Positions 1-64,000 of a stretch of DNA of 64,000 nt are shown here, in pieces (position 1 is the first letter of the stretch; every line of letters begins with the position of its first letter). Both the position numbers and the translations under genes were made by a program. This DNA is from Datnioides undecimradiatus (lineage: Eukaryota > Chordata > Actinopteri > Lobotiformes > Datnioididae): NCBI GenBank assembly GCA_008933995.1, contig WARS01000029.1, forward strand, positions 18,879,511-18,943,510, given 5' to 3'. The notes under the pieces are model-generated. The model was given only the letters and a program-made list of their open reading frames with translations, searched no databases and was not told the origin of the DNA.

Positions 1-16
1 AGGACAAAAGCAACAT

Positions 17-56
<40 letters not shown>

Positions 57-288
57 TGTGTGTGTGTGTTTGTGTGTGCGCGCACACATAAGTGCCAGGA
101 TCAAAGAGCACTATGGCTTACTTTCACTTGAGCCATCTGCACCCCCAAACTCTATTAAACTCAACACCTACTGCAGGGATGCAAAATGGCCGACCACAGA
201 AAGGCCACTAGAGGGAGATACGACATCCAGCAGACGCTGCGCGTGCCTCCCTCCGTAAGCTTTAGGCTTTGAGGTGGTTTGGTTCATA
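1..288 (-). other. raver2: 3' UTR of raver2-like gene (partial)
   Basis: Sequence after the TAG stop (complement of 289-291) to the window edge. No AATAAA or ATTAAA signal is visible on the minus strand here, so the poly(A) site should lie further left. It holds a TG microsatellite (CA in the transcript). Confidence 0.6.
23..86. repeat. (TG)n microsatellite in the 3' UTR
   Basis: Mostly TG dinucleotides with single interruptions, ending in a CG-rich turn into CACACA. In the mRNA this would be a CA repeat in the 3' UTR, if the UTR extends this far. Confidence 0.9.
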
Positions 289-429
289 CTAGAGCCTCTT
301 CCTCTTGAAGTAGTCAGCGTATTGCCCTCCCAAGCCTTGGGAGTGCTGCCCGATGTAGGCACCGTCTGATGATGTCACATCCTGCACCGCCAACTGAGGG
401 TACTCCCTCTTGTGGCCCCTCGTCTGGTT
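289..429 (-). CDS. raver2: raver2-like exon 16 (last coding exon, C-terminus)
   Basis: Phase 0 acceptor: the transcript reads ctccgcag before AAC CAG ACG. It encodes 46 residues (744-789) and a TAG stop. The stretch [19 protein letters not shown] and the final basic KRKRL match the conserved raver C-terminus. As I recall them, human RAVER1 ends [24 protein letters not shown]-like and human RAVER2 ends in a related but more diverged form. The terminal KRKR looks like a nuclear localisation signal, as in the rest of the family. Confidence 0.95.
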   Translation of the reverse strand, partial: [46 protein letters not shown]

Positions 430-2524
430 CTGCGGAGACAGGAAACAGAAAGGAGGGAGCAGTTAGAAGAAGAGCTGTGATAGGTTGCTCTGTGTTCATA
501 GCTGGACGCTAGGACTTCACTTGTCAGGTTGTTGCTGATGTCAGCTGTCTAGTTTTTATATTTTAATATTTAAAAACTAAAAAGCCTTTTTGTAGGATCA
601 TACTTTAACAAGTTCATGAAAACCGCATGTAGACATTCCTTACAGGTGCATGTGTCCTAGCAAAGAAGCATCAGAAGCTTCCTTAATTTGTAAAGTTGCA
701 TCTACAGAAACAGCTTTTATTTTAATTTTGTGCCCCCACAATTTTCATTATTGTTAATTTTTGTATTTTGTATTTGTTTCAATAGAAAAAAAAAAACCCC
801 TCACATTTCTGTCTTGTTCAGTTTTTAACTTTCATAAATTCAATTGAGTGTTGAATTATCTTGAGTTACACTCTTGTAATTTCAAATCAAATTAAATGGC
901 ATTTACACACTTCTTCTCCAAGCAGATAATCCGATGTTTCATCATCATTTATACATTCTCTTTTTCTGGCTTCATTTCCTTTGCTTCTGAATTACCTGAA
1001 TCAGTCTCTGTAGTCAATACATCTCTGTTTATGCAAATCATTGCATTCTGATGTGCAGAATGGTAAACGGTGAATAGTAACTGGACATTACTTTGGACTG
1101 TACTATACGGGACTGAAACTAAGTCACGCAGTCACTCATTTGTCATTCTCGTGCTGATGGTCCAGCCTTTGGGAGCAATTAGGATGCTCAGTGTCTTGCT
1201 CCAATGATACATGTAACACATGAGAATTTGAATGTCTACACGTTTCATCAATACACTGTCCGACGCCTTAAAGTGAAGAGCATCTAAAAAATAAATGGGA
1301 CTGCTTGTGGAATTCGACAACAATGCATACTCCTTGTGTTTGTGTGTGTCGTGGGGTTTAAGAGTCTAAAGGTCTCCTGCAAGATTGGGCTGCGGAGGCT
1401 GTCCGCACAAACAAAAGGAAATCTTTGTGGAGACGAGGTTTAACTCAGGCGCCTGGATGCTGTCTGCTAACGTCATCATCCTCTCTGAGTGCTTTCCTCC
1501 TCTTCTTCTCTCGGTGCGCTTCACAGCATTTAACTGTGAGCATGTGCTCTGCTCTGTTACCGCACCTAAGAAAAGCCGTTGTGGCTTTTGACCCCAGAAA
1601 CTAACCAAACGTACGACCCCTTTAGCTGCTCTGTTATTAGCAGTAAAACCTGATTTTTAGAAGCCAGGTCACCACGAAAATCTGAAAACCTGAAAACAGA
1701 ATTTTGTGCGGCAGACATATTTTTTTTTTTATGTTTGCTTTCTTATTCTGCTCATTATCGCACAACCTCACTGACATGAGCATGTTGTTACACTGACAAT
1801 ATTGCTGGCGGCACTGAATTTATCACAGAGGAACAGCTGAGTCTGGAGGACCCACAGCATCAACGGCGAAACAGAAACGGAGGCATACCAGACAACATTT
1901 CCAACATACGCAGTAAGAGGTCGTCTTAAGAGATCAAATCTCACCAGACATCAAGCATTGCACCTTTAATATCCCTTCATCAGTTCAGGTTCCGCAGCTT
2001 CTATCTGCAGTCGAGGCACTCCACTTCCTGTTGCTGCTTCACATGCTCCATTCACTGACAAACCGCTTTTATTGCCAAGCAGCAACAGTAAACAAATGGT
2101 GATCCTGGTACTCGCGCTCAATAACTCATTTTTAAATGCAAACAACAGTGTTATGACTGACCACTGATACACTAGAGTTGCAGATGTGTCAGATAATAGT
2201 CTATAGTACTATTAATTATACTGTTTTGGCATCGTATATACAGGGGTTTTCAAATAAATCCATCCAGTAATGATTAATCCAGATGATTATTTTAAAGCCA
2301 ACTACCTGAACAGCGATCCTCTCCCCCAGCTCCCCGCTGTCAACAACTAATACTGCCCACTAATATCGACAGTAACTTGGGAAACACTGATGCTGTCAGC
2401 TGCAATATGAAATGTTTGGCTTTTGTCACCTGATCTGAGAGCGCTCACTCCACACTGCCGCTTCAGCATGGACAACAAGATGCGCTAAACATCCTGCACA
2501 AGTGCTCGAATTTTCACTACTCAC
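430..2524 (-). other. raver2: intron 15
   Basis: About 2.1 kb, donor gtgagt, acceptor ctccgcag. Mostly AT-rich unique sequence. The open frames on either strand are short and low complexity. No gene or RNA seen. Confidence 0.85.
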
Positions 2525-2743
2525 ATAGTAGTACGTGTTCCAGTCGGTGGCGGCAGTGTGCGTGTGCGTGACGGGGCTTGGCGTTGCTGCCGCTGGGTGT
2601 GGCGCCCCGAGGAAGCCGGGCATTAAAGGCAGGGTGCTGTAGGCGGGGAGCACGGCAGCGGCTGGTAGGACGGCCGGTGGAGGGGCCGCCCCGTTACTGA
2701 CCGCGTGCAGAGAGACTCCTAGAGGCTTACACACATCTACCTC
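2525..2743 (-). CDS. raver2: raver2-like exon 15 (Pro/Ala-rich segment)
   Basis: Phase 0 at both ends (219 bases, residues 671-743). The acceptor is tctcttccag before GAG GTA GAT; the donor is gtgagt after TAC TAC TAT. It encodes EVDVCKPLGVSL, then a Pro/Ala/Leu-rich stretch, and ends DWNTYYY. I recognise no domain; it belongs to the expanded low-complexity tail. Because it is symmetric, the exon can be skipped without a frameshift. The base composition is unusually GC-rich compared with the surrounding introns, supporting coding use. Confidence 0.85.
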
Positions 2744-4219
2744 CTGGAAGAGACACACACACACACAAACGAAAACATGTCTTAAAGGGATAGTTCGGAT
2801 ATTTTGAGGTGGGGTTGTATGAGGTAGGAGATTTTAGCTGGAGGCCCGTCTAAAAAAGGATCGTTATCAGTTTGAGCGCAAGCGATGTTAAGCTTATTTT
2901 CACTGCTTTACCCTGCTGTCGGACAGCCCCTCAGACAGGAACTGAAACAGTTCTGTCAAATCCATCAGCCTCCTTTGACAAAAACAGTCATTTTACCTCA
3001 CAGAGCACAGGAGTCGCTTATCGACCTCCACATCGATCAGTTAGTTTGTCAAACATCTGCACAATTATTATCTGACTTTTGTGAGGCAATGGTAGACCTG
3101 CAACTCCGGTGCTCTGGTGTCTGGTGCTCCAAGTGAAGATGGATATGACCGCTTCAGGTGCGTTGCTAACGATACTCCCGCTGCTTCTCTAAGCTGAGCG
3201 TGTGCCTACATCCATCTACTGTAAGTAATACACTGACTATGAGTAACTTCTTCATACAATCCCATTTCAAAACACCATTTACTATCCTTTTAAGACTGCA
3301 AGTTAAGTATTAGCATATTGTTGTTGCACCTTGTGATCTTGATTCAACAAATTAATGAATGTTACATTTTTTAATTTATTCACTAATATTTCTGCCCCCT
3401 AGTGGCTCCTATGAGCTACACTGATGTCCACAGATGACACACTCAACCAAGATCACTTGGTTCTGGCCCCAGCTTGCAGGTACATGTATTGGCTTGTTCT
3501 TTATCCTGAAGATGACCAGCCAAAAACAAAATGCCACACTGCCGTGTCAACATATTTTCAGGTCAGTTCTGCGCCAGGAAGAAACACCATCGTATAATTT
3601 TCACTCCAAGATATCAATTCCTCCACCAAAAGTGAGCTCAGCAGACCAGAATGTAACACCGGCACACACAGCGCATCTTCAAGCAGGCAGTCACACACAA
3701 ACTCATACACTCAGCCTCCGGCAGCAGATAAGCCTGGACCTGGCTGCTCAGGCTGTGAGGAGATGCCTGGTATCAGCTGCTGGGTGCCGAGTGATGCGTT
3801 CCCTCTAACAGGGGTATCGTTGTCTCATACAGAGGTCACTCCCTCTAAATAAATGTGCAGGCAAAGTGCATGTAAATACCAGCATGTTCCTCTGAGAGCT
3901 GCTGCTCCATATCATTTACACTGCGCATGCAGGACAGGTTGTCATTTGACGCAAATATTCGAGTTGGGTTTTAAAGAGCTTCTGCCCGTCAGTTATCAAT
4001 AGATCAAATCATCTAATAACTTGTGTGAAATAATTAGTCACTTGTATGCTGGAGATTATATAAGCCCTGGAACATAAATGGCTCTTCATCTTAACTGAGG
4101 TATGTTGATAAATGAAGTGAGAAGAAACCTTGAGAAACAGTTATTTGTGTTTTTTTCTCTTTAGAGAACAGTTTATGGTTAGAACTATCTTTTGTGTGCA
4201 TGCGTGTGTGTGTGTGTAC
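2744..4219 (-). other. raver2: intron 14, about 1.5 kb, one third of it a MITE
   Basis: Donor gtacac, directly followed by a CA repeat in the transcript. A 512-base TTAA-flanked element fills 2782-3293. The rest is AT-rich unique sequence; the 124-codon plus-strand open frame at 3434-3808 has no recognisable content. Confidence 0.85.
2782..3293. mobile_element. TTAA-flanked MITE (piggyBac-type non-autonomous relic)
   Basis: The left end starts TTAAAGGGATAG and continues through TTTTGAGGTGGGGTTGTATG. The right end read in reverse starts TTAAAAGGATAG and continues through TTTTGAAATGGGATTGTATG. These are imperfect inverted repeats of about 40 bases, each bounded by TTAA, the target duplicated by piggyBac elements. 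It has no transposase frame. I recognise the terminal and internal sequence as a dispersed teleost repeat. The TTAA assignment is my reading and could instead be an internal coincidence. Confidence 0.75.
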
Positions 4220-4321
4220 CTTGGTGGCGTAGGCCTGATTGGCTGCCGCAGGCTGGGAGTAGTACTGAGTGACGGCCTGCATGTAGGAACTGTAATCCCC
4301 GTAGTTTGACACGGGCGGAGC
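4220..4321 (-). CDS. raver2: raver2-like exon 14 (Tyr/Gln-rich)
   Basis: Phase 0 at both ends (102 bases, residues 637-670). The acceptor is tgtgtttcag before GCT CCG CCC; the donor is gtacac after GCC ACC AAG. It encodes APPVSNYGDYSSYMQAV followed by TQYYSQPAAANQAYATK, with six tyrosines in 34 residues. It resembles the prion-like Tyr/Gln segments of RNA-binding proteins. The start may correspond to an SPPFGDY-like segment in the human RAVER2 tail as I remember it. Confidence 0.9.
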
Positions 4322-4451
4322 CTGAAACACAAAAGCAAGATATTTCAAAATTGCTGTAGCGTTCATTACTTTGTCAATTAAAGATTTAGGAATTTATGAT
4401 GATGACTCCCACACGCAAACATACAAATGAGTGTGTGTGCATGTGTGTTAC
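4322..4451 (-). other. raver2: intron 13 (130 bases)
   Basis: Short intron with donor gtaaca and acceptor tgtttcag. Nothing else seen in it. Confidence 0.88.
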
Positions 4452-4562
4452 CTGTGCGTGCTCCTTGCTGTAGTCTGTGGCTGTGCCGTCCTGTGGAGCA
4501 GCAGTGCTGTAGGTGTGAGCTTGTGCTGCTTGGTAGTGCTGGTACCACTGCTGCATGGCCTC
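4452..4562 (-). CDS. raver2: raver2-like exon 13 (Tyr/Gln-rich)
   Basis: Phase 0 at both ends (111 bases, residues 600-636). The acceptor is ctgtcacag before GAG GCC ATG; the donor is gtaaca after CAC GCA CAG. It encodes EAMQQWYQHYQAAQAHTYS followed by a segment ending DYSKEHAQ. The WYQHY and DYSK words recall the tyrosine motifs in the tails of FUBP/KSRP proteins, but this is a resemblance only. A UG-rich tract sits just upstream of the acceptor in the transcript. Confidence 0.9.
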
Positions 4563-4587
4563 CTGTGACAGACAGACAGACACACAT

Positions 4588-4621
<34 letters not shown>

Positions 4622-5310
4622 CCCCCAGCAAACATCAGGTGAAGAGTGGTTGAATGTTTGCTCAGTAATTTTCTTGTCTCTACTGATTTTTTGCCTCCTC
4701 TTTTATTTCTCTTTCTTTTCTCATTCATTAACTATTGTTCCTGCCGACGGCTCTCCCCTGTTCATCCTCTTTGTCTTGCCTTTCCAGACAAATTAAACCG
4801 ACCGTTTTATTGGTTATCTAATCATGATTCATTTGTTTGGATGAGTAGATTGTAATTAACATTTGAAATTGGGTTTGTATTGCACTGCAAATATCAGATA
4901 TGCCACTTGCTGCTGGAGGAGGAAACGCTGCGGTGAGAGGAACAGAGTGACAGAGGGAGAGAGAAGAAAGAGAAAGATGCAGACAAACAGCCAGTATGAC
5001 TTGTTCTGAGTGGAGTGTTGGGAGAGAGGGGAGAAGGGAGTAGGGACAGATGGAAAGACACGGCGCTCGCTGCCAAATCCTCTCTCAGTCTGTCTGTCCA
5101 AATATCCAAACGCACCCTCCCTGCCTCCCGTAGTTACAGCTCACTCTGTCACTGCTGCACTCATTCATCCACTTGTTATGTATCCATCCATCATCATCAT
5201 TTATTCACACCCTGTAACATTTAAGCCCGAGTAACACTGCGTCACATGCATCTGTCACCGTATTTCGTCACTTGTATCTTTGCATCGTGCGTCTGGGTGC
5301 GTTGCCGTAC
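4563..5310 (-). other. raver2: intron 12 (748 bases) with (CA)n by the acceptor
   Basis: Donor gtacgg. Plus strand 4918-5080 is GA-rich (pyrimidine-rich in the transcript). A CA repeat at 4589-4620 becomes a UG repeat just upstream of the exon 13 acceptor. No gene seen. Confidence 0.85.
4589..4620. repeat. (CA)16 microsatellite next to the exon 13 acceptor
   Basis: Uninterrupted CA on the plus strand, giving UG in the transcript. It is separated from the splice site by a short CUGU/CACAG stretch. Confidence 0.93.
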
Positions 5311-5492
5311 CTGTGTGTAGGCCTGGTTGTATTGGCTGTAGTCAGTGGAGGTATCGGTGCTGTATGGAGCTGTGGTCGTAGCTGCCGCGCTGTGAGAGAA
5401 GGAGCTGGTGCCCTGGGAGGCGACGGGAGCAACCGAGGTGCCATACACCCCTGAGCCAGGCTGTCCACCCTGGGGTTTGCTCCCCACTGACC
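5311..5492 (-). CDS. raver2: raver2-like exon 12 (Ser/Thr/Tyr-rich)
   Basis: Phase 1 in, phase 0 out (182 bases; residues 540-599, completing Gly539). The acceptor is cacccag before GG TCA GTG. A second AG lies six bases further in and would remove two residues in frame. It encodes SVGSKPQGGQPGSGVYG, a Ser/Ala/Thr-rich middle, and ends DYSQYNQAYTQ. There is no domain. It opens the Tyr/Gln-rich part of the tail. Confidence 0.9.
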
Positions 5493-6514
5493 CTGGGTGG
5501 CAGTGGAGGAGGCACAATGGGTTATATCATATTGTGGATAAAAACCACTTACATAGGCACTGACACTGAAAGAGGAGCAGTCAAACAGAAAATCTGTCTG
5601 CTGGTGCCCTTGAAACTTGGCTCTGGGAAGTCTGTCGCATGCTGCTTCATGGCAACTGTCGTCTGTTTAGGTAAACAACAGTTAACCGCTCGTGGGCCGT
5701 GATGCTTTTCTCCAAATGTGACCTGTATCATCTTCTGCATGTACCAAACAATCATCACTCAGCTTGTGGAAGAACTTTGGAGCAATTAAGAGGCAACACG
5801 GCGACACAGAAGCAGTGTATTTAACACGGCTGTGGAGAAACTGACAGTCTTTAGCAAACTGGGGATGCAGACCAAATGAGTGATCATGCTCCAGGAGGGC
5901 TTTTAAAAAACATCTTTTTTATATTTTAGGAAAAATTGTTAATTTGCTTTCTATCAATATCACACTAATGACCGAAGTGCAACCAGTCGCCGGTTAGCTT
6001 AGCTTGGCATAAAGATTAAAAGCAGGTGAAAACAGCTAGCCTAATCTGCCTGCCTACATCTCTAAAGCAACAGTCTTGGGGTACAAATATTTCAGGAGGG
6101 AGGTAACTACAGTGAATCCAAGCTGACTACAGCTGCCTCCTCACATTAAAGTTTGAACTTTGTAGAAGCACCTTACAGCCCTTCAAAGTTAGTCTTTGAT
6201 AGAGAAGAGACAGATTTTTCAGAATAACCATGAGAGCTGAAGTATTCCTCTAACAAAAGTCATTTACTTTGCTCAAATCTTATTTTTTAATGTGAAAGAG
6301 TTTGGACATGAGCCATCCAAACTTGTTTCAAAAAGAGATTTATAAATCAACTTCAACTGAGTGGAGTGAGCACTTTACTGTGTATAAACACAAAGGAATT
6401 GATAAGCTTTTGCAAACTAGCTGCTTTAATACAGCTGATGGTGCATGAATATGAACAAGACACAAAGTGTTTGCCTTTATTTGTTGGGTGTTTGTTTGTT
6501 GTTTGTGTGCTCAC
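5493..6514 (-). other. raver2: intron 11 (about 1.0 kb)
   Basis: Donor gtgagc, acceptor cacccag. It contains a decayed transposon fragment near 5985-6085; otherwise nothing recognised. Confidence 0.85.
5985..6085. mobile_element. fragment of a dispersed teleost DNA repeat
   Basis: The run GGTTAGCTTAGCTTGGCATAA, then AAGATTAAAAGCAGG and AAACAGCTAGCCTAAT, then TCTCTAAAGCAAC, matches in order the words of a dispersed fish repeat known to me from many intron sequences. Ends not defined. Confidence 0.5.
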
Positions 6515-6623
6515 CTTGCAGAACCACCCCTGGCATTACACTGGCAAGATTCAGGTAAGGATTGGAGGGCAGCCTGACCTCTTTGGGAGGATCACCCAAC
6601 AGAGAGCTCTGACCACTGTTTAC
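6515..6623 (-). CDS. raver2: raver2-like exon 11 (PTB-interaction motif)
   Basis: Phase 0 in, phase 1 out (109 bases, residues 503-538 plus one base). The acceptor is ctctcttcag before GTA AAC AGT; the donor is gtgagc. It encodes VNSGQSSLLGDPPKEVRLPS and then NPYLNLASVMPGVVLQ. SLLGDPP (509-515) is a full match to the (S/G)(I/L)LGxxP motif by which raver proteins dock on PTB RRM2. The NPYLNLAS words agree with human RAVER2 as I recall it. Confidence 0.95.
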
Positions 6624-8512
6624 CTGAAGAGAGAGAGAGAGACAGATTCAAATGCTGTTATTCTAAGATGCACCAGACCTCTAAGGTTGCAAAAGTCATG
6701 TTATAGCCTGTGCTGCCGGCTGTGTTACTGCAAAAGTGAATTTTTACCAAAACCACAGCAACGTACCAAACTCGCCGGAAGGTTTTTAATATTTCAAAGA
6801 TTCAGCTGAAGCGCTGAAGACACTGTGGAAACTTGGGAGGATTGTACTTTCTGTTAATTACACTTTCTCTAAATTAAAGAGACTTTAGAGGAAGACAGCA
6901 CTGGGACTGGGATCAGTTCCCCCAAGAACCTCAGCACTGTGATTATCTCTGTACACTGAGTTATTATGGATGATGATGTTAGCATAGCAGTGCTTTACTC
7001 GAACCAGGCCTAATCAAGGAGATGCAGAGCAGCACAGAGGCAGACAGAGTGTGTAGAAATCGTACAGCTGAGTGTGCAGGTAGACAGTAGGCCTCATACT
7101 GTATCAGTAAACAAGGCTGAGACAGAGGTGCATTGTGGGAATTTTCCCAAAGGAAGAGCATCACTCAATACACATATATGTGTGTTTTAAATGAAGTTGA
7201 CACCTGATGAAAGGGTAGAACGACAGTAGTGTGGGACAGCAGCAAATACTTTTCTATGTTAATGATTTTGTTTTTGTGTAATTTGTTTTCTTTTTTTAAA
7301 AAATTTTGTCCATAAAATCATAGCTTCTCTGTCGGCACAGCGTCTGAGTTTTACATTTCTCCTCAGGTTTAAGTTGTGCGCGCTGGCCTGTAACATGTAG
7401 CCACTAATATGCGTCATTTAAAAAAGTGTTTTTGTAAAAAAAAGTGTTTCTAAAACCAAAAAAAACACAAAATCACAACAGAAGAAATGAATTAAACGGC
7501 TTTAACATAAGTGCTAACCGCAGCGCTAACAAATAGTTTCCTCCAAGGCCAAGGAGCACATCATTAACTAAGTGCATTAGTCCGCAGGGTTGCAGGTTAA
7601 AAAGAGCCCCATTCACAGCAGGCATGCTAACCGTATAGCATTTCTGTGTAAGTGTAAGTCAGTCGTGGATGCTGTCAGGCTAATGTTAGCAGCTCTGTCT
7701 TTCTCATTATTAAACTTAGCTGTTACCGTGATAGCATTGCATTTGGCAAACACATCAATAGGCCTTTCTTCTGTTACACCACAACTTAAAATACAAAACT
7801 AATAAAACTCTCATTCATGTAAGCGTCACGGGTAAATCTTTCTTTTCATACATTATTTATAATACTTGGACTAACTAGCTTTTCACAATATAATGTTTCT
7901 GTATGTCTTCTGAGTAGCAAACATCCTCATAAAGTGAGGACACTAACTTTTTGCCTTTTAGCAAGATTCTCCTTTTGAAACAACTTAGCTTAAAAGATGA
8001 ATTAGTCTGCAAGCTGCAGCTTATCTGACATATCCGACTGTTATCCTTTCACAAGGAAAAACCGTAGGACGCGGGCTGGAAATGAGAAGCTGCACTTCCC
8101 TACCTCTGTCTGATAGCAAGGAGCCACTATTTAGAGGGTGACATGTTTTTTTGAGCTGTCAGTTTGCTAATTTTGCTGTTTTGTTCATTCGGTTCAACAG
8201 TTCAAAAAGGTATCAAATATAATATGTTAATTATAACGGAGAGAAACTGAAAAAACAACACTTGACTGTTGTCAGAATAGGTGTCAATTAATTTTCTGTC
8301 AATTTGAGAAATTCAGAGAGATAATTACACGTGAAACACACATAACTGACAACACACACATTAAACATAACTCGTGTTATTCTTAGACGAGAAGGGAAGG
8401 GAATGGGAATAACGCCAGACACAGAAACAGAGGGAGAGAATAGGCTTGTATGGGCTATTTGTGTGTATTTGCTTTGTGTGTGTGTGTGTGAGTGTGTATT
8501 CGCTGTTCTCAC
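6624..8512 (-). other. raver2: intron 10 (about 1.9 kb)
   Basis: Donor gtgaga, acceptor ctctcttcag. AT-rich with a short TG repeat at 8475-8490 beside the donor. No gene or transposon recognised. Confidence 0.85.
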
Positions 8513-8871
8513 CATGCTAGCCAGGGGGCAGCTTTCTGAGCTGTTGTGCTGGCCTGTTGACGTATAAACTCCTCCAGGAGGGTTGGGTGGAGGCGGGCCA
8601 AGGCCTGAGTTACTTATACCCAAGGAGTAGCTCTGTCCCTGCGGGTGAGAGCTCACCATGGTCCCAGGAGGAGCTGGCTGCCTGTCACAGGAGGTGGAGG
8701 AGGAGGAAGAGGAGGAGGAGGTGGAGGAAGCAGAAGGGGTCGTGGAGACAGAATGGGTGCTGTTTTGTTCTCCACCTCCAGCTCGACCCTGAAGGTACGG
8801 CATCACACCTGCTGCCGACACCACTACTGTGGCATTGTGGGTAGACGATGGCGCTGACTCCTGGCCCAACT
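8513..8871 (-). CDS. raver2: raver2-like exon 10 (Ser-rich linker)
   Basis: Phase 1 in, phase 0 out (359 bases; residues 384-502, completing Glu383). The acceptor is cgttcag before AG TTG GGC; the donor is gtgaga after GCT AGC ATG. It encodes LGQESAPSSTHNATVVVSAA, then GVMPYLQGRAGGGEQ, then a serine run of 12 residues broken by threonines, coded by a GGA-rich plus-strand tract at 8690-8735. A Pro/Gly-rich end follows. It is a disordered linker between PTB-docking motifs. An internal ATG|GTGAGC could act as an alternative in-frame donor, and an exceptionally long AG-free pyrimidine tract precedes the exon. Confidence 0.9.
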
Positions 8872-10880
8872 CTGAACGAAAGGACAGAGAAAAACAGAGA
8901 AGGAAAGAAAAATGGTTGAATGCAATGGAAAGGGAAACAAATAGAAACAAGAAAAGGAAATAAAAGCAAAGGCGAGAGAGGAAAGGAAGAAAATCAAAGT
9001 TCAAAGTTGAGTGCATGAAAAACAGAAACGGTGCAGAAGAGGAAAGGAAAGGAAAAAAGATAAGAACACAAATGAAAGAAAGTAAATGAGATGAAAAAGA
9101 ACGAAAAAAGTAGAAAAGGAGAAAAAAGGAAACAAGAAGAAACAAACGAAAGTCACTGACAGCAAAAGATGGGAAAGGCATAAAAATACAACTCGGAGGA
9201 GCAATGTAAAGAAAAGGAAATTAAGTCAAAGGAAATGAAAGCAGGGAGGAGAGAGATGCCAGATAAACACTTGAAATGTTTTTGTTTTTTTTTAACTGAT
9301 GACCATCAGTGTCTCTGTCTCCTCCAATCACTCAGACGGATGGACACTGAGAGCCCAGCCCGGCCGTCTCTGCAGAGCCGGTTGTAATATTTGAGAAAGG
9401 CTCATACATCATCACTTATGTTTATTTACAGCCCGGCACTTTGCTCCACACTCCCAATATTTCGCTCACTCCGGGGTTTAATAAACACAAATGTGCACAC
9501 ACATACATATACACACACAAAAAAAAAGAAAACAACATACACGGACGTAAAAGCATGAGTACACATAATTTAAGTTTGCATGCATACAGTGAAGGTGAAC
9601 ACACACACACACACGATCACACTTATTATAAATCCAATATTGCCGTGACAAATGGCCTCCACAGCACAATAAAAGAATCAGCTCTAACAAGCCTTAAGCT
9701 AACAATCCCGGCAGACACATGCACTGATAAAAGCCTCACATTACACACACACGCAAAATTGCAATTGCATAGATACACACACACACACGAATGCATCAGT
9801 ACGCACACACACAAATGCTTGTGTTTGTGCACACGCGGCCTGTGATATATCATTTCCGTTTAAAACAACATGTTTTTTTTTCTCTCAGTGGGGATTTGAA
9901 TTGTAAATGCACTGCAGTCTCCTGGAGGATGTGCTGTACAGTAATAACAACTGTGAGGCACTCGGGAACCTGCGCCGGGGCAACTCTGACACCTGACATT
10001 AACATTTTTATGATTGAGGGCTATTTACATCCCCTTTTACCCGTTCATCACCCTCTTCCTTTCAGTTTACATCTCTTTTTGTGCACCAGTTACTGTTGAA
10101 ACACACAGCTTCACATCAAGCGAGAGATTCACGCTTTCAGGGAGAAGAGTACGTCCTTTTTACAGCAGTGAGAAATACCTGAGAAAATACAAATACTCTT
10201 TGGGATATTGAGACTTTTTTAAATCCCTTTATTGCCTGAAGCAGGTGGTCCCAGCTTGGATTTAGGTGGCTTATGTTGGAATATCAAGTTAAATACCTTT
10301 ACAGTTTGCTTATCCTAAAATACTTACAGCGGCTTTAGTTTAGACACAATCACAACAAGGCGGCTGTCAACATTTAACCATGACAGTTTCTCAGTATAGT
10401 GGAGTCCACTGAGATGTGCTATGTCCATATTTGGTCAAAACAGTGAATGCTCTGCTCATGTTAGGGAGACGCTGCACAAGACTGGTCACAAGAATCCCTC
10501 AAGATATGATTATATAATATTAAATGGTATTAGAAACCTTTTTTTTTTTAATGATATTTTGAAGACAGCACTTGAAAAAGCAACAGGTTTAATCTCTAAT
10601 CATTCATCTTCTTCCATGAGAAGCTGCACAGAGCAACACCACCAGTGTTGACCTGACACTGACCTGAGGACGTACAAGCTGCTTTACATCGACAGAAACT
10701 GGCTGCGGCACTGGAAAGCTTTCAGATGCTCTTACAAAGGCAGACGACAGAATAACCAAGAGGAACATTATAGATTTGATAAATGCAGCATTAACAAAAA
10801 CACAGCTGTCCGTCTCATTAGTTTGCAGTAATTACGCTGAGTTGTTTGACAACGGCGTGCTGATACTCGGCACTGCTCAC
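8872..10880 (-). other. raver2: intron 9 (2.0 kb)
   Basis: Donor gtgagc after CCT ACA G. The acceptor side (8872-9250) is an almost unbroken polypurine block on the plus strand. Imperfect CA/TG repeats lie at 9490-9850. No gene seen. Confidence 0.87.
8874..9155 (-). promoter_or_regulatory. raver2: 282-base AG exclusion zone and polypyrimidine tract before exon 10
   Basis: On the plus strand there is no CT dinucleotide between the acceptor (8872-8873) and 9156-9157, so the transcript has no AG for 282 bases. The transcript strand is rich in UUCUUU, UCUC and UUCC words of the type PTB binds. Just downstream of the distal AG the transcript reads GTGACT, a plausible branch site (A at 9153). Known for the class: long exclusion zones go with distant branch points and regulated exons. 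Regulation here is inferred. Confidence 0.7.
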
Positions 10881-10992
10881 CTGTAGGGGAGTCTCCCAGG
10901 AGGCCTTTCCCCAATGGCACAAGGCCTGGAGGTCGCAGAGACAAAGCTTTCTGCATCAGCAGCCTGGATGGGTCCCCGAGCAGACTGGAGAC
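10881..10992 (-). CDS. raver2: raver2-like exon 9 (two PTB-interaction-like motifs)
   Basis: Phase 0 in, phase 1 out (112 bases, residues 346-382 plus one base). The acceptor is ctccacag before GTC TCC AGT; the donor is gtgagc. It encodes VSSLLGDPSRLLMQKALSL, then RPPGLVPLGKGLLGDSPT. GLLGDSP (375-381) fits the PTB-docking motif (S/G)(I/L)LGxxP. SLLGDPS (348-354) lacks the last proline. The human counterpart has a complete GLLGEPP here as I recall. Confidence 0.95.
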
Positions 10993-11750
10993 CTGTGGAG
11001 GAAAGGGAGGAAAAAAGGTTAAAGGTGGTAAAGATGGGAGAGGAATAAAGAGAAAGACAATAAATGTAATCAAAGAACGAAAAAAAAGAGATAAAGAGGA
11101 GAGATTAGAGAGAACCGCACAAGAACCCAGGAGAGAAACACATAATGCTGTGCACTGTTATACATGCATGAGGTTTTATGAATTCATGAAAGCAGCGGCT
11201 CTGTCTGTAGTGGCGACTGTTCATACATATACATAAGTAAGCGGAACATTTTGCCTTTTTCACATTCCTCTCCGCGCTCGCACAATTGTAAGAGTGTATT
11301 ATTTGGAAAGCATCAGGAAACGACGAGGAAAAAGAAATGAAAAAGCCAAGTAAGTCCGGAGTTTAAAGAGTTTACGGGTGGTGGAGGGTCAAAAAGGAAA
11401 GAAGTAAAAAAAAAAAAACAGACGCAGCGTTCTCCTTTTCCGGATTCTGATTTGTCATCAGCCAGTTGCTAAAACAACACCGACTCTGCAAACATCAGTC
11501 GCACTGACATAACTTTCACTTCAGCAATTAAAGAAAACACTGGAGACATTTTAAAATATGCAAATTGAAGTGTGGAGGGACGTTTTGACACCTTGAGGTC
11601 TCCCTTTAAAGAGAAAAAAGGCAATTAGGTTGCCTGATTTGGAGACTGCTTGGTTTCTTTATGCATAAAGTGCTGAAGAGGACAGTGTAAAGGCGCGTGA
11701 CCGCAACTACTACTTAAACCTAAAGTACACACACACAAATAGTGTCTTAC
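10993..11750 (-). other. raver2: intron 8 (758 bases)
   Basis: Donor gtaaga, acceptor ctccacag. Purine-rich on the plus strand next to the acceptor. No gene seen. Confidence 0.87.
10995..11147 (-). promoter_or_regulatory. raver2: 153-base AG exclusion zone before exon 9
   Basis: No CT on the plus strand between the acceptor at 10993-10994 and 11148-11149. The transcript tract is pyrimidine-rich (UCUUU, UUUCUCU). Branch-site candidates near the distal end are weak. Confidence 0.6.
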
Positions 11751-11849
11751 GCTGCTGATGCGTTTGTCTTTGATGTGTAGAAGCTGTTGTTGTGCGAGCT
11801 GCATATGCAAGAGGTTCTGGAGGACTAGTCCATTACCAAGCATAGCACT
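11751..11849 (-). CDS. raver2: raver2-like exon 8
   Basis: Phase 0 at both ends (99 bases, residues 313-345). The acceptor is ccttgcag before AGT GCT ATG; the donor is gtaaga after AGC AGC. It encodes SAMLGNGLVLQNLLHMQ and LAQQQLLHIKDKRISS. The pattern MxGN...LxLQNLxH...LAQQQL corresponds to a RAVER2 segment I recall and is absent from RAVER1, so this is one of the best pieces of evidence for the raver2 assignment. The predicted structure is an amphipathic helix; function unknown. Confidence 0.95.
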
Positions 11850-11953
11850 CTGCAAGGTGAAGCAAAATCATCATTATTGTAACAACCACATCAAAACACA
11901 CACACAATAAAAAAAAAAAAAAAATCCCACACAGATGTTGTTGTTATTGTGAC
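11850..11953 (-). other. raver2: intron 7 (104 bases, no internal AG)
   Basis: Very short intron; donor gtcaca is off consensus, acceptor ccttgcag. In the transcript it holds a run of 15 U and no AG except the acceptor itself. Confidence 0.88.
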
Positions 11954-12036
11954 CTGGTGTGCTTTTCCCAGTGTGAGCAGCGCTGTGGTGAGAGGAGGTC
12001 GGAGGAACGGCAGGCTGGTGTGACGCCCATACTTCC
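11954..12036 (-). CDS. raver2: raver2-like exon 7
   Basis: Phase 1 in, phase 0 out (83 bases, residues 286-312). The acceptor is tttttag before GG AAG TAT; the donor gtcaca follows CAC CAG. It encodes KYGRHTSLPFLRPPLTTAL followed by LTLGKAHQ. The order HSLPxLxxPxxxxAxLxLxKAHQ matches a conserved RAVER2 segment as I recall it. No catalytic or RNA-binding fold; linker. Confidence 0.94.
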
Positions 12037-15000
12037 CTAAAAAACACAAACGCCACATAAAACATCAATCAGCGCTTCCCTTTGTGATTTTCTGCTTCCA
12101 CTAATGGACGAATCAATCATCCTCTCAACAGGCATACACAGGCAGAATTATTAGTCAGACAACAAATCCATCAGTCATTTACTGTGCATTTCAAACAATC
12201 AACACAGCGCAATATTGGGATATTATGTTTGCACAAAGCAAATTGCCTGCCCCCCTAGTTTTAACTTTTTCCAAGTTTAAATTTCATTTTGATGTTGAAG
12301 TCACAGTTGAAAAGACAAAAACAACAACAAAAGAACTCAATAAAGAAAAGAAAACCAGAAAAACACATAATTCAAACATCTTCAAACTGTCTTTTTCATA
12401 CGTCAGTGGTGCTGACAGATTTCTCAGAAGCAGCAAAAAGACCTCCAGCTTCAGCACATCGCCGTTTATTTTCACAATTCAGAAAATATTTGATGACGAC
12501 GTTAAAGAAAATGTAAAAATCCCTGCAACGGAGAGAAGAGAACGTCTGTGTGCTGAGCTACGAGAGGACTTCACCGCACTGATAAAAGATGGCAGTCGTA
12601 TTGAGAAGTGACGCCGAATGTTCATTTTCGTATTTTACTGCCGTCAGCTTCAGCCGGACTCTGTTGCTATGGCGACCGCGATTGCCTCGTTCGTTCGGCA
12701 CTTCAGCCGTCATTGTTATGTCCGGCATTGAGTCAGTGAAAAATAAAATACTGACACTCCTTTAAAAAGTCTTTGTTGGAGCATAATCTGCTCAGTGCAC
12801 TGCTAACCCTAGCACATATTCTCATTATGCTAGCTGCTGAAGGCTAATGTGATGCTAACAAACAGTTAATTGACTGCTGGGTGAAATGTGATGCATTTTA
12901 CACTTTTTACCATCTCTTCTTCTGTCTTTTACTAAATACAGCAGTGGATGAAGTACCCAGAACTTTTACTTAAGTAAAAATGTATATTAAATGTCAGAAA
13001 TTCTAAATTATAGCATTAGCATCCAGAATAATAATCATCTTGCTGTATTATAGTATAAATTAACAGAAAATGGGATTGAAGTACGAGAATCTTAAAACTG
13101 TAGCTGGGGATTGTTCTTCTTTGTTAGTTTCATCTCATCTCATGTCTGAAGAAGCTCAGTATCCATGTTGCTAATTTTACACTTAGTCTGCACATTTTAA
13201 CAATAACTTTGGTGTCTTCTTTATGGGATCTCCTCATTTTCTACATTCGTCGTCACTTATATTGAATTTCTTTGTCCAGTTTTCACCTCAGCTGCATCAG
13301 TCAAAGGCCAACGACTTGTCTTCAGCTTTTATTCAAAGTGTATTTAGCTTCCTGTGTAGCTGCTCAGTGAGAAATGCAACGAGACGGCTGCAGCTGTGCG
13401 TGTTTGTGCACCAGTAACTGAGAGCGTCCTTCTGCTGCTCATGCTGATCAAGTCGCTAATGAGGCTGACAAAGTACGGCCAAATTTTGGTTTGTTACAAC
13501 TATTTCAACACCCTGAGCGGGTTCTCTCTGTAGTGCTAGATCATTTGAATTGAACATTGCTAACTGAATCACCATGGCAACGACTACAAGTACGCTCGCT
13601 TTGACCGACAATCATTGATTCCCACTAATATGGCTTGACTAGTGTTTTTAAGATCTAACATTTTATTTAATGGAACAAAACATATAGATTTCTAGAAATT
13701 TGCAGGGTTTGCCACATTCACACATTTAAGTTTTAAGTCATATCCAGAAAAGGTGTCTCTCACCTTCAACCCCTGGTTCTTTAGCTTTTCTGTGTGTGCG
13801 TGTTACATCTCTGGATTACAAGGACTCCTCATAATAAATGTGAGCGTCAATGCTAATGGTAGCTTCCACCAGAATAGGTAGAGAAGGTTTAACATTTAAT
13901 CAAGGTCCTAATTTTAGACTTTAATTGTGCATGCTCTTCTTTAAGAGAGCTCCCCCACCTCTCCCATCAGCTCCCTCTCCTTCCTGTTCTCATTTGTTCC
14001 GCTAATGTCACACGATTTCATTTTAATACCTGATTAGCCATTCATCAAATAATGAAGCCGTCGACAAAGTGATTACAGTATATAGACGGGGGCTTAACAG
14101 GGGGACAGACTTGTACAGTGGACCTTTGATTATCACCCAAGCCACTCCAGACCAGAGGAAGTAAGTGAAAAGAGAAAATGAGTGAAGCGTGGACCGGATT
14201 TGCTTTAAAAAGTGTAGATGCGAATTTGATATGATAGGAAAGCTTTTAGTAGCATGTTACTGATAGAAATGTGCCAGCTGCGAACAAAATTTATGAATGA
14301 ACAAAAAGTAATTCAATGGATAATGGCAAAAATCTGAAAACGCTGCTTATTCCGATTTTGCAGGGTGCCGTTTTGTTTTTACTTGTGAGTGCAAGGTGCA
14401 AGGTGCAACTTCGGATGCCCCTGTTTCTTGATGTAATGGTGACATTTGTCATTTTTCCACAGAGGATGTTATGTCACTCACAGCTGAAACACTTCTACAT
14501 GTACAGCCTGTGTACATCAAAGCGTTGATAGAAACATTACGTATGAGACCCTAAAATCATCCAATCACACTTAAGCTCTATTGGTTGTGTCACTTCAATA
14601 GTTTGCGGCTTAAATCCATTCACCTCTGGATTCTGTGTCATTTTTGGTTGAGTTCAGTAATAACTATTCAGTAAATATTCAGTCTGAGAATTGCTGCAGC
14701 TCTAATAAACTCATCTAAGTGGCTCATCAGCAACAGAGATCATTGATATCGTTGTATTTCCACCTGCACTTCAAACTGCTGATAAAAACATAAACAGGTG
14801 GTCGTAACATGAATGTACAGGACATATATGTAATACAACATTATCCCGGAGTAGCCTGTGTGTCTGAGTGAAGAAGCATTTTTTGACAAATCTAAAATGG
14901 GAATAAGGAAACTGTGTGACACCAGTGGCCCCTCCCACATTACACTGGATAAATCTTCAATATTAAATCAAGGTTTACTTACTCGCTGTGCTGTCCATCC

Positions 15001-15988
15001 TATCTTCCTAAATGGATGTTTAGTAATTTTATAGTTTTCTACTTTTTAATATAATATGTTTCTGTTCACCTGTTGTTTTTTTTTATCTTATTTGTCTTAA
15101 TTTCCATATTATTCTCTTGCTAAACGTTGATTAATTGTCATTTTCTAACATTTCATTCAGGCGACTACATCTTTTTATTCATTATAGATCAGAGCTTTAA
15201 TGTCTTTGTAGACTTTTGGTCCTTCCACTGATCTCCAGCAGTGATGTTTGACGTCTCCAGTTGTGCCAGTTGATCCCTATCAACCCTCCTCTCCGGTGAA
15301 CTCCCATCTGTTTTAGCCCTTGATAGAGTGCATCAGAGCAAGCACGAGATTGCCACTTTGCCAGCACAAGGTCACTGCACTTGATCTGCACTAATAGCCT
15401 AAAGGTAGTGCAGGCTACATGATACATGCTGATGAAACTCATTATGTATAATTCAGAGGGCTAAACCGTGAAAACATTACACATTCAGACCATGTTTAAG
15501 AATATCGTCCGTACGCCGTGATTTCTGGAGGTTTAGTGATAAGACATGAAAAGCTGACCCGTGCAGCAGCAGTTTCCGTCCAAACGTAGCGCAAATCATA
15601 TCAAAAATATATTTTAGAAAATGCAAAATTCAGCCCTGTCTCCATGAAGTGAAGCGCTTCAAAATGAAATAGCTGGTGGCACAACTTCTCCAGTCAGATA
15701 CCATTGAACCACTGCTGAAGAAGAGAGGGAAACGTGGAAAACACCATTTAAACGTGACAAGTCACTGTCACACAATTCACACATTCATTGAATTGTCACG
15801 CACATTCATGCGTGGTCATGATTTAATTATCAAGCCGCTTTCCATCGCACTTTCTTATCGTTTGCTTTTATTGATGCACCAACTTTTCCACTTCAGCAAA
15901 GTATATTTTTTAGGATGTGTGGGTGTTTCCATTTAAGCCATTTATCAGCAAGATGAAAATGTGCATTATAAACAGGTGGATGTCATAC
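12037..15988 (-). other. raver2: intron 6 (4.0 kb)
   Basis: Donor gtatga, acceptor tttttag. AT-rich. It contains a plus-strand 128-codon open frame (12225-12611) with no recognisable content and a decayed hAT-type repeat at about 12942-13080. Nothing else is recognised. Confidence 0.85.
12942..13080. mobile_element. decayed end of a hAT-like teleost MITE
   Basis: CAGTGGATGAAGTACCCAGA followed by ACTTTTACTTAAGTAAAAAT has the order of words of the fish element that begins CAGTGGTGGAAGAAGTATTC and ACTTAAGTAAAAGTA. Only the end is clear; the rest is too diverged to bound. Confidence 0.45.
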
Positions 15989-16109
15989 CTCCTCTTTTCC
16001 CAGTGTGGTACGGTCTCATGAGGATCTGCAGGGCTGCAGGGTTGGTCATGCTGGTCAAGAGCTGGGCTAGGTTGGGCTCTGGGAGCAGACCTTTCCTATT
16101 ACTCAGAAT
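15989..16109 (-). CDS. raver2: raver2-like exon 6
   Basis: Phase 0 in, phase 1 out (121 bases, residues 245-284 plus one base). The acceptor is gttctccag before ATT CTG AGT; the donor is gtatga. It encodes ILSNRKGLLPEPNLAQLL and then TSMTNPAALQILMRPYHTGKR. KGLLPEPN followed by a Leu-rich helix is shared by both raver paralogues directly after RRM3. It continues from RRM3 into the linker. Confidence 0.95.
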
Positions 16110-19100
16110 CTGGAGAACGACAAAGCACGAGTCAAAGGAAGCAAAGCAAGACTCCGCATGTGTGTGTGGTGTACAGTATGTGTTTTGATCTAGTCATTAG
16201 GAGTCCCTGATGGCTGTAGTAATCATTACACTAGTTTACATCATCAGGATATGTCTGCAGTGTCAGCAGAGGGGAGTCGATCCGGGAGACAAAAGAAAAC
16301 ATACAAGAGAGAAACAGGGGGACAGAGCTGTTTGAGAAACAGAGACGGATCACGGTGGGGGAAAAGGAAATGTGAGACAAGAAACGCGAAAAACAAGTCA
16401 GAGGAAAAGTTGGGAGGGAAAAGTAAGCGGAAACTTCAGAAAAAAAGCAGAGGCCACCTGTCAGACATACACTAATTCATAAGGTTCCTGCCAATGTTTC
16501 ATGTCGACGTGTTAGGGAAAAACCTTGAGACATTTTTCTGTAAAAGTTGTGGCAATCTGCTGCAATCTTGCACTCTGGAGGTGTGAATAGAAGAAGTCAC
16601 ACTGCGAGTGAAGGCACAAACAAAACAGTCAGGAGATCCTTACATATGCAGGGCATAACCGCCGGCTGCCAGCAAATGGCTGACGAGTGTTTTAACGTTT
16701 TGACGTTTTAAATCCAGCCGGCCACTTTACAACATTCATTTCTGATGATTAACAAGTTGCGATTCGCTGTGTGTTTACATTAAAGTAAAAATAATACATT
16801 AGGCCCAGTGATTCCTAATTATAATAGTTTTGATCAGTCAGAAAGAGGTGTAGATGTAAATATTAATAGCTGTTTACAGACTGGGTCAGCTAAAACACAC
16901 AGGAAGCATAATTCTCCTTTACAATATTCACTGTGTATTCACAATTGGGCAGCAAATTATGGTGGAAACGTGGGATCAGCATGTGCCCGGCGCACTAAAT
17001 TTGGGCTTTTACAGCCAAACAGTTTCTCTGGGCCTCCTACCAAGTTACCTTTTCCCACTGGCTGTGTAATATTACACGTAATAGTGGAAAGTGCTGCATG
17101 TGACATTTTAATATGCAATGTACCAAAGAATCACAAGAGAAGAACACAAAAAAAAAGACTTTAAAGCCACTAATGACGTTTTAATAACTGCATTTCTAAA
17201 AATAATAATAATATTATTGTGACCAAATCCTCAACAATGATTTACACTGAGAAAAACGTTTTTAATTTTTATTTATAGAGAGAAACTCAGTTGATGTACT
17301 TCATAAAGGACTGTGTGGGTGGTTAAGATTTTGATTGGCAGTGGCCCGGCGACATAAGCAATCAACCCAAGAACTGTCATCAGATCTAGATTTAAATATT
17401 GCCGAATCCCGACTGGTGCAGAGAAATATATAACACGACGCCGGCGACTAGAACGGGGAACAATATACTGAAATATCTCTGTTTGACGAGGGAGCTGTGG
17501 TCCATAGGAGAGATTTTGAACAAGCTACAAAACAAGGACCAAATTTAATAAGACAATAAACCCAGAAATGACACACATTCTGTACTAAAGGGGATAGAAA
17601 GGAACATTTCTCTAATTTCAGTATTTAACTAGTTTCTACTTTAACAAAAGCTCATATAACTGGTGTCTGCAAGAATGTTGTACTTTTTATTCACATTTTT
17701 CACCTTTATTAGACAGCTGATGGTACAGGGACAGATGATTAGGGACACAAGTGGAGAGAGCGGTGGGTTTGGCATCTAACAAAGCACCCCTGCCTGAATT
17801 GAAGCCATTGTTTATGTCTTAACTACATCTGCCAGCACACTGAGGTGTTTAGAAATGATGCAGGATGTGGCTGGCGTGTCTTCTGATTACACTTTGCAGC
17901 TCCAGCTCAGTCTGTGCGTATTCAGCACAGCTCACTTTCAGCGTGTCTGTCTGGCGCACAGGTTTAGTCGTTTCTGCGTTTAACGCGTCTCGCGGTGTTG
18001 TTGTGGCTGATTCTGTTCTCAGCGCGCATTAAAAGTCAAGACCGACTGCAAAGCTAACATTTCAATTTGACGTGAGCTGGATTTCCTGGAACTAAACTGA
18101 TTCCTGCTGACTTGCTTTTAATCGTAAGACACGCTGTGAGCCTCGGTCCCAAAAAAGGATTCAATCAAACATTACGCTGCAAAATTTCATTCAATGGACT
18201 CAAATGAAATCCGATTGAATTAGACGGCGTCAAATCGAATGGAGCAGCTCTCGCAGATCCTCCTCAGCGCCGACAGTGTGCCGGTAGTGCTCGCTGGCTG
18301 GCCCACAGACACGGCTATTTAAAACAACATTAGCAGGATGGTGATATTTCCTCCTCGTCTGCCCCTGAGCTACAGCATGACTTCAGCTCAAGTCAACCTT
18401 GTTTCCTCCCTGTCACATCCTGAAGAGAGAGCATCACTGATGGGGATGGAGTGGGTCTGACTCCAGCCTGTCAGCAAGAGAGGAAGTGGAAAGTCTGGTG
18501 CACACATACAGTGCGTGTATTTGTGTGCTACAGCAAGGAATAGTGGCGTGTGTGTGTGTGTTGAACAAGGCCAGTCGTAGCTGACAGCGTCTTTCAAGGG
18601 AAGAGAGAAAGAGAGGAGGAGGAGGACAGGAGGAGGAGGAGGAGTGCTGTTTCTTTTCTTTTCTTTCTGCTGGAGAAAATGTCATCACGCATCAGTCTGT
18701 TTGGCTACTGGCACAAAATCCAGCCACACACCCACGCACCAACACACGCACACACGCCAGGGAGGTAAGGAAGCCGCGAAGAAGGCAAGGCGCGAAGTAT
18801 CGCGTAAGGAGAGGGACGGAGGGAGAAGAAAGGAGGAGGGAGGAGGAGGCCATCTGGTCCTCGGCGTTCACACTCGCATTTGCTAGCTGGAGAAATGAGA
18901 GAATTGCCTCGGAGGAGAACTGTGGCCAGGAGCAGGTCCTGATCTGTTTCTGAAGGTCTGATGTTTCTTTTGCCAGCTGCTCACATTCACTGGTATAATC
19001 TTTAAGGAGCCTCGAGGTGCAAATGTAACCTCCTCACAGGCTAAAACGTTTCACGTGTCCCCACCTCTTCCCTTTTCTGGTCTCTTTCTCATACATCCCC

Positions 19101-21274
19101 ACCACCACGCCAGCCCCATTTTTGTCTTTCACTGTGTGTATGTCTCCTTCTTCCTCCTCATGTCTGCCTTCCCTTCCTCGGCTATATTCAGAAACACATT
19201 TTCTACCGATGTCTTTTCATCCGTGTTGTTGCAATTCAGACGCCGTGACCATTACTGCTCTTCTTTCAACCAACCTGTCATTTTCAAACCAATTCATCTC
19301 AAGGCTACGAGATCTTTACCTGCGCCCTGATAATTCCTGCTCTGCAACAGTTGAGAATAACGTCACGTCGCTCTTTAAAAAAAAAAACAATTAAGAAGGT
19401 CGCCTCAGCGAAGCAGTTTGAGATTTAAGAATGAGTCGACTGGAGCAGGCTGTACCGTATGAGTAACTGTTTCGTGAAAACTGGATCAACAATGTTGCAG
19501 TGAGTTACAGATTGAGCTTTAGCTGTAGCCCTCCATGCGTTCAATTAGTGCAATCTAGAAAATTTATCATCAAATGCGAGTAAAGCAGCAGAACTGTAAT
19601 GGTTTTTTATGGCCTATGGCTAACTCGTAATGAACCACAAACCTGAAATTCATGCCAAAATATAAAACAAGTCTTCCATGTAACTGGGGCAACGTTGCTG
19701 TCTTTTGTGCCCATTGGCTGCTCAAATTACTACTCACATTGTAAATGAATGTCACTGTTAACTTTGGATTATTAGAGTTTACTGGTAAAGGCATACAAGT
19801 ATGGATTTACAGTTTTTGCATTACCTTACACTGTCTGTCGCTCTCACTTCCTTAGACACACAAGCGCACACGCAAACTTGTCAGCGTTCAGATTTTGATT
19901 GCAAAAGCCCCGAGACTCAGCTTGAAATGTTTGCTTACCCACTTTTGTTTCTAAATTCTGTACCTGTGAGTACATAATTATATATAAATCCATGTACCCA
20001 CGAAGATTAATAAGTACTGTTCCTTTTCCACAACTGATTGGAACTTGTAGTTACATCTTGTGCGTGCACACGTCTGCTGGTGTGTATCTATTTGATTGTC
20101 TGCGCGAGCATATGAGTGTTGCACACTGTGTCGCGGGCTGTGAGTTTGGTTTATTTCAGGCAGCAGGAGACAGTGGAGGAGCCCAATCAGTCTATAGAAC
20201 TATAATTATCGTGTCAGTGCCTCTCTCTGCTACCACAGCACTGTGTAGGAGGGATACCACAGCTACAAACACTGTTTCAGCCAGAGAGTGTTCGAGCATG
20301 TGCACCATGTCAAACCTCGGTATATGTGATATGCCATAACCAGCTGGCACTGCCTTCACAATATGATGTTGCTGTTTGTGTATTTACATGTAAGTCTGGG
20401 AGGTCTGATGCTTTGGTGCAACAGTGTATGGACTTGCTGAATTGAGGAAATGGTTTTCCAAAATCATCAAAAATGAGTTTATCCTTGGTTTTTTTAGGTT
20501 TTGAGTTTATTTTAATCTTTACGCTCACATTTCTGAAAACTACCGGTTCAATTGGAACTGGTAAGTTTGCATGCAATGAGCTCTTTACAGAAAAAAAAAA
20601 GTCTGCAAGCTGCTGTGCAGGACAGGACCTTTGCTACAGGGTGATGTAATTAAACCATGCTGCTCTGCTCTTGTGCTTCTCTTACTGCTACACTGCTCGC
20701 CAGGAAGTGTTGCTATATTTGCAGCACTCACTTCACAGAGCATTTCATAAGCCCCAGCTCCAGCCCACCGTCACTATCCCCCCCGTAGGCTCTACATCTA
20801 AGATCCCCAAGGAGGGGAGTTATCACCACCTAGGCTGACTGAACTAAAACATGCAAGATTATTAGCCCTGAACCACAAAGTGTGCATAAACATTTTTATA
20901 GTTTGATTTTTATTTATATTTGGAGGAAATTAGACACTAAAAATAAAAAAAATATCATCATAAACTACAAAAGGTTTATCTGTCGCTATATTGCAAGTCT
21001 TCTTAACTGAATAATAACAATATGGAGAGCACACGAGGACCCCAGTGCACTTTGCATTTTGATTAGGTAGCCACTAATATGCATGACAGATGATTCTGAA
21101 AATTCATGATGAAATAAGCTCTTTAAGTGACTGTTTGCAGAAACTGCACTGGGATTCTGCATGCATGTCAGGTTAGCCTGTAACAACTAAATGTGTCAGT
21201 GGTGGTGGGCAGCATTTGTGGATATGTTCCTTGCATGTGGTGGTTTGTGCCGCTCTTGCGTGCATCATACTCAC
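16110..21274 (-). other. raver2: intron 5 (5.2 kb)
   Basis: Donor gtgagt, acceptor gttctccag. Holds GGA-rich and CA-rich short repeats (18610-18760). Open frames on both strands are short and non-homologous to my eye. No gene or intact transposon recognised. Confidence 0.85.
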
Positions 21275-21466
21275 CATACCCTGGGCGGCGATGAGTGCAG
21301 CCAGGGTGCTTCTCCCTGAGGTGCCTGGGGTGCAGAGCGACAGACGGACCTCCTGTCCTCCCACCAGTGTTCGGTCCATCTCTATCAGCACAGCCTCCGC
21401 CTGCTCCGCGGTCTCATACTCCACCACGCCGAAGCCTCGGACAGGGCTGCCCTCATCCTGAGCGAG
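21275..21466 (-). CDS. raver2: raver2-like exon 5 (RRM3, second half)
   Basis: Phase 0 at both ends (192 bases, residues 181-244). The acceptor is atcttccag before CTC GCT CAG; the donor is gtgagt after GGT ATG. It encodes LAQDEGSPVRGFGVVEYETA with RNP1 VRGFGVVEY, then the rest of RRM3 (EVRLSLCTPG), then GRSTLAALIAAQGM, the strongly conserved raver post-RRM3 segment. RNP1 keeps aromatic residues at its RNA-contact positions. Confidence 0.97.
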
Positions 21467-24400
21467 CTGGAAGATTAGATTCAATCATGACAACTAACTT
21501 CTTAATTAAGGATACAGCTTTTTTAATTATGTATGTGCATGTTGTGAGGGAATATTTGAAACTTTTATGTCATCAGTAATGCTCAAAGTAAATGTCTGGC
21601 ATATGGACGGAGTAAAGGAGGAAAGGAGGTGGGTTTTCAAAGCCAGAGATCTCAGTTCACTGTGAAATAATTGGTATTGACTATACTCTCAGCCCCTCAC
21701 ATATAATGCATTCTGGTCCTTTTGCACTTCAGGGCAAGAAAAACTTCAGTTATTGACCATTTTATTTAACCAGTAAGATTATTTATGCTTCTGCAGCAGT
21801 TTTGCTCCAAGAAAAGTTTAATTAAACCTCCACTGTTTCACTGCCTCGTTTTCATTACCTCTGCGAGATCTGCAGTTTGAAATCTCTGACTGGGGCACAG
21901 AATAATCTCATTATAACTTGGGTTACATCCGTATAATTACTTGGGTTATGCACACAAGAGGATGCCTTTTGTCACTTGCACTCACGTTCAAGTGTCTGAT
22001 TAAAACGAAAGGATGTTTGTTGCTACCTCTCATTTGTTTGCATCCAAAACCATAGATTTTTCCTTACACAGTGCCATTCCAGCCATCCGTTATACAGTTT
22101 CAACACATTTCCCCTTTTGATCATCTTGACAAACAGCTACTGGCCCTCCGTTATTAGCACGGTCCCCACAGCAAAACGATCCTGTGTCTGAATCTGCCGA
22201 GCTGGAAGCTTTTCTGCGTGGAGGATTCATGTTTCACTTTTATCTGATTGGCTTTTTGTGACTCCCCATAATCCAACAACATGGTGGTTAACTGAAGTGG
22301 AGTCTCTAAACTGCCTTTAGGCGGTACTGTGATTGCGAGTCAGTCCTGCAATCACCTGCTGAGCAGCATCCACCATCCCGAAATCCTGAGCAGGATAAGC
22401 AGTCAGTGTGGTTTGTAACGTGTCGTGAATGTTGCCAAGCCGACCATTCTGAGGTCACGTTTAAGCGCACGCCCAGAGGCCAGGCATTGTTAGCAACATG
22501 TGCAACTAGCTAATCGGCGCTAATGAAACGCTGGAACAGGAAGGCCCACCAACATCCTCATTATCAGTCAAACAATCAACGGTCAGCTGCAACAGCAAAA
22601 CAGAGTGTTGAGCATGCTAACGCACATCTGAGGGCGTCGACAGATAAAAAGAAATGCACCCTCTTGCATTCGTTTTACCGAACTAGCATTGATCCATGGC
22701 GCCTGACCAGCGATATGAGCTGATCTCTGACTTCTTCACACCATTAGAAGCTGAATAAAATAAAACTTGAAATACAGCAATGCCAACAGTGCCGTCTGTT
22801 CCCATCATCAAGGAAACAAGAGCTACAGTATTTCCTGACACAAAAGACACAACATGAACCACTGACTCCACGGCTAGATTGCTGAATTGTGACCAAGACC
22901 TCATTCCTCATTAACTAAAGTCTATCTCCCATTTTCCCCCTTGCAGCCTTCACCAGTCATCTAACATGAATATGCCAGAGACTTTATCACCAAGAGCCGT
23001 TTTAACGGAGTGAATGTGTTTTAGAGTGGCTTGTTTTTGTTCAATACGAACGAGGAAATGTACTTACTGATAACTGTAATCACCTAATACAAACGTCATG
23101 CAGCTAAATAGAAGCACTCCTTTTTTTCCCCTCACCAGCGCTGGCAAAATGCCTGGAAACATATACTTTCATTTATTCTATCTTTTAATAAATCATCTGG
23201 GCAAGCGAAGGAGGTCCCTGCAAACAGCCCCTTTTCTATTTCTGCATCAGGTCCATAGCTCTATCTAGGAATAGTGATACCATTTATCCAAAAAGCTATA
23301 AAAAATATATTTGGATTCAATGGCCAAAATGCAATCTCCTCCAGAGCGGGCTATCTATGTAGCCGAAGTTACCATGGTGATGTACTCCGTTCCAGGGTGA
23401 GTCACCAGCGTCAGCCAGCAACAAGTCAAAAGTCAATAGCTCATTGATAAAGCGGTCGTATTGTTTTATCAGACTTTAGGCTAACAAGCGTACAGCTCAG
23501 GCGGAGGATCAAAGTTACAAAATGCAACTTTGAACAAGAAACGACACACTTCCACTTTCAGGAGTGTGCGTATTTGTGGGCGTGTGTGACTTGAAAGTAA
23601 GCGACAGGTATCTGTGTGTTGTGATGGCGGTAAAAGAGCTCGTCTCAGCTCCTTCTCTCAAAAAAAGGACAGCTAAAGAAAGAAAATGACATGATGCAAG
23701 TGATACATCCTCTTCCTGCAGTGCTCCAGGGTGTGACTGCACACACACTCACACACACTCACACACACACACACACACTATGGTTTTGTATGTCAGAGAA
23801 GCAACAAAAATTGTGACTGATCTAAGCCAAATGATAATCTCCCGCTATCAACTGAATGACCACATTGCTCTTTTTCCAACATGGGAACAACAACATGTCA
23901 CATTTTCTTTATGGTCGCTGGTCAATACTGATCTCTCCGAGCCAGACAGCACTGCTGACCAGTGACATTACTTCAGAATAAGATGGACGTTTCAGTCACG
24001 AAGGTTCAGTCATTTCCAGTGTGCGAGGAGCAGCTAAATAATGCAGGCAGGCTAATAGCTTAAAGCTAATGGATGGTATTGGATAATGGCAACGGCTACC
24101 AGCTAATGGCTTATGGTTAAAACACACCGCTTGTCCTATTCTTGTTCTTGGCTGAAGTCAAAGAGTTTCAGACTTTCGTTACCTTTCAAAGCGTCAAAGT
24201 GTCCCCTATTTGAGCTGAACTATTTTAATTCACTATGCATTTCTTTTAAAGTGACTAATTGCAGCCACGTTGATCTATCAGCCGATAATATATTGTTGCA
24301 GACACAATCTGCACAAACATACCTGTGCTCAGGGAGCTCATAACATGAGACTTGAGGCAATTTAGAGTCTCTATTACATGTTTGTCCCTCAAGAAGCACT

Positions 24401-27314
24401 AATAAGTTTCTTCTTCAACTGCAAAATGTCACTATGAGCGGATAACGAGGACACAAGTTAAAAAAAAAACAACGTAAAATAGCAGTTAATATGAATCACC
24501 ATTATTAAAATTAATAATTTGTTATAAAATAAGCAACCACTTTCACACAGAGTCAAGATATAAATAAAATTAAAAAGAAAATAAATCCAACCAGTGAAAC
24601 GGAGGAAAAAATGAGAGCGCACAATGCAAGAAGATATTGACAAAACTGAATTTATGTAGCTTTTCTACTTCTGAAGCTCCTCTCCAATGCACTGAGAGTA
24701 CATGCGGTCTAAAAATTGATTGCCACTGTTCTCTGTGGAGAGAGCCCTTTTTCCTTTTTGCAGAGTCTGAATGTGTCTGAATGTGCTCTAGACTGCTCTG
24801 CCTGAAGTGACACGATGCTCCATTAGCACGACATCAAGGGTTAATTGTAATCAGAGGTTACAGCAACACACACATATAGGATGGTCCATTGATATGGGCA
24901 ATTAAAAGCTTCACTAATATCTCTGTTACTATTCTTTTTGTCTTAATGTTACTTCGACATTATTTCTTTGTTTTTACTCTCGGTTACAAATTATTTTCTT
25001 TAGCGAATCTGAAAATCGCTTCTTAAAGGTTAAGATAATATAATTTCAAATGAATGTTTTGTCCTACTAACAAATATATTCTGTTTGTTATCACAGAAAA
25101 AACAAGAAAAGCAACCAAATAGTTACATTTGACGAGCTCATATCACAGAATCTTTGTTATTTTACATTGGTAAAGTTGCCATTTATTTTTCAGTCGAGCC
25201 TATTCTGTGTCATATTAACAGCATTTTCAAAAAGGAAAACTTAAGCACTAATTTTCTGAGAATTTGCAGTTTAAAAAAACCATAAAATCATATAATCACA
25301 CTTAGATGCAATCACATCAAGCATTCTTTTTCGTAGAAATGGACAGATTAGGAATCAGTGGGAGACAAATGTATTTGTACTTTCTCAGGCTGAGCGCTGA
25401 TGCCCGTTACCATCAGAGCTCAGTCAAGTGGCCCTCCACTTCCTCCCTCCCTCCACCTCTCCACTCATTCATCTGCTGCTCCCTCCGGTCTGAACACTGG
25501 ATGGATGGATGGATGGAGGGAACCAGGGAAGAAAATGGATGTATGTGTGGAGGAGTAGGTCGATAGGCTATTATCATCAGCATACATTAAGCAAACTGTA
25601 TGGAAATGACCTGAAACACTCTACCTCTTGAGGATAGATGGATGGGTATAAAGGGGCGGGGCTGGAGTGTGAAGGGGATGGAGAGAAAATGAGAGGAAGA
25701 GGAGGAAGTAAGAGGAGAAAAGGAGAAAAACCATGGGTGATCTATGAAGCTGACGGAAGATACAAGCGAGAGAAGACGAGAGAAAACGTGCTAATCGTAA
25801 TTTTCATTTGCACACACAACAAATAAGACCGGAGTGGGCGTGGGTAAACTGTGGAACATACATTATATATTAAATTGGATTGTGTGCAAATGGTATTCAA
25901 GCTATCATCAACTATGCGTGTCCGTGTGTGCATGCATGAGTAATGAAAACTGAGTGAGCCTCTCTCTACTCGAATTGTTCTCAAACTACACTCACACTAT
26001 ATAAAACATTCAATCATTATCCATATGCACAAACAATTATGTAAATCTAAAATAGGCACGCCTGCTATATGCGAGCCTTGTACGTGCCGGCTGTCCTCTG
26101 GTTGTCTCTCTGTTGCGTTCACCCTGCAAAAATATAAATAAATGTAGCATTTTTCTGAAACTGCAGCTGCTGCACAGAGTGAACACCATGTGACATTTAT
26201 TGTAAGCACGAAGGAGCTGTGACATTAACAACATGGTGCGAGGATGGAAATGCGTGGCAGCTGAAAAAAGTCGTTCACATCCCCTGCTCTTCACACGTCC
26301 TCGAAAAATTAGAATTCAAAGATTTTTCGCAATCTTCATCCCACATTGTGTTGGAAATTTTAAAGGTCAGATGAAAAAGCGTCCAAAGAAACTGACTGAA
26401 ATATTGTTTTTGTAACATCTTTTACTTTTATTGCAATGTATGACAGTGCTTCTACCTCTTCTAAGAGTAACGGCATCAATTTGGTGCTTCATCCCTCAGC
26501 CCATAAATTATCCTTGATATAAGTCAAAAAGAGATTGGCCCTGTGGAAATCAAATCATATCATCATATCATTTCTACAGTGGTGTAATAACGGTGTGGCG
26601 CACTGTCCGCAGTACTGAATATCAACTGTAGCGCTGCACAGGAGAGAAAGATCATGGAACATGGAAAGCTGCAAATTTTGCATAACGTCGGAACATATAT
26701 GTGCTGGATATATTAAGCTAAGCTGCTGTATTTAGTCTTGAAGTACTCTGCACAATGAGTACAGTCAAAGAGAGAGCTTGAATTGTAGCAATTGACAGCA
26801 GTTGGCAATAGACAGCCTGCCATATGGCGTCACTGCATGCAGAAGTCTTTGAGGAGTTTGCAGTTAATGAACTTGTGGACCACCATCTTGTTTTGTATTG
26901 CTGGAGTTCATGAAAATGTGGAAAATGAAGGTCACTTACAGTAACTTTAAAACCACGCTCCTACTCATATGTCAGTACCTTTATTTGTCATGTTTAACTT
27001 TATGCATTTTATCCACCAACACCATATTCACGTTTGGATTCCTTGGATCACGTTAGAAATTGAAAATCGTCCAAATCCAACATCAGCAGCAGAATTGTGA
27101 GATAAAAGCCAGGATGTTTCACAGAAGTCACCAAGGCCAGACGGATGTTTAATCAAAGACTAGAGGTTCAACGTGCCGTGCTGAATACAGTCACCAGCGC
27201 AACGCACAGGGACAGGACTGAGGAAACAATCAATGCGTCGATACTTTCTGGTGTCACAGCTCAGTTTTGCAGGTACTGACAGCGACAATTCCAATTCATT
27301 ATGTGCAGTGTGAA

Positions 27315-27343
27315 TGTGTGTGTGTGTGTGTGTGTGCGCGCGC
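27315..27343. repeat. (TG)n microsatellite ending in CGCGCGC
   Basis: TG dinucleotides with a CG-alternating end, about 120 bases from the hairpin at 27460. Confidence 0.9.
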
Positions 27344-27459
27344 AGAGAAACCAAAGATGCTAAGCTAGCTATCAGTGTGTCTGACAGCTCCTGACCCCGA
27401 GTTGTGGTCCCCAGCCGAGAGATGCTGACTGACTCACTGGCAGGTCGCAGACACACTCA

Positions 27460-27527
27460 CACACACAATCACACACACAAACTGACAGGGGAGCACCCCT
27501 GTCAGTTTGTGTGTGTGATTGTGTGTG
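27460..27527. repeat. perfect 32-bp inverted repeat with a 4-base loop
   Basis: The left arm 27460-27491 and right arm 27496-27527 are exact reverse complements (CACACACAATCACACACAC... against its mirror), with loop AGCA. The 9 bases next to the loop are GACAGGGG-type unique sequence, so it is not just a CA run meeting a TG run. Confidence 0.95.
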
Positions 27528-28241
27528 CGTGTTTGTGTGTGTGTTTAAGTGGCCACATCAGCTGCTTGAACAGAGTGATGAGGTCACGACAGCCCTGTCA
27601 CGGCTGTCTGTGAAGAACGGTACATGACCTGTCACAGTGACAAGTTTAACTGTAAAGATCTGTATAAAGAGAGCTGGACGAGTGTTTGTGTGTGTACATG
27701 AAGAAGGCTGAAAGACTCACAAACATGTAAAATATGAGCACGGCACATAAATGAATTAAGAAATCATTTGTCTTTAGATGAGGTGATCTCACATGAAACA
27801 GTTCTGCTCCATCTAAGATGAAATTCACCCAAACACAGAGGTTTGTGGAGGTCTTTCATTATGTGTGTGTGCAGGAAAACACAATTAAACACGAGACCTG
27901 TCTTAGAGTTATTGCTTTTTTGAATAAAACTTCGAAAACATCGCAAGTCTCACCAAAGGAGGGCAATAATTGTGTCAAGCATCTAAAGACTGTGCTTGGG
28001 AAAGTCTTTAATTAGCTGCGCGACAATCAGTGCCGATGAGTTCTTCACATTATCATATTCAAAATGAGCTTTTTTCGTTTCTCCTCTAAAATAAAACTGC
28101 CTACGTTTTCTCGCAGCTAAATAAACCTCGTGTCTTTGATTCATTGTTAAAAAAATTGTATTTGTCTATCCGTTGATCCATGTTCTATGATCTGTTGTAT
28201 GTTATAAATATATAATCTGTGACGATGCTAACGTCTTCAGT

Positions 28242-29005
28242 CAGTGGTGGAGGAGGTATTCAGATCCTTGACCTGAGTAAAAGTATTAATGTCACACTGT
28301 AAAAATATCTTTACTTTTGAAATGTGAAGTAAAAATATGTAAATATAATCAGCATTTTAAGTATTTAAAGTAACTGTACCCAATGCAGAAAAATGCCCTG
28401 TGACTACTCTATTATTCTAGATCTTATTATTGCTCATGCATCAATGTAATAGCAGGGTTTTACTGCTGTAGTTGGTTCAGTCAGAGCTCATTTTTAACTA
28501 TTTCTTTTTGTAAATTTTGCATCTAATGATCATTTTTTTATATTACGGATATATTATTAAAGGCTGCACAATATATTGCCTCCTCAGTGGATTTACTGGT
28601 TTGTAAATGCTGTCACAGTTACTCAGAAACCAAAGTGAAACCTTCACAAATAAAGAGCAGAATTCAAAATTATTAAGACTTCTTTAAAGAAAGCCTCAAC
28701 ATTTGTGAAGCCTGAACCATGAAATGGTTTCGCAAATTGTTGCCATACATGCACATGAGGTTATGTTGTTTATTTAAAACAAAGCATCGTATATTTTTTT
28801 TAGGTTTTTCTTATGTTTTGCTCTTTTTCTGCTCTTCTTTTTATATTTTGTGTGCAACAATATCCATTTGTAAAGCACCTGAAGCTGTCAGATAAATGCA
28901 AATGCTATGACACTTAGGTGAACAGAGCCTTAAAGTGGCTTCACATCACTTAATAAAACACGTTCAATTTGTTCTCAGCACAGTACTTAAGTACACATTC
29001 CTCCT
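28242..29005 (+). mobile_element. diverged hAT-like teleost MITE, with an insertion
   Basis: It begins CAGTGGTGGAGGAGGTATTC then AGATCC...GAGTAAAAGTA, then GCATCAATGTAATAGCAG near 28438. AGCTGTCAGATAAATG lies near 28882 and AGTACTTAAGTACA near 28983. These are the words, in order, of a common fish non-autonomous element of about 500 bases. The middle (about 28560-28870) looks unrelated and may be a later insertion. No transposase frame. Confidence 0.6.
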
Positions 29006-29351
29006 ATTAGTCCTCCTATATCTGCATGTATAGTGAAATATCTCTGATTCATCCCACATTCTTTAGCGTCTCCCTTTTGTTTCACTGAGACCTTTGAAGT
29101 TTGTAATGTAGCTGACATCTCTGTTGACTGTGCTTGTCACATAAACACTTGTCGCGGCGCCGTAGCATCTCCTGGAACAGCTTAAAACCGGCACGTGTTA
29201 AAAATGGAAGCTTTAAGCTGCAGAAAAACCTGCAGACTATCCTGGGGCTCCAGTTGTTGCTGAAGAACATACAGGAGAATAAGAAAACATATTTACGAGG
29301 CGTGCGTTGTGCGTCACTGCGCTAACACATGACATGACAACTTTATTAGTA

Positions 29352-29377
29352 TTCTTTTTATTAACCTGTCTCCATTC
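29352..29377. repeat. 26-bp direct repeat, copy 1
   Basis: TTCTTTTTATTAACCTGTCT plus CCATTC, exactly repeated at 31551-31576. Similar TCCATCCTT words follow in both copies, suggesting diverged copies of a longer unit. Confidence 0.9.
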
Positions 29378-31550
29378 CTGTAACGTCTTTCCATCCTTTT
29401 GTTTTTCCCCTCACCCTGTGAAGAGTCTCCATCCTTTTAACATTATTAGCACATTATTAATCAAACACGGTATTTTTTCTCCAAAGTTTCCATGCGCTCA
29501 GCCACAATTACATTTACTCTTGCAAATAATGCCAACAATCATGTTACTGTGACTGACAGTCTACCTCTCTTCACCACTTCACCTCAGCTCTCCCTCCTTC
29601 CCCGCCTCCTTCTATTAGGCCTGGCGCTGTCAGCCCTCTGCTCCCTCACTCCATCCTCTCTCTAATAAGTCTGGCATTCTCAGCACTGTCCTCCCTTCTT
29701 CCCATCCCTCCTTACTGTCTCCATCCTGCTGTCCTTCCCTCTAATATGGTTGACATTCGTTACCCTCTCTTCCCTCCATCTCCTGCTGGCTGACTCAAGC
29801 TAAAGTGCTGCCTGGAGGGCCCTTTCGTGGGTAGCAAAATTATAGTGCTCAGGGCCAAGGCCACAGGTTAAGTGCACTCTGAACAGAGGAAAAGTGACAA
29901 GAGGGCCGAGTTCTACCACATGTGCACAGGGGAGAAAGGTTTATGTAAGACAGACAGCAGCTGACGACAGAAAGACATTAGGTAATGATTGAAGATGAGT
30001 GAACATGCAGCAAACAAAGACCAACTTCTTTCTAGGTGTCTAGGGTCGGTCAACATCTTAAACACCTAAAAAGGCGCCAAGGACGCTCAAATAAATTAAT
30101 CTTTATGGTGAAAGATGACTAGATGAAACTAGACAGCCCACACCACGGCTGGGTACGTCCCTGAAAACAAGCCAGCGCACTGGGACTAACGCTTTTTACA
30201 CAGTGGTTTTTTGGGGGTTTTTTTGGCTTCAAAATCGACTGTATCCCCAGTGGTGTCACACTTCACTAGCTGACAAACTTGCACAGCGTCTGCAAACAAA
30301 ACATCAGCGTGCTTTAAATGAATGAAAACTTCTACAAACCCTCCACAGCGGCTCTGTCATATTTGCTCTCATGCAGAAATGTCCAGATGTTCATTTATGT
30401 ATAATTATATATTTAAATAAAGATTAAAAAAAAAAACATAATCCTTCTATAAATCCCTTGTCAGCTATTTGGGAATTACAAAAACTGAACTGAAAGGTTT
30501 AATGTACCAAAGTGCATGAAGTAAAATTGGGTTATAACTCATTGTTTAGTATAATAATTCACTGTATTGTAGCAGAAGATGTAAGCAGGTCAGTCCCCCG
30601 GCTGGGTGATTCTGCCTGACGCACCTTTGGTGTTGCTATTATGCTGGCTGCAGGGACATCAGCCCGCAGTCACCCTTCACTGATCTCGCTCTCCTTTGTT
30701 GCTGGAACAAATGAAGGCGGTGGAGTAACAGCCAAGAGGTTTCCCTGCTGCCCCCTGCAGCCAGTCCTTGGATCTGTGGTTTCCCTACGCCACGCTACAG
30801 CCAGAAGCTCCCTTGTTCGGCCTCTTATGCCAGGTCTCCAAGAGCCATCCTCTTCTTGGGCACTGTGACACCGAAAGCCGTCCGGCTTTCTCTCAAGGGC
30901 AGCCTCCATTTTCTCTTCCTATCGAACAAAGAATTCTTGCTTCCTGAGGGAGGGTGATAACATTATCTTTGTCACTATGTAGGAGCTATGCCAGGAGATG
31001 CTGACCTGACAGAGATCGAACTCCTTGTCCCGTCCAGCTTTCACAAATCAGAATGATCTCAAATGCTGCTGTGCTGCAACCCACCTTGGTCACTTTCTCA
31101 AACTGGTGCCAACCAGTTGAGATATCCTGTATTCCCGGATATGAAAGTTGTTGAAGTAGTTTGATAGTTAGGTGCTGAATGCATGATGATAAGGACATTC
31201 ACATGTCTGAGGCCAGTCTAGTATCAGATCAGACAGCAACATTTTAATTAACCAAGCTAGCAGCATATAGCTTAGTTATGAGTAGCATTATACCTGTTTT
31301 TTACCTGCTAACATTGCCCACCTTAGCACATTAGCACGCTAATGATTCACTCGAAGTGCTACAGTTTTGTTTAAACCCTTAAGATATCTGTGTGGAAGCG
31401 TTTGCTGCTGCGCCACAGTTGAACAAATGCATTGGTCTTACCTAAGATAACCAAACATTACGCAACAGCAGACTGAAACAGCAATTGTGGTTAAAATGAC
31501 TTTGCAGTCTGCTATCAATTTACGCTGCGGCCTGTGAAAAGTGGAAGATG

Positions 31551-31576
31551 TTCTTTTTATTAACCTGTCTCCATTC
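31551..31576. repeat. 26-bp direct repeat, copy 2
   Basis: Exact copy of 29352-29377, 2.2 kb away. Confidence 0.9.
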
Positions 31577-31782
31577 GTATTTCATTTTGGTACAATCCGT
31601 CCATCCTTCTGTTCAGGAACACAAGGACGTCCCACATAAGCAGGTTACACGAGACTGTGCTGCCGCATGGTACATCATGTTTTCATATCCCCGCATGTGT
31701 TGTTTCTGCATCCTGTCCAATGGTTTACAGGGTTTCATAAGCTTTGTGCTTTATTCTTGTGCATACAGGGTAAAATGCAGCA

Positions 31783-31784
<2 letters not shown>

Positions 31785-31821
<37 letters not shown>
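31785..31821. repeat. (CA)18 microsatellite
   Basis: Uninterrupted CA on the plus strand in intron 4. Confidence 0.95.
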
Positions 31822-31823
<2 letters not shown>

Positions 31824-32084
31824 CGAGCACATATTGTACAGTACATAAAAACGCTGAACCATAGGTCAAAGCCTGCTGGCTCTGCAACAGCGAAGCAACA
31901 TGAGCTAAACACCCACAAAGCATCATGGGACCAGGATGATGTGGGTGTATTGATTTTTATGTGGGAGTGGGGCAGAGGGGTGGAGCTAAAACTGGAAACA
32001 CAGTTGATGACAGATACCCATTGAATGATGTCTAAATGGGTATGTGGGGGTGGAGTGGATGTAACGTAGCTGAACTGGGCAAGT

Positions 32085-32100
32085 AAAAAAAAAAAAAAAA
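32085..32100. repeat. A16 homopolymer
   Basis: Sixteen A in a row on the plus strand. Confidence 0.95.
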
Positions 32101-32250
32101 GCAGAGCAGAGTGGGAGGGGGGGAGTTAAAGGGTGGGGCTGGTGTCAGAGCAGCCACACCTCACCATGGCAACAGTTGCTTGGTGATGCTGCGAGGTTTG
32201 CCAATAGGGACGCTGACCCCTGAATTTTATATCAGCACCTCTCACCTGCT

Positions 32251-32251
<1 letters not shown>

Positions 32252-32284
<33 letters not shown>
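32252..32284. repeat. (TG)16 microsatellite
   Basis: Uninterrupted TG on the plus strand, about 420 bases downstream (in the transcript) of the exon 4 donor. Confidence 0.95.
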
Positions 32285-32285
<1 letters not shown>

Positions 32286-32700
32286 AAGGAGGGAAGCATT
32301 TAAAAGTGAGTGTGTCGTACACATCATGAAGCAGAGAGGGGTTTGTGCGACATTATCAATCAATAACATCTTATTTACGGCTGCAGAAGCACTACAAGGC
32401 TCAGACAAAATGAACAACAGAATTCGGGAACATTTATCTCAAACATTGGTTTCAGAGCACGGACATGTTCAATGAGCCGTAACCTCTTGCATACATAATT
32501 TTTGCATTTTTGATCCTGCTCGTATGAGGTGTGAAAACTAAAAAGGCCCCGTCGCATATTTGCCAGGCTGTTATTACACTTGCTAAATTGCTTGTCGTAT
32601 TTGGATGTCTTCACTTTCAACGCACCGTGAAATGGTTAGAGTTAAGAACTTTCTGAACAATGCTTGTGAGGCAAAGAGACGTTTTGAAACGCACACTGAC

Positions 32701-32865
32701 CTGGCAGAAGACCGGTTTGTATGTTTCAGAGAAGAGCTGGGTCAGTTCTTCGGACTCGCAGAGGTCCAGCGGCAGCCGGTTCACACAAATACACTTGGAG
32801 TGCAGGTTCTCCTCTTGGCTCAGCTGGTTGACGTCCATCCACTGCACCATCAGTGAGCGATCACC
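32701..32865 (-). CDS. raver2: raver2-like exon 4 (end of RRM2, start of RRM3)
   Basis: Phase 0 at both ends (165 bases, residues 126-180). The acceptor is ttgtgcag before GGT GAT CGC; the donor gtcagt follows TTC TGC CAG. It encodes GDRSLMVQWMDVNQLSQEE, finishing RRM2, then NLHSKCICVNRLPLDLC with the RRM3 RNP2 strand CICVNRL, then SEELTQLFSETYKPVFCQ. QWMDVN, HSKC and KPVFCQ agree with human RAVER2 as I remember it. Confidence 0.97.
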
Positions 32866-33767
32866 CTGCACAATCAAACAGCGTGATACGGATTCAGATT
32901 TTTAAGGACCTTGGACTTGCTCCGCGCTCCCACACCTCTTAATTACTCTCAAAATTCTGCATTTATCATAAATAAGTATTTTCTTAAACATGAATTTAAT
33001 TGCCGTTATATATTCTAGGCTCTGCGAGTGCTGATTTGAAAGCTTGTGAGCTCTTGAGACACATTTCCATCTGCAGTTTTTGTCTCGCTGATCGTGATGA
33101 TGACAAATGCAAGGTCAGAAGAACTGTTGTATAATGTAAGGTAAACTGATTCTGGTGCACTGAACTTACATGAGATATGCGTTCACCATTTCTTCCCTCG
33201 GCAAACTTTTGCGTTTACACTGCAATTATATGTTTTGTACTCAACTGAATTCGACTGGCAGACCCCACATTTGTACTGATATCTGTTTTCCCCTGTGCAG
33301 CCAATTTCTATCAACCAACCGATGATTACAAGTTTCAGCCAAGTTTTGTGGAAGTAAACAACTCAATGTGAGGATGTGACCAAACACACAAATGTATCAT
33401 CATTCCTCTTCCCGCTCACTTGCTCAGTTGCTTGACTCCAATCAGCCCAGCTGGTTGTAGTCTTGTTTGGAGATGAATTAAATAAAAAAAGACATAAACT
33501 CACAACCTGTTTTGTTTTGGCTATTTGTCCAATCCGGTCTTCAATTGTAACAAATCATTTGTTACAATAAGGTAACCGTAAATTTGAGTTACAGCTGTTT
33601 TTGCCAAGCCAAGTCAAATCCGTTTATGTTTAGCCCATCAAAGTAAAATTAATCTCTTGTAGTCAGCAGGAGCCCTTTGATAAACATCTTTCTGTCTTGT
33701 TTATCAATGAAGCAATAACTTGAATTAATCACCACGGCAGCATGATTTAACAGCTGCACTGACATAC
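32866..33767 (-). other. raver2: intron 3 (902 bases)
   Basis: Donor gtatgt, acceptor ttgtgcag. AT-rich; nothing further recognised. Confidence 0.88.
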
Positions 33768-34075
33768 CAGCGGTCGGCCCAGCAGCTCAGAACGAGCTCG
33801 TGAAGCAGAATCCTTCTTCATGTATTCAACAAATCCATATCCCTTGGAGTGGCCCGTCAGGTCACTGTACACCAGGAAGGAGCGCTCGATGTTCCCGTAG
33901 GCGCGCACCAGTTCCTCAAACTGCTGGGCAGTGAAGGTGTGGGGCAGGTTGGTGAGGCAGAGCAGGGAGTCGGTGGGCTGCAGGGTGACGTTGATCAAGC
34001 GTCCCCGGACAGTGCTGTGATGGAGGGAGCGGATGGCATCCTGAGCCTGGTCCCCGTTCAGCAAAGTCACAAAGG
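33768..34075 (-). CDS. raver2: raver2-like exon 3 (end of RRM1, most of RRM2)
   Basis: Phase 1 in, phase 0 out (308 bases, residues 23-125). The acceptor is cctccag before CC TTT GTG; the donor is gtatgt after CGA CCG CTG. It encodes [20 protein letters not shown], the end of RRM1. RRM2 follows: RNP2 LLCLTNL, helix [19 protein letters not shown], and RNP1 [16 protein letters not shown] and [15 protein letters not shown] are hallmark raver words. In RAVER1 the RRM1 face binds the vinculin tail; whether the same holds here cannot be seen. Confidence 0.98.
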
Positions 34076-34077
34076 CT

Positions 34078-34457
34078 GGAGGAGGGGACATTATGGAGAC
34101 AGCGACGAGAGGAAAAGACAGACACAGACAAGAACAGACACAAAGAAAGAGATGCACAGACATAAATAGATGGAGACGTGTGAGAGACAAAACACAGACA
34201 TACATTTAAAGCAGACATTCACAAACAGGCAGAGAGCAGCGTGCGCAGAGTGCAGAATGGAGACGCACAGTTAAAAAAACATGCAAAAAAACAAGTCACA
34301 TGAAAAGCAAAGGAAATAAATGACAAGCCGAATGTGGCAAAGTGACAAAAAATAAGAGATAAAAGACAAAGTTGGGCACGAACAACCAAAATCACAGACA
34401 GACAGTCATAAAGACAGACAGACAGACAGATACACAGAGAGAAAGACAACACATTAG
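34078..34457 (-). promoter_or_regulatory. raver2: 380-base AG exclusion zone and polypyrimidine tract before exon 3
   Basis: The plus strand has no CT between the acceptor (34076-34077) and 34458-34459, so the transcript lacks AG for 380 bases. The tract is rich in CUGUCUGUC, UCUUU and UCUCUCU words. Directly after the distal AG the transcript reads CTAAT, a full match to the yUnAy branch consensus (A at 34454), 379 bases from the exon. A distant branch point is the natural reading; regulation is inferred. Confidence 0.75.
34412..34430. repeat. (GACA)n tetranucleotide repeat
   Basis: Short run of GACA on the plus strand (UGUC in the transcript) inside the pyrimidine tract upstream of exon 3. 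Confidence 0.85.
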
Positions 34458-35414
34458 CTAGAAAGCCAGTAGGGAGCCACTATGTAGGGGAATCCACTGT
34501 GACGCACACATACATACACACCTCATTCTATAAAATGACAACCTGACCGATGTATATATGGACAAGTGACAAATTAAAGGAAAAACCAACACAAAGCTTC
34601 TTAGTATAGACACCAGAACAGCTTCGATGCTCCTTAGCATTGATTTTATTACTATCTTTCTAACTCTAAACTGGAGCGATGAACACTACCCTCCCAGATA
34701 TATTCCTTCATTTGCTGTTTTTATGATGATATACCAACACCTGACTTATGGCTCTTCCGTAGGTGTTTAACTGGATGGCTGCGAAGGTCATAGTGCATAA
34801 TGCTCGCCCACTTGTTGAGAGCATAATGAAGGATGACTCATGTGACCAAATCCCTTTTTTTTCCCACATCTTTGCAGTTTACGCACTGCATCACTTCTAT
34901 AATATGTAACTGTCAGTGCACTGTTATTGCTGTCTGCCGTCGGCATCTGTGAAAGAACCGCGCTTCTGTTATGCATATATATCAAAGTATGGGACCATGA
35001 TGCTCGTGCATGCGTCGCGGTCTTCAAATATACACTGTCTGTGCTGACTTCTGACCCTATTTACTGATTTCTTCCCAATAGATCTACATTCAGATGTAAT
35101 CACTGCTCCTGCTCCGCATCTGGTCAGTTGAACAGTCTTTGTGACTGAAGCTCCTGTCATCTGTGCCCCAACAGTGAACCCTCTTTCTGAGTAACTTAGA
35201 TCTTTTCCTCTTGTCCTTGACACAAAATCTGATTCAGTTGGGCCGGCTCAGCATTTTCATGCATGCCGCAGAGCGCGATTGGATGTTAATTACTTAATTG
35301 TACCATTCTGTGCACCTGTGTGTAAGCATTGAAGCATCTGCACTCGTTATGTATCAACTCTTGTTTATTCAGGTTTTTCATTTAAATTGTCACTTGTGCA
35401 TGTGTGTGTGTGTG

Positions 35415-35460
35415 TACAGTGGGGACCAAAAGTTTGAAACCACATTCCCAGTTTAGTAAA
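35415..35460 (+). mobile_element. possible Tc1/mariner terminal inverted repeat, single end
   Basis: TA followed by CAGTGGGGACCAAAAGTTTG and AAACCAC is the typical start of fish Tc1-like elements inserted at TA. No matching opposite end or transposase frame was found nearby. Confidence 0.45.
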
Positions 35461-38400
35461 TTCACCGTACACCATAATACAGTCTTAAGGAATAATATGT
35501 AATACTGGTAATTTTGAATACTTAATATGCTGGTAATGGTAATATACTGATGTATTAATACTGGTACTTTTGTTGTGAAGCTGTGAGACAAATGTTTTGT
35601 CTCTCCTTCATGTCAGTGATAATATTGAAGTTGCTCAAGTCACATTTTAAATCAACACTACTGCTCACTGTCATAAAGTATCTCTTACAATCACCGCCCG
35701 AGTTTCTCAGTGTTCCTTCCAAAAACATTAAGTACATCTGGAGAGAAAAGTCATGTTTTATTTCAGTCCTGTTAAACAAGTTTAGAGTCTTTAAAGGGAG
35801 TTCAGTGTCTCTTTATAGCCTCCTGTATTTATCAGAGTCAATTCATTAGGCTTTGATATTTAATGTTTAAGTTACAGTCCAGTCTGAGAGGCCTTAGTAA
35901 GAAAAGGCATCATAGTGATATCTAACTAAATGAATAAAGAACACAATGTTTAAAGGCCCATTGATAAATCCACACACACACACATAAAAGCTATTGCCAG
36001 GCTGAAGAGAAGTAACACAGTGAATACATTGAATATTAGAGGTCTATAAAACTTCACACAGCCTCAAAACAAAACAGAATCATGGGCTATAAAAAGAGGT
36101 GGTGATGCATTGATCTGAATGGGGATGTGGTTACACTGCACCCAACTATCCAATCAGTCAAATGTAACTTTCAAGCAGGTACTACCTTGAAACATGTTGT
36201 GAAAATAGCTGGACCAGAGAATCACAGATTTACATTACAGACGGTGAAATATGACTTGTTGAACGAGACTTTCCATCATCTCCCTAAATAACTTATGTTG
36301 GAACAAGTGAGTGAAGGTCAGTGATTCTGCTGCTCCGCCGAACCCGCTCGGAGGCCAAAAGAGTAACAGTGAAATTAAACTGCGCAGCTCTCAGGTTTGT
36401 CTATTTAAATCAGCAGGCGTTGCAGAGAAAGCGCTTGTGTGTTCAGTTGCAATAAATGATAACTACAGCACCTTCTGGCTCCCAAAGTGTCAAAAGACTA
36501 ACAGAATTCATTTGAATTGTAAACATCCAAGCAGGCTACTGTGGTATGAACACAAGGGCCAAAGGCAAGGCCAAAACAAACAAGCACACAATAAAAATAC
36601 TGTTGAATATGGAGAAACAACATGTGAGGTCCAACATTACCATGGTGATTAAGTTAAAATGCTATATCATATGTAACTTCTCTCAAAACCAGCGATCATA
36701 CTTTTACAGAGTTGCACCTCCTCGTAGTTGCTGTAGGAGATGTAAAGCATTAGTGATTCACGGACGCGGTGCTTTAAAGTGGACGGCGAACAACTGAACA
36801 CAGCTGCGCCGTGCACTTTTAGCTTCTGACCTGCAGGAAAATATCACCGTGCCTCAGGACGCTGCTGCCCCTGTGGTCATGCACCTGTATGAGAACACAA
36901 AGCAGTGACTTTTATCAAAGCTGCACCCTCACCTGCTGTTATCCTGACCCCGAAGTCATGCACGCATTGTTCTTAAGAGTTTCATCCCTGCACATACCAA
37001 CTCCTGCCATGTTGAAACCACTGAGCCAATGGTAAAACCACGTTTTTGTCAACAGTGGACTTCAAACACACATCTAATGCAGTGATATTTCATGTTGGCG
37101 GAGATGTTCTGACCTGCTGGTTTTTACTTCCTTCCTGCACCCACTGGCTGCTCTGTCATCAGTACCCTTTCTAAAAAAAAACTAAGTGTTTCAAACAATA
37201 TTTACCAAAACCATCGGAGGCACTGAAGGCAGATACCCTTTTTTTTGGTATCTTTACATGCTGGAGTTCTAATTATGAAGGCTTTTTATCGTGCCCCATT
37301 TCCATGTGGCGGTAATGATGCTCCATGTTGGATGGGTACGTGAAAGCCTGACAACTGGCAGCCTGGAGGATAAGTTGAGTGTCATTTGTAGCTCTTGTCT
37401 TCCATTACTGGCGACAATCTGGAGAAGCCAAATCCACCAGACAGGGTGAAAATTCACTCTGGTGGCCAAAACCAAAGAGAGCGCATCTACAAATACTGGC
37501 ATTTGTATTTAAATGATTTATATTACTGATAAATGAAATGATATCCAAGAGTCAAAGAATATGTAGAAACCTGAATAACATGGTGGAAATCAAAACATCT
37601 TTCCGGGTTCAAAGGGATTTCATGTAGCTATGAAATGACTGCACTGGTCATTGTGAACAATTTAAGCTATAACTAGTGACTATACATCTACATCAAGGTA
37701 AACTGTGCCCAAACTGCTGTGCTCTGTATGGGAGTGAGCTCTGGCATCATTTTCAGCAGTAATCAGAATGAAAATTAAAGCATTGCACATTTGTTTGTTT
37801 CTGCACCAAATGTTTTTTGAGCTATTCCAGACTGAGCTCCAAAACAACGGGTCATTTACAGCCTACACTGCTCAATCTGCATAAATGTATGTGTTTGTGT
37901 GCCAGCCTGCTGTGTGTCAATGTGTACATGTTGACGTGACAAAAACCTCCGGGAACAGCAGGCCAGAAAAGAAAAACGCAGGAAGGAAATGAGATGAATC
38001 ATACTGTTTGTCTAATGTCTCCAGTCTTAAAACACCACAAACAACTTCAGAAAGGATCCAGCGACAAAAGAAACATCACGTGACGCAAAGTTTCCACGTC
38101 TGATCCCGAGTGCATGACAAATTGTCCGGCCCCACAGGAAAAGCACAGATGAATGCCGGAGTTTAGGTTCCGGGCCCACAAATCATGAGCGACTGTTAAA
38201 TTATTCAAATGAAAACACTGGCAGCTGGTGTCTCTGCCACTCATCAGAGGGAGCAACAGAGCCAAAAAACATCAGAGTGATGAGTGATTTTTGGTGCTAC
38301 AAAAAAAAAAAAAGGTGCTTCAATCACAAACAGTGCAAACAATGATTACTCAGTCGAAGCTGGTTACGTCTATGGTTCGCCTCCACAACCTGAAGTTTTA

Positions 38401-38824
38401 AAACTTTGGCAGAAAACCTCTCAAACCAACCTACGAGTCACAATCCACCTTTCTGCCTGTGTGCATTCTGCATATGTTCGGTCCTCCAATCAACCCTCCC
38501 TGACCGGGCTATAGTGCAGGTATACCATTTGACTCTTCTGTGGAGGAAGTGCGCAAAGTAAAATGAACATTAGGACTCAACATTGGACAAGTGGATTATG
38601 CAGCAGAGGTGATTTGAGTTGGCCACGTCAACTAAGAGCCGCCGTTCTCCACAGGATCTAGAGCAATTATAGAGCTGGATTTCAAGCCTGAGAGAGGTGA
38701 ATATTTGATTCTGAAAAGATACGATTTCAGGTATCACATTCCTCTAAACTCACCCACTTAAACCCACAAAAGTGCAAAAAGTTTAAATTGTAGTTTTTAG
38801 TATATTCAAATATATCAATGCAAG

Positions 38825-39125
38825 GAGGGCTGCAGCTAACAACAGTTCCCATTATTACTTAATCTGCTGGTCATTGTTTGGTTAAGCATTTAATTTTTGC
38901 ACCTGTTAAATGTGAGAAAATGATAAAAAATGTTTATCACAATTTCCCTAGATATTGCCTGGCTTATCTGATCTGAATAAAAGTCCCACAACAAAAGATA
39001 TTCGATATACAAGGATACAAAACTAAATAAAATCGGGAAACCCTCAGATTTGAGGAGCTGAAAATGGAAAATAGACTAAAATCATTTGCGAAACCTGTCA
39101 TTGCTTAATTTTCAAATATTTAAAT
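38825..39125 (-). mobile_element. decayed teleost MITE (AATCGTTGCAGC family), reverse orientation
   Basis: It starts GGGCTGCAGCTAACAACAG, then TTTGGT, AATGTTTATCACAATTTCCC, AAAAGATATTCGATATACAAG and TTTGAGGAGCTGAAAATGG. These are, in order, the words of a common fish repeat that starts with a GGGCTGCAACTAACGATTA-like end. Strongly diverged. Confidence 0.6.
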
Positions 39126-41216
39126 ATCAGAGTGTGGACATGATCATGTTGACACCACATTGTTTCATCTCATTTGTGTTGCAGGACTTGAAATGAACGA
39201 TGCATGAGATGCATGAGCAGGCATCTAGGACTGAGTGCAGATCAGGTAGGTGCTGCAGAATATTAGCCAAAAAATGCTGAAATGAGCAACAATTGGGACA
39301 TCTGCTCCACGGGCGTCTTAGTTTTCACAGAGAACAATCAATGTAGGCAGATCTAATGCAAGGTCAGGACCGGGCTAACACATAGAAAATCCATCCACAG
39401 CTCTCTGTATCTCTGTGTCTTCAGCCTGCCTGTATTTGTCTTTCTCCCCCTGCTGCATCTGTATCTTCATTGATCTCTCTGCATTGTCTGTTTGTGCCTG
39501 TTCTTCCCACCATACTCCTCTCTGACTACTGTACTTCTTCATATCTATTGGCTTTATGCCCGTCTGTCCTTTTGGTCTACTTCTCTCCCAGCTTTTCTAT
39601 CTCCATTTCCACGTGCCTCTGTCTGTCTTCAGATACCGCCTCCACCCAAATCAATTACCTCAAAGCCCATCTAATACTCTTACACATACACACACTCACA
39701 CACGCACTCTGTAATGGATCTCTTACACTAAGCTGAGAGCCTAATCTGGTTTTAACCCGCTAAGTATGCTACCTAACATTAGGCATTACAAGGAGATGGA
39801 GAGAATATGGTTTGGGTATCATGCTGAAGCTCTCTCTCTCTTTCTACTGCCTCTAATGACACAGTGCAGCCCAACAAGCGGGGGCTGACGTCAAATCCTT
39901 CTCAATACGTTCTCCGGCAGTGAAAGGGAGAACTCTAAGACTCTTAAAAAGCTTATAAATAATGTTATACTTCACAGACTGGCAATCAATGAGTGGGCTA
40001 CTAAGCGAACTTTGTCAAAAAAAGAAAAAAAATTTCCACAAAAGCGCCAACGTCTTAATTATGGGTCTCCGCTTCTGAACATGTCGATTATTCCCCATGT
40101 TCCTATGAGGAGTGCGCAGGGGCACGGGGAAAGAAAAGAAATCTTCCGCTGAAATCACCTCAAAGGCTGCAATTCAGCTGCCACGCTCTCACTCGAAGGA
40201 GCTAATTAAAAACAGGGGAGTTACGAACGGCACGGCGGACCCCCGAAACTCGAGGGGCTGGTCCTCATGCTGTGTGGAAGGTGGTCCTGCTGTTTCATCT
40301 CGGGCCCCGGGGCCGTGATGAAAGTCTCAGGTGCAGAGAGGAATCTCGTGGAAATAAACAACTCAGGCGGCTGACTGGGGAAAACGATCCAGGATCTACG
40401 CAAGTTCAAGATCGAACTGAATGAATCCACATATGCATATGATCTCTGATTCGCAGGTGACTTTCAAAATGCTCGGTAAGCCCTTATTTGCAATTATAAA
40501 CATAAAGCATCTGAGTGGCATTATCCCATAACCTGTATTTATATAAGCAACAAACCATTCTGGTACTTTGACATGTAAATATGGAGCCACTCTTCATTAT
40601 ACATATAGCTTTAGCTTGATTCATTCACTCGACGGTCAACAGACTGTGTCCTGTCTTCAAGTCGGGAGATCTGTTCAATCAAAATGTCAATATGCTCATC
40701 TGAGTTATCATACATGTACAGTATTTACACTTTATAAGCAGGAGCTAGTCTGTTTTTTGTCCCTCAAGCAGAATCCAAGCTGCCCTGTCCTCTTAGCGGA
40801 GTTTGTTTGAGACTGTGTTCAGATTTTGAAGAAGACTGCACAGATTTGTTTTTCTCGGTTGAAGAGTCTCTGACCTTTCTATCCCACGTAAGATGCAACA
40901 CAACCCAAACATAACCACTACTGTTGAGAACTCAGTTTTATTGTAAATAATATTTTAATTTTCTTCTAATATTGAGTAAAACAGCTAGTGCTACCACTAA
41001 GATTTTGTAGGCCAAGGATCAAACCGAATCAGACTATGAGTCCCTGGGTGCTTAAAAGCCCTTTGCAGTGTGCGGATCTATAATAATTTAAAAAAAAAAA
41101 AGAAACAAAGTAAAATCATATCTACAAAAATACACCTTGACCTTCAAGATTAACACATGACAGTGACCTGATTTTATTTTTTCTTCCGTCTTTCATCTGA
41201 AAACTTTCACCTTGGC

Positions 41217-41244
41217 AAAAAAAAAAAAAAAAGGGGGGGGGGGG
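41217..41244. repeat. A18 followed by G10
   Basis: Two abutting homopolymers on the plus strand; a likely assembly or sequencing error hotspot. Confidence 0.9.
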
Positions 41245-41665
41245 TAATTTTTTTCCCATAAAATTCAAAATTATGATCCAAGGGCAACACTACGGCACAA
41301 TTTAAATGAGAAATTGCACCAACCAGCAGCCTGGGAGACGCCTATTATCTTTCTGTGATACCTTCATCCCTTACAGGCCATCATGTGATAAATTATAATT
41401 TTATCCATTTCACAGAGCCCCCTTCTCTGCTACAGGTGAAAAAGTTGCTTAAGTGGTGATGTCAAAGATTTCAATTTGCTTTGGAGACGAAAGGAAGATA
41501 AGAGGGAGCGAGGGAGCGGAGGACGGTGATTAGAAATTACATCATCATTGCAATTTCAACCTGAACTGAGGATATATCATCTGTGTGTGAGCTGGGGCTG
41601 ACAGGCTGGGAAGAACGAGCTCTCTGTGGATCTTGTTTCTCTTTCTTTATCAATCTCTCTCTGAT

Positions 41666-41698
41666 ACACACACATACACACACACACACACACACACT
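41666..41698. repeat. (CA)n microsatellite with one interruption
   Basis: CA run broken by one CATA. Confidence 0.9.
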
Positions 41699-42077
41699 AT
41701 ACACACAACTGAATTACCCTTACAACAAAGCCCCCCAAGGATGTTCTTGACTGTGAACTGCAAAGTGTATAAATCCAAGGATCACAGACAACATGGTCTT
41801 TGAGAGGATCGCAGATTTGATCTGAAACACACAGAGATTTCACAAAAGAAGGTAAAAGCAGGACCAGACTGGAGGAACGACGAGGCTCCTTCAACAAGCT
41901 GTGGTGAAACGCCATCAGCGACTACGTCTACAAATATAACACACACGCGCAGCTACAACCCAGCCACGATTGCGCCTCATAGTTCTCATCCTTGTTTGCA
42001 TCTGTGTGGCTTTATCTTCTCCTCACTACTCTCTGCTAGCATCTACATGAGGACACTTCAGACGAGCTGCATCATCC

Positions 42078-42107
42078 CTCTCTCTCTCTCTCTCTCCCTC
42101 TCCCCCA
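42078..42107. repeat. (TC)n tract
   Basis: TC dinucleotides running into CCCTCTCCCCC on the plus strand; purine-rich in the transcript. Confidence 0.85.
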
Positions 42108-44275
42108 GCGGCCCTCTCATCCTCAGAGCCCTTTGTCTTGTAACACGTCGGCCCTCCCACACTGTCCTCTCCATCATCACACCTCCCTCTTGATGCTGTT
42201 CCTTCTCTCTCGTCTCTCACCATTTCCATCCATCAGCCCCCCTACCTCACTACACCAGCCTGCAGCCACTTCCGTGGCAGTTGTGGATGGGACATCAGGC
42301 GTTAATTATTTGTTTTTTCAATAGATTTAAATTGCTATGGAAAGCGCATGTATAAAAAAAAAATGTCTAGGTGTGCATTTACATTCCAAAAAGAAACACA
42401 CATAGCACTTAAAAATACATAAATGTTTATTTTTACACTCGTCACCACATTACATCAACTTGCCTCCATGTCACTTTGATGATTTTGTCTTGCCGCTCTC
42501 GCTACAACCATGATTAAGTCCAGTTTGCTTCTGTTTGTTTGTTTGTTTGCTTTCCTTCCCAGCTCTGGGGGCTGCTCCTGCAACAGGCTGCAGAGGCTGC
42601 TTTGATGGCATAAAGCTCTCGATTTCCCATAAAAATGCATGAAAAAAACCCACTGCGGTGTCTTTTCTAAGATCAAATAATGCCTGTTTTCCATGGTGTT
42701 TATGAGAAGAGAGATTTTTCTAATTTCATCTCATAAAAGCATTTAATTTTAGATATAATTCAGACATAATATATTGTTATATCATAATCTGTATGCCTGT
42801 GATCCTAATTTAAGCCAGTAATGCAATATTCCCAATCTTATCTTGCAAATCCAAAGAGATGTACTGAATTATTTGTGTTAGATACAACACAAAGACAACA
42901 ATTTAAACAGTATCAAGTGGCCGTTATTTTGTCTGACTATTCTCCATGGAACACTACCTGACGCACAACCTATATTATGTGCAAAAGCTGCAGCATCTTT
43001 AAAACTGGCACGAATTAGTCAGGCTAAACTGAGTTTCACATCCACATTGTCAGATGTTGTGCAGGGACATCTTGTCTCATTCAGTCCTGCAGTAGCAAAA
43101 ACACCAGAGAGACTCAAGATGCAACAAGTGTGGAGCAAGATGCAGGCAAGCAGGAGAGCAAGGACCATCCTGATAGTTGGCAGCGACATGAATGAGGACA
43201 TATGACAGTTTCTGCAGAATCATGAGCAGACAACTCTTAATATCTCTCTTATTATTGTATTTGTTCTTGTTATTGTCGTTTGCAGTAGTAATGTTTCAAT
43301 GTTATAGTACATATCAGGTTGGTGGGTGGTGCGTTTGGTGTATAGGTGGACAGAGAGATGGAGAAATGGAGGGATGAGATGCCTAAAGCAAGCGCTGAGT
43401 GGATCTAACACTCGGCATCTCTTCAACCAGCCGCCCACTCAACCGCCCACAGCTACATTGTTCACTCAGCCGCTCGGTACCTCTATGAAACATTTCACTC
43501 TAAAAATGCATGATCCGCACACGTAATTTTGCGTGCTTGCATACAGTCTTGTAGTATACGTATGGAAATGTGCATTTCTGGTGGACACCCTAACCATGAG
43601 AAAGGTAAACAACAGGGCCCGCTGAGTCTGATTTAAATATGAATAGACACAAACGATCAGAATCCGTTAGAGCCACTACAGAAGCCCGCAGGTTGAAGAA
43701 AAAGGTTGTCACCAGCTGCAAATACTTTCAGACACTAAGTACCAGCGGATAATGCGCTTTGGATCGTGCATCTGCTCCCTCCCCTGTCGGCCATTGTATC
43801 ATCAATTCATCATCTATCGATCCTTCCAGTAGATCATCTCTCCATCTCACTCATTTTTCTCTCTGACACGCCCACCCTGTGTCCATATCCCCTTTTTGCC
43901 ATTTGTCAAACAATCTGTCATTTTAAGTCAATCCCGAACTTCGCCCTCCGTCCATCAATTCGGTTCCTCGTCATCCTTCCATCGCCCATTCTGCAGATGG
44001 TTTTCACCTATTCCTTCTTTCTCTCTCTCTCTCTTCTCCTCCCTGCCTTTTCTCTCATCTTCCTCAGTCTGTTTACGGTCTATAATGTAGCACAGGGGAG
44101 CCCAAACTGTTTCCTTTGAAAGGTCAAAACTACAAGTTACGATTGGTCAAGGGGCCAAGAGCAAACACTATTGTTAAGATGCAATACATACCAAGATCAC
44201 GTGTTCCTTTAACTGACTGCCCGTGCTCGCCCAAAGTGCAATCTGCCTGCTGTGTTAAGACTTTAAGAAATAAGT

Positions 44276-44610
44276 AAAATCAATGGCAATGAAATCGATC
44301 AGTTAGTCGATCTGGTGACAATTAATCAATTACCTTTGAAGCAAAAAAGCCAAACATTCACAGGGTTAAACTTGCTGAATATGAGGTTTTGCAATTTCTC
44401 TAGGAGGAGTATTACAAAAACCTGTTTAATGCATATAACAGTTTGATATTAATACAAAAATCTTTGGGATAGGTACAGTGAGGAATCTGAAGACATTATA
44501 AATTATAGCAGTATTTTCCCTTTTTCTGATTTTATGGGCAAAACAGTTGATGGAAAAATAATTGGCAAATTAATTGATAATGAAAATGATAATTGGCTGC
44601 AGCCTCTATT
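44276..44610 (+). mobile_element. decayed teleost MITE (AATCGTTGCAGC family), forward orientation
   Basis: Words in order: GATCAGTTAGTCGATC, AATTAATCAATTACC, GAAGCAAAAAAGCCAAACAT, ATCTTTGGGATAGG, TGAAGACATTA, ATTGATAATGAAAATGATAA, GGCTGCAGCCTCT. They are the same family as 38825-39125, in the opposite orientation. Confidence 0.65.
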
Positions 44611-47600
44611 AGTTTGCAGCTCCTCGCAATGAATAAGATCATCCTCATGCACCTGGAAACGCCTCACCCTCTCGACTGAACCAACACATGTGAAAGCAGG
44701 GGGGTTTCGTTTTCTCAGCAACTGCTTGAACCACAGACGGGGTTCAGTGCGAAGCAAAACAGCGTTGTTAAAGAGAACGCGATGACATTTTCATAACTTA
44801 ATCAATGCATTTAAAGTGTCTCAACAAATGCAATGAAAAACGTTTCAGTGAAATGACTAAAGCTCATTTGGTCGCACGCAAACAACAAAGACCCTGGGTC
44901 AGAGAGGGAAATATGCATATTCAAAACCAGTTCTTTGCAATACCTCAGGGAGGCACACCAAGTATACTTCCTCTTTTCACGCGCGCCGAAGACTGAGCTG
45001 TGTGTGTGTATGTCCGTGGCCAGCTGGTTTTCAAAAGTTCTTCTTATCTTGAGTGTGCATTTTGTGCGCTCCTTAAACAGAGAAAGCAAGGTTGTGAGCT
45101 CTGATAACGCCGCGGCTATCAGACGCTCAACACTCTGTGTATGTTGCGCGCTCACGTGTGTCTTTGTGTGCACCCTTGATTTGTACAGAAGCTTTCAACC
45201 GCGGGAGTCAGACCGAGTGTGCCCACATGTGCGCGTGTTGTGTTGACTTCTGTGTTCTTCATGTGCATTTGTGTGAACTGCAGATAAGACTGAAAAGAGA
45301 AACTTGAGGGTTAATACGCAGTCAGTGATTACGCTGATGAGACATCTGCATATTTTACATATTTCAGCGATTCCTGCGTATTTTATTTTTTGAATTCTGA
45401 TTGTCACAGGGAGCTAAACAAACTGTTTATTTGCCACAGCTGGCTTGAGGTTATTTAAATGATTTCTGCAGAAGAAGAAGCTCCAGTTTTTGCTTACATT
45501 TCCATAAGTGTTCACAGTCAGTCACACACCACTGTTCTATGACTAGGTCACCGATGCATTCAAATTGAAATTAAAAGCAAATTATCAACTCTTGCCATTC
45601 CCAGCACTGGGGGTTTGTTTTAAAGGACACTGTAAAGGCATTTCCACAGTCCAGTGCCAGTTTAATACATTACATGGGTAAGCTACAAGTTTGTTTTGGT
45701 AGTGTGTGTGTTCTGATACCAGCGTCCCATTCCCATGGTTTTGCTCTGTGTGTGTATGTGTGCGTTAGCATGATGCTACCCAACACCACTGCCCCTTGCG
45801 CAGTACTATGAAAGCTCTTTTAATGACGTAGCTGCACTGCTGCTGCTTTCAAATGCTAGCTAACATCAGCTTCTTCTCTAAAACACAAAGTAACTCTCAA
45901 TACTTTGGTTCTCATTTACTCATTTTAGCTCCCTGTTACCAATAGCATTTGCAGATCGACTAGCTCAGTGGGCAACGACCTCCAGTGCTGATGAACTGCT
46001 TCAGCACTAAATCACTGCTCTGTTGTGAACTTAAAAAGAATATCTAGGCTGTGCTTTGATCGATAAATATCATAAAAATCTCTCCTGCTGCTAATTAAAA
46101 CCAAGTGCTTCCCTGAGATGAACTAAGACTTTGCGCATGAATGGCTGCTCATATATTTGAATATATTTTAATTAAAATATGGTCATTCGTGGACTTTGAG
46201 GCAATGAGGCAGGCTGCAGCTACTGTACCATTTCGCAAGTACCCCAGACACAAATGCGATGGGCCCAGTTACTGTCAGTCAGCTTGTAATGAGCAAACAC
46301 AGGAGACACTGATGCTGAGAACCAAAGGAAGGCAAAGGAAAGGGAGCCATCACAATCATCATCATCATCTTCCCCCTCTCCTCCTCCTCTTTTGGTGTCA
46401 AACATGAGGTCTTTTAACAAGCCGAGGCGTATGCGTGGGGGTACTTATCACTTCATTAGCTTCCCACGGTACACTCAGTCTAATGAAAGTCTCAAGAATA
46501 TAAAATAATGAACACACACCACAAACACACACGAAACATAATATGACATCTTCAGGACATATTTGTGTGTGCGTGTGTGTGTGTACACGTGTGTTTGTAT
46601 TTGTGCGCGAATGTGTATGTGTGTGTGTGTGCGTAGTGTTTGATCAAAGATAACAGCCGCATCACATTTGCGTAGTCTGCGCTGATTTGCATTTGGTGAT
46701 TCACAAGGAGACAGATGGACAGATGATGACAGAGAGGGAGAAAAAGAAAAGATGGGGGAGAGGGGGGGGGGGTCCGTAGTGACAAGCTGGCGTCCAGGGG
46801 AAACAGTTAGATGGACTCGGCTGCTGTCACTTAAGATGGGATGACGGTGGAACAAAAATAAGAGAAAATGGGAGAAAAGGAGCAGCGTTGAGTCTCGTAA
46901 CGGCTCTGTTGGACCGTGGCGTGCAGTTCTGTGAGAGCCCAAAACACACACGCGCAAACAAAAACACACAAGTCCGCCTTCGCTGTAGAGCCAAACACTC
47001 AACTCCAATGACTAATGTCCTAATTTCAATAATTATTCTTAATGTGCAGTAAAGCAGAAGTACAGTAATGAGTCCTCAAAGCCCCTCAGAATACCGCTCA
47101 CATAAAATGTACTCTAATTACTCTTTAGCTGCATCATTACAAAGCAAAACTATAGATGCTGGCACCAGACTCATTTGACATATTCTTTAATTCTCATTTT
47201 ATTCTTTTTAGAATTTCACTTACTGCCTCCATGTTTGAAATGTGTTGTATAAATGAAGCTGCCTTACGTAACCAGGGAGGAAAGTGCTATATGTTTATTG
47301 TGTTACACCATAATGAGACATGGAGACACATCTTTAAGGAAAACTATGAATCGTGGGTAAAACTACAGGGGCATGCAGTGGCTCCAGTTGCATTTGGTTC
47401 AGCGGTAAAACCAAAATGCTTCCTGTCGTGATATTTGGAGCTGTGCATCAATTTATTGATTCTGATTTGCGGTTCCAGTTCTTGATTCCTGGTTCAAACT
47501 GTCCAAGTAAAAACCAGGGAGTAAAAAACACTTTTATGTTGAGCTGATTTACACGTCAAATACTGCACTTTGGCAGAAATGTAGGGGTCTGCTGTAAAAG

Positions 47601-47662
47601 TACAAAAGCACCTAAAACGACCATACCCATTGTGACGCAGCAGTTAATGCCTCGACACGTTG

Positions 47663-47700
47663 CATGTGACTGCAAATCGTTTCTGATTTGCAGTCACATG
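47663..47700. repeat. perfect 16-bp inverted repeat, 6-base loop
   Basis: CATGTGACTGCAAATC at 47663-47678 and its exact reverse complement at 47685-47700, loop GTTTCT. The arms are complex sequence, not simple repeat. Confidence 0.95.
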
Positions 47701-50269
47701 TACGGTCGGACCACAGCTCTGCAAGGAAAAGAGATTTTAAGGAATCCATCTTCCTCGTACAATAGGAACCTGTTCAACTCAAAGCCAGCGTTCAACACCG
47801 AACCGTAGTGATGCCGCATGCAGCATGTAATGGGCTTAATGTTTTCAGACATTTGCAGAAAACCCCCGGCAGTGAAGCGCAGCCATATCTGACCGTCGAC
47901 TTCCACGTTCTGCCTCTAAACTAAATGCAAACCTCGAAGACATCACAGCCAAGCTAATCAACTCTCCGTTCAGCAGCATCATTACCAGAGAAAAACACCA
48001 ACCAAAAGAGACCCAAAGACAAAGATGTTTATCTTTGTGAGGGGAAAAAAAGAAAATAGCTTATTGATGTAAACACAAACAGAAAAAGAAGAGGAGCTAA
48101 ATGAGCGTGTTAATGGCAAAGATACAATGTGAACGGCACAAGTGATGGATGGCGTTGCTTCTTTGTCACTGAACCCATACTTGTCCCTCATTGTTACACA
48201 TGCACACAAAAGAGACAGGCCAATGAGCTTCACGCCAGCATGTGTTATCTTCATTACTGGACAGTGCAGTGACCATAACAAAGGCAGCCACTGAAAGGCT
48301 GGGATTCCCTGGATAAACCCCGCCATTGTGTTCCCGGATCCCTGGTTCCGCAGCGCTGCCGAATTAGCGCACATACCTCTGGACTTGTGGTTCGCTCGGG
48401 ACTGGTGGCGTCATGTGGAAGCGGCTGGTTGGACGGATTGATGCCTGCGGATTCACTAACACTGACTGGCAGACGGCTTCATCTGCCTGTCTGTGGGTGC
48501 ATATGTAAATGAGTGCATCTGTGTGCCTGTCTGCCACACTGAAAGTCTGGCTGGGGATTCAATTCAGAGCCGAGATAAAAATTAACGGCAGAAACTGAAA
48601 CTAGCCTCAAACTTTGCCCACATTCAGTATCGAAAAAGCAAAGTTTTTCCAAAAGTCAATTGCCTCTCTGACCTGCATTGTGAATAGTTTTTAGATCTTC
48701 AACGTGTGCTCTTGAGGGAAGAACTACTGTGAAGCTTAACTTCTTCTCTGCTGGCCTGCGATCTGAAAGGAGTTGTGGATATAAATAATAATTAGTTGAT
48801 TAAAACTGATGACACAACCCTCCGCCTAAGGCCACTGAAGAGACTGGCAGTGGAAATGGATCACGTAAGATAGAAAGTGATAATGAGAAATAAATAATTA
48901 AAACTCATCGGGCTATGAATTTGCATATGGATTTTGTTTGCCCCCCGTTCTGATGAAACAGAGAGATATCCACTGTATTAAAATTAAACACGGGCAGCGG
49001 ACGGGCAAGTTTAATGACCAAGTACACACCATCATTTATCAGAGGCCTCTGGCAACAGGTGAGTTCAAACATTTTGGATGTGAAGCCCCCAAAATTTAAA
49101 TCAAACATCAACAGAGCTGGAACGTGAACGTGCCAGTTTTTGCCGCCAACTCATAATCCGCTCTGATAATGAGATTTTATCCAGTGCTGGAAAACCCAGC
49201 AGATAGTAATGTGAGTGTGGAGACTGATAATGATGGATGCTTAACTTTTTGAACACGGGCCACGGGTCAGCTAACAAGCTGCTGGTAGACTGCCTCCACT
49301 TTGCTAATGGCGAGGGAAGGACATGAGGAAGGAAAAGGGAAGGGAAGGAGGCATTGAGAGGCTGGGAGGCAGTAAAATGTGCGAAGGAGGCACAGATCAA
49401 AAGGACGAAGAGAGGATTAGATCATTTTTGAGCAGATATCTTGGCAGTAAAAAACATTATGGTTAGATAAAAAAGAAAAAAAGAACACATCAGGAGAGCA
49501 GGGAGGAGCGAAGGAAAGAAGGACAGATAGGAAGCAACAGAGGTGCTCTGCTCGTGTGTCTCGGGAGGGTGGGTGTTTAAGAAAAAAAATCGTCATTAGC
49601 CGCGGAGCTGAAGCAACAGCCCAGAGCAAAGCCACAAATGGAGACTCGGAGGTATGTACACACACAGCGGGACACGCTTAAACACACACATTAACACAGA
49701 TATTTCTGCACTGCAGGACAGACACCGGCAGACACATAAACACTCCCATCAGTATGACCTAATAAGTCCAACAGCGGAGGCCGGCTCAGTGAACTGATAT
49801 GGTCATGAGGTGCAGATGCATGCCAAAGCTGTTCCGAGCAGTATGTTTCAATTAGAGTAGAGGTCGGAGAAGAGCCAGGAGAGGTTCCACTAACTAGTTA
49901 CCACACAAACAGTGAGAAAAACACCCCCCCGGAGAATTATGAGACAGACAGAGGGCAACAGTTTATCATGGCGAGCAAGAAAATGCATAGTATGAGTAAA
50001 TTACCATGGGGTCATTTACTAATGTGTTATCTTTGGTGCAATTAACACTTTCATCCCAGGAGAAGCCAGTTACACACACCTCAATGAGAAGGATTCTGTA
50101 CTAACCTAATCACATTTACAAACACTGATACAGAGGTGAGACTTATTAAGATGGCTGTTATCCAGAATTAAGTCTGCATTATTACAAACAAGGGGCAAGA
50201 TGTTAGACGAAGGTGGGAGATGGTGTAGGGAAGTAGAAATGATGCTACTGGGTCGCCTCTTATGACTCT

Positions 50270-50860
50270 CAGAAGAACTAGTAGCTGTCTATTATCTTCA
50301 TATAATGGCTTTTCTCTTGGTTGCCTCCAGTAGTGTGTTTATAGTTTAGAGCTTTTATCCAATCACATTTCAGACATCATGTGTTGCTAGGGTCCAAGAA
50401 ATCTGCCTTGAGGCCTTCAGAATCATCAGTGCGGGCGTCTGTAGCTTAAAATAAATGGCAATGAAACTGTTGCTTTAACCAATCAGATTTCGAGTTGGCG
50501 ACACCGGGGCCATCTAGTGGGCACATAGTAACGTCGGCATTTTCACGTCCTTTGATTGGATGGTCAGAGCGCGCACTCGTCAGAGCTAGCAAACCGTATC
50601 TTTAGTGAACTTCACAAGATAAAAATAAACTAAAATAGATTCCTCTTGATTCATTTGTTGTTTTTTCAGTCGACAATGGCTGAAGGTATTCAATGACAAT
50701 ACTTGTCTGTGATGCGACGCTCTGTTATACTGCGTTTCGTTGGATCGTTATAATATTGATCATTTCTAATAGCTGTGGCGACACAATGATGGTATTATGA
50801 GGTGGATTCATTCAGGTAGGACACCACTGAAGGCCCAGGTGTGAGATGCACGGCCCACCC
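50270..50860. repeat. possible dispersed repeat
   Basis: The mix of CCAATCACATTTCA, CCAATCAGATTTCGAGTTGG, GGGGCCATCTAGTGGGC and GTCGACAATGGCTGAAGG has the look of a teleost interspersed element. I cannot name it or find its ends. Confidence 0.3.
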
Positions 50861-53800
50861 CTGGTCAAAATCCAGGTTATCAGTCTAATCAAAGACAGGA
50901 AACAAGTACACAGAGACACGCATGGGACAGGACCTTTCAAAATAAAACAGGAAATGAGCAACTGCAGAAATATCTCTATCTGTATTACACAGTTATCCAC
51001 CAGGTCACAATTTCCATGAAAACAAACCAAAGTCGTTCAGATTATAGGGTCCAATCATTTCATTTCATCAGACGAATCATGATAACAGACTGCAGTCAAA
51101 CTCACAAATGAACAGATCAAACCTATGAAAATAAAAGCAGAGAAGGCTAACAATGTTTTAAATTAACGCAAGTCGCAGCTCGGGACTCTCGTGTCTTATA
51201 ACCTGACGCAAACAGTTCCAGTTCCCAAGTACACGGGAACACAAACAAACAGACTCTCACACTCCCAAGTGACAACCTTAATACTCAGAAAATGTCCTGT
51301 GCGTGCTCGACTGTGTTTTTTGTGGCTGCGTGTGATACGCTCAGCTCAGGGAATATGCGCGCATTTCACACCAATTATAAAAATCTCTCCGCACACGATA
51401 AAACCACGTAGCCGTTTTCTGCTCCTCGGGGGAATTATGCCATTTTTTTGAGCCATACCTCCTCGACAGCAGCGTCTGACCCATATGGGATCCTTAAATA
51501 GCAGCTATTTTACTTAAGCTCTTTGTTTTAGCTTAATTTTGTTGCTGTGTGTACCAGAATGAGTTTATGTCGAAGAATTATAGACTGAAGATTCCTGTGA
51601 AACCTAGAGTACGACAGTAAAACCCAACCACCTGTAAATTACCAGAAAAAAACAATAATATTTCCATGCTGGGCCACATATTCTCTAATAAATCCTTAAT
51701 CCCATAAACTCTGACATATTGCAGAAGACTCATTTACTAAAGACACCAAAACCTTTGCAGTGACAAGCCTTAAAACAAAGTTCACAGCAGGCACTTCCCC
51801 TTTGTATGATGAAAATTTCACTGTGTCTTTATTACAGAGCCCCGAGGCTGATAACAACAGCAGTAAGATATATTAAACCAATATAAAACTAATTTCACAT
51901 TTTAAGCTAATTTGACTGATAAACTGTTGCGTTCTGGGTCGCAGTGACAAAACACCGCTTCTTTGGAGTGTTGTGATATGAAAAGAATCAGCTAAACTAA
52001 TCATGAGTGGGGTTAAATAAAGGATTAGCAACAAGGCAGGAGGATGCGTTGGTTAAAAAAAACTCATCGTGAACATTTGTATGACTTAACCTTGCGGGGA
52101 AAAGTGAGTGAACCTGCCGACCTGTTGATCCCCTCCCTTGTTTGAGCTGAACAAATGACATCAAAGCCAGCGTCGTCCCGTAAGAGATCTGAACAGATTA
52201 CGTAGCCGGGCTAAAGCTAATTCCTGGCTAATTCTCTGCTGAGAGCTCTGCAACAACATTAGCCTGAGATTGATTATGCTCCCTCTGTTCATCCTGGTCT
52301 CCCGCTCTCACCACCTGCTGATACAGCGAGCCAAAGTGCCGCATCACGTCTGGGTTAGCTGCTGTTCCTCGCGAGGGAACGAATGGGCAAAGCATTTTTT
52401 TATGGCCTGGACTCTGCCCACAGCCAATGTTTCCTGTCAAAAACTCACTTTCATCACCTGCTGATGCCGAGAACACTCAGTGTATTGTATTTTTCCAGGT
52501 TTCTGTTATTTTTTATTTATTTCCTTCATTTTATGAAGCATGATATTTCAGCTTTATGTCTCTATTTTGTTACAGGATAAGCAAAGCAAAGGAATTAAAA
52601 CAATGAATATTTTGCCAGCATTCAACATTTATGGCTCTCAAGATGTATTATTGAACAAATACCGGCAAAATAATCATCATTTTATCTCTACATGCAGTTG
52701 TATCAATGAGTAGATATCTGTTTGTCTTAGCATATGTTGAGAAAAGCCTAAGGCTAGCTTGAATATGGGGCAGGACTACAGCTTGCTCTATAAATGTTTC
52801 ATTCCCATAACAGCTCAGTGGTCTTACTATTCAAGGGACATTAGCGGGCAAGTGTGTATATCTGTGTGTCAGAGCTAAAGAAGCAAATGTTTGACATTTC
52901 CAAGTGTTGTTTAGCCACTCTCCATCAGCAGCCGATGCTACACAAAAGCAATTTAGACACGAGAGGCTTTGAAATGTGCTTCCCATGGGACGTTCGCTGC
53001 TCCGCAGATGCAGCGGCGGTGGCGACAACAGCGGGCTCGTCGAAATAAACAGAAAAAGTGCTCCGCGGTTAGCGTTTGCAGCAACGGCAGCGATCGCCCC
53101 CAACGGCGACACTAAATGGCCTCAAAATTCATAGAGGAGGACGCCACAGTGCTGCACACATGGCGTCTCGCAGGGAGCAGTGATCTAAAGGATGAATCAG
53201 AGGAGGAGAGATGAAAGCAACATCAGAGTAACAAAGTGAAGGAATTCTCTCATATTCACACTTTTGGAAATTAACAGAACATGACAAAGAACATTTTCGA
53301 CAACTTACAACATTTTACAACTTTCTGTTTTCACTGTTGCACCAGTTTTTGGGGTTTTTTTTTTCAGTTTCACAACATTCAAATTACCGTTCACACTCCA
53401 GTGGAAATCGTCACAGCAACACGCAGTGAACCTCTACACACACGCACAAACACACGGTGAATCTCCAAAACACAAGTTTGGCATTTTTTGGCTTTTCTAA
53501 ACAATGCAAAATGTACACATATAGGTAGTCCCATTACTGTACCCCAAGATCTGGGCTTTCCGAGGTTTGAATTCTAAACTTATCAACACATCTCGGCTCT
53601 TTCCCCTGAAACTGTTCAACAGATTCAAATTTTCCAACCACGGCAGGAAGCGCAGACAGAAAGAAACATAAAATCTTGACACTTTTTTATAAGCTGTGGG
53701 ACTGGAGACGCAGAAAAGGTGAAAGAGACAAAGAGACAAAAAGACGGGGGGGGAAAGAGGAAGGAGAGGGTGAGTCAGACTGTAAACACTTGGTTGGGGC

Positions 53801-53866
53801 GATGTTATCCAGCTGTCATGAAAACTGATCCAGTGGCTGGTTCAAGTTCAAGCCCACAGCAGTGTC

Positions 53867-54166
53867 ACGCGCGCGCACACACACACACACGCACACACAT
53901 GCACATGACCACCAATATTCACGCGCAGAAACACAGCTGTACATTTGTTATGGCACACTGAACGCACACACACACACACAGAGGCATGTATACATCAGCT
54001 CAGACACACATATGTACACTAAGAAGTTGAGGCCTGTGTTTGGGGTTAGTGACGAGGTGACAAGCCGGGCGGGGGAGTTACCGGATCAAGGCAAAATATT
54101 CAATCCTTTAGCACGCACACGCTCACACACGCACACACACACATTCACACACACACACACACAAAC
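53867..54166. repeat. cluster of CA microsatellites
   Basis: CA runs at about 53875-53903, 53965-53981 and 54120-54164, separated by unique sequence. Confidence 0.85.
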
Positions 54167-54249
54167 ATAACCACACACTAAGTGTAAAGCTACAGAGGCT
54201 TGAAATCAATCTTCCACACCTCTAACTGAAGCAGTCGGGGATCTCCCAC

Positions 54250-54261
54250 CACACACACACA

Positions 54262-54310
<49 letters not shown>
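54250..54310. repeat. (CA)n microsatellite, about 60 bases
   Basis: The longest nearly pure CA run in the window, with one GA interruption. Confidence 0.95.
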
Positions 54311-54317
<7 letters not shown>

Positions 54318-54344
54318 GACGTCTACCAGCCCAGGGAACAGTGT

Positions 54345-54368
54345 CCTGCCTGCCTGCCTGCCTGCCTG
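54345..54368. repeat. (CCTG)6 tetranucleotide repeat
   Basis: Six exact CCTG units on the plus strand, 35 bases from the long CA run. The two together form a compound locus. The transcript carries CAGG. Confidence 0.95.
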
Positions 54369-54824
54369 GTGAAACAGCACCTTAAACAACCTAATTTGTA
54401 CTTGTTTTAGTAGGGTGAAAGAGTTAACGAGCAGTGTCACTAAGTTTAACTATTGCTCCAGCAGGAGCATCGACTCAACAGAAAAGAGAGCGCCAACAGC
54501 AGCTTCGGCAGAGCCAACGGATCGAAAAAGCAAACAAATCCCAATCAAGCTGAAGGTGCAAGGGCATAAAGTGTTTTCTGCATGTAGCTACAACAAGTTA
54601 TAAAATAGCGTAAAATTGTGTTTTTGCTTGTCTTTTCTATTTGAAAATGCTCTGCTATGCTGATAAATCTGGTTATGGTGGCTCTGTGTTGTACAGGTGG
54701 CTTCCTTCTACTCACATCAGTGCTAATCAGAGGGTGGAGTCTTGGTAATAGTAACGTTGAAGGAATATAAAGTTTTAATGTTGCTACAGTAAACTAAGTT
54801 GGGTTATCTTCGGACAGAGTCGGG

Positions 54825-54900
54825 CTAGCTGTTTCTAGAGTTCCCACTTTTTATGCTAAGCCTAGATTAAGCCTCTAACCTAGGTTAACAGGTAGCAATG
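54825..54900. mobile_element. fragment of the GCTTAGC repeat seen at 5985
   Basis: GGGCTAGCTGTTTCTAGAG followed by ACTTTTTATGCTAAGCC is a decayed reverse-orientation match to the words at 5985-6085. Confidence 0.4.
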
Positions 54901-56837
54901 GTCTGGGATCAAATACCTATGTTGTCTTTGCACGGTTGTCTGAAACAAAACATCAGTACTCTACCATGTCTGTGAGCTTTAACCATATTTTGAATTTCAC
55001 AGAGTTTAACCTGCTAATCTGGTGATTAGTCAACCGAACTTCCTACCAAATGATGCTGGGAATTCACACTTTCAAGCTCCTACTCTTGCCTTGGAGCAGC
55101 CGCACCTCTTCTGAAATGTTTAACAGGGTCCAGGACGACATTACCTGGGAAGATCATTTAAAAGAAAAGCTTCTCTTGCAAAGCATCTTTTACCCGAGGT
55201 CCTCAGCAAGATGCATGTAAGTTCAGCTTTTCCTTCATTGATTCAAAGGGCTAATATTGAGGCTCCCAGACGTTGCCACATGAGGCTGTCAAGTCCTTGA
55301 AAACGAAACGAGTGGTGCTTCACTGAAGAAGAAAGAGACGGAGGAACAAAAGAGGAGGGTGGGGGAGTGAGGGGGAGAGGAAGAGGCCGAGGCGGGTGAC
55401 GGTGACGGGTGGTGGCGGCGACTGAGGCGGAGATAAAGAGCATATAAATAAACAGACGAACCTGGTGCCACTGCTAGCATCGCTTTGCGTTTGTTTGGAT
55501 CAATTTAACTTTTCCTGTAACAGCCACTAATGTGCTCAATGCCGGATTCTCATTTTGTCCAGCCCACCTCAATACCTCACAACCCAACACCCATTGCCAC
55601 CGCGGCGGCCTAATTAGCAGAGTAACGTGGCCGCCGGCCCGATCAGGGCCTGTGTTTCATCAGGCTCTGAAACCCCATTAACCTTTTGGACAGGCTGGTG
55701 CTTTGATATCTCAGCTGTTTACAGCTCCCCTCTACTTTCTAAAAGCGTTATGTTTCAGGTGCTTGGCTGACTGCACGTACTAAATATAGGCACTATGTAA
55801 GATTTCCCTGGAAAGGGACACACTCTAGGGGCGGGAGGTCTCCTCTGTGTGTGCGTGTGTCTTCTTGTATTTCCGGACTTATGAGGACTCAATGTACCCA
55901 GAAGGTGAAGATGTTGAAAACCTTTTTAAATTCTTTTTGTTATATTTAAGTAATAAACAGGTAGGACTTCGGTTAAGGATTAAAACTATAATTAAGATTG
56001 CGCCTAAAATATGGTTAATTCAGGATTGGTGATTGCATTTACCGTGTATGAGTCTGTACAAATGCATACATGTGTATGTTTGTATGATGCACACATCATT
56101 TGTGCAAAAACAGTTTTTTTTTTTAAACCGATAACAGTCAATTTTAACTCAAACACCAAACTTGTGTGTTTGAAACGTCTCTGGGTTACAGCCACAGGCA
56201 CTGACCCTGTCGCTGACTCCTCTAATGCTCAGGCCACCTTTGAATTCTGCGATCAGTTTGACTAGTATGTCTGACGGCAGACACCGCGCCAGCCTAACAA
56301 AGAGATTCATCCTCTAACTTCAGCTCCAAGGGCAGTTCAATTCCCCTCAGTGAAAGGAAAGACATGGCTCAAACACTCAAACCAGGACTAAATAATAAAA
56401 AAAAAACCTTTAAGCTGGCACAGCCAAATATTACAAATCACAAAGGCACCCACAATCCTTAGACCGTCTACTCAGAAGGTCAAACTCACCACAGTCCTCT
56501 GCTCTCGTGTTCAATAAACAAGCACAAACTAATGCAGTGTAACACAACAGCTCGGAATAAATCCCATTGTTATTGAGGTTGTAACGGCCAGTTTTAGTTG
56601 AAACAGTTCTGCCATCTAAGTTTATTTTATGTAATTCTAATACTGAAATTTAGATTAAATGGAATTTATTTAAGTCATTTCAAAGTCAAATTAGTTTTTT
56701 GGAATAAGGTTTGGGTTTGTGGTTGGATGTTTAGCTGTGGTAGGGTTAGAGTTAGCGTATGTACGGTCCCCACATGTGTAGGTGCAAAGGCATGTGTGTA
56801 TGTGTGTGCTGTGGGTCTGGTTAGGTAAAGGTTTTAC

Positions 56838-56904
56838 CTGTGCCTTTGTTACGGTCCACGAAGCAGTACTTCAGTTCATATTCTTTCAGAATTTCATGGA
56901 CTTC
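56838..56904 (-). CDS. raver2: raver2-like exon 2 (RRM1, middle)
   Basis: Phase 0 in, phase 1 out (67 bases, residues 1-22 plus one base). The acceptor is ctctttacag before GAA GTC CAT; the donor is gtaaaa after GGC ACA G. It encodes EVHEILKEYELKYCFVDRNK and GT. The helix and strand of RRM1 match EVHDLLKDYDLKYCYVDRNK-type raver sequence. The preceding exon should end in a complete codon and carry the RRM1 RNP2 strand; it was not found in the window. Confidence 0.96.
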
Positions 56905-58957
56905 CTGTAAAGAGACAGAAGAGACACACACACGCAAGAGTTGAGCCAAAAGATCAACAAAATCCAAATATTCAGAAGCTGCAGAAGTCTGACCGACCGT
57001 AATTTAACTAATCCGCTGTTTGCTTAATCAATTCATTACTTGGTCTCAAATCAAACATCTTTAAATTGCTTTTTGGGTGTGATTAGTATAACTATTTGTG
57101 ATTTCTGTCTCTGATAATTAATTAAATTTGCTGCGAATGAATTCATTTTTGATAAATCAAGCGATCCCACAATCACTGAACGATTTTAATAAAAGGCAAA
57201 ATGCATCAACTTCGCCGAAAAGGATTTACTTTCCAGTGAAATGTGACGTAACTGTCAGCGGGGTTCAGTCAGGGGTTTAGAACAGATCAAACTATAAACA
57301 AGGAGCTAACTCAGGACAGTGACATCGAAACAGCCAGACAGCCTGCAATATCTGACAGTAGTAAATAGTCTCTACAAAGTGAATTTAGATAAACCTTGTG
57401 AAATGGATTTTTGCCCATCGCGCTTATGAAACCTTATTTTTAAACATCTGAGCAAACTCTTTTCCTCCACGATAAACTCTCTGATGGCAGACTTCCCCGA
57501 GTGCAGTAATTTGTCTCAAAAGGGTAATTACGCTTTTTTCTCAAAGTGTCTTTTTAAAGATGAAAAGCTTTCGTTCTCCTGTCAGGTTTATAATCACAGC
57601 AGCCCACCACGCTGCACTCAAATACACATGAGATAAGTGCGCGCGCACACACACACACACACACATTCAGCTGCATATCAAAGTAATAAATCTGTAATTT
57701 ATCTTTTAAAGCAGAGTGCGGTCCACTCTCCTGAGGAAATGTTTTATATTGTCTCTTTAGTGAGAGTATATGATGAAGTGAGACAGGTATGGGAGCGAAG
57801 AGAGAGATGCAGTCGCACAGCGAGACATCCTCACACCCTGCCCGAGTGTGTTGTGAACTCACTGCACACTGCTAACCCTCTGTTAGCCTCAGCATCCTCC
57901 TGATGGGTTTCACTGCTACGTAGCCACGCCGAGTGTCTACTGCGCTCAAAGTAAACGACAGCGCAAACTGTTCAAAGCCTGGCAACCTCGCGGATCGAGT
58001 CACAGTCGAACCTGTCCAGGAGCGCAACAGCTCCGGATCGAACGGGAACACAGTGTAGGCGGTGAGACCGCTAACAGCGAGCAACAAAACAACAAAAATA
58101 AAACAACCAGAGCACTAAAACATCCTGTGAGCCACGGTCTAAACTCCGTGGCAGCAGAAAGGTCACTTCAGCATAAAGCAATTATTGCTAAGTGGCATCA
58201 GAGACAAGATGTAATGGAAAGTCTGCAGGATGATGCACATCAGGTTGGACTTTCAAACCGTTTCAGACGCACTGAACTTCCCATGATCGCGTAAAATGTG
58301 GAGACTCTCTCTGCCTCCATTTTCCACTGCCTCCCGCCGTGTTTCTGTCCATTTTCATCCGAACTTTTCGAACACACTGAATAAATGTGAATTTGTATCT
58401 CCAAGAGCTGGCTTGAAGCACATACAGAGGTTTTTACGAACGGGCCTGCTCGTGAATAAAAAGGAACCAACCAAGAGGAAATGGCCTCTAAAGAGCTGTC
58501 AGGCGCTGGGGAGGATGCAACCGTTGCGTTTTGTCAGCCGCGAGCCGACGCCGGCCACGTTTCATGCATCCATTCAAAATGAAAACAAAGAAGCACACTT
58601 TGCATGATTGTAAAACTCATGGTGATAAAAGCACCGCCTTTTACACGGGAGTGAAAGCAGGCTTGACATTTCGGGGGGGAGGTCGCGTGGACGGAAAACA
58701 TTTCCAATCCTCTTTATCACAACAACAATAAAAGATCTAGCTCGAGCGGTCATACAACGACTGAGCTGATGAGGCTCTCGAACACGTAACCACTCTGTCT
58801 CTTTTTTCTCTTTCTAACCAGCATCCAGCCCACTCACGTACAGCATGAGCGGGCATGTTCCTTATCAGGGAAGGCCACGCAAGGCAGCCCACACAGAGGG
58901 TCAGCATCGCTCGCCCTTAAAACCAGAGCAGAGAGAGCTGTAATCGCTGAGGGGGAC

Positions 58958-58984
<27 letters not shown>
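58958..58984. repeat. (GA)n repeat, CU in the transcript
   Basis: About 13 GA units on the plus strand; the nascent RNA carries UCUCUC, a PTB-type motif array, in intron 1. Confidence 0.92.
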
Positions 58985-58994
<10 letters not shown>

Positions 58995-60440
58995 AAAAGA
59001 GTTGCTTTGGTTTGGATTTTTACTCAATATCTACCTGTTTCTTGATCCTGCTGCAAGACAGGAAGAACCCATACAGTAAAAATAAAAATCTTTATTTCAT
59101 AAACCTGCAACAAAGTTCTCAGGTTAGTCTCTTAAAAGAAAGCAAAATGTGCCCGTGCAGTAAGAGGATTTCAACCCATTTTCAGTAGAAATCAATTGCT
59201 TCGATGAAATCAGGGAGGGGGGGCGGCACTAGAATAAGCAAAAACAAAACACATGAAACTTGTTTTTGGAAAATACTATTAAAAAAAACAGAAATTCTCA
59301 CTGATACATCGGCAAAGTGAGAAAACAAGATTTTAAGGATTCAGTTACAGCTGTTTTAAGGGTTTTTTCCCAGGCATTATACTGCCAACACACACACTCG
59401 AGCCGTTATAACACAGGGGCTGTAGGCGATTTAACAACAGGGAAAATACAGTGAGAATAAAACAGGATTAAACAATTTCCATCAAAGCATGCCTGTATAA
59501 ATGTGTGAGGATTTAAACAAAGTGATTTAAACTGCCTTTCTCCTTCTTTCATATTTGCCTTATCCCACTGTTTTAGCATCATATTTCTATTTTCTTCACA
59601 TTCCCGCTGTATTAAATGTATTGTATGTAATGTATTATATGTTTTTTTCCTCCTACTTCCTTTATTTGGTCATAATGCATGTTTCTGGGGTTGAAAGTAA
59701 AGCTCTTGTATTAATATAAAGGGAACCTCGCCTCCTAAATGCTAGAGATGATAAGGAAAGAAGACGAGCTACAAAAGAGGAAGTTCCTTTAGAAATCAAA
59801 GAAATCCCAGACCAAAGAAGTTGTACAAAGCTCTTTTTTATCCCCCGCTGAAATACTAGTGACTGTCGTGTTGGACAGGCTGCGGACACCGGCCCTGCAG
59901 ACAACTCGGTGACATTCAGACAAGGTTAAATCGTGCCACGCTGCCGTTGTTCCCTCTCTCTCTGGTGCTGTTTTATCAGCTATTCTGTACTTAAATCGAG
60001 CTGAAAGTTTGGTTCTCTGGCACATTACGAGACATTTAAAGCCTATTTTTAGGAGTCCAAACAGCCCTGCCTCTTTTTTTCCCCAGCCATACAATTTCCC
60101 AGTTGAGCACACCATGCGGCGCTTCTTTTCTTCTTTTTTTTTATAATATTCCAGTTTGTTTCACGCTATTTCCTTTTTAGCGATCTTTTATTTCCACTAC
60201 ATCCCATCACGCTGTTCTACGATGCGCCACTTTGTTTCATTGAGATTCCCGCTACACTATTTCAACAGCTTCCTAATTAACGCTGCTGTAATAGCTAATC
60301 GACGTTCAAGAGTGTCTCGAAACAGCTACTGGGCTCAGGAAGAAAGGAAACAGTGGGACGAGCCTCCTAACGGCTTTGAATTCAAAGACAGAGCAAACTC
60401 TCATACTCAGGCACTGCAAATCAAACTTCCCTGATTTTAC

Positions 60441-60472
60441 AGTACAGAGCTACATTTTGTTAGCTCTGTACT
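60441..60472. repeat. perfect 12-bp inverted repeat, 8-base loop
   Basis: AGTACAGAGCTA at 60441-60452 and its reverse complement at 60461-60472, loop CATTTTGT. Confidence 0.93.
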
Positions 60473-61119
60473 TGCCCCATTGTTAGCCTTGCCCCACTGT
60501 AAGACTTCATACCAAACGGTGATTAGACAGAGAACAGCATGTGGGCAGAAGCAGCTCTACAAGCTGCTATTGTGCTTCCTATTCAAGACCGCTATCCAGT
60601 GTGTTCTTCAATGCCAAGCTGTCCTTTAACGTAGCGCAGCATGCTGTACTGTTCCCTCTGCGTGCTTTGCTTTATGAAGCCGACATTTCCAGCAAGTCCA
60701 GTCAGTACCCCGGCACCTGCCTTACAGGCCTGGGCCGATTTCTGTTCGTGCACATGTGGGAGCACGCATACGCACACTTCCTGTATTACTCTGCAAACTG
60801 CCCCGAGAGGACGGACCTGATAAGGAATGCGACCGCAGCCCGGTCTGACACCTGATAAGATCAAATGGAGCTTATAGGCATCGCATGGGTTCATGAAGGA
60901 ACACGAAATCACAGGCACCACCTAAAGACACCAAGCTGATCATCTGCTTCGCGCACGTCCACATAATAAAACATGCAGCACTCAGCTCCAGACCCACGAA
61001 ACACATCGCTGCCAACCATTATTCACTGAACAAATGGAAACACCACCCACCATTCCGGCCCCCACCGACCTTATGTTATTTAATTTTGAGCTGCTGCTAA
61101 CTGCTGTCCACAAGCTGGC

Positions 61120-61122
<3 letters not shown>

Positions 61123-61158
<36 letters not shown>
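61123..61158. repeat. (CA)18 microsatellite
   Basis: Pure CA run preceded by GCGC. Confidence 0.95.
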
Positions 61159-61160
<2 letters not shown>

Positions 61161-62585
61161 ACTCAAGCCACTGCATCATTCAGCGAAGGTGTGTCTAAAT
61201 GTCTCTGCAGAGAAGAGTGTTGCAGGTGATCATAGGCTTGTAGAGGCTTAACCAGGACCACACTTGTGTGGTCTGGTGCATCAGAAACAGCATTTGGCAG
61301 GCTCTGTGTCCATTTCTTCATAAGCATCGTTTTACTACTACATGCTGTAGTAGTTTAGAGGAAAAGTGTAGTCTGCCGCATCTTTCTTCAGAGCACTGCA
61401 ACTTTTTTGTGTGTTCCCTCAACAGTTCCCGCTTTTCAGAAAGTTGCTGGTGGTCACTGTCGCTTTTTCAGGCAACCGAACGTGCGTCTAATCAAGTCAT
61501 CACCGAGAAAATGGAGAAGCAACTTATTCTTGTCTGCCTCGGTTACGAGAGCTTTGCAATGAGTCAGTGATCTTTGATCACACAGTGACCGCCAAAGTCA
61601 CTTGGTCCTTCAGACGGGTGAATTCGCCGCGAACGCACAACGCAAAAACGCGATGCCTCCAGTCACGGCTGTTCTTTAAGGGACACCTGCTGCACAGCCT
61701 TGTTACCCTGGAATTCATTTTTCTGCCCTGCCTAATGTAAATTGGGAAAGTAGGTGCACTCAGCAGAGCCATTACACCAAAGCAAATTGCATTTGCTACA
61801 GTCATAAACAAGGACAACAGTGTTTCTGACTGAGGTGTAGACATTAAGATAGACATTGAGATACACATCTTTTAAAGCACTGCTTCTCTATTTTCCCAAA
61901 TTAATTTCATCGCTTTTGTGTTTTGTCAAATAACATTACTACTTTAAACAAAGAGACCTTTGTCCAAATAGATCCATTTAGCACCTCCCTGTTTCAGTGT
62001 CTTTACACACGATTCTGACTCCTGCTTTATTTCAATCATCCCGGCATGTGAAATCTGTGGTAGAATTACCTGCTGGATATTAGGTGAGTGGCACGCAGCG
62101 GTTGGATCACTGCAATTTCAATGTAACAGCAAATCTCATCTCCGCGTTTGTGGCAACTGTCTTTTCTTTCAAAGCCTCTGCTGTCAATTTCCTGCAAATA
62201 CGGAGCAAACGGACTGCAAATTGCCTTTCGCGCTGGCCTACGTGTCGTTACGACCTTTCAATCTGTCATCTTCCACGGTCTGCCGGTTTAGGTATCTCTG
62301 ATTCCCCTGGTGCACTCTGTTAAACCACTCTGCAGCGATTCCTACAGAAAGTGCAAAGTGGAATGTAAATGTGGGGTGAGAAAGCCAAACTAGGATGCTT
62401 TTTCCCTCGACGGGCAAAGGAGAAGGGGGGGGGGTGTTTACTCTGACACCTGTTCATTCATCCCACAAACACACACACACACACACATACACACTTCCTT
62501 TGTCCTGCAGTCATAAATGAGATGGCTTACAAACACAAACAGGGCCACTGGGGGAAAATGAAACACGGGTCTATCATTTCAAGTC

Positions 62586-62620
<35 letters not shown>
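62586..62620. repeat. compound (TG)9(AG)9 repeat
   Basis: TG units switch directly to AG units on the plus strand. Confidence 0.93.
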
Positions 62621-62726
62621 TAGGGATGGAGTGAGAGGGGGATTAGGGGACAGACACACTCGGCATGGCCTCCTTACCGGCAGTAACTGTGTCCTTGACC
62701 TACTGATAGAGTGATATATGCTACAA

Positions 62727-62753
62727 AGAGAGAGAGAGAGAGAGAGAGAGAGA
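62727..62753. repeat. (AG)13 repeat, CU in the transcript
   Basis: Pure AG run 105 bases from the compound repeat; the transcript carries CUCUCU. Confidence 0.93.
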
Positions 62754-63210
62754 ACAGGGGATGAAGCCAAGGTCTGCCAGCCAGCTAAATGCTACCCCAA
62801 CAAATAACATTACTGTATGGTTTACAGTGATTACCATTAAAATAACTCACATGTACAGAGCATTAAAGCTAGTACTGCATTTACACAAGTGATGTCAGTG
62901 GGCCGGTACCTGCTTATGACCTGCTGCAGTCTGTCAGCGAGGCACAACAACTGTATATTTGCAAGACTGAGATTTGGATATTTTATCATGATTCACGACT
63001 GGAGATGTCTAGTTTGAATGCAAAGAGACAAAGCTGCTGCGGATGTTTAGGTGTTTTCCACACTGGAGCTAATGCTGTCGAAAACATCTATAACAGCCGC
63101 CGCATTTAAAACACAGACTTTTAACAAGTTTTTAAATATTCATTGGAAATTTTAACAACGCATATGTAATAGATCCAAGAAAACACCATGTTTGGTCTGA
63201 GCCAAGCTTT

Positions 63211-63239
63211 GTGCGTGTGTGTGTGTGTGTGTGTGTGTG
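63211..63239. repeat. (TG)n microsatellite
   Basis: TG run with one GC interruption near its start. Confidence 0.93.
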
Positions 63240-64000
63240 ACAGGTGGCTCAAACCATGCACAGCACAGATCACTGGCCCATCAAACGCCTGCCAGGAGAG
63301 CGTCTTAGAAAACGTGCGCGCTCACACGTCGAGCGCAGACGAGCATAAATGCATACGAGTGCAGACATCTCTTTTTCTTTCTCCCTCAAACACCCTCTCC
63401 GAGTTTCAACACCATGTATGTGACTTTGACACCCCCTCTCTGCTCTGGCTCTGGTTTAACAAGTTTGTTTTGATTCCCCTCCTCCTCTCTTCCCTTTATC
63501 TCGTTCTCTTTGCCCTGGCTCTCTCTCCCTCTTTCTCGCTGCACACCCATTCTCCCCATCCTGCCCTTGTGTCCCCCCTCAAACTCCTTTCTTGTCCCCT
63601 CATTTGTATCCTCCTGCTTTCTCCTGTCTTTGGTCTTTGCTCTTTTTCATTGCTGGCCTGAACAATGGCTGTCTGGTTAAATTTTCATGCTGCATTACTG
63701 TTACTGCTCCTCCTCTCTGACCTTTTTTCCTTCTCTCTTTTTCCTGACTTAATAGCAAACAGAGATGAACTTCTCCATCACTACATCTTGTGTTTTGTTT
63801 TTTTTTCTTCTTTCGCATGCCTTCTTCAGATGTTTTGCCCACTTCCAGTAGAGTAGAAGCAGATGATGCAGTAAGGATGCACAGCAGGACCACAGATTCA
63901 AACCAGTAATCACCCTCAGCAGTCACAGGCACATGGTCCACGAGGTGCACTGTGCACCGATGGACTCTTAATGTGCCAAAACAGCGGTCAGAACTTGTTG

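Follow-up and report, generated by a model that had tools for sequence, protein, structure and literature searches.

A 380-nucleotide AG-free zone before exon 3 of a RAVER-family gene points to a probable distant branch point

Why does the last part of a 22,762-nt intron on the minus strand of the Datnioides undecimradiatus genome contain no AG dinucleotide for 380 nucleotides? The first-pass annotation had placed this zone before an exon encoding parts of two RRM domains and had connected it with a branch point far from the exon 3 acceptor. Having analysed the window, that is, the whole 64,000-nucleotide stretch of DNA in which the exon lies, we come to the same reading: exon 3 of this RAVER-family gene probably uses a distant branch point. 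A long AG-free zone combined with a far branch point is an arrangement already known, and it is often linked to regulated exons. The features on which the argument turns are as follows.

56838..56904, minus strand: exon 2, 67 nt
34458..34459, minus strand: distal AG bounding the zone; the next upstream AG gaps are 20 and 15 nt
34078..34457, minus strand: AG-free zone that closes intron 2, 380 nt between the flanking AGs
34394..34448, minus strand: imperfect TCTG-type tandem array, 55 of the zone's 380 nt
34076..34077, minus strand: acceptor AG of exon 3; the Raver-1 alignment is continuous across exons 2-3
33768..34075, minus strand: exon 3, 308 nt (2 modulo 3), coding for the last part of RRM1 and the greater part of RRM2
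32701..32865, minus strand: exon 4, 165 nt; its bases 3-5 would read TGA in frame after a junction with exon 2

Exons 2 to 6 encode a 284-residue piece with three RRM_1 domains, whose closest solved chains are three Raver-1 entries (E ~5e-90, residues 1-247). Both results uphold the RAVER-type identity proposed earlier, and by this homology the gene belongs to the RAVER (PTB-binding ribonucleoprotein) family. The exons were searched with an approximate human RAVER2 sequence, and seven of them matched it at E ≤ 0.004 (2, 3, 4, 5, 6, E8 and E11). These matches make the gene a likely candidate for RAVER2 rather than RAVER1. E9, E10 and E12 to E15 were called from open frames and the look of their splice sites; E10 bears a by-eye likeness to what we take to be the human RAVER2 sequence, and E16 was called from its presumed likeness to RAVER C-termini. 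Exon numbers beyond 6 are nominal, and E7 was not found among the exons read in the window. A bacterial RRM-like contig match (31 percent identity over residues 39-100) was set aside and no relatives were found in viral contigs, both collections being unsuited to an animal gene.

Scanning both strands for AG bore out the 380-base AG-free run reported before exon 3 on the minus strand, and the acceptor AG was located as proposed, at 34077-34076. The run is the longest in the window on either strand and ranks first among 4228 minus-strand AG-to-AG gaps (mean gap, 13 nt). Base composition predicts 6.5 AGs in the zone, where none is observed; the probability of this in a mononucleotide shuffle is about 0.0007, a figure uncorrected for the choice of the longest run. 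The adjoining 380 nt upstream hold 29 AGs, which is a normal density. The two halves of the zone are each mildly AG-poor (shuffle P 0.03 and 0.02) and about equally so, and the distal half is thus without distinction.

The zone was also compared with same-strand places of comparable pyrimidine content, the three acceptor zones being excluded. A is followed by G at 0 of the 38 As in the zone, as against 39 out of 222 in controls at Y ≥ 0.68 (P 0.0006) and 14 out of 100 at Y ≥ 0.72 (P 0.003), both P values again uncorrected for the choice of the longest run. The avoidance of AG exceeds the effect of pyrimidine content. Its composition (T 49, C 24, G 17 and A 10 percent) corrects the earlier description of the zone as CU-rich: it is U-rich with UG, and CU-richness is not its plain character.

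A different account of the same zone would make the acceptor an ordinary one, with a branch point at -16 to -19 and a neutral UG/UC-rich, partly microsatellite-derived stretch that lacks AG by chance. We regard this as rather unlikely. In its favour, the zone is likewise short of GA (4 observed, 6.5 expected) and 55 of the 65 Gs are preceded by T, so that the lack of AG arises in part from a TG/TCTG texture. The TCTG-type array lies within the zone, but this main array makes up a small part of it, and a tandem repeat as the sole origin was rejected because the array spans 55 nt only. AG-free runs of 290, 165, 153 and 151 nt occur elsewhere without a recognised acceptor, whereas three of the five minus-strand runs of at least 150 nt end at acceptors, in a list compiled partly after the runs were known. 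A published precedent exists in IDB1079466.8106, where a 369-nt AG exclusion zone (AGEZ) is a repeat artefact and a branch word stands at -17 (PMC1431707). The likeness to exon 3 consists in a long, simple-sequence AG-free zone with a branch-like word at about -17. However, the upstream AGs are widely spaced there and closely spaced here.

Which adenosines could serve as the branch point? Three words deserve to be set out.

34453..34457, minus strand: CTAAT, A at -379; as AGCUAAU it matches 6/7 positions of ynyURAy; U2 duplex crudely estimated at -4.0 kcal/mol
34270..34276, minus strand: TTTTAAC, A at -196; the sole 7/7 match to ynyURAy in the zone; U2 duplex -1.9
34090..34096, minus strand: CCATAAT, A at -16; 6/7 match to ynyURAy; U2 duplex -0.6

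The region where a branch point is usually placed holds few candidates. CCATAAT is the sole T-N-A word close to the exon 3 acceptor; it (as CCAUAAU) or an A at -19 could serve an ordinary acceptor, followed by a clean pyrimidine-rich stretch of 14 nt. T-N-A is then absent from -18 to -87. The nearest such word beyond -18 lies at -88, the farthest among the 14 acceptors read, the other 13 having theirs at -19 to -73. Likewise, a single A (at -19) falls within -18 to -60 at exon 3, compared with between 2 and 18 at each of the remaining 13 acceptors. These sparse nearby branch words, together with the normal AG spacing upstream of the zone, favour a branch point located at -88 or farther out as the best reading and make a proximal one less likely. 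The distant-branch-point proposal has thus gained support from the lack of conventional candidates between -18 and -87 and from the short upstream AG gaps.

Within the zone the choice is wide. The perfect yUnAy word noted earlier at the far end, CTAAT, is present with its A at -379, yet it is not singular, being one of nine such words in the zone (at -379, -334, -285, -278, -242, -226, -196, -106 and -88), and the best heptamer is the one at -196. Selecting one branch A by U2 pairing was given up. The strongest pairing near exon 3 belongs to UGCGCAC at -167 (-6.8), which fits the consensus at 5/7 positions only, and a crude duplex measure that scores best at such a site cannot decide the matter. 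An RNA fold that would shorten the distance from branch to acceptor was likewise rejected, since the 411 nt considered fold in an ordinary way (z 0.21; 58 of 100 shuffles reach the same stability).

In the distant-branch-point reading, the zone would be the stretch from the branch point to the exon 3 acceptor. The U2 snRNP would engage a branch A no nearer to exon 3 than 88 nt, and more likely some 196 to 379 nt upstream. The spliceosome is expected to take the first AG 3′ of the branch point, and AGs between branch and acceptor would therefore have been removed by selection. The long spacing would tend to lower the inclusion of exon 3, and skipping would lead to an immediate stop and to an mRNA suited to nonsense-mediated decay. 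Here, the position of the branch point is what we infer from sequence; skipping and its regulation are speculative.

In alpha-tropomyosin exon 3 and the alpha-actinin exons, the branch point is far away and regulatory sequence fills the space before the exon. Exon 3 of the RAVER-family gene would share both the far branch point and the intervening regulatory sequence, each putative here. It differs in that the exons of alpha-tropomyosin and alpha-actinin are mutually exclusive or alternative, whereas no partner exon came to light among the exons read here.

Closer guidance comes from published surveys of distant branch points. Against a threshold of 150 nt for such exons, the AGEZ of exon 3 measures 380 nt. 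The AG gaps upstream of a zone have been used to separate distant branch points from repeat artefacts (Gooding et al., PMC1431707), and the 20 and 15 nt found upstream of exon 3 match the distant-branch-point pattern of that paper. At the far end, the candidate branch word AGCUAAU is followed by 20 nt with 80 percent Y. In common with the exons of Gooding et al. (PMC1431707), the zone is far longer than 150 nt and sharply edged and has a branch-like word beside its far AG. It holds no T-N-A word from -18 to -87, though CCAUAAU at -16 and an A at -19 lie closer to the acceptor. In contrast to those exons, the zone is UG-rich, and its branch point is a candidate only. Corvelo et al. (PMC2991248) mapped or compiled nine exons with long AGEZs, and all but one of them use distant branch points. 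Counting against our reading of the zone, Gooding et al. (PMC1431707) put the share of human AGEZs of at least 100 nt that mark distant branch points at only one-half to one-fifth.

The nearest parallel is exon 11 of PTB (PTBP1), which has an AGEZ of 380/381 nt and a mutation-verified branch point at -351 (PMC1431707). The two exons agree in zone length and in that skipping gives a decay substrate (predicted for ours), and their products are partners. Whereas the branch word of PTB exon 11 is a perfect UACUGAC at -351, the far word at exon 3 matches at 6/7 positions; exon 3 is also a 308-nt exon coding RRM1-RRM2, whose skipping is hypothetical. In the excerpts seen, the term raver occurs in PMC1431707 in the references only, as does the phrase "distant branch point" in PMC3420021 and as do both terms in PMC3880588, and nothing on exon 3 was found in PMC10897606, PMC3905889, PMC4365034, PMC5062968 or PMC9508853. 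Human RAVER2 is misspliced by SF3B1 E592K in a report that does not name the intron (PMC10120771), and a table in a study of SMG9 (PMC9090808) carries RAVER2 with the uninterpreted value -2.3.

What would skipping of exon 3 do? Reading the junction of exon 2 with exon 4 confirmed the predicted GGG TGA stop: the sequence is ACA GGG TGA, and 160 nt separate the stop from the exon 4/5 junction that follows. This junction invites a model of self-tuning, in which PTB and RAVER would bind the zone, exon 3 would be skipped, the mRNA would decay and RAVER would fall, much as with PTB exon 11. We consider this improbable. Any exon of a length not divisible by 3 will usually yield a stop when skipped. 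The encoded protein retains SLLGDPP (exon 6515..6623), which conforms to the consensus of the PTB-binding (PRI) motif, [S/G][I/L]LGx[AVP]P (PMC3420021). Long AG exclusion zones, along with skipping/decay switches, are common to exons of PTB, nPTB and ROD1 (PMC1940037). A distant branch point does not imply skipping, since evidence of skipping was found for 43 percent of human exons with a branch more than 100 nt away and for 28.6 percent of those with a close one (Corvelo et al., PMC2991248).

Word counts in the zone speak to the choice of factor. By a list of our own making, the zone contains 32 PTB-type tetramers, a count reached by only 33 of 1258 minus-strand windows outside the zone. However, shuffles of the zone give 37 ± 7, and 76 percent of 2000 shuffles reach 32; the tetramers are also denser in the zones of E9 and E10 (19.0 and 14.2 per 100 nt) than in that of exon 3 (8.4). 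The earlier suggestion of PTB-type regulation gains no support from this comparison, as the density is no higher than composition gives, and self-tuning through PTB stays a hypothesis. With PTB-type words at or below the shuffle level, PTB is not singled out by the sequence.

A UGU-binding repressor or activator of the CELF/CUGBP type, placed around the distant branch point and setting its use, as reported for CUGBP2 in the branch-site perimeter model (PMC2715136), might be considered instead, and to this too we assign a low probability. TGTT, TGTG, TGTC and TCTG words, a list again of our own choice, number 53 in the zone against 17.6 ± 3.9 in shuffles; 0 of 2000 shuffles and 5 of the 1258 other minus-strand windows reach that count. 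The same words, however, accompany TCTG/TG repeats. On the whole, the counts lean towards a CELF-type or plain-repeat reading over PTB. Regulation of any kind presupposes a distant branch point, and our confidence in these models therefore overlaps with that in the distant-branch-point reading itself.

Should the branch point prove to be distant, exon 3 would belong to a small group of exons that are skipped more than usual and whose long AG-free zones are vulnerable to single mutations creating an AG. If skipping is used, nonproductive-splicing control in the style of PTB, nPTB and ROD1 would extend to a partner of PTB. At present, exon 3 is a testable candidate switch.

Exon 3 is not the sole exon of the gene preceded by a long AG-free zone. 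Two further cases were found.

10995..11147, minus strand: 153-nt AG-free zone at the likely acceptor of E9 (exon 10881..10992)
8874..9155, minus strand: 282-nt AG-free zone at the likely acceptor of E10 (exon 8513..8871)

The E10 zone is 85 percent pyrimidine, with the nearest yUnAy at -90 and a T-N-A at -46, which makes E10 a second candidate for a distant branch point in this gene. In the E9 zone, an ordinary branch-point word, CTTTAAC, stands at -27. The absence of AG is ordinary for the composition in both (shuffle P 0.25 for E9 and 0.17 for E10). It is conceivable, though very doubtful, that several distant-branch exons act at once (exon 3 and E10), with UGU- and pyrimidine-binding factors tuning the amount of RAVER and its C-terminus within a PTB-type self-regulating network. 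Skipping of exon 3 would then mean loss of RRM1-RRM2 and decay.

Across the 14 acceptors read, the AG-free lengths are 72, 380, 42, 25, 40, 102, 153, 282, 29, 53, 96, 30, 35 and 43 nt. Four of the 14 reach at least 100 nt, compared with 838 of 67,334 exons in the survey of Gooding et al. (PMC1431707), a reference made up of human exons and not of this genome. The acceptors of exon 3, likely E9 and likely E10 account for the three of five long minus-strand runs mentioned above, with hypergeometric P values of 3e-7 (4228 gaps), 4e-4 (269 gaps of at least 40 nt) and 1e-3 (97 gaps of at least 60 nt); these are optimistic, as the acceptor list was compiled partly with the runs already known.

The next-longest AG-free runs after that of exon 3 are the 290 nt at 63464..63753 (plus strand) and the 282 nt before E10. 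The former is a pyrimidine-rich tract (shuffle P 0.036), with no exon recognised following it on the plus strand. A 151-nt TG-rich run at 9471..9621 (minus strand) lies within the E9-E10 intron, and its shuffle P of 0.0008 is on a par with that of the exon 3 zone. Inspection of the sequence 3′ of the minus-strand runs 9621..9471 and 11431..11279 revealed no recognisable exon. The 290-nt run without an exon and the TG-rich run of equal P indicate that such tracts have other origins too.

Between RAVER-like exons at about 4100..5492 on the minus strand, we observed Tyr/Gln-rich frames (DYSQYNQAYTQ, QQWYQHYQAAQ and YGDYSSYMQAVTQYYSQP) with acceptor-like sites; to our knowledge, human RAVER2 has no such frames. 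E9 codes for two motifs, SLLGDPS and GLLGDSP, that loosely resemble PTB-binding motifs. The phases of E9 and E10 agree, the 112 nt of E9 leaving one base and E10 starting with two. Skipping either E9 (112 nt) or E10 (359 nt) alone would shift the frame, whereas their combined 471 nt are a multiple of 3.
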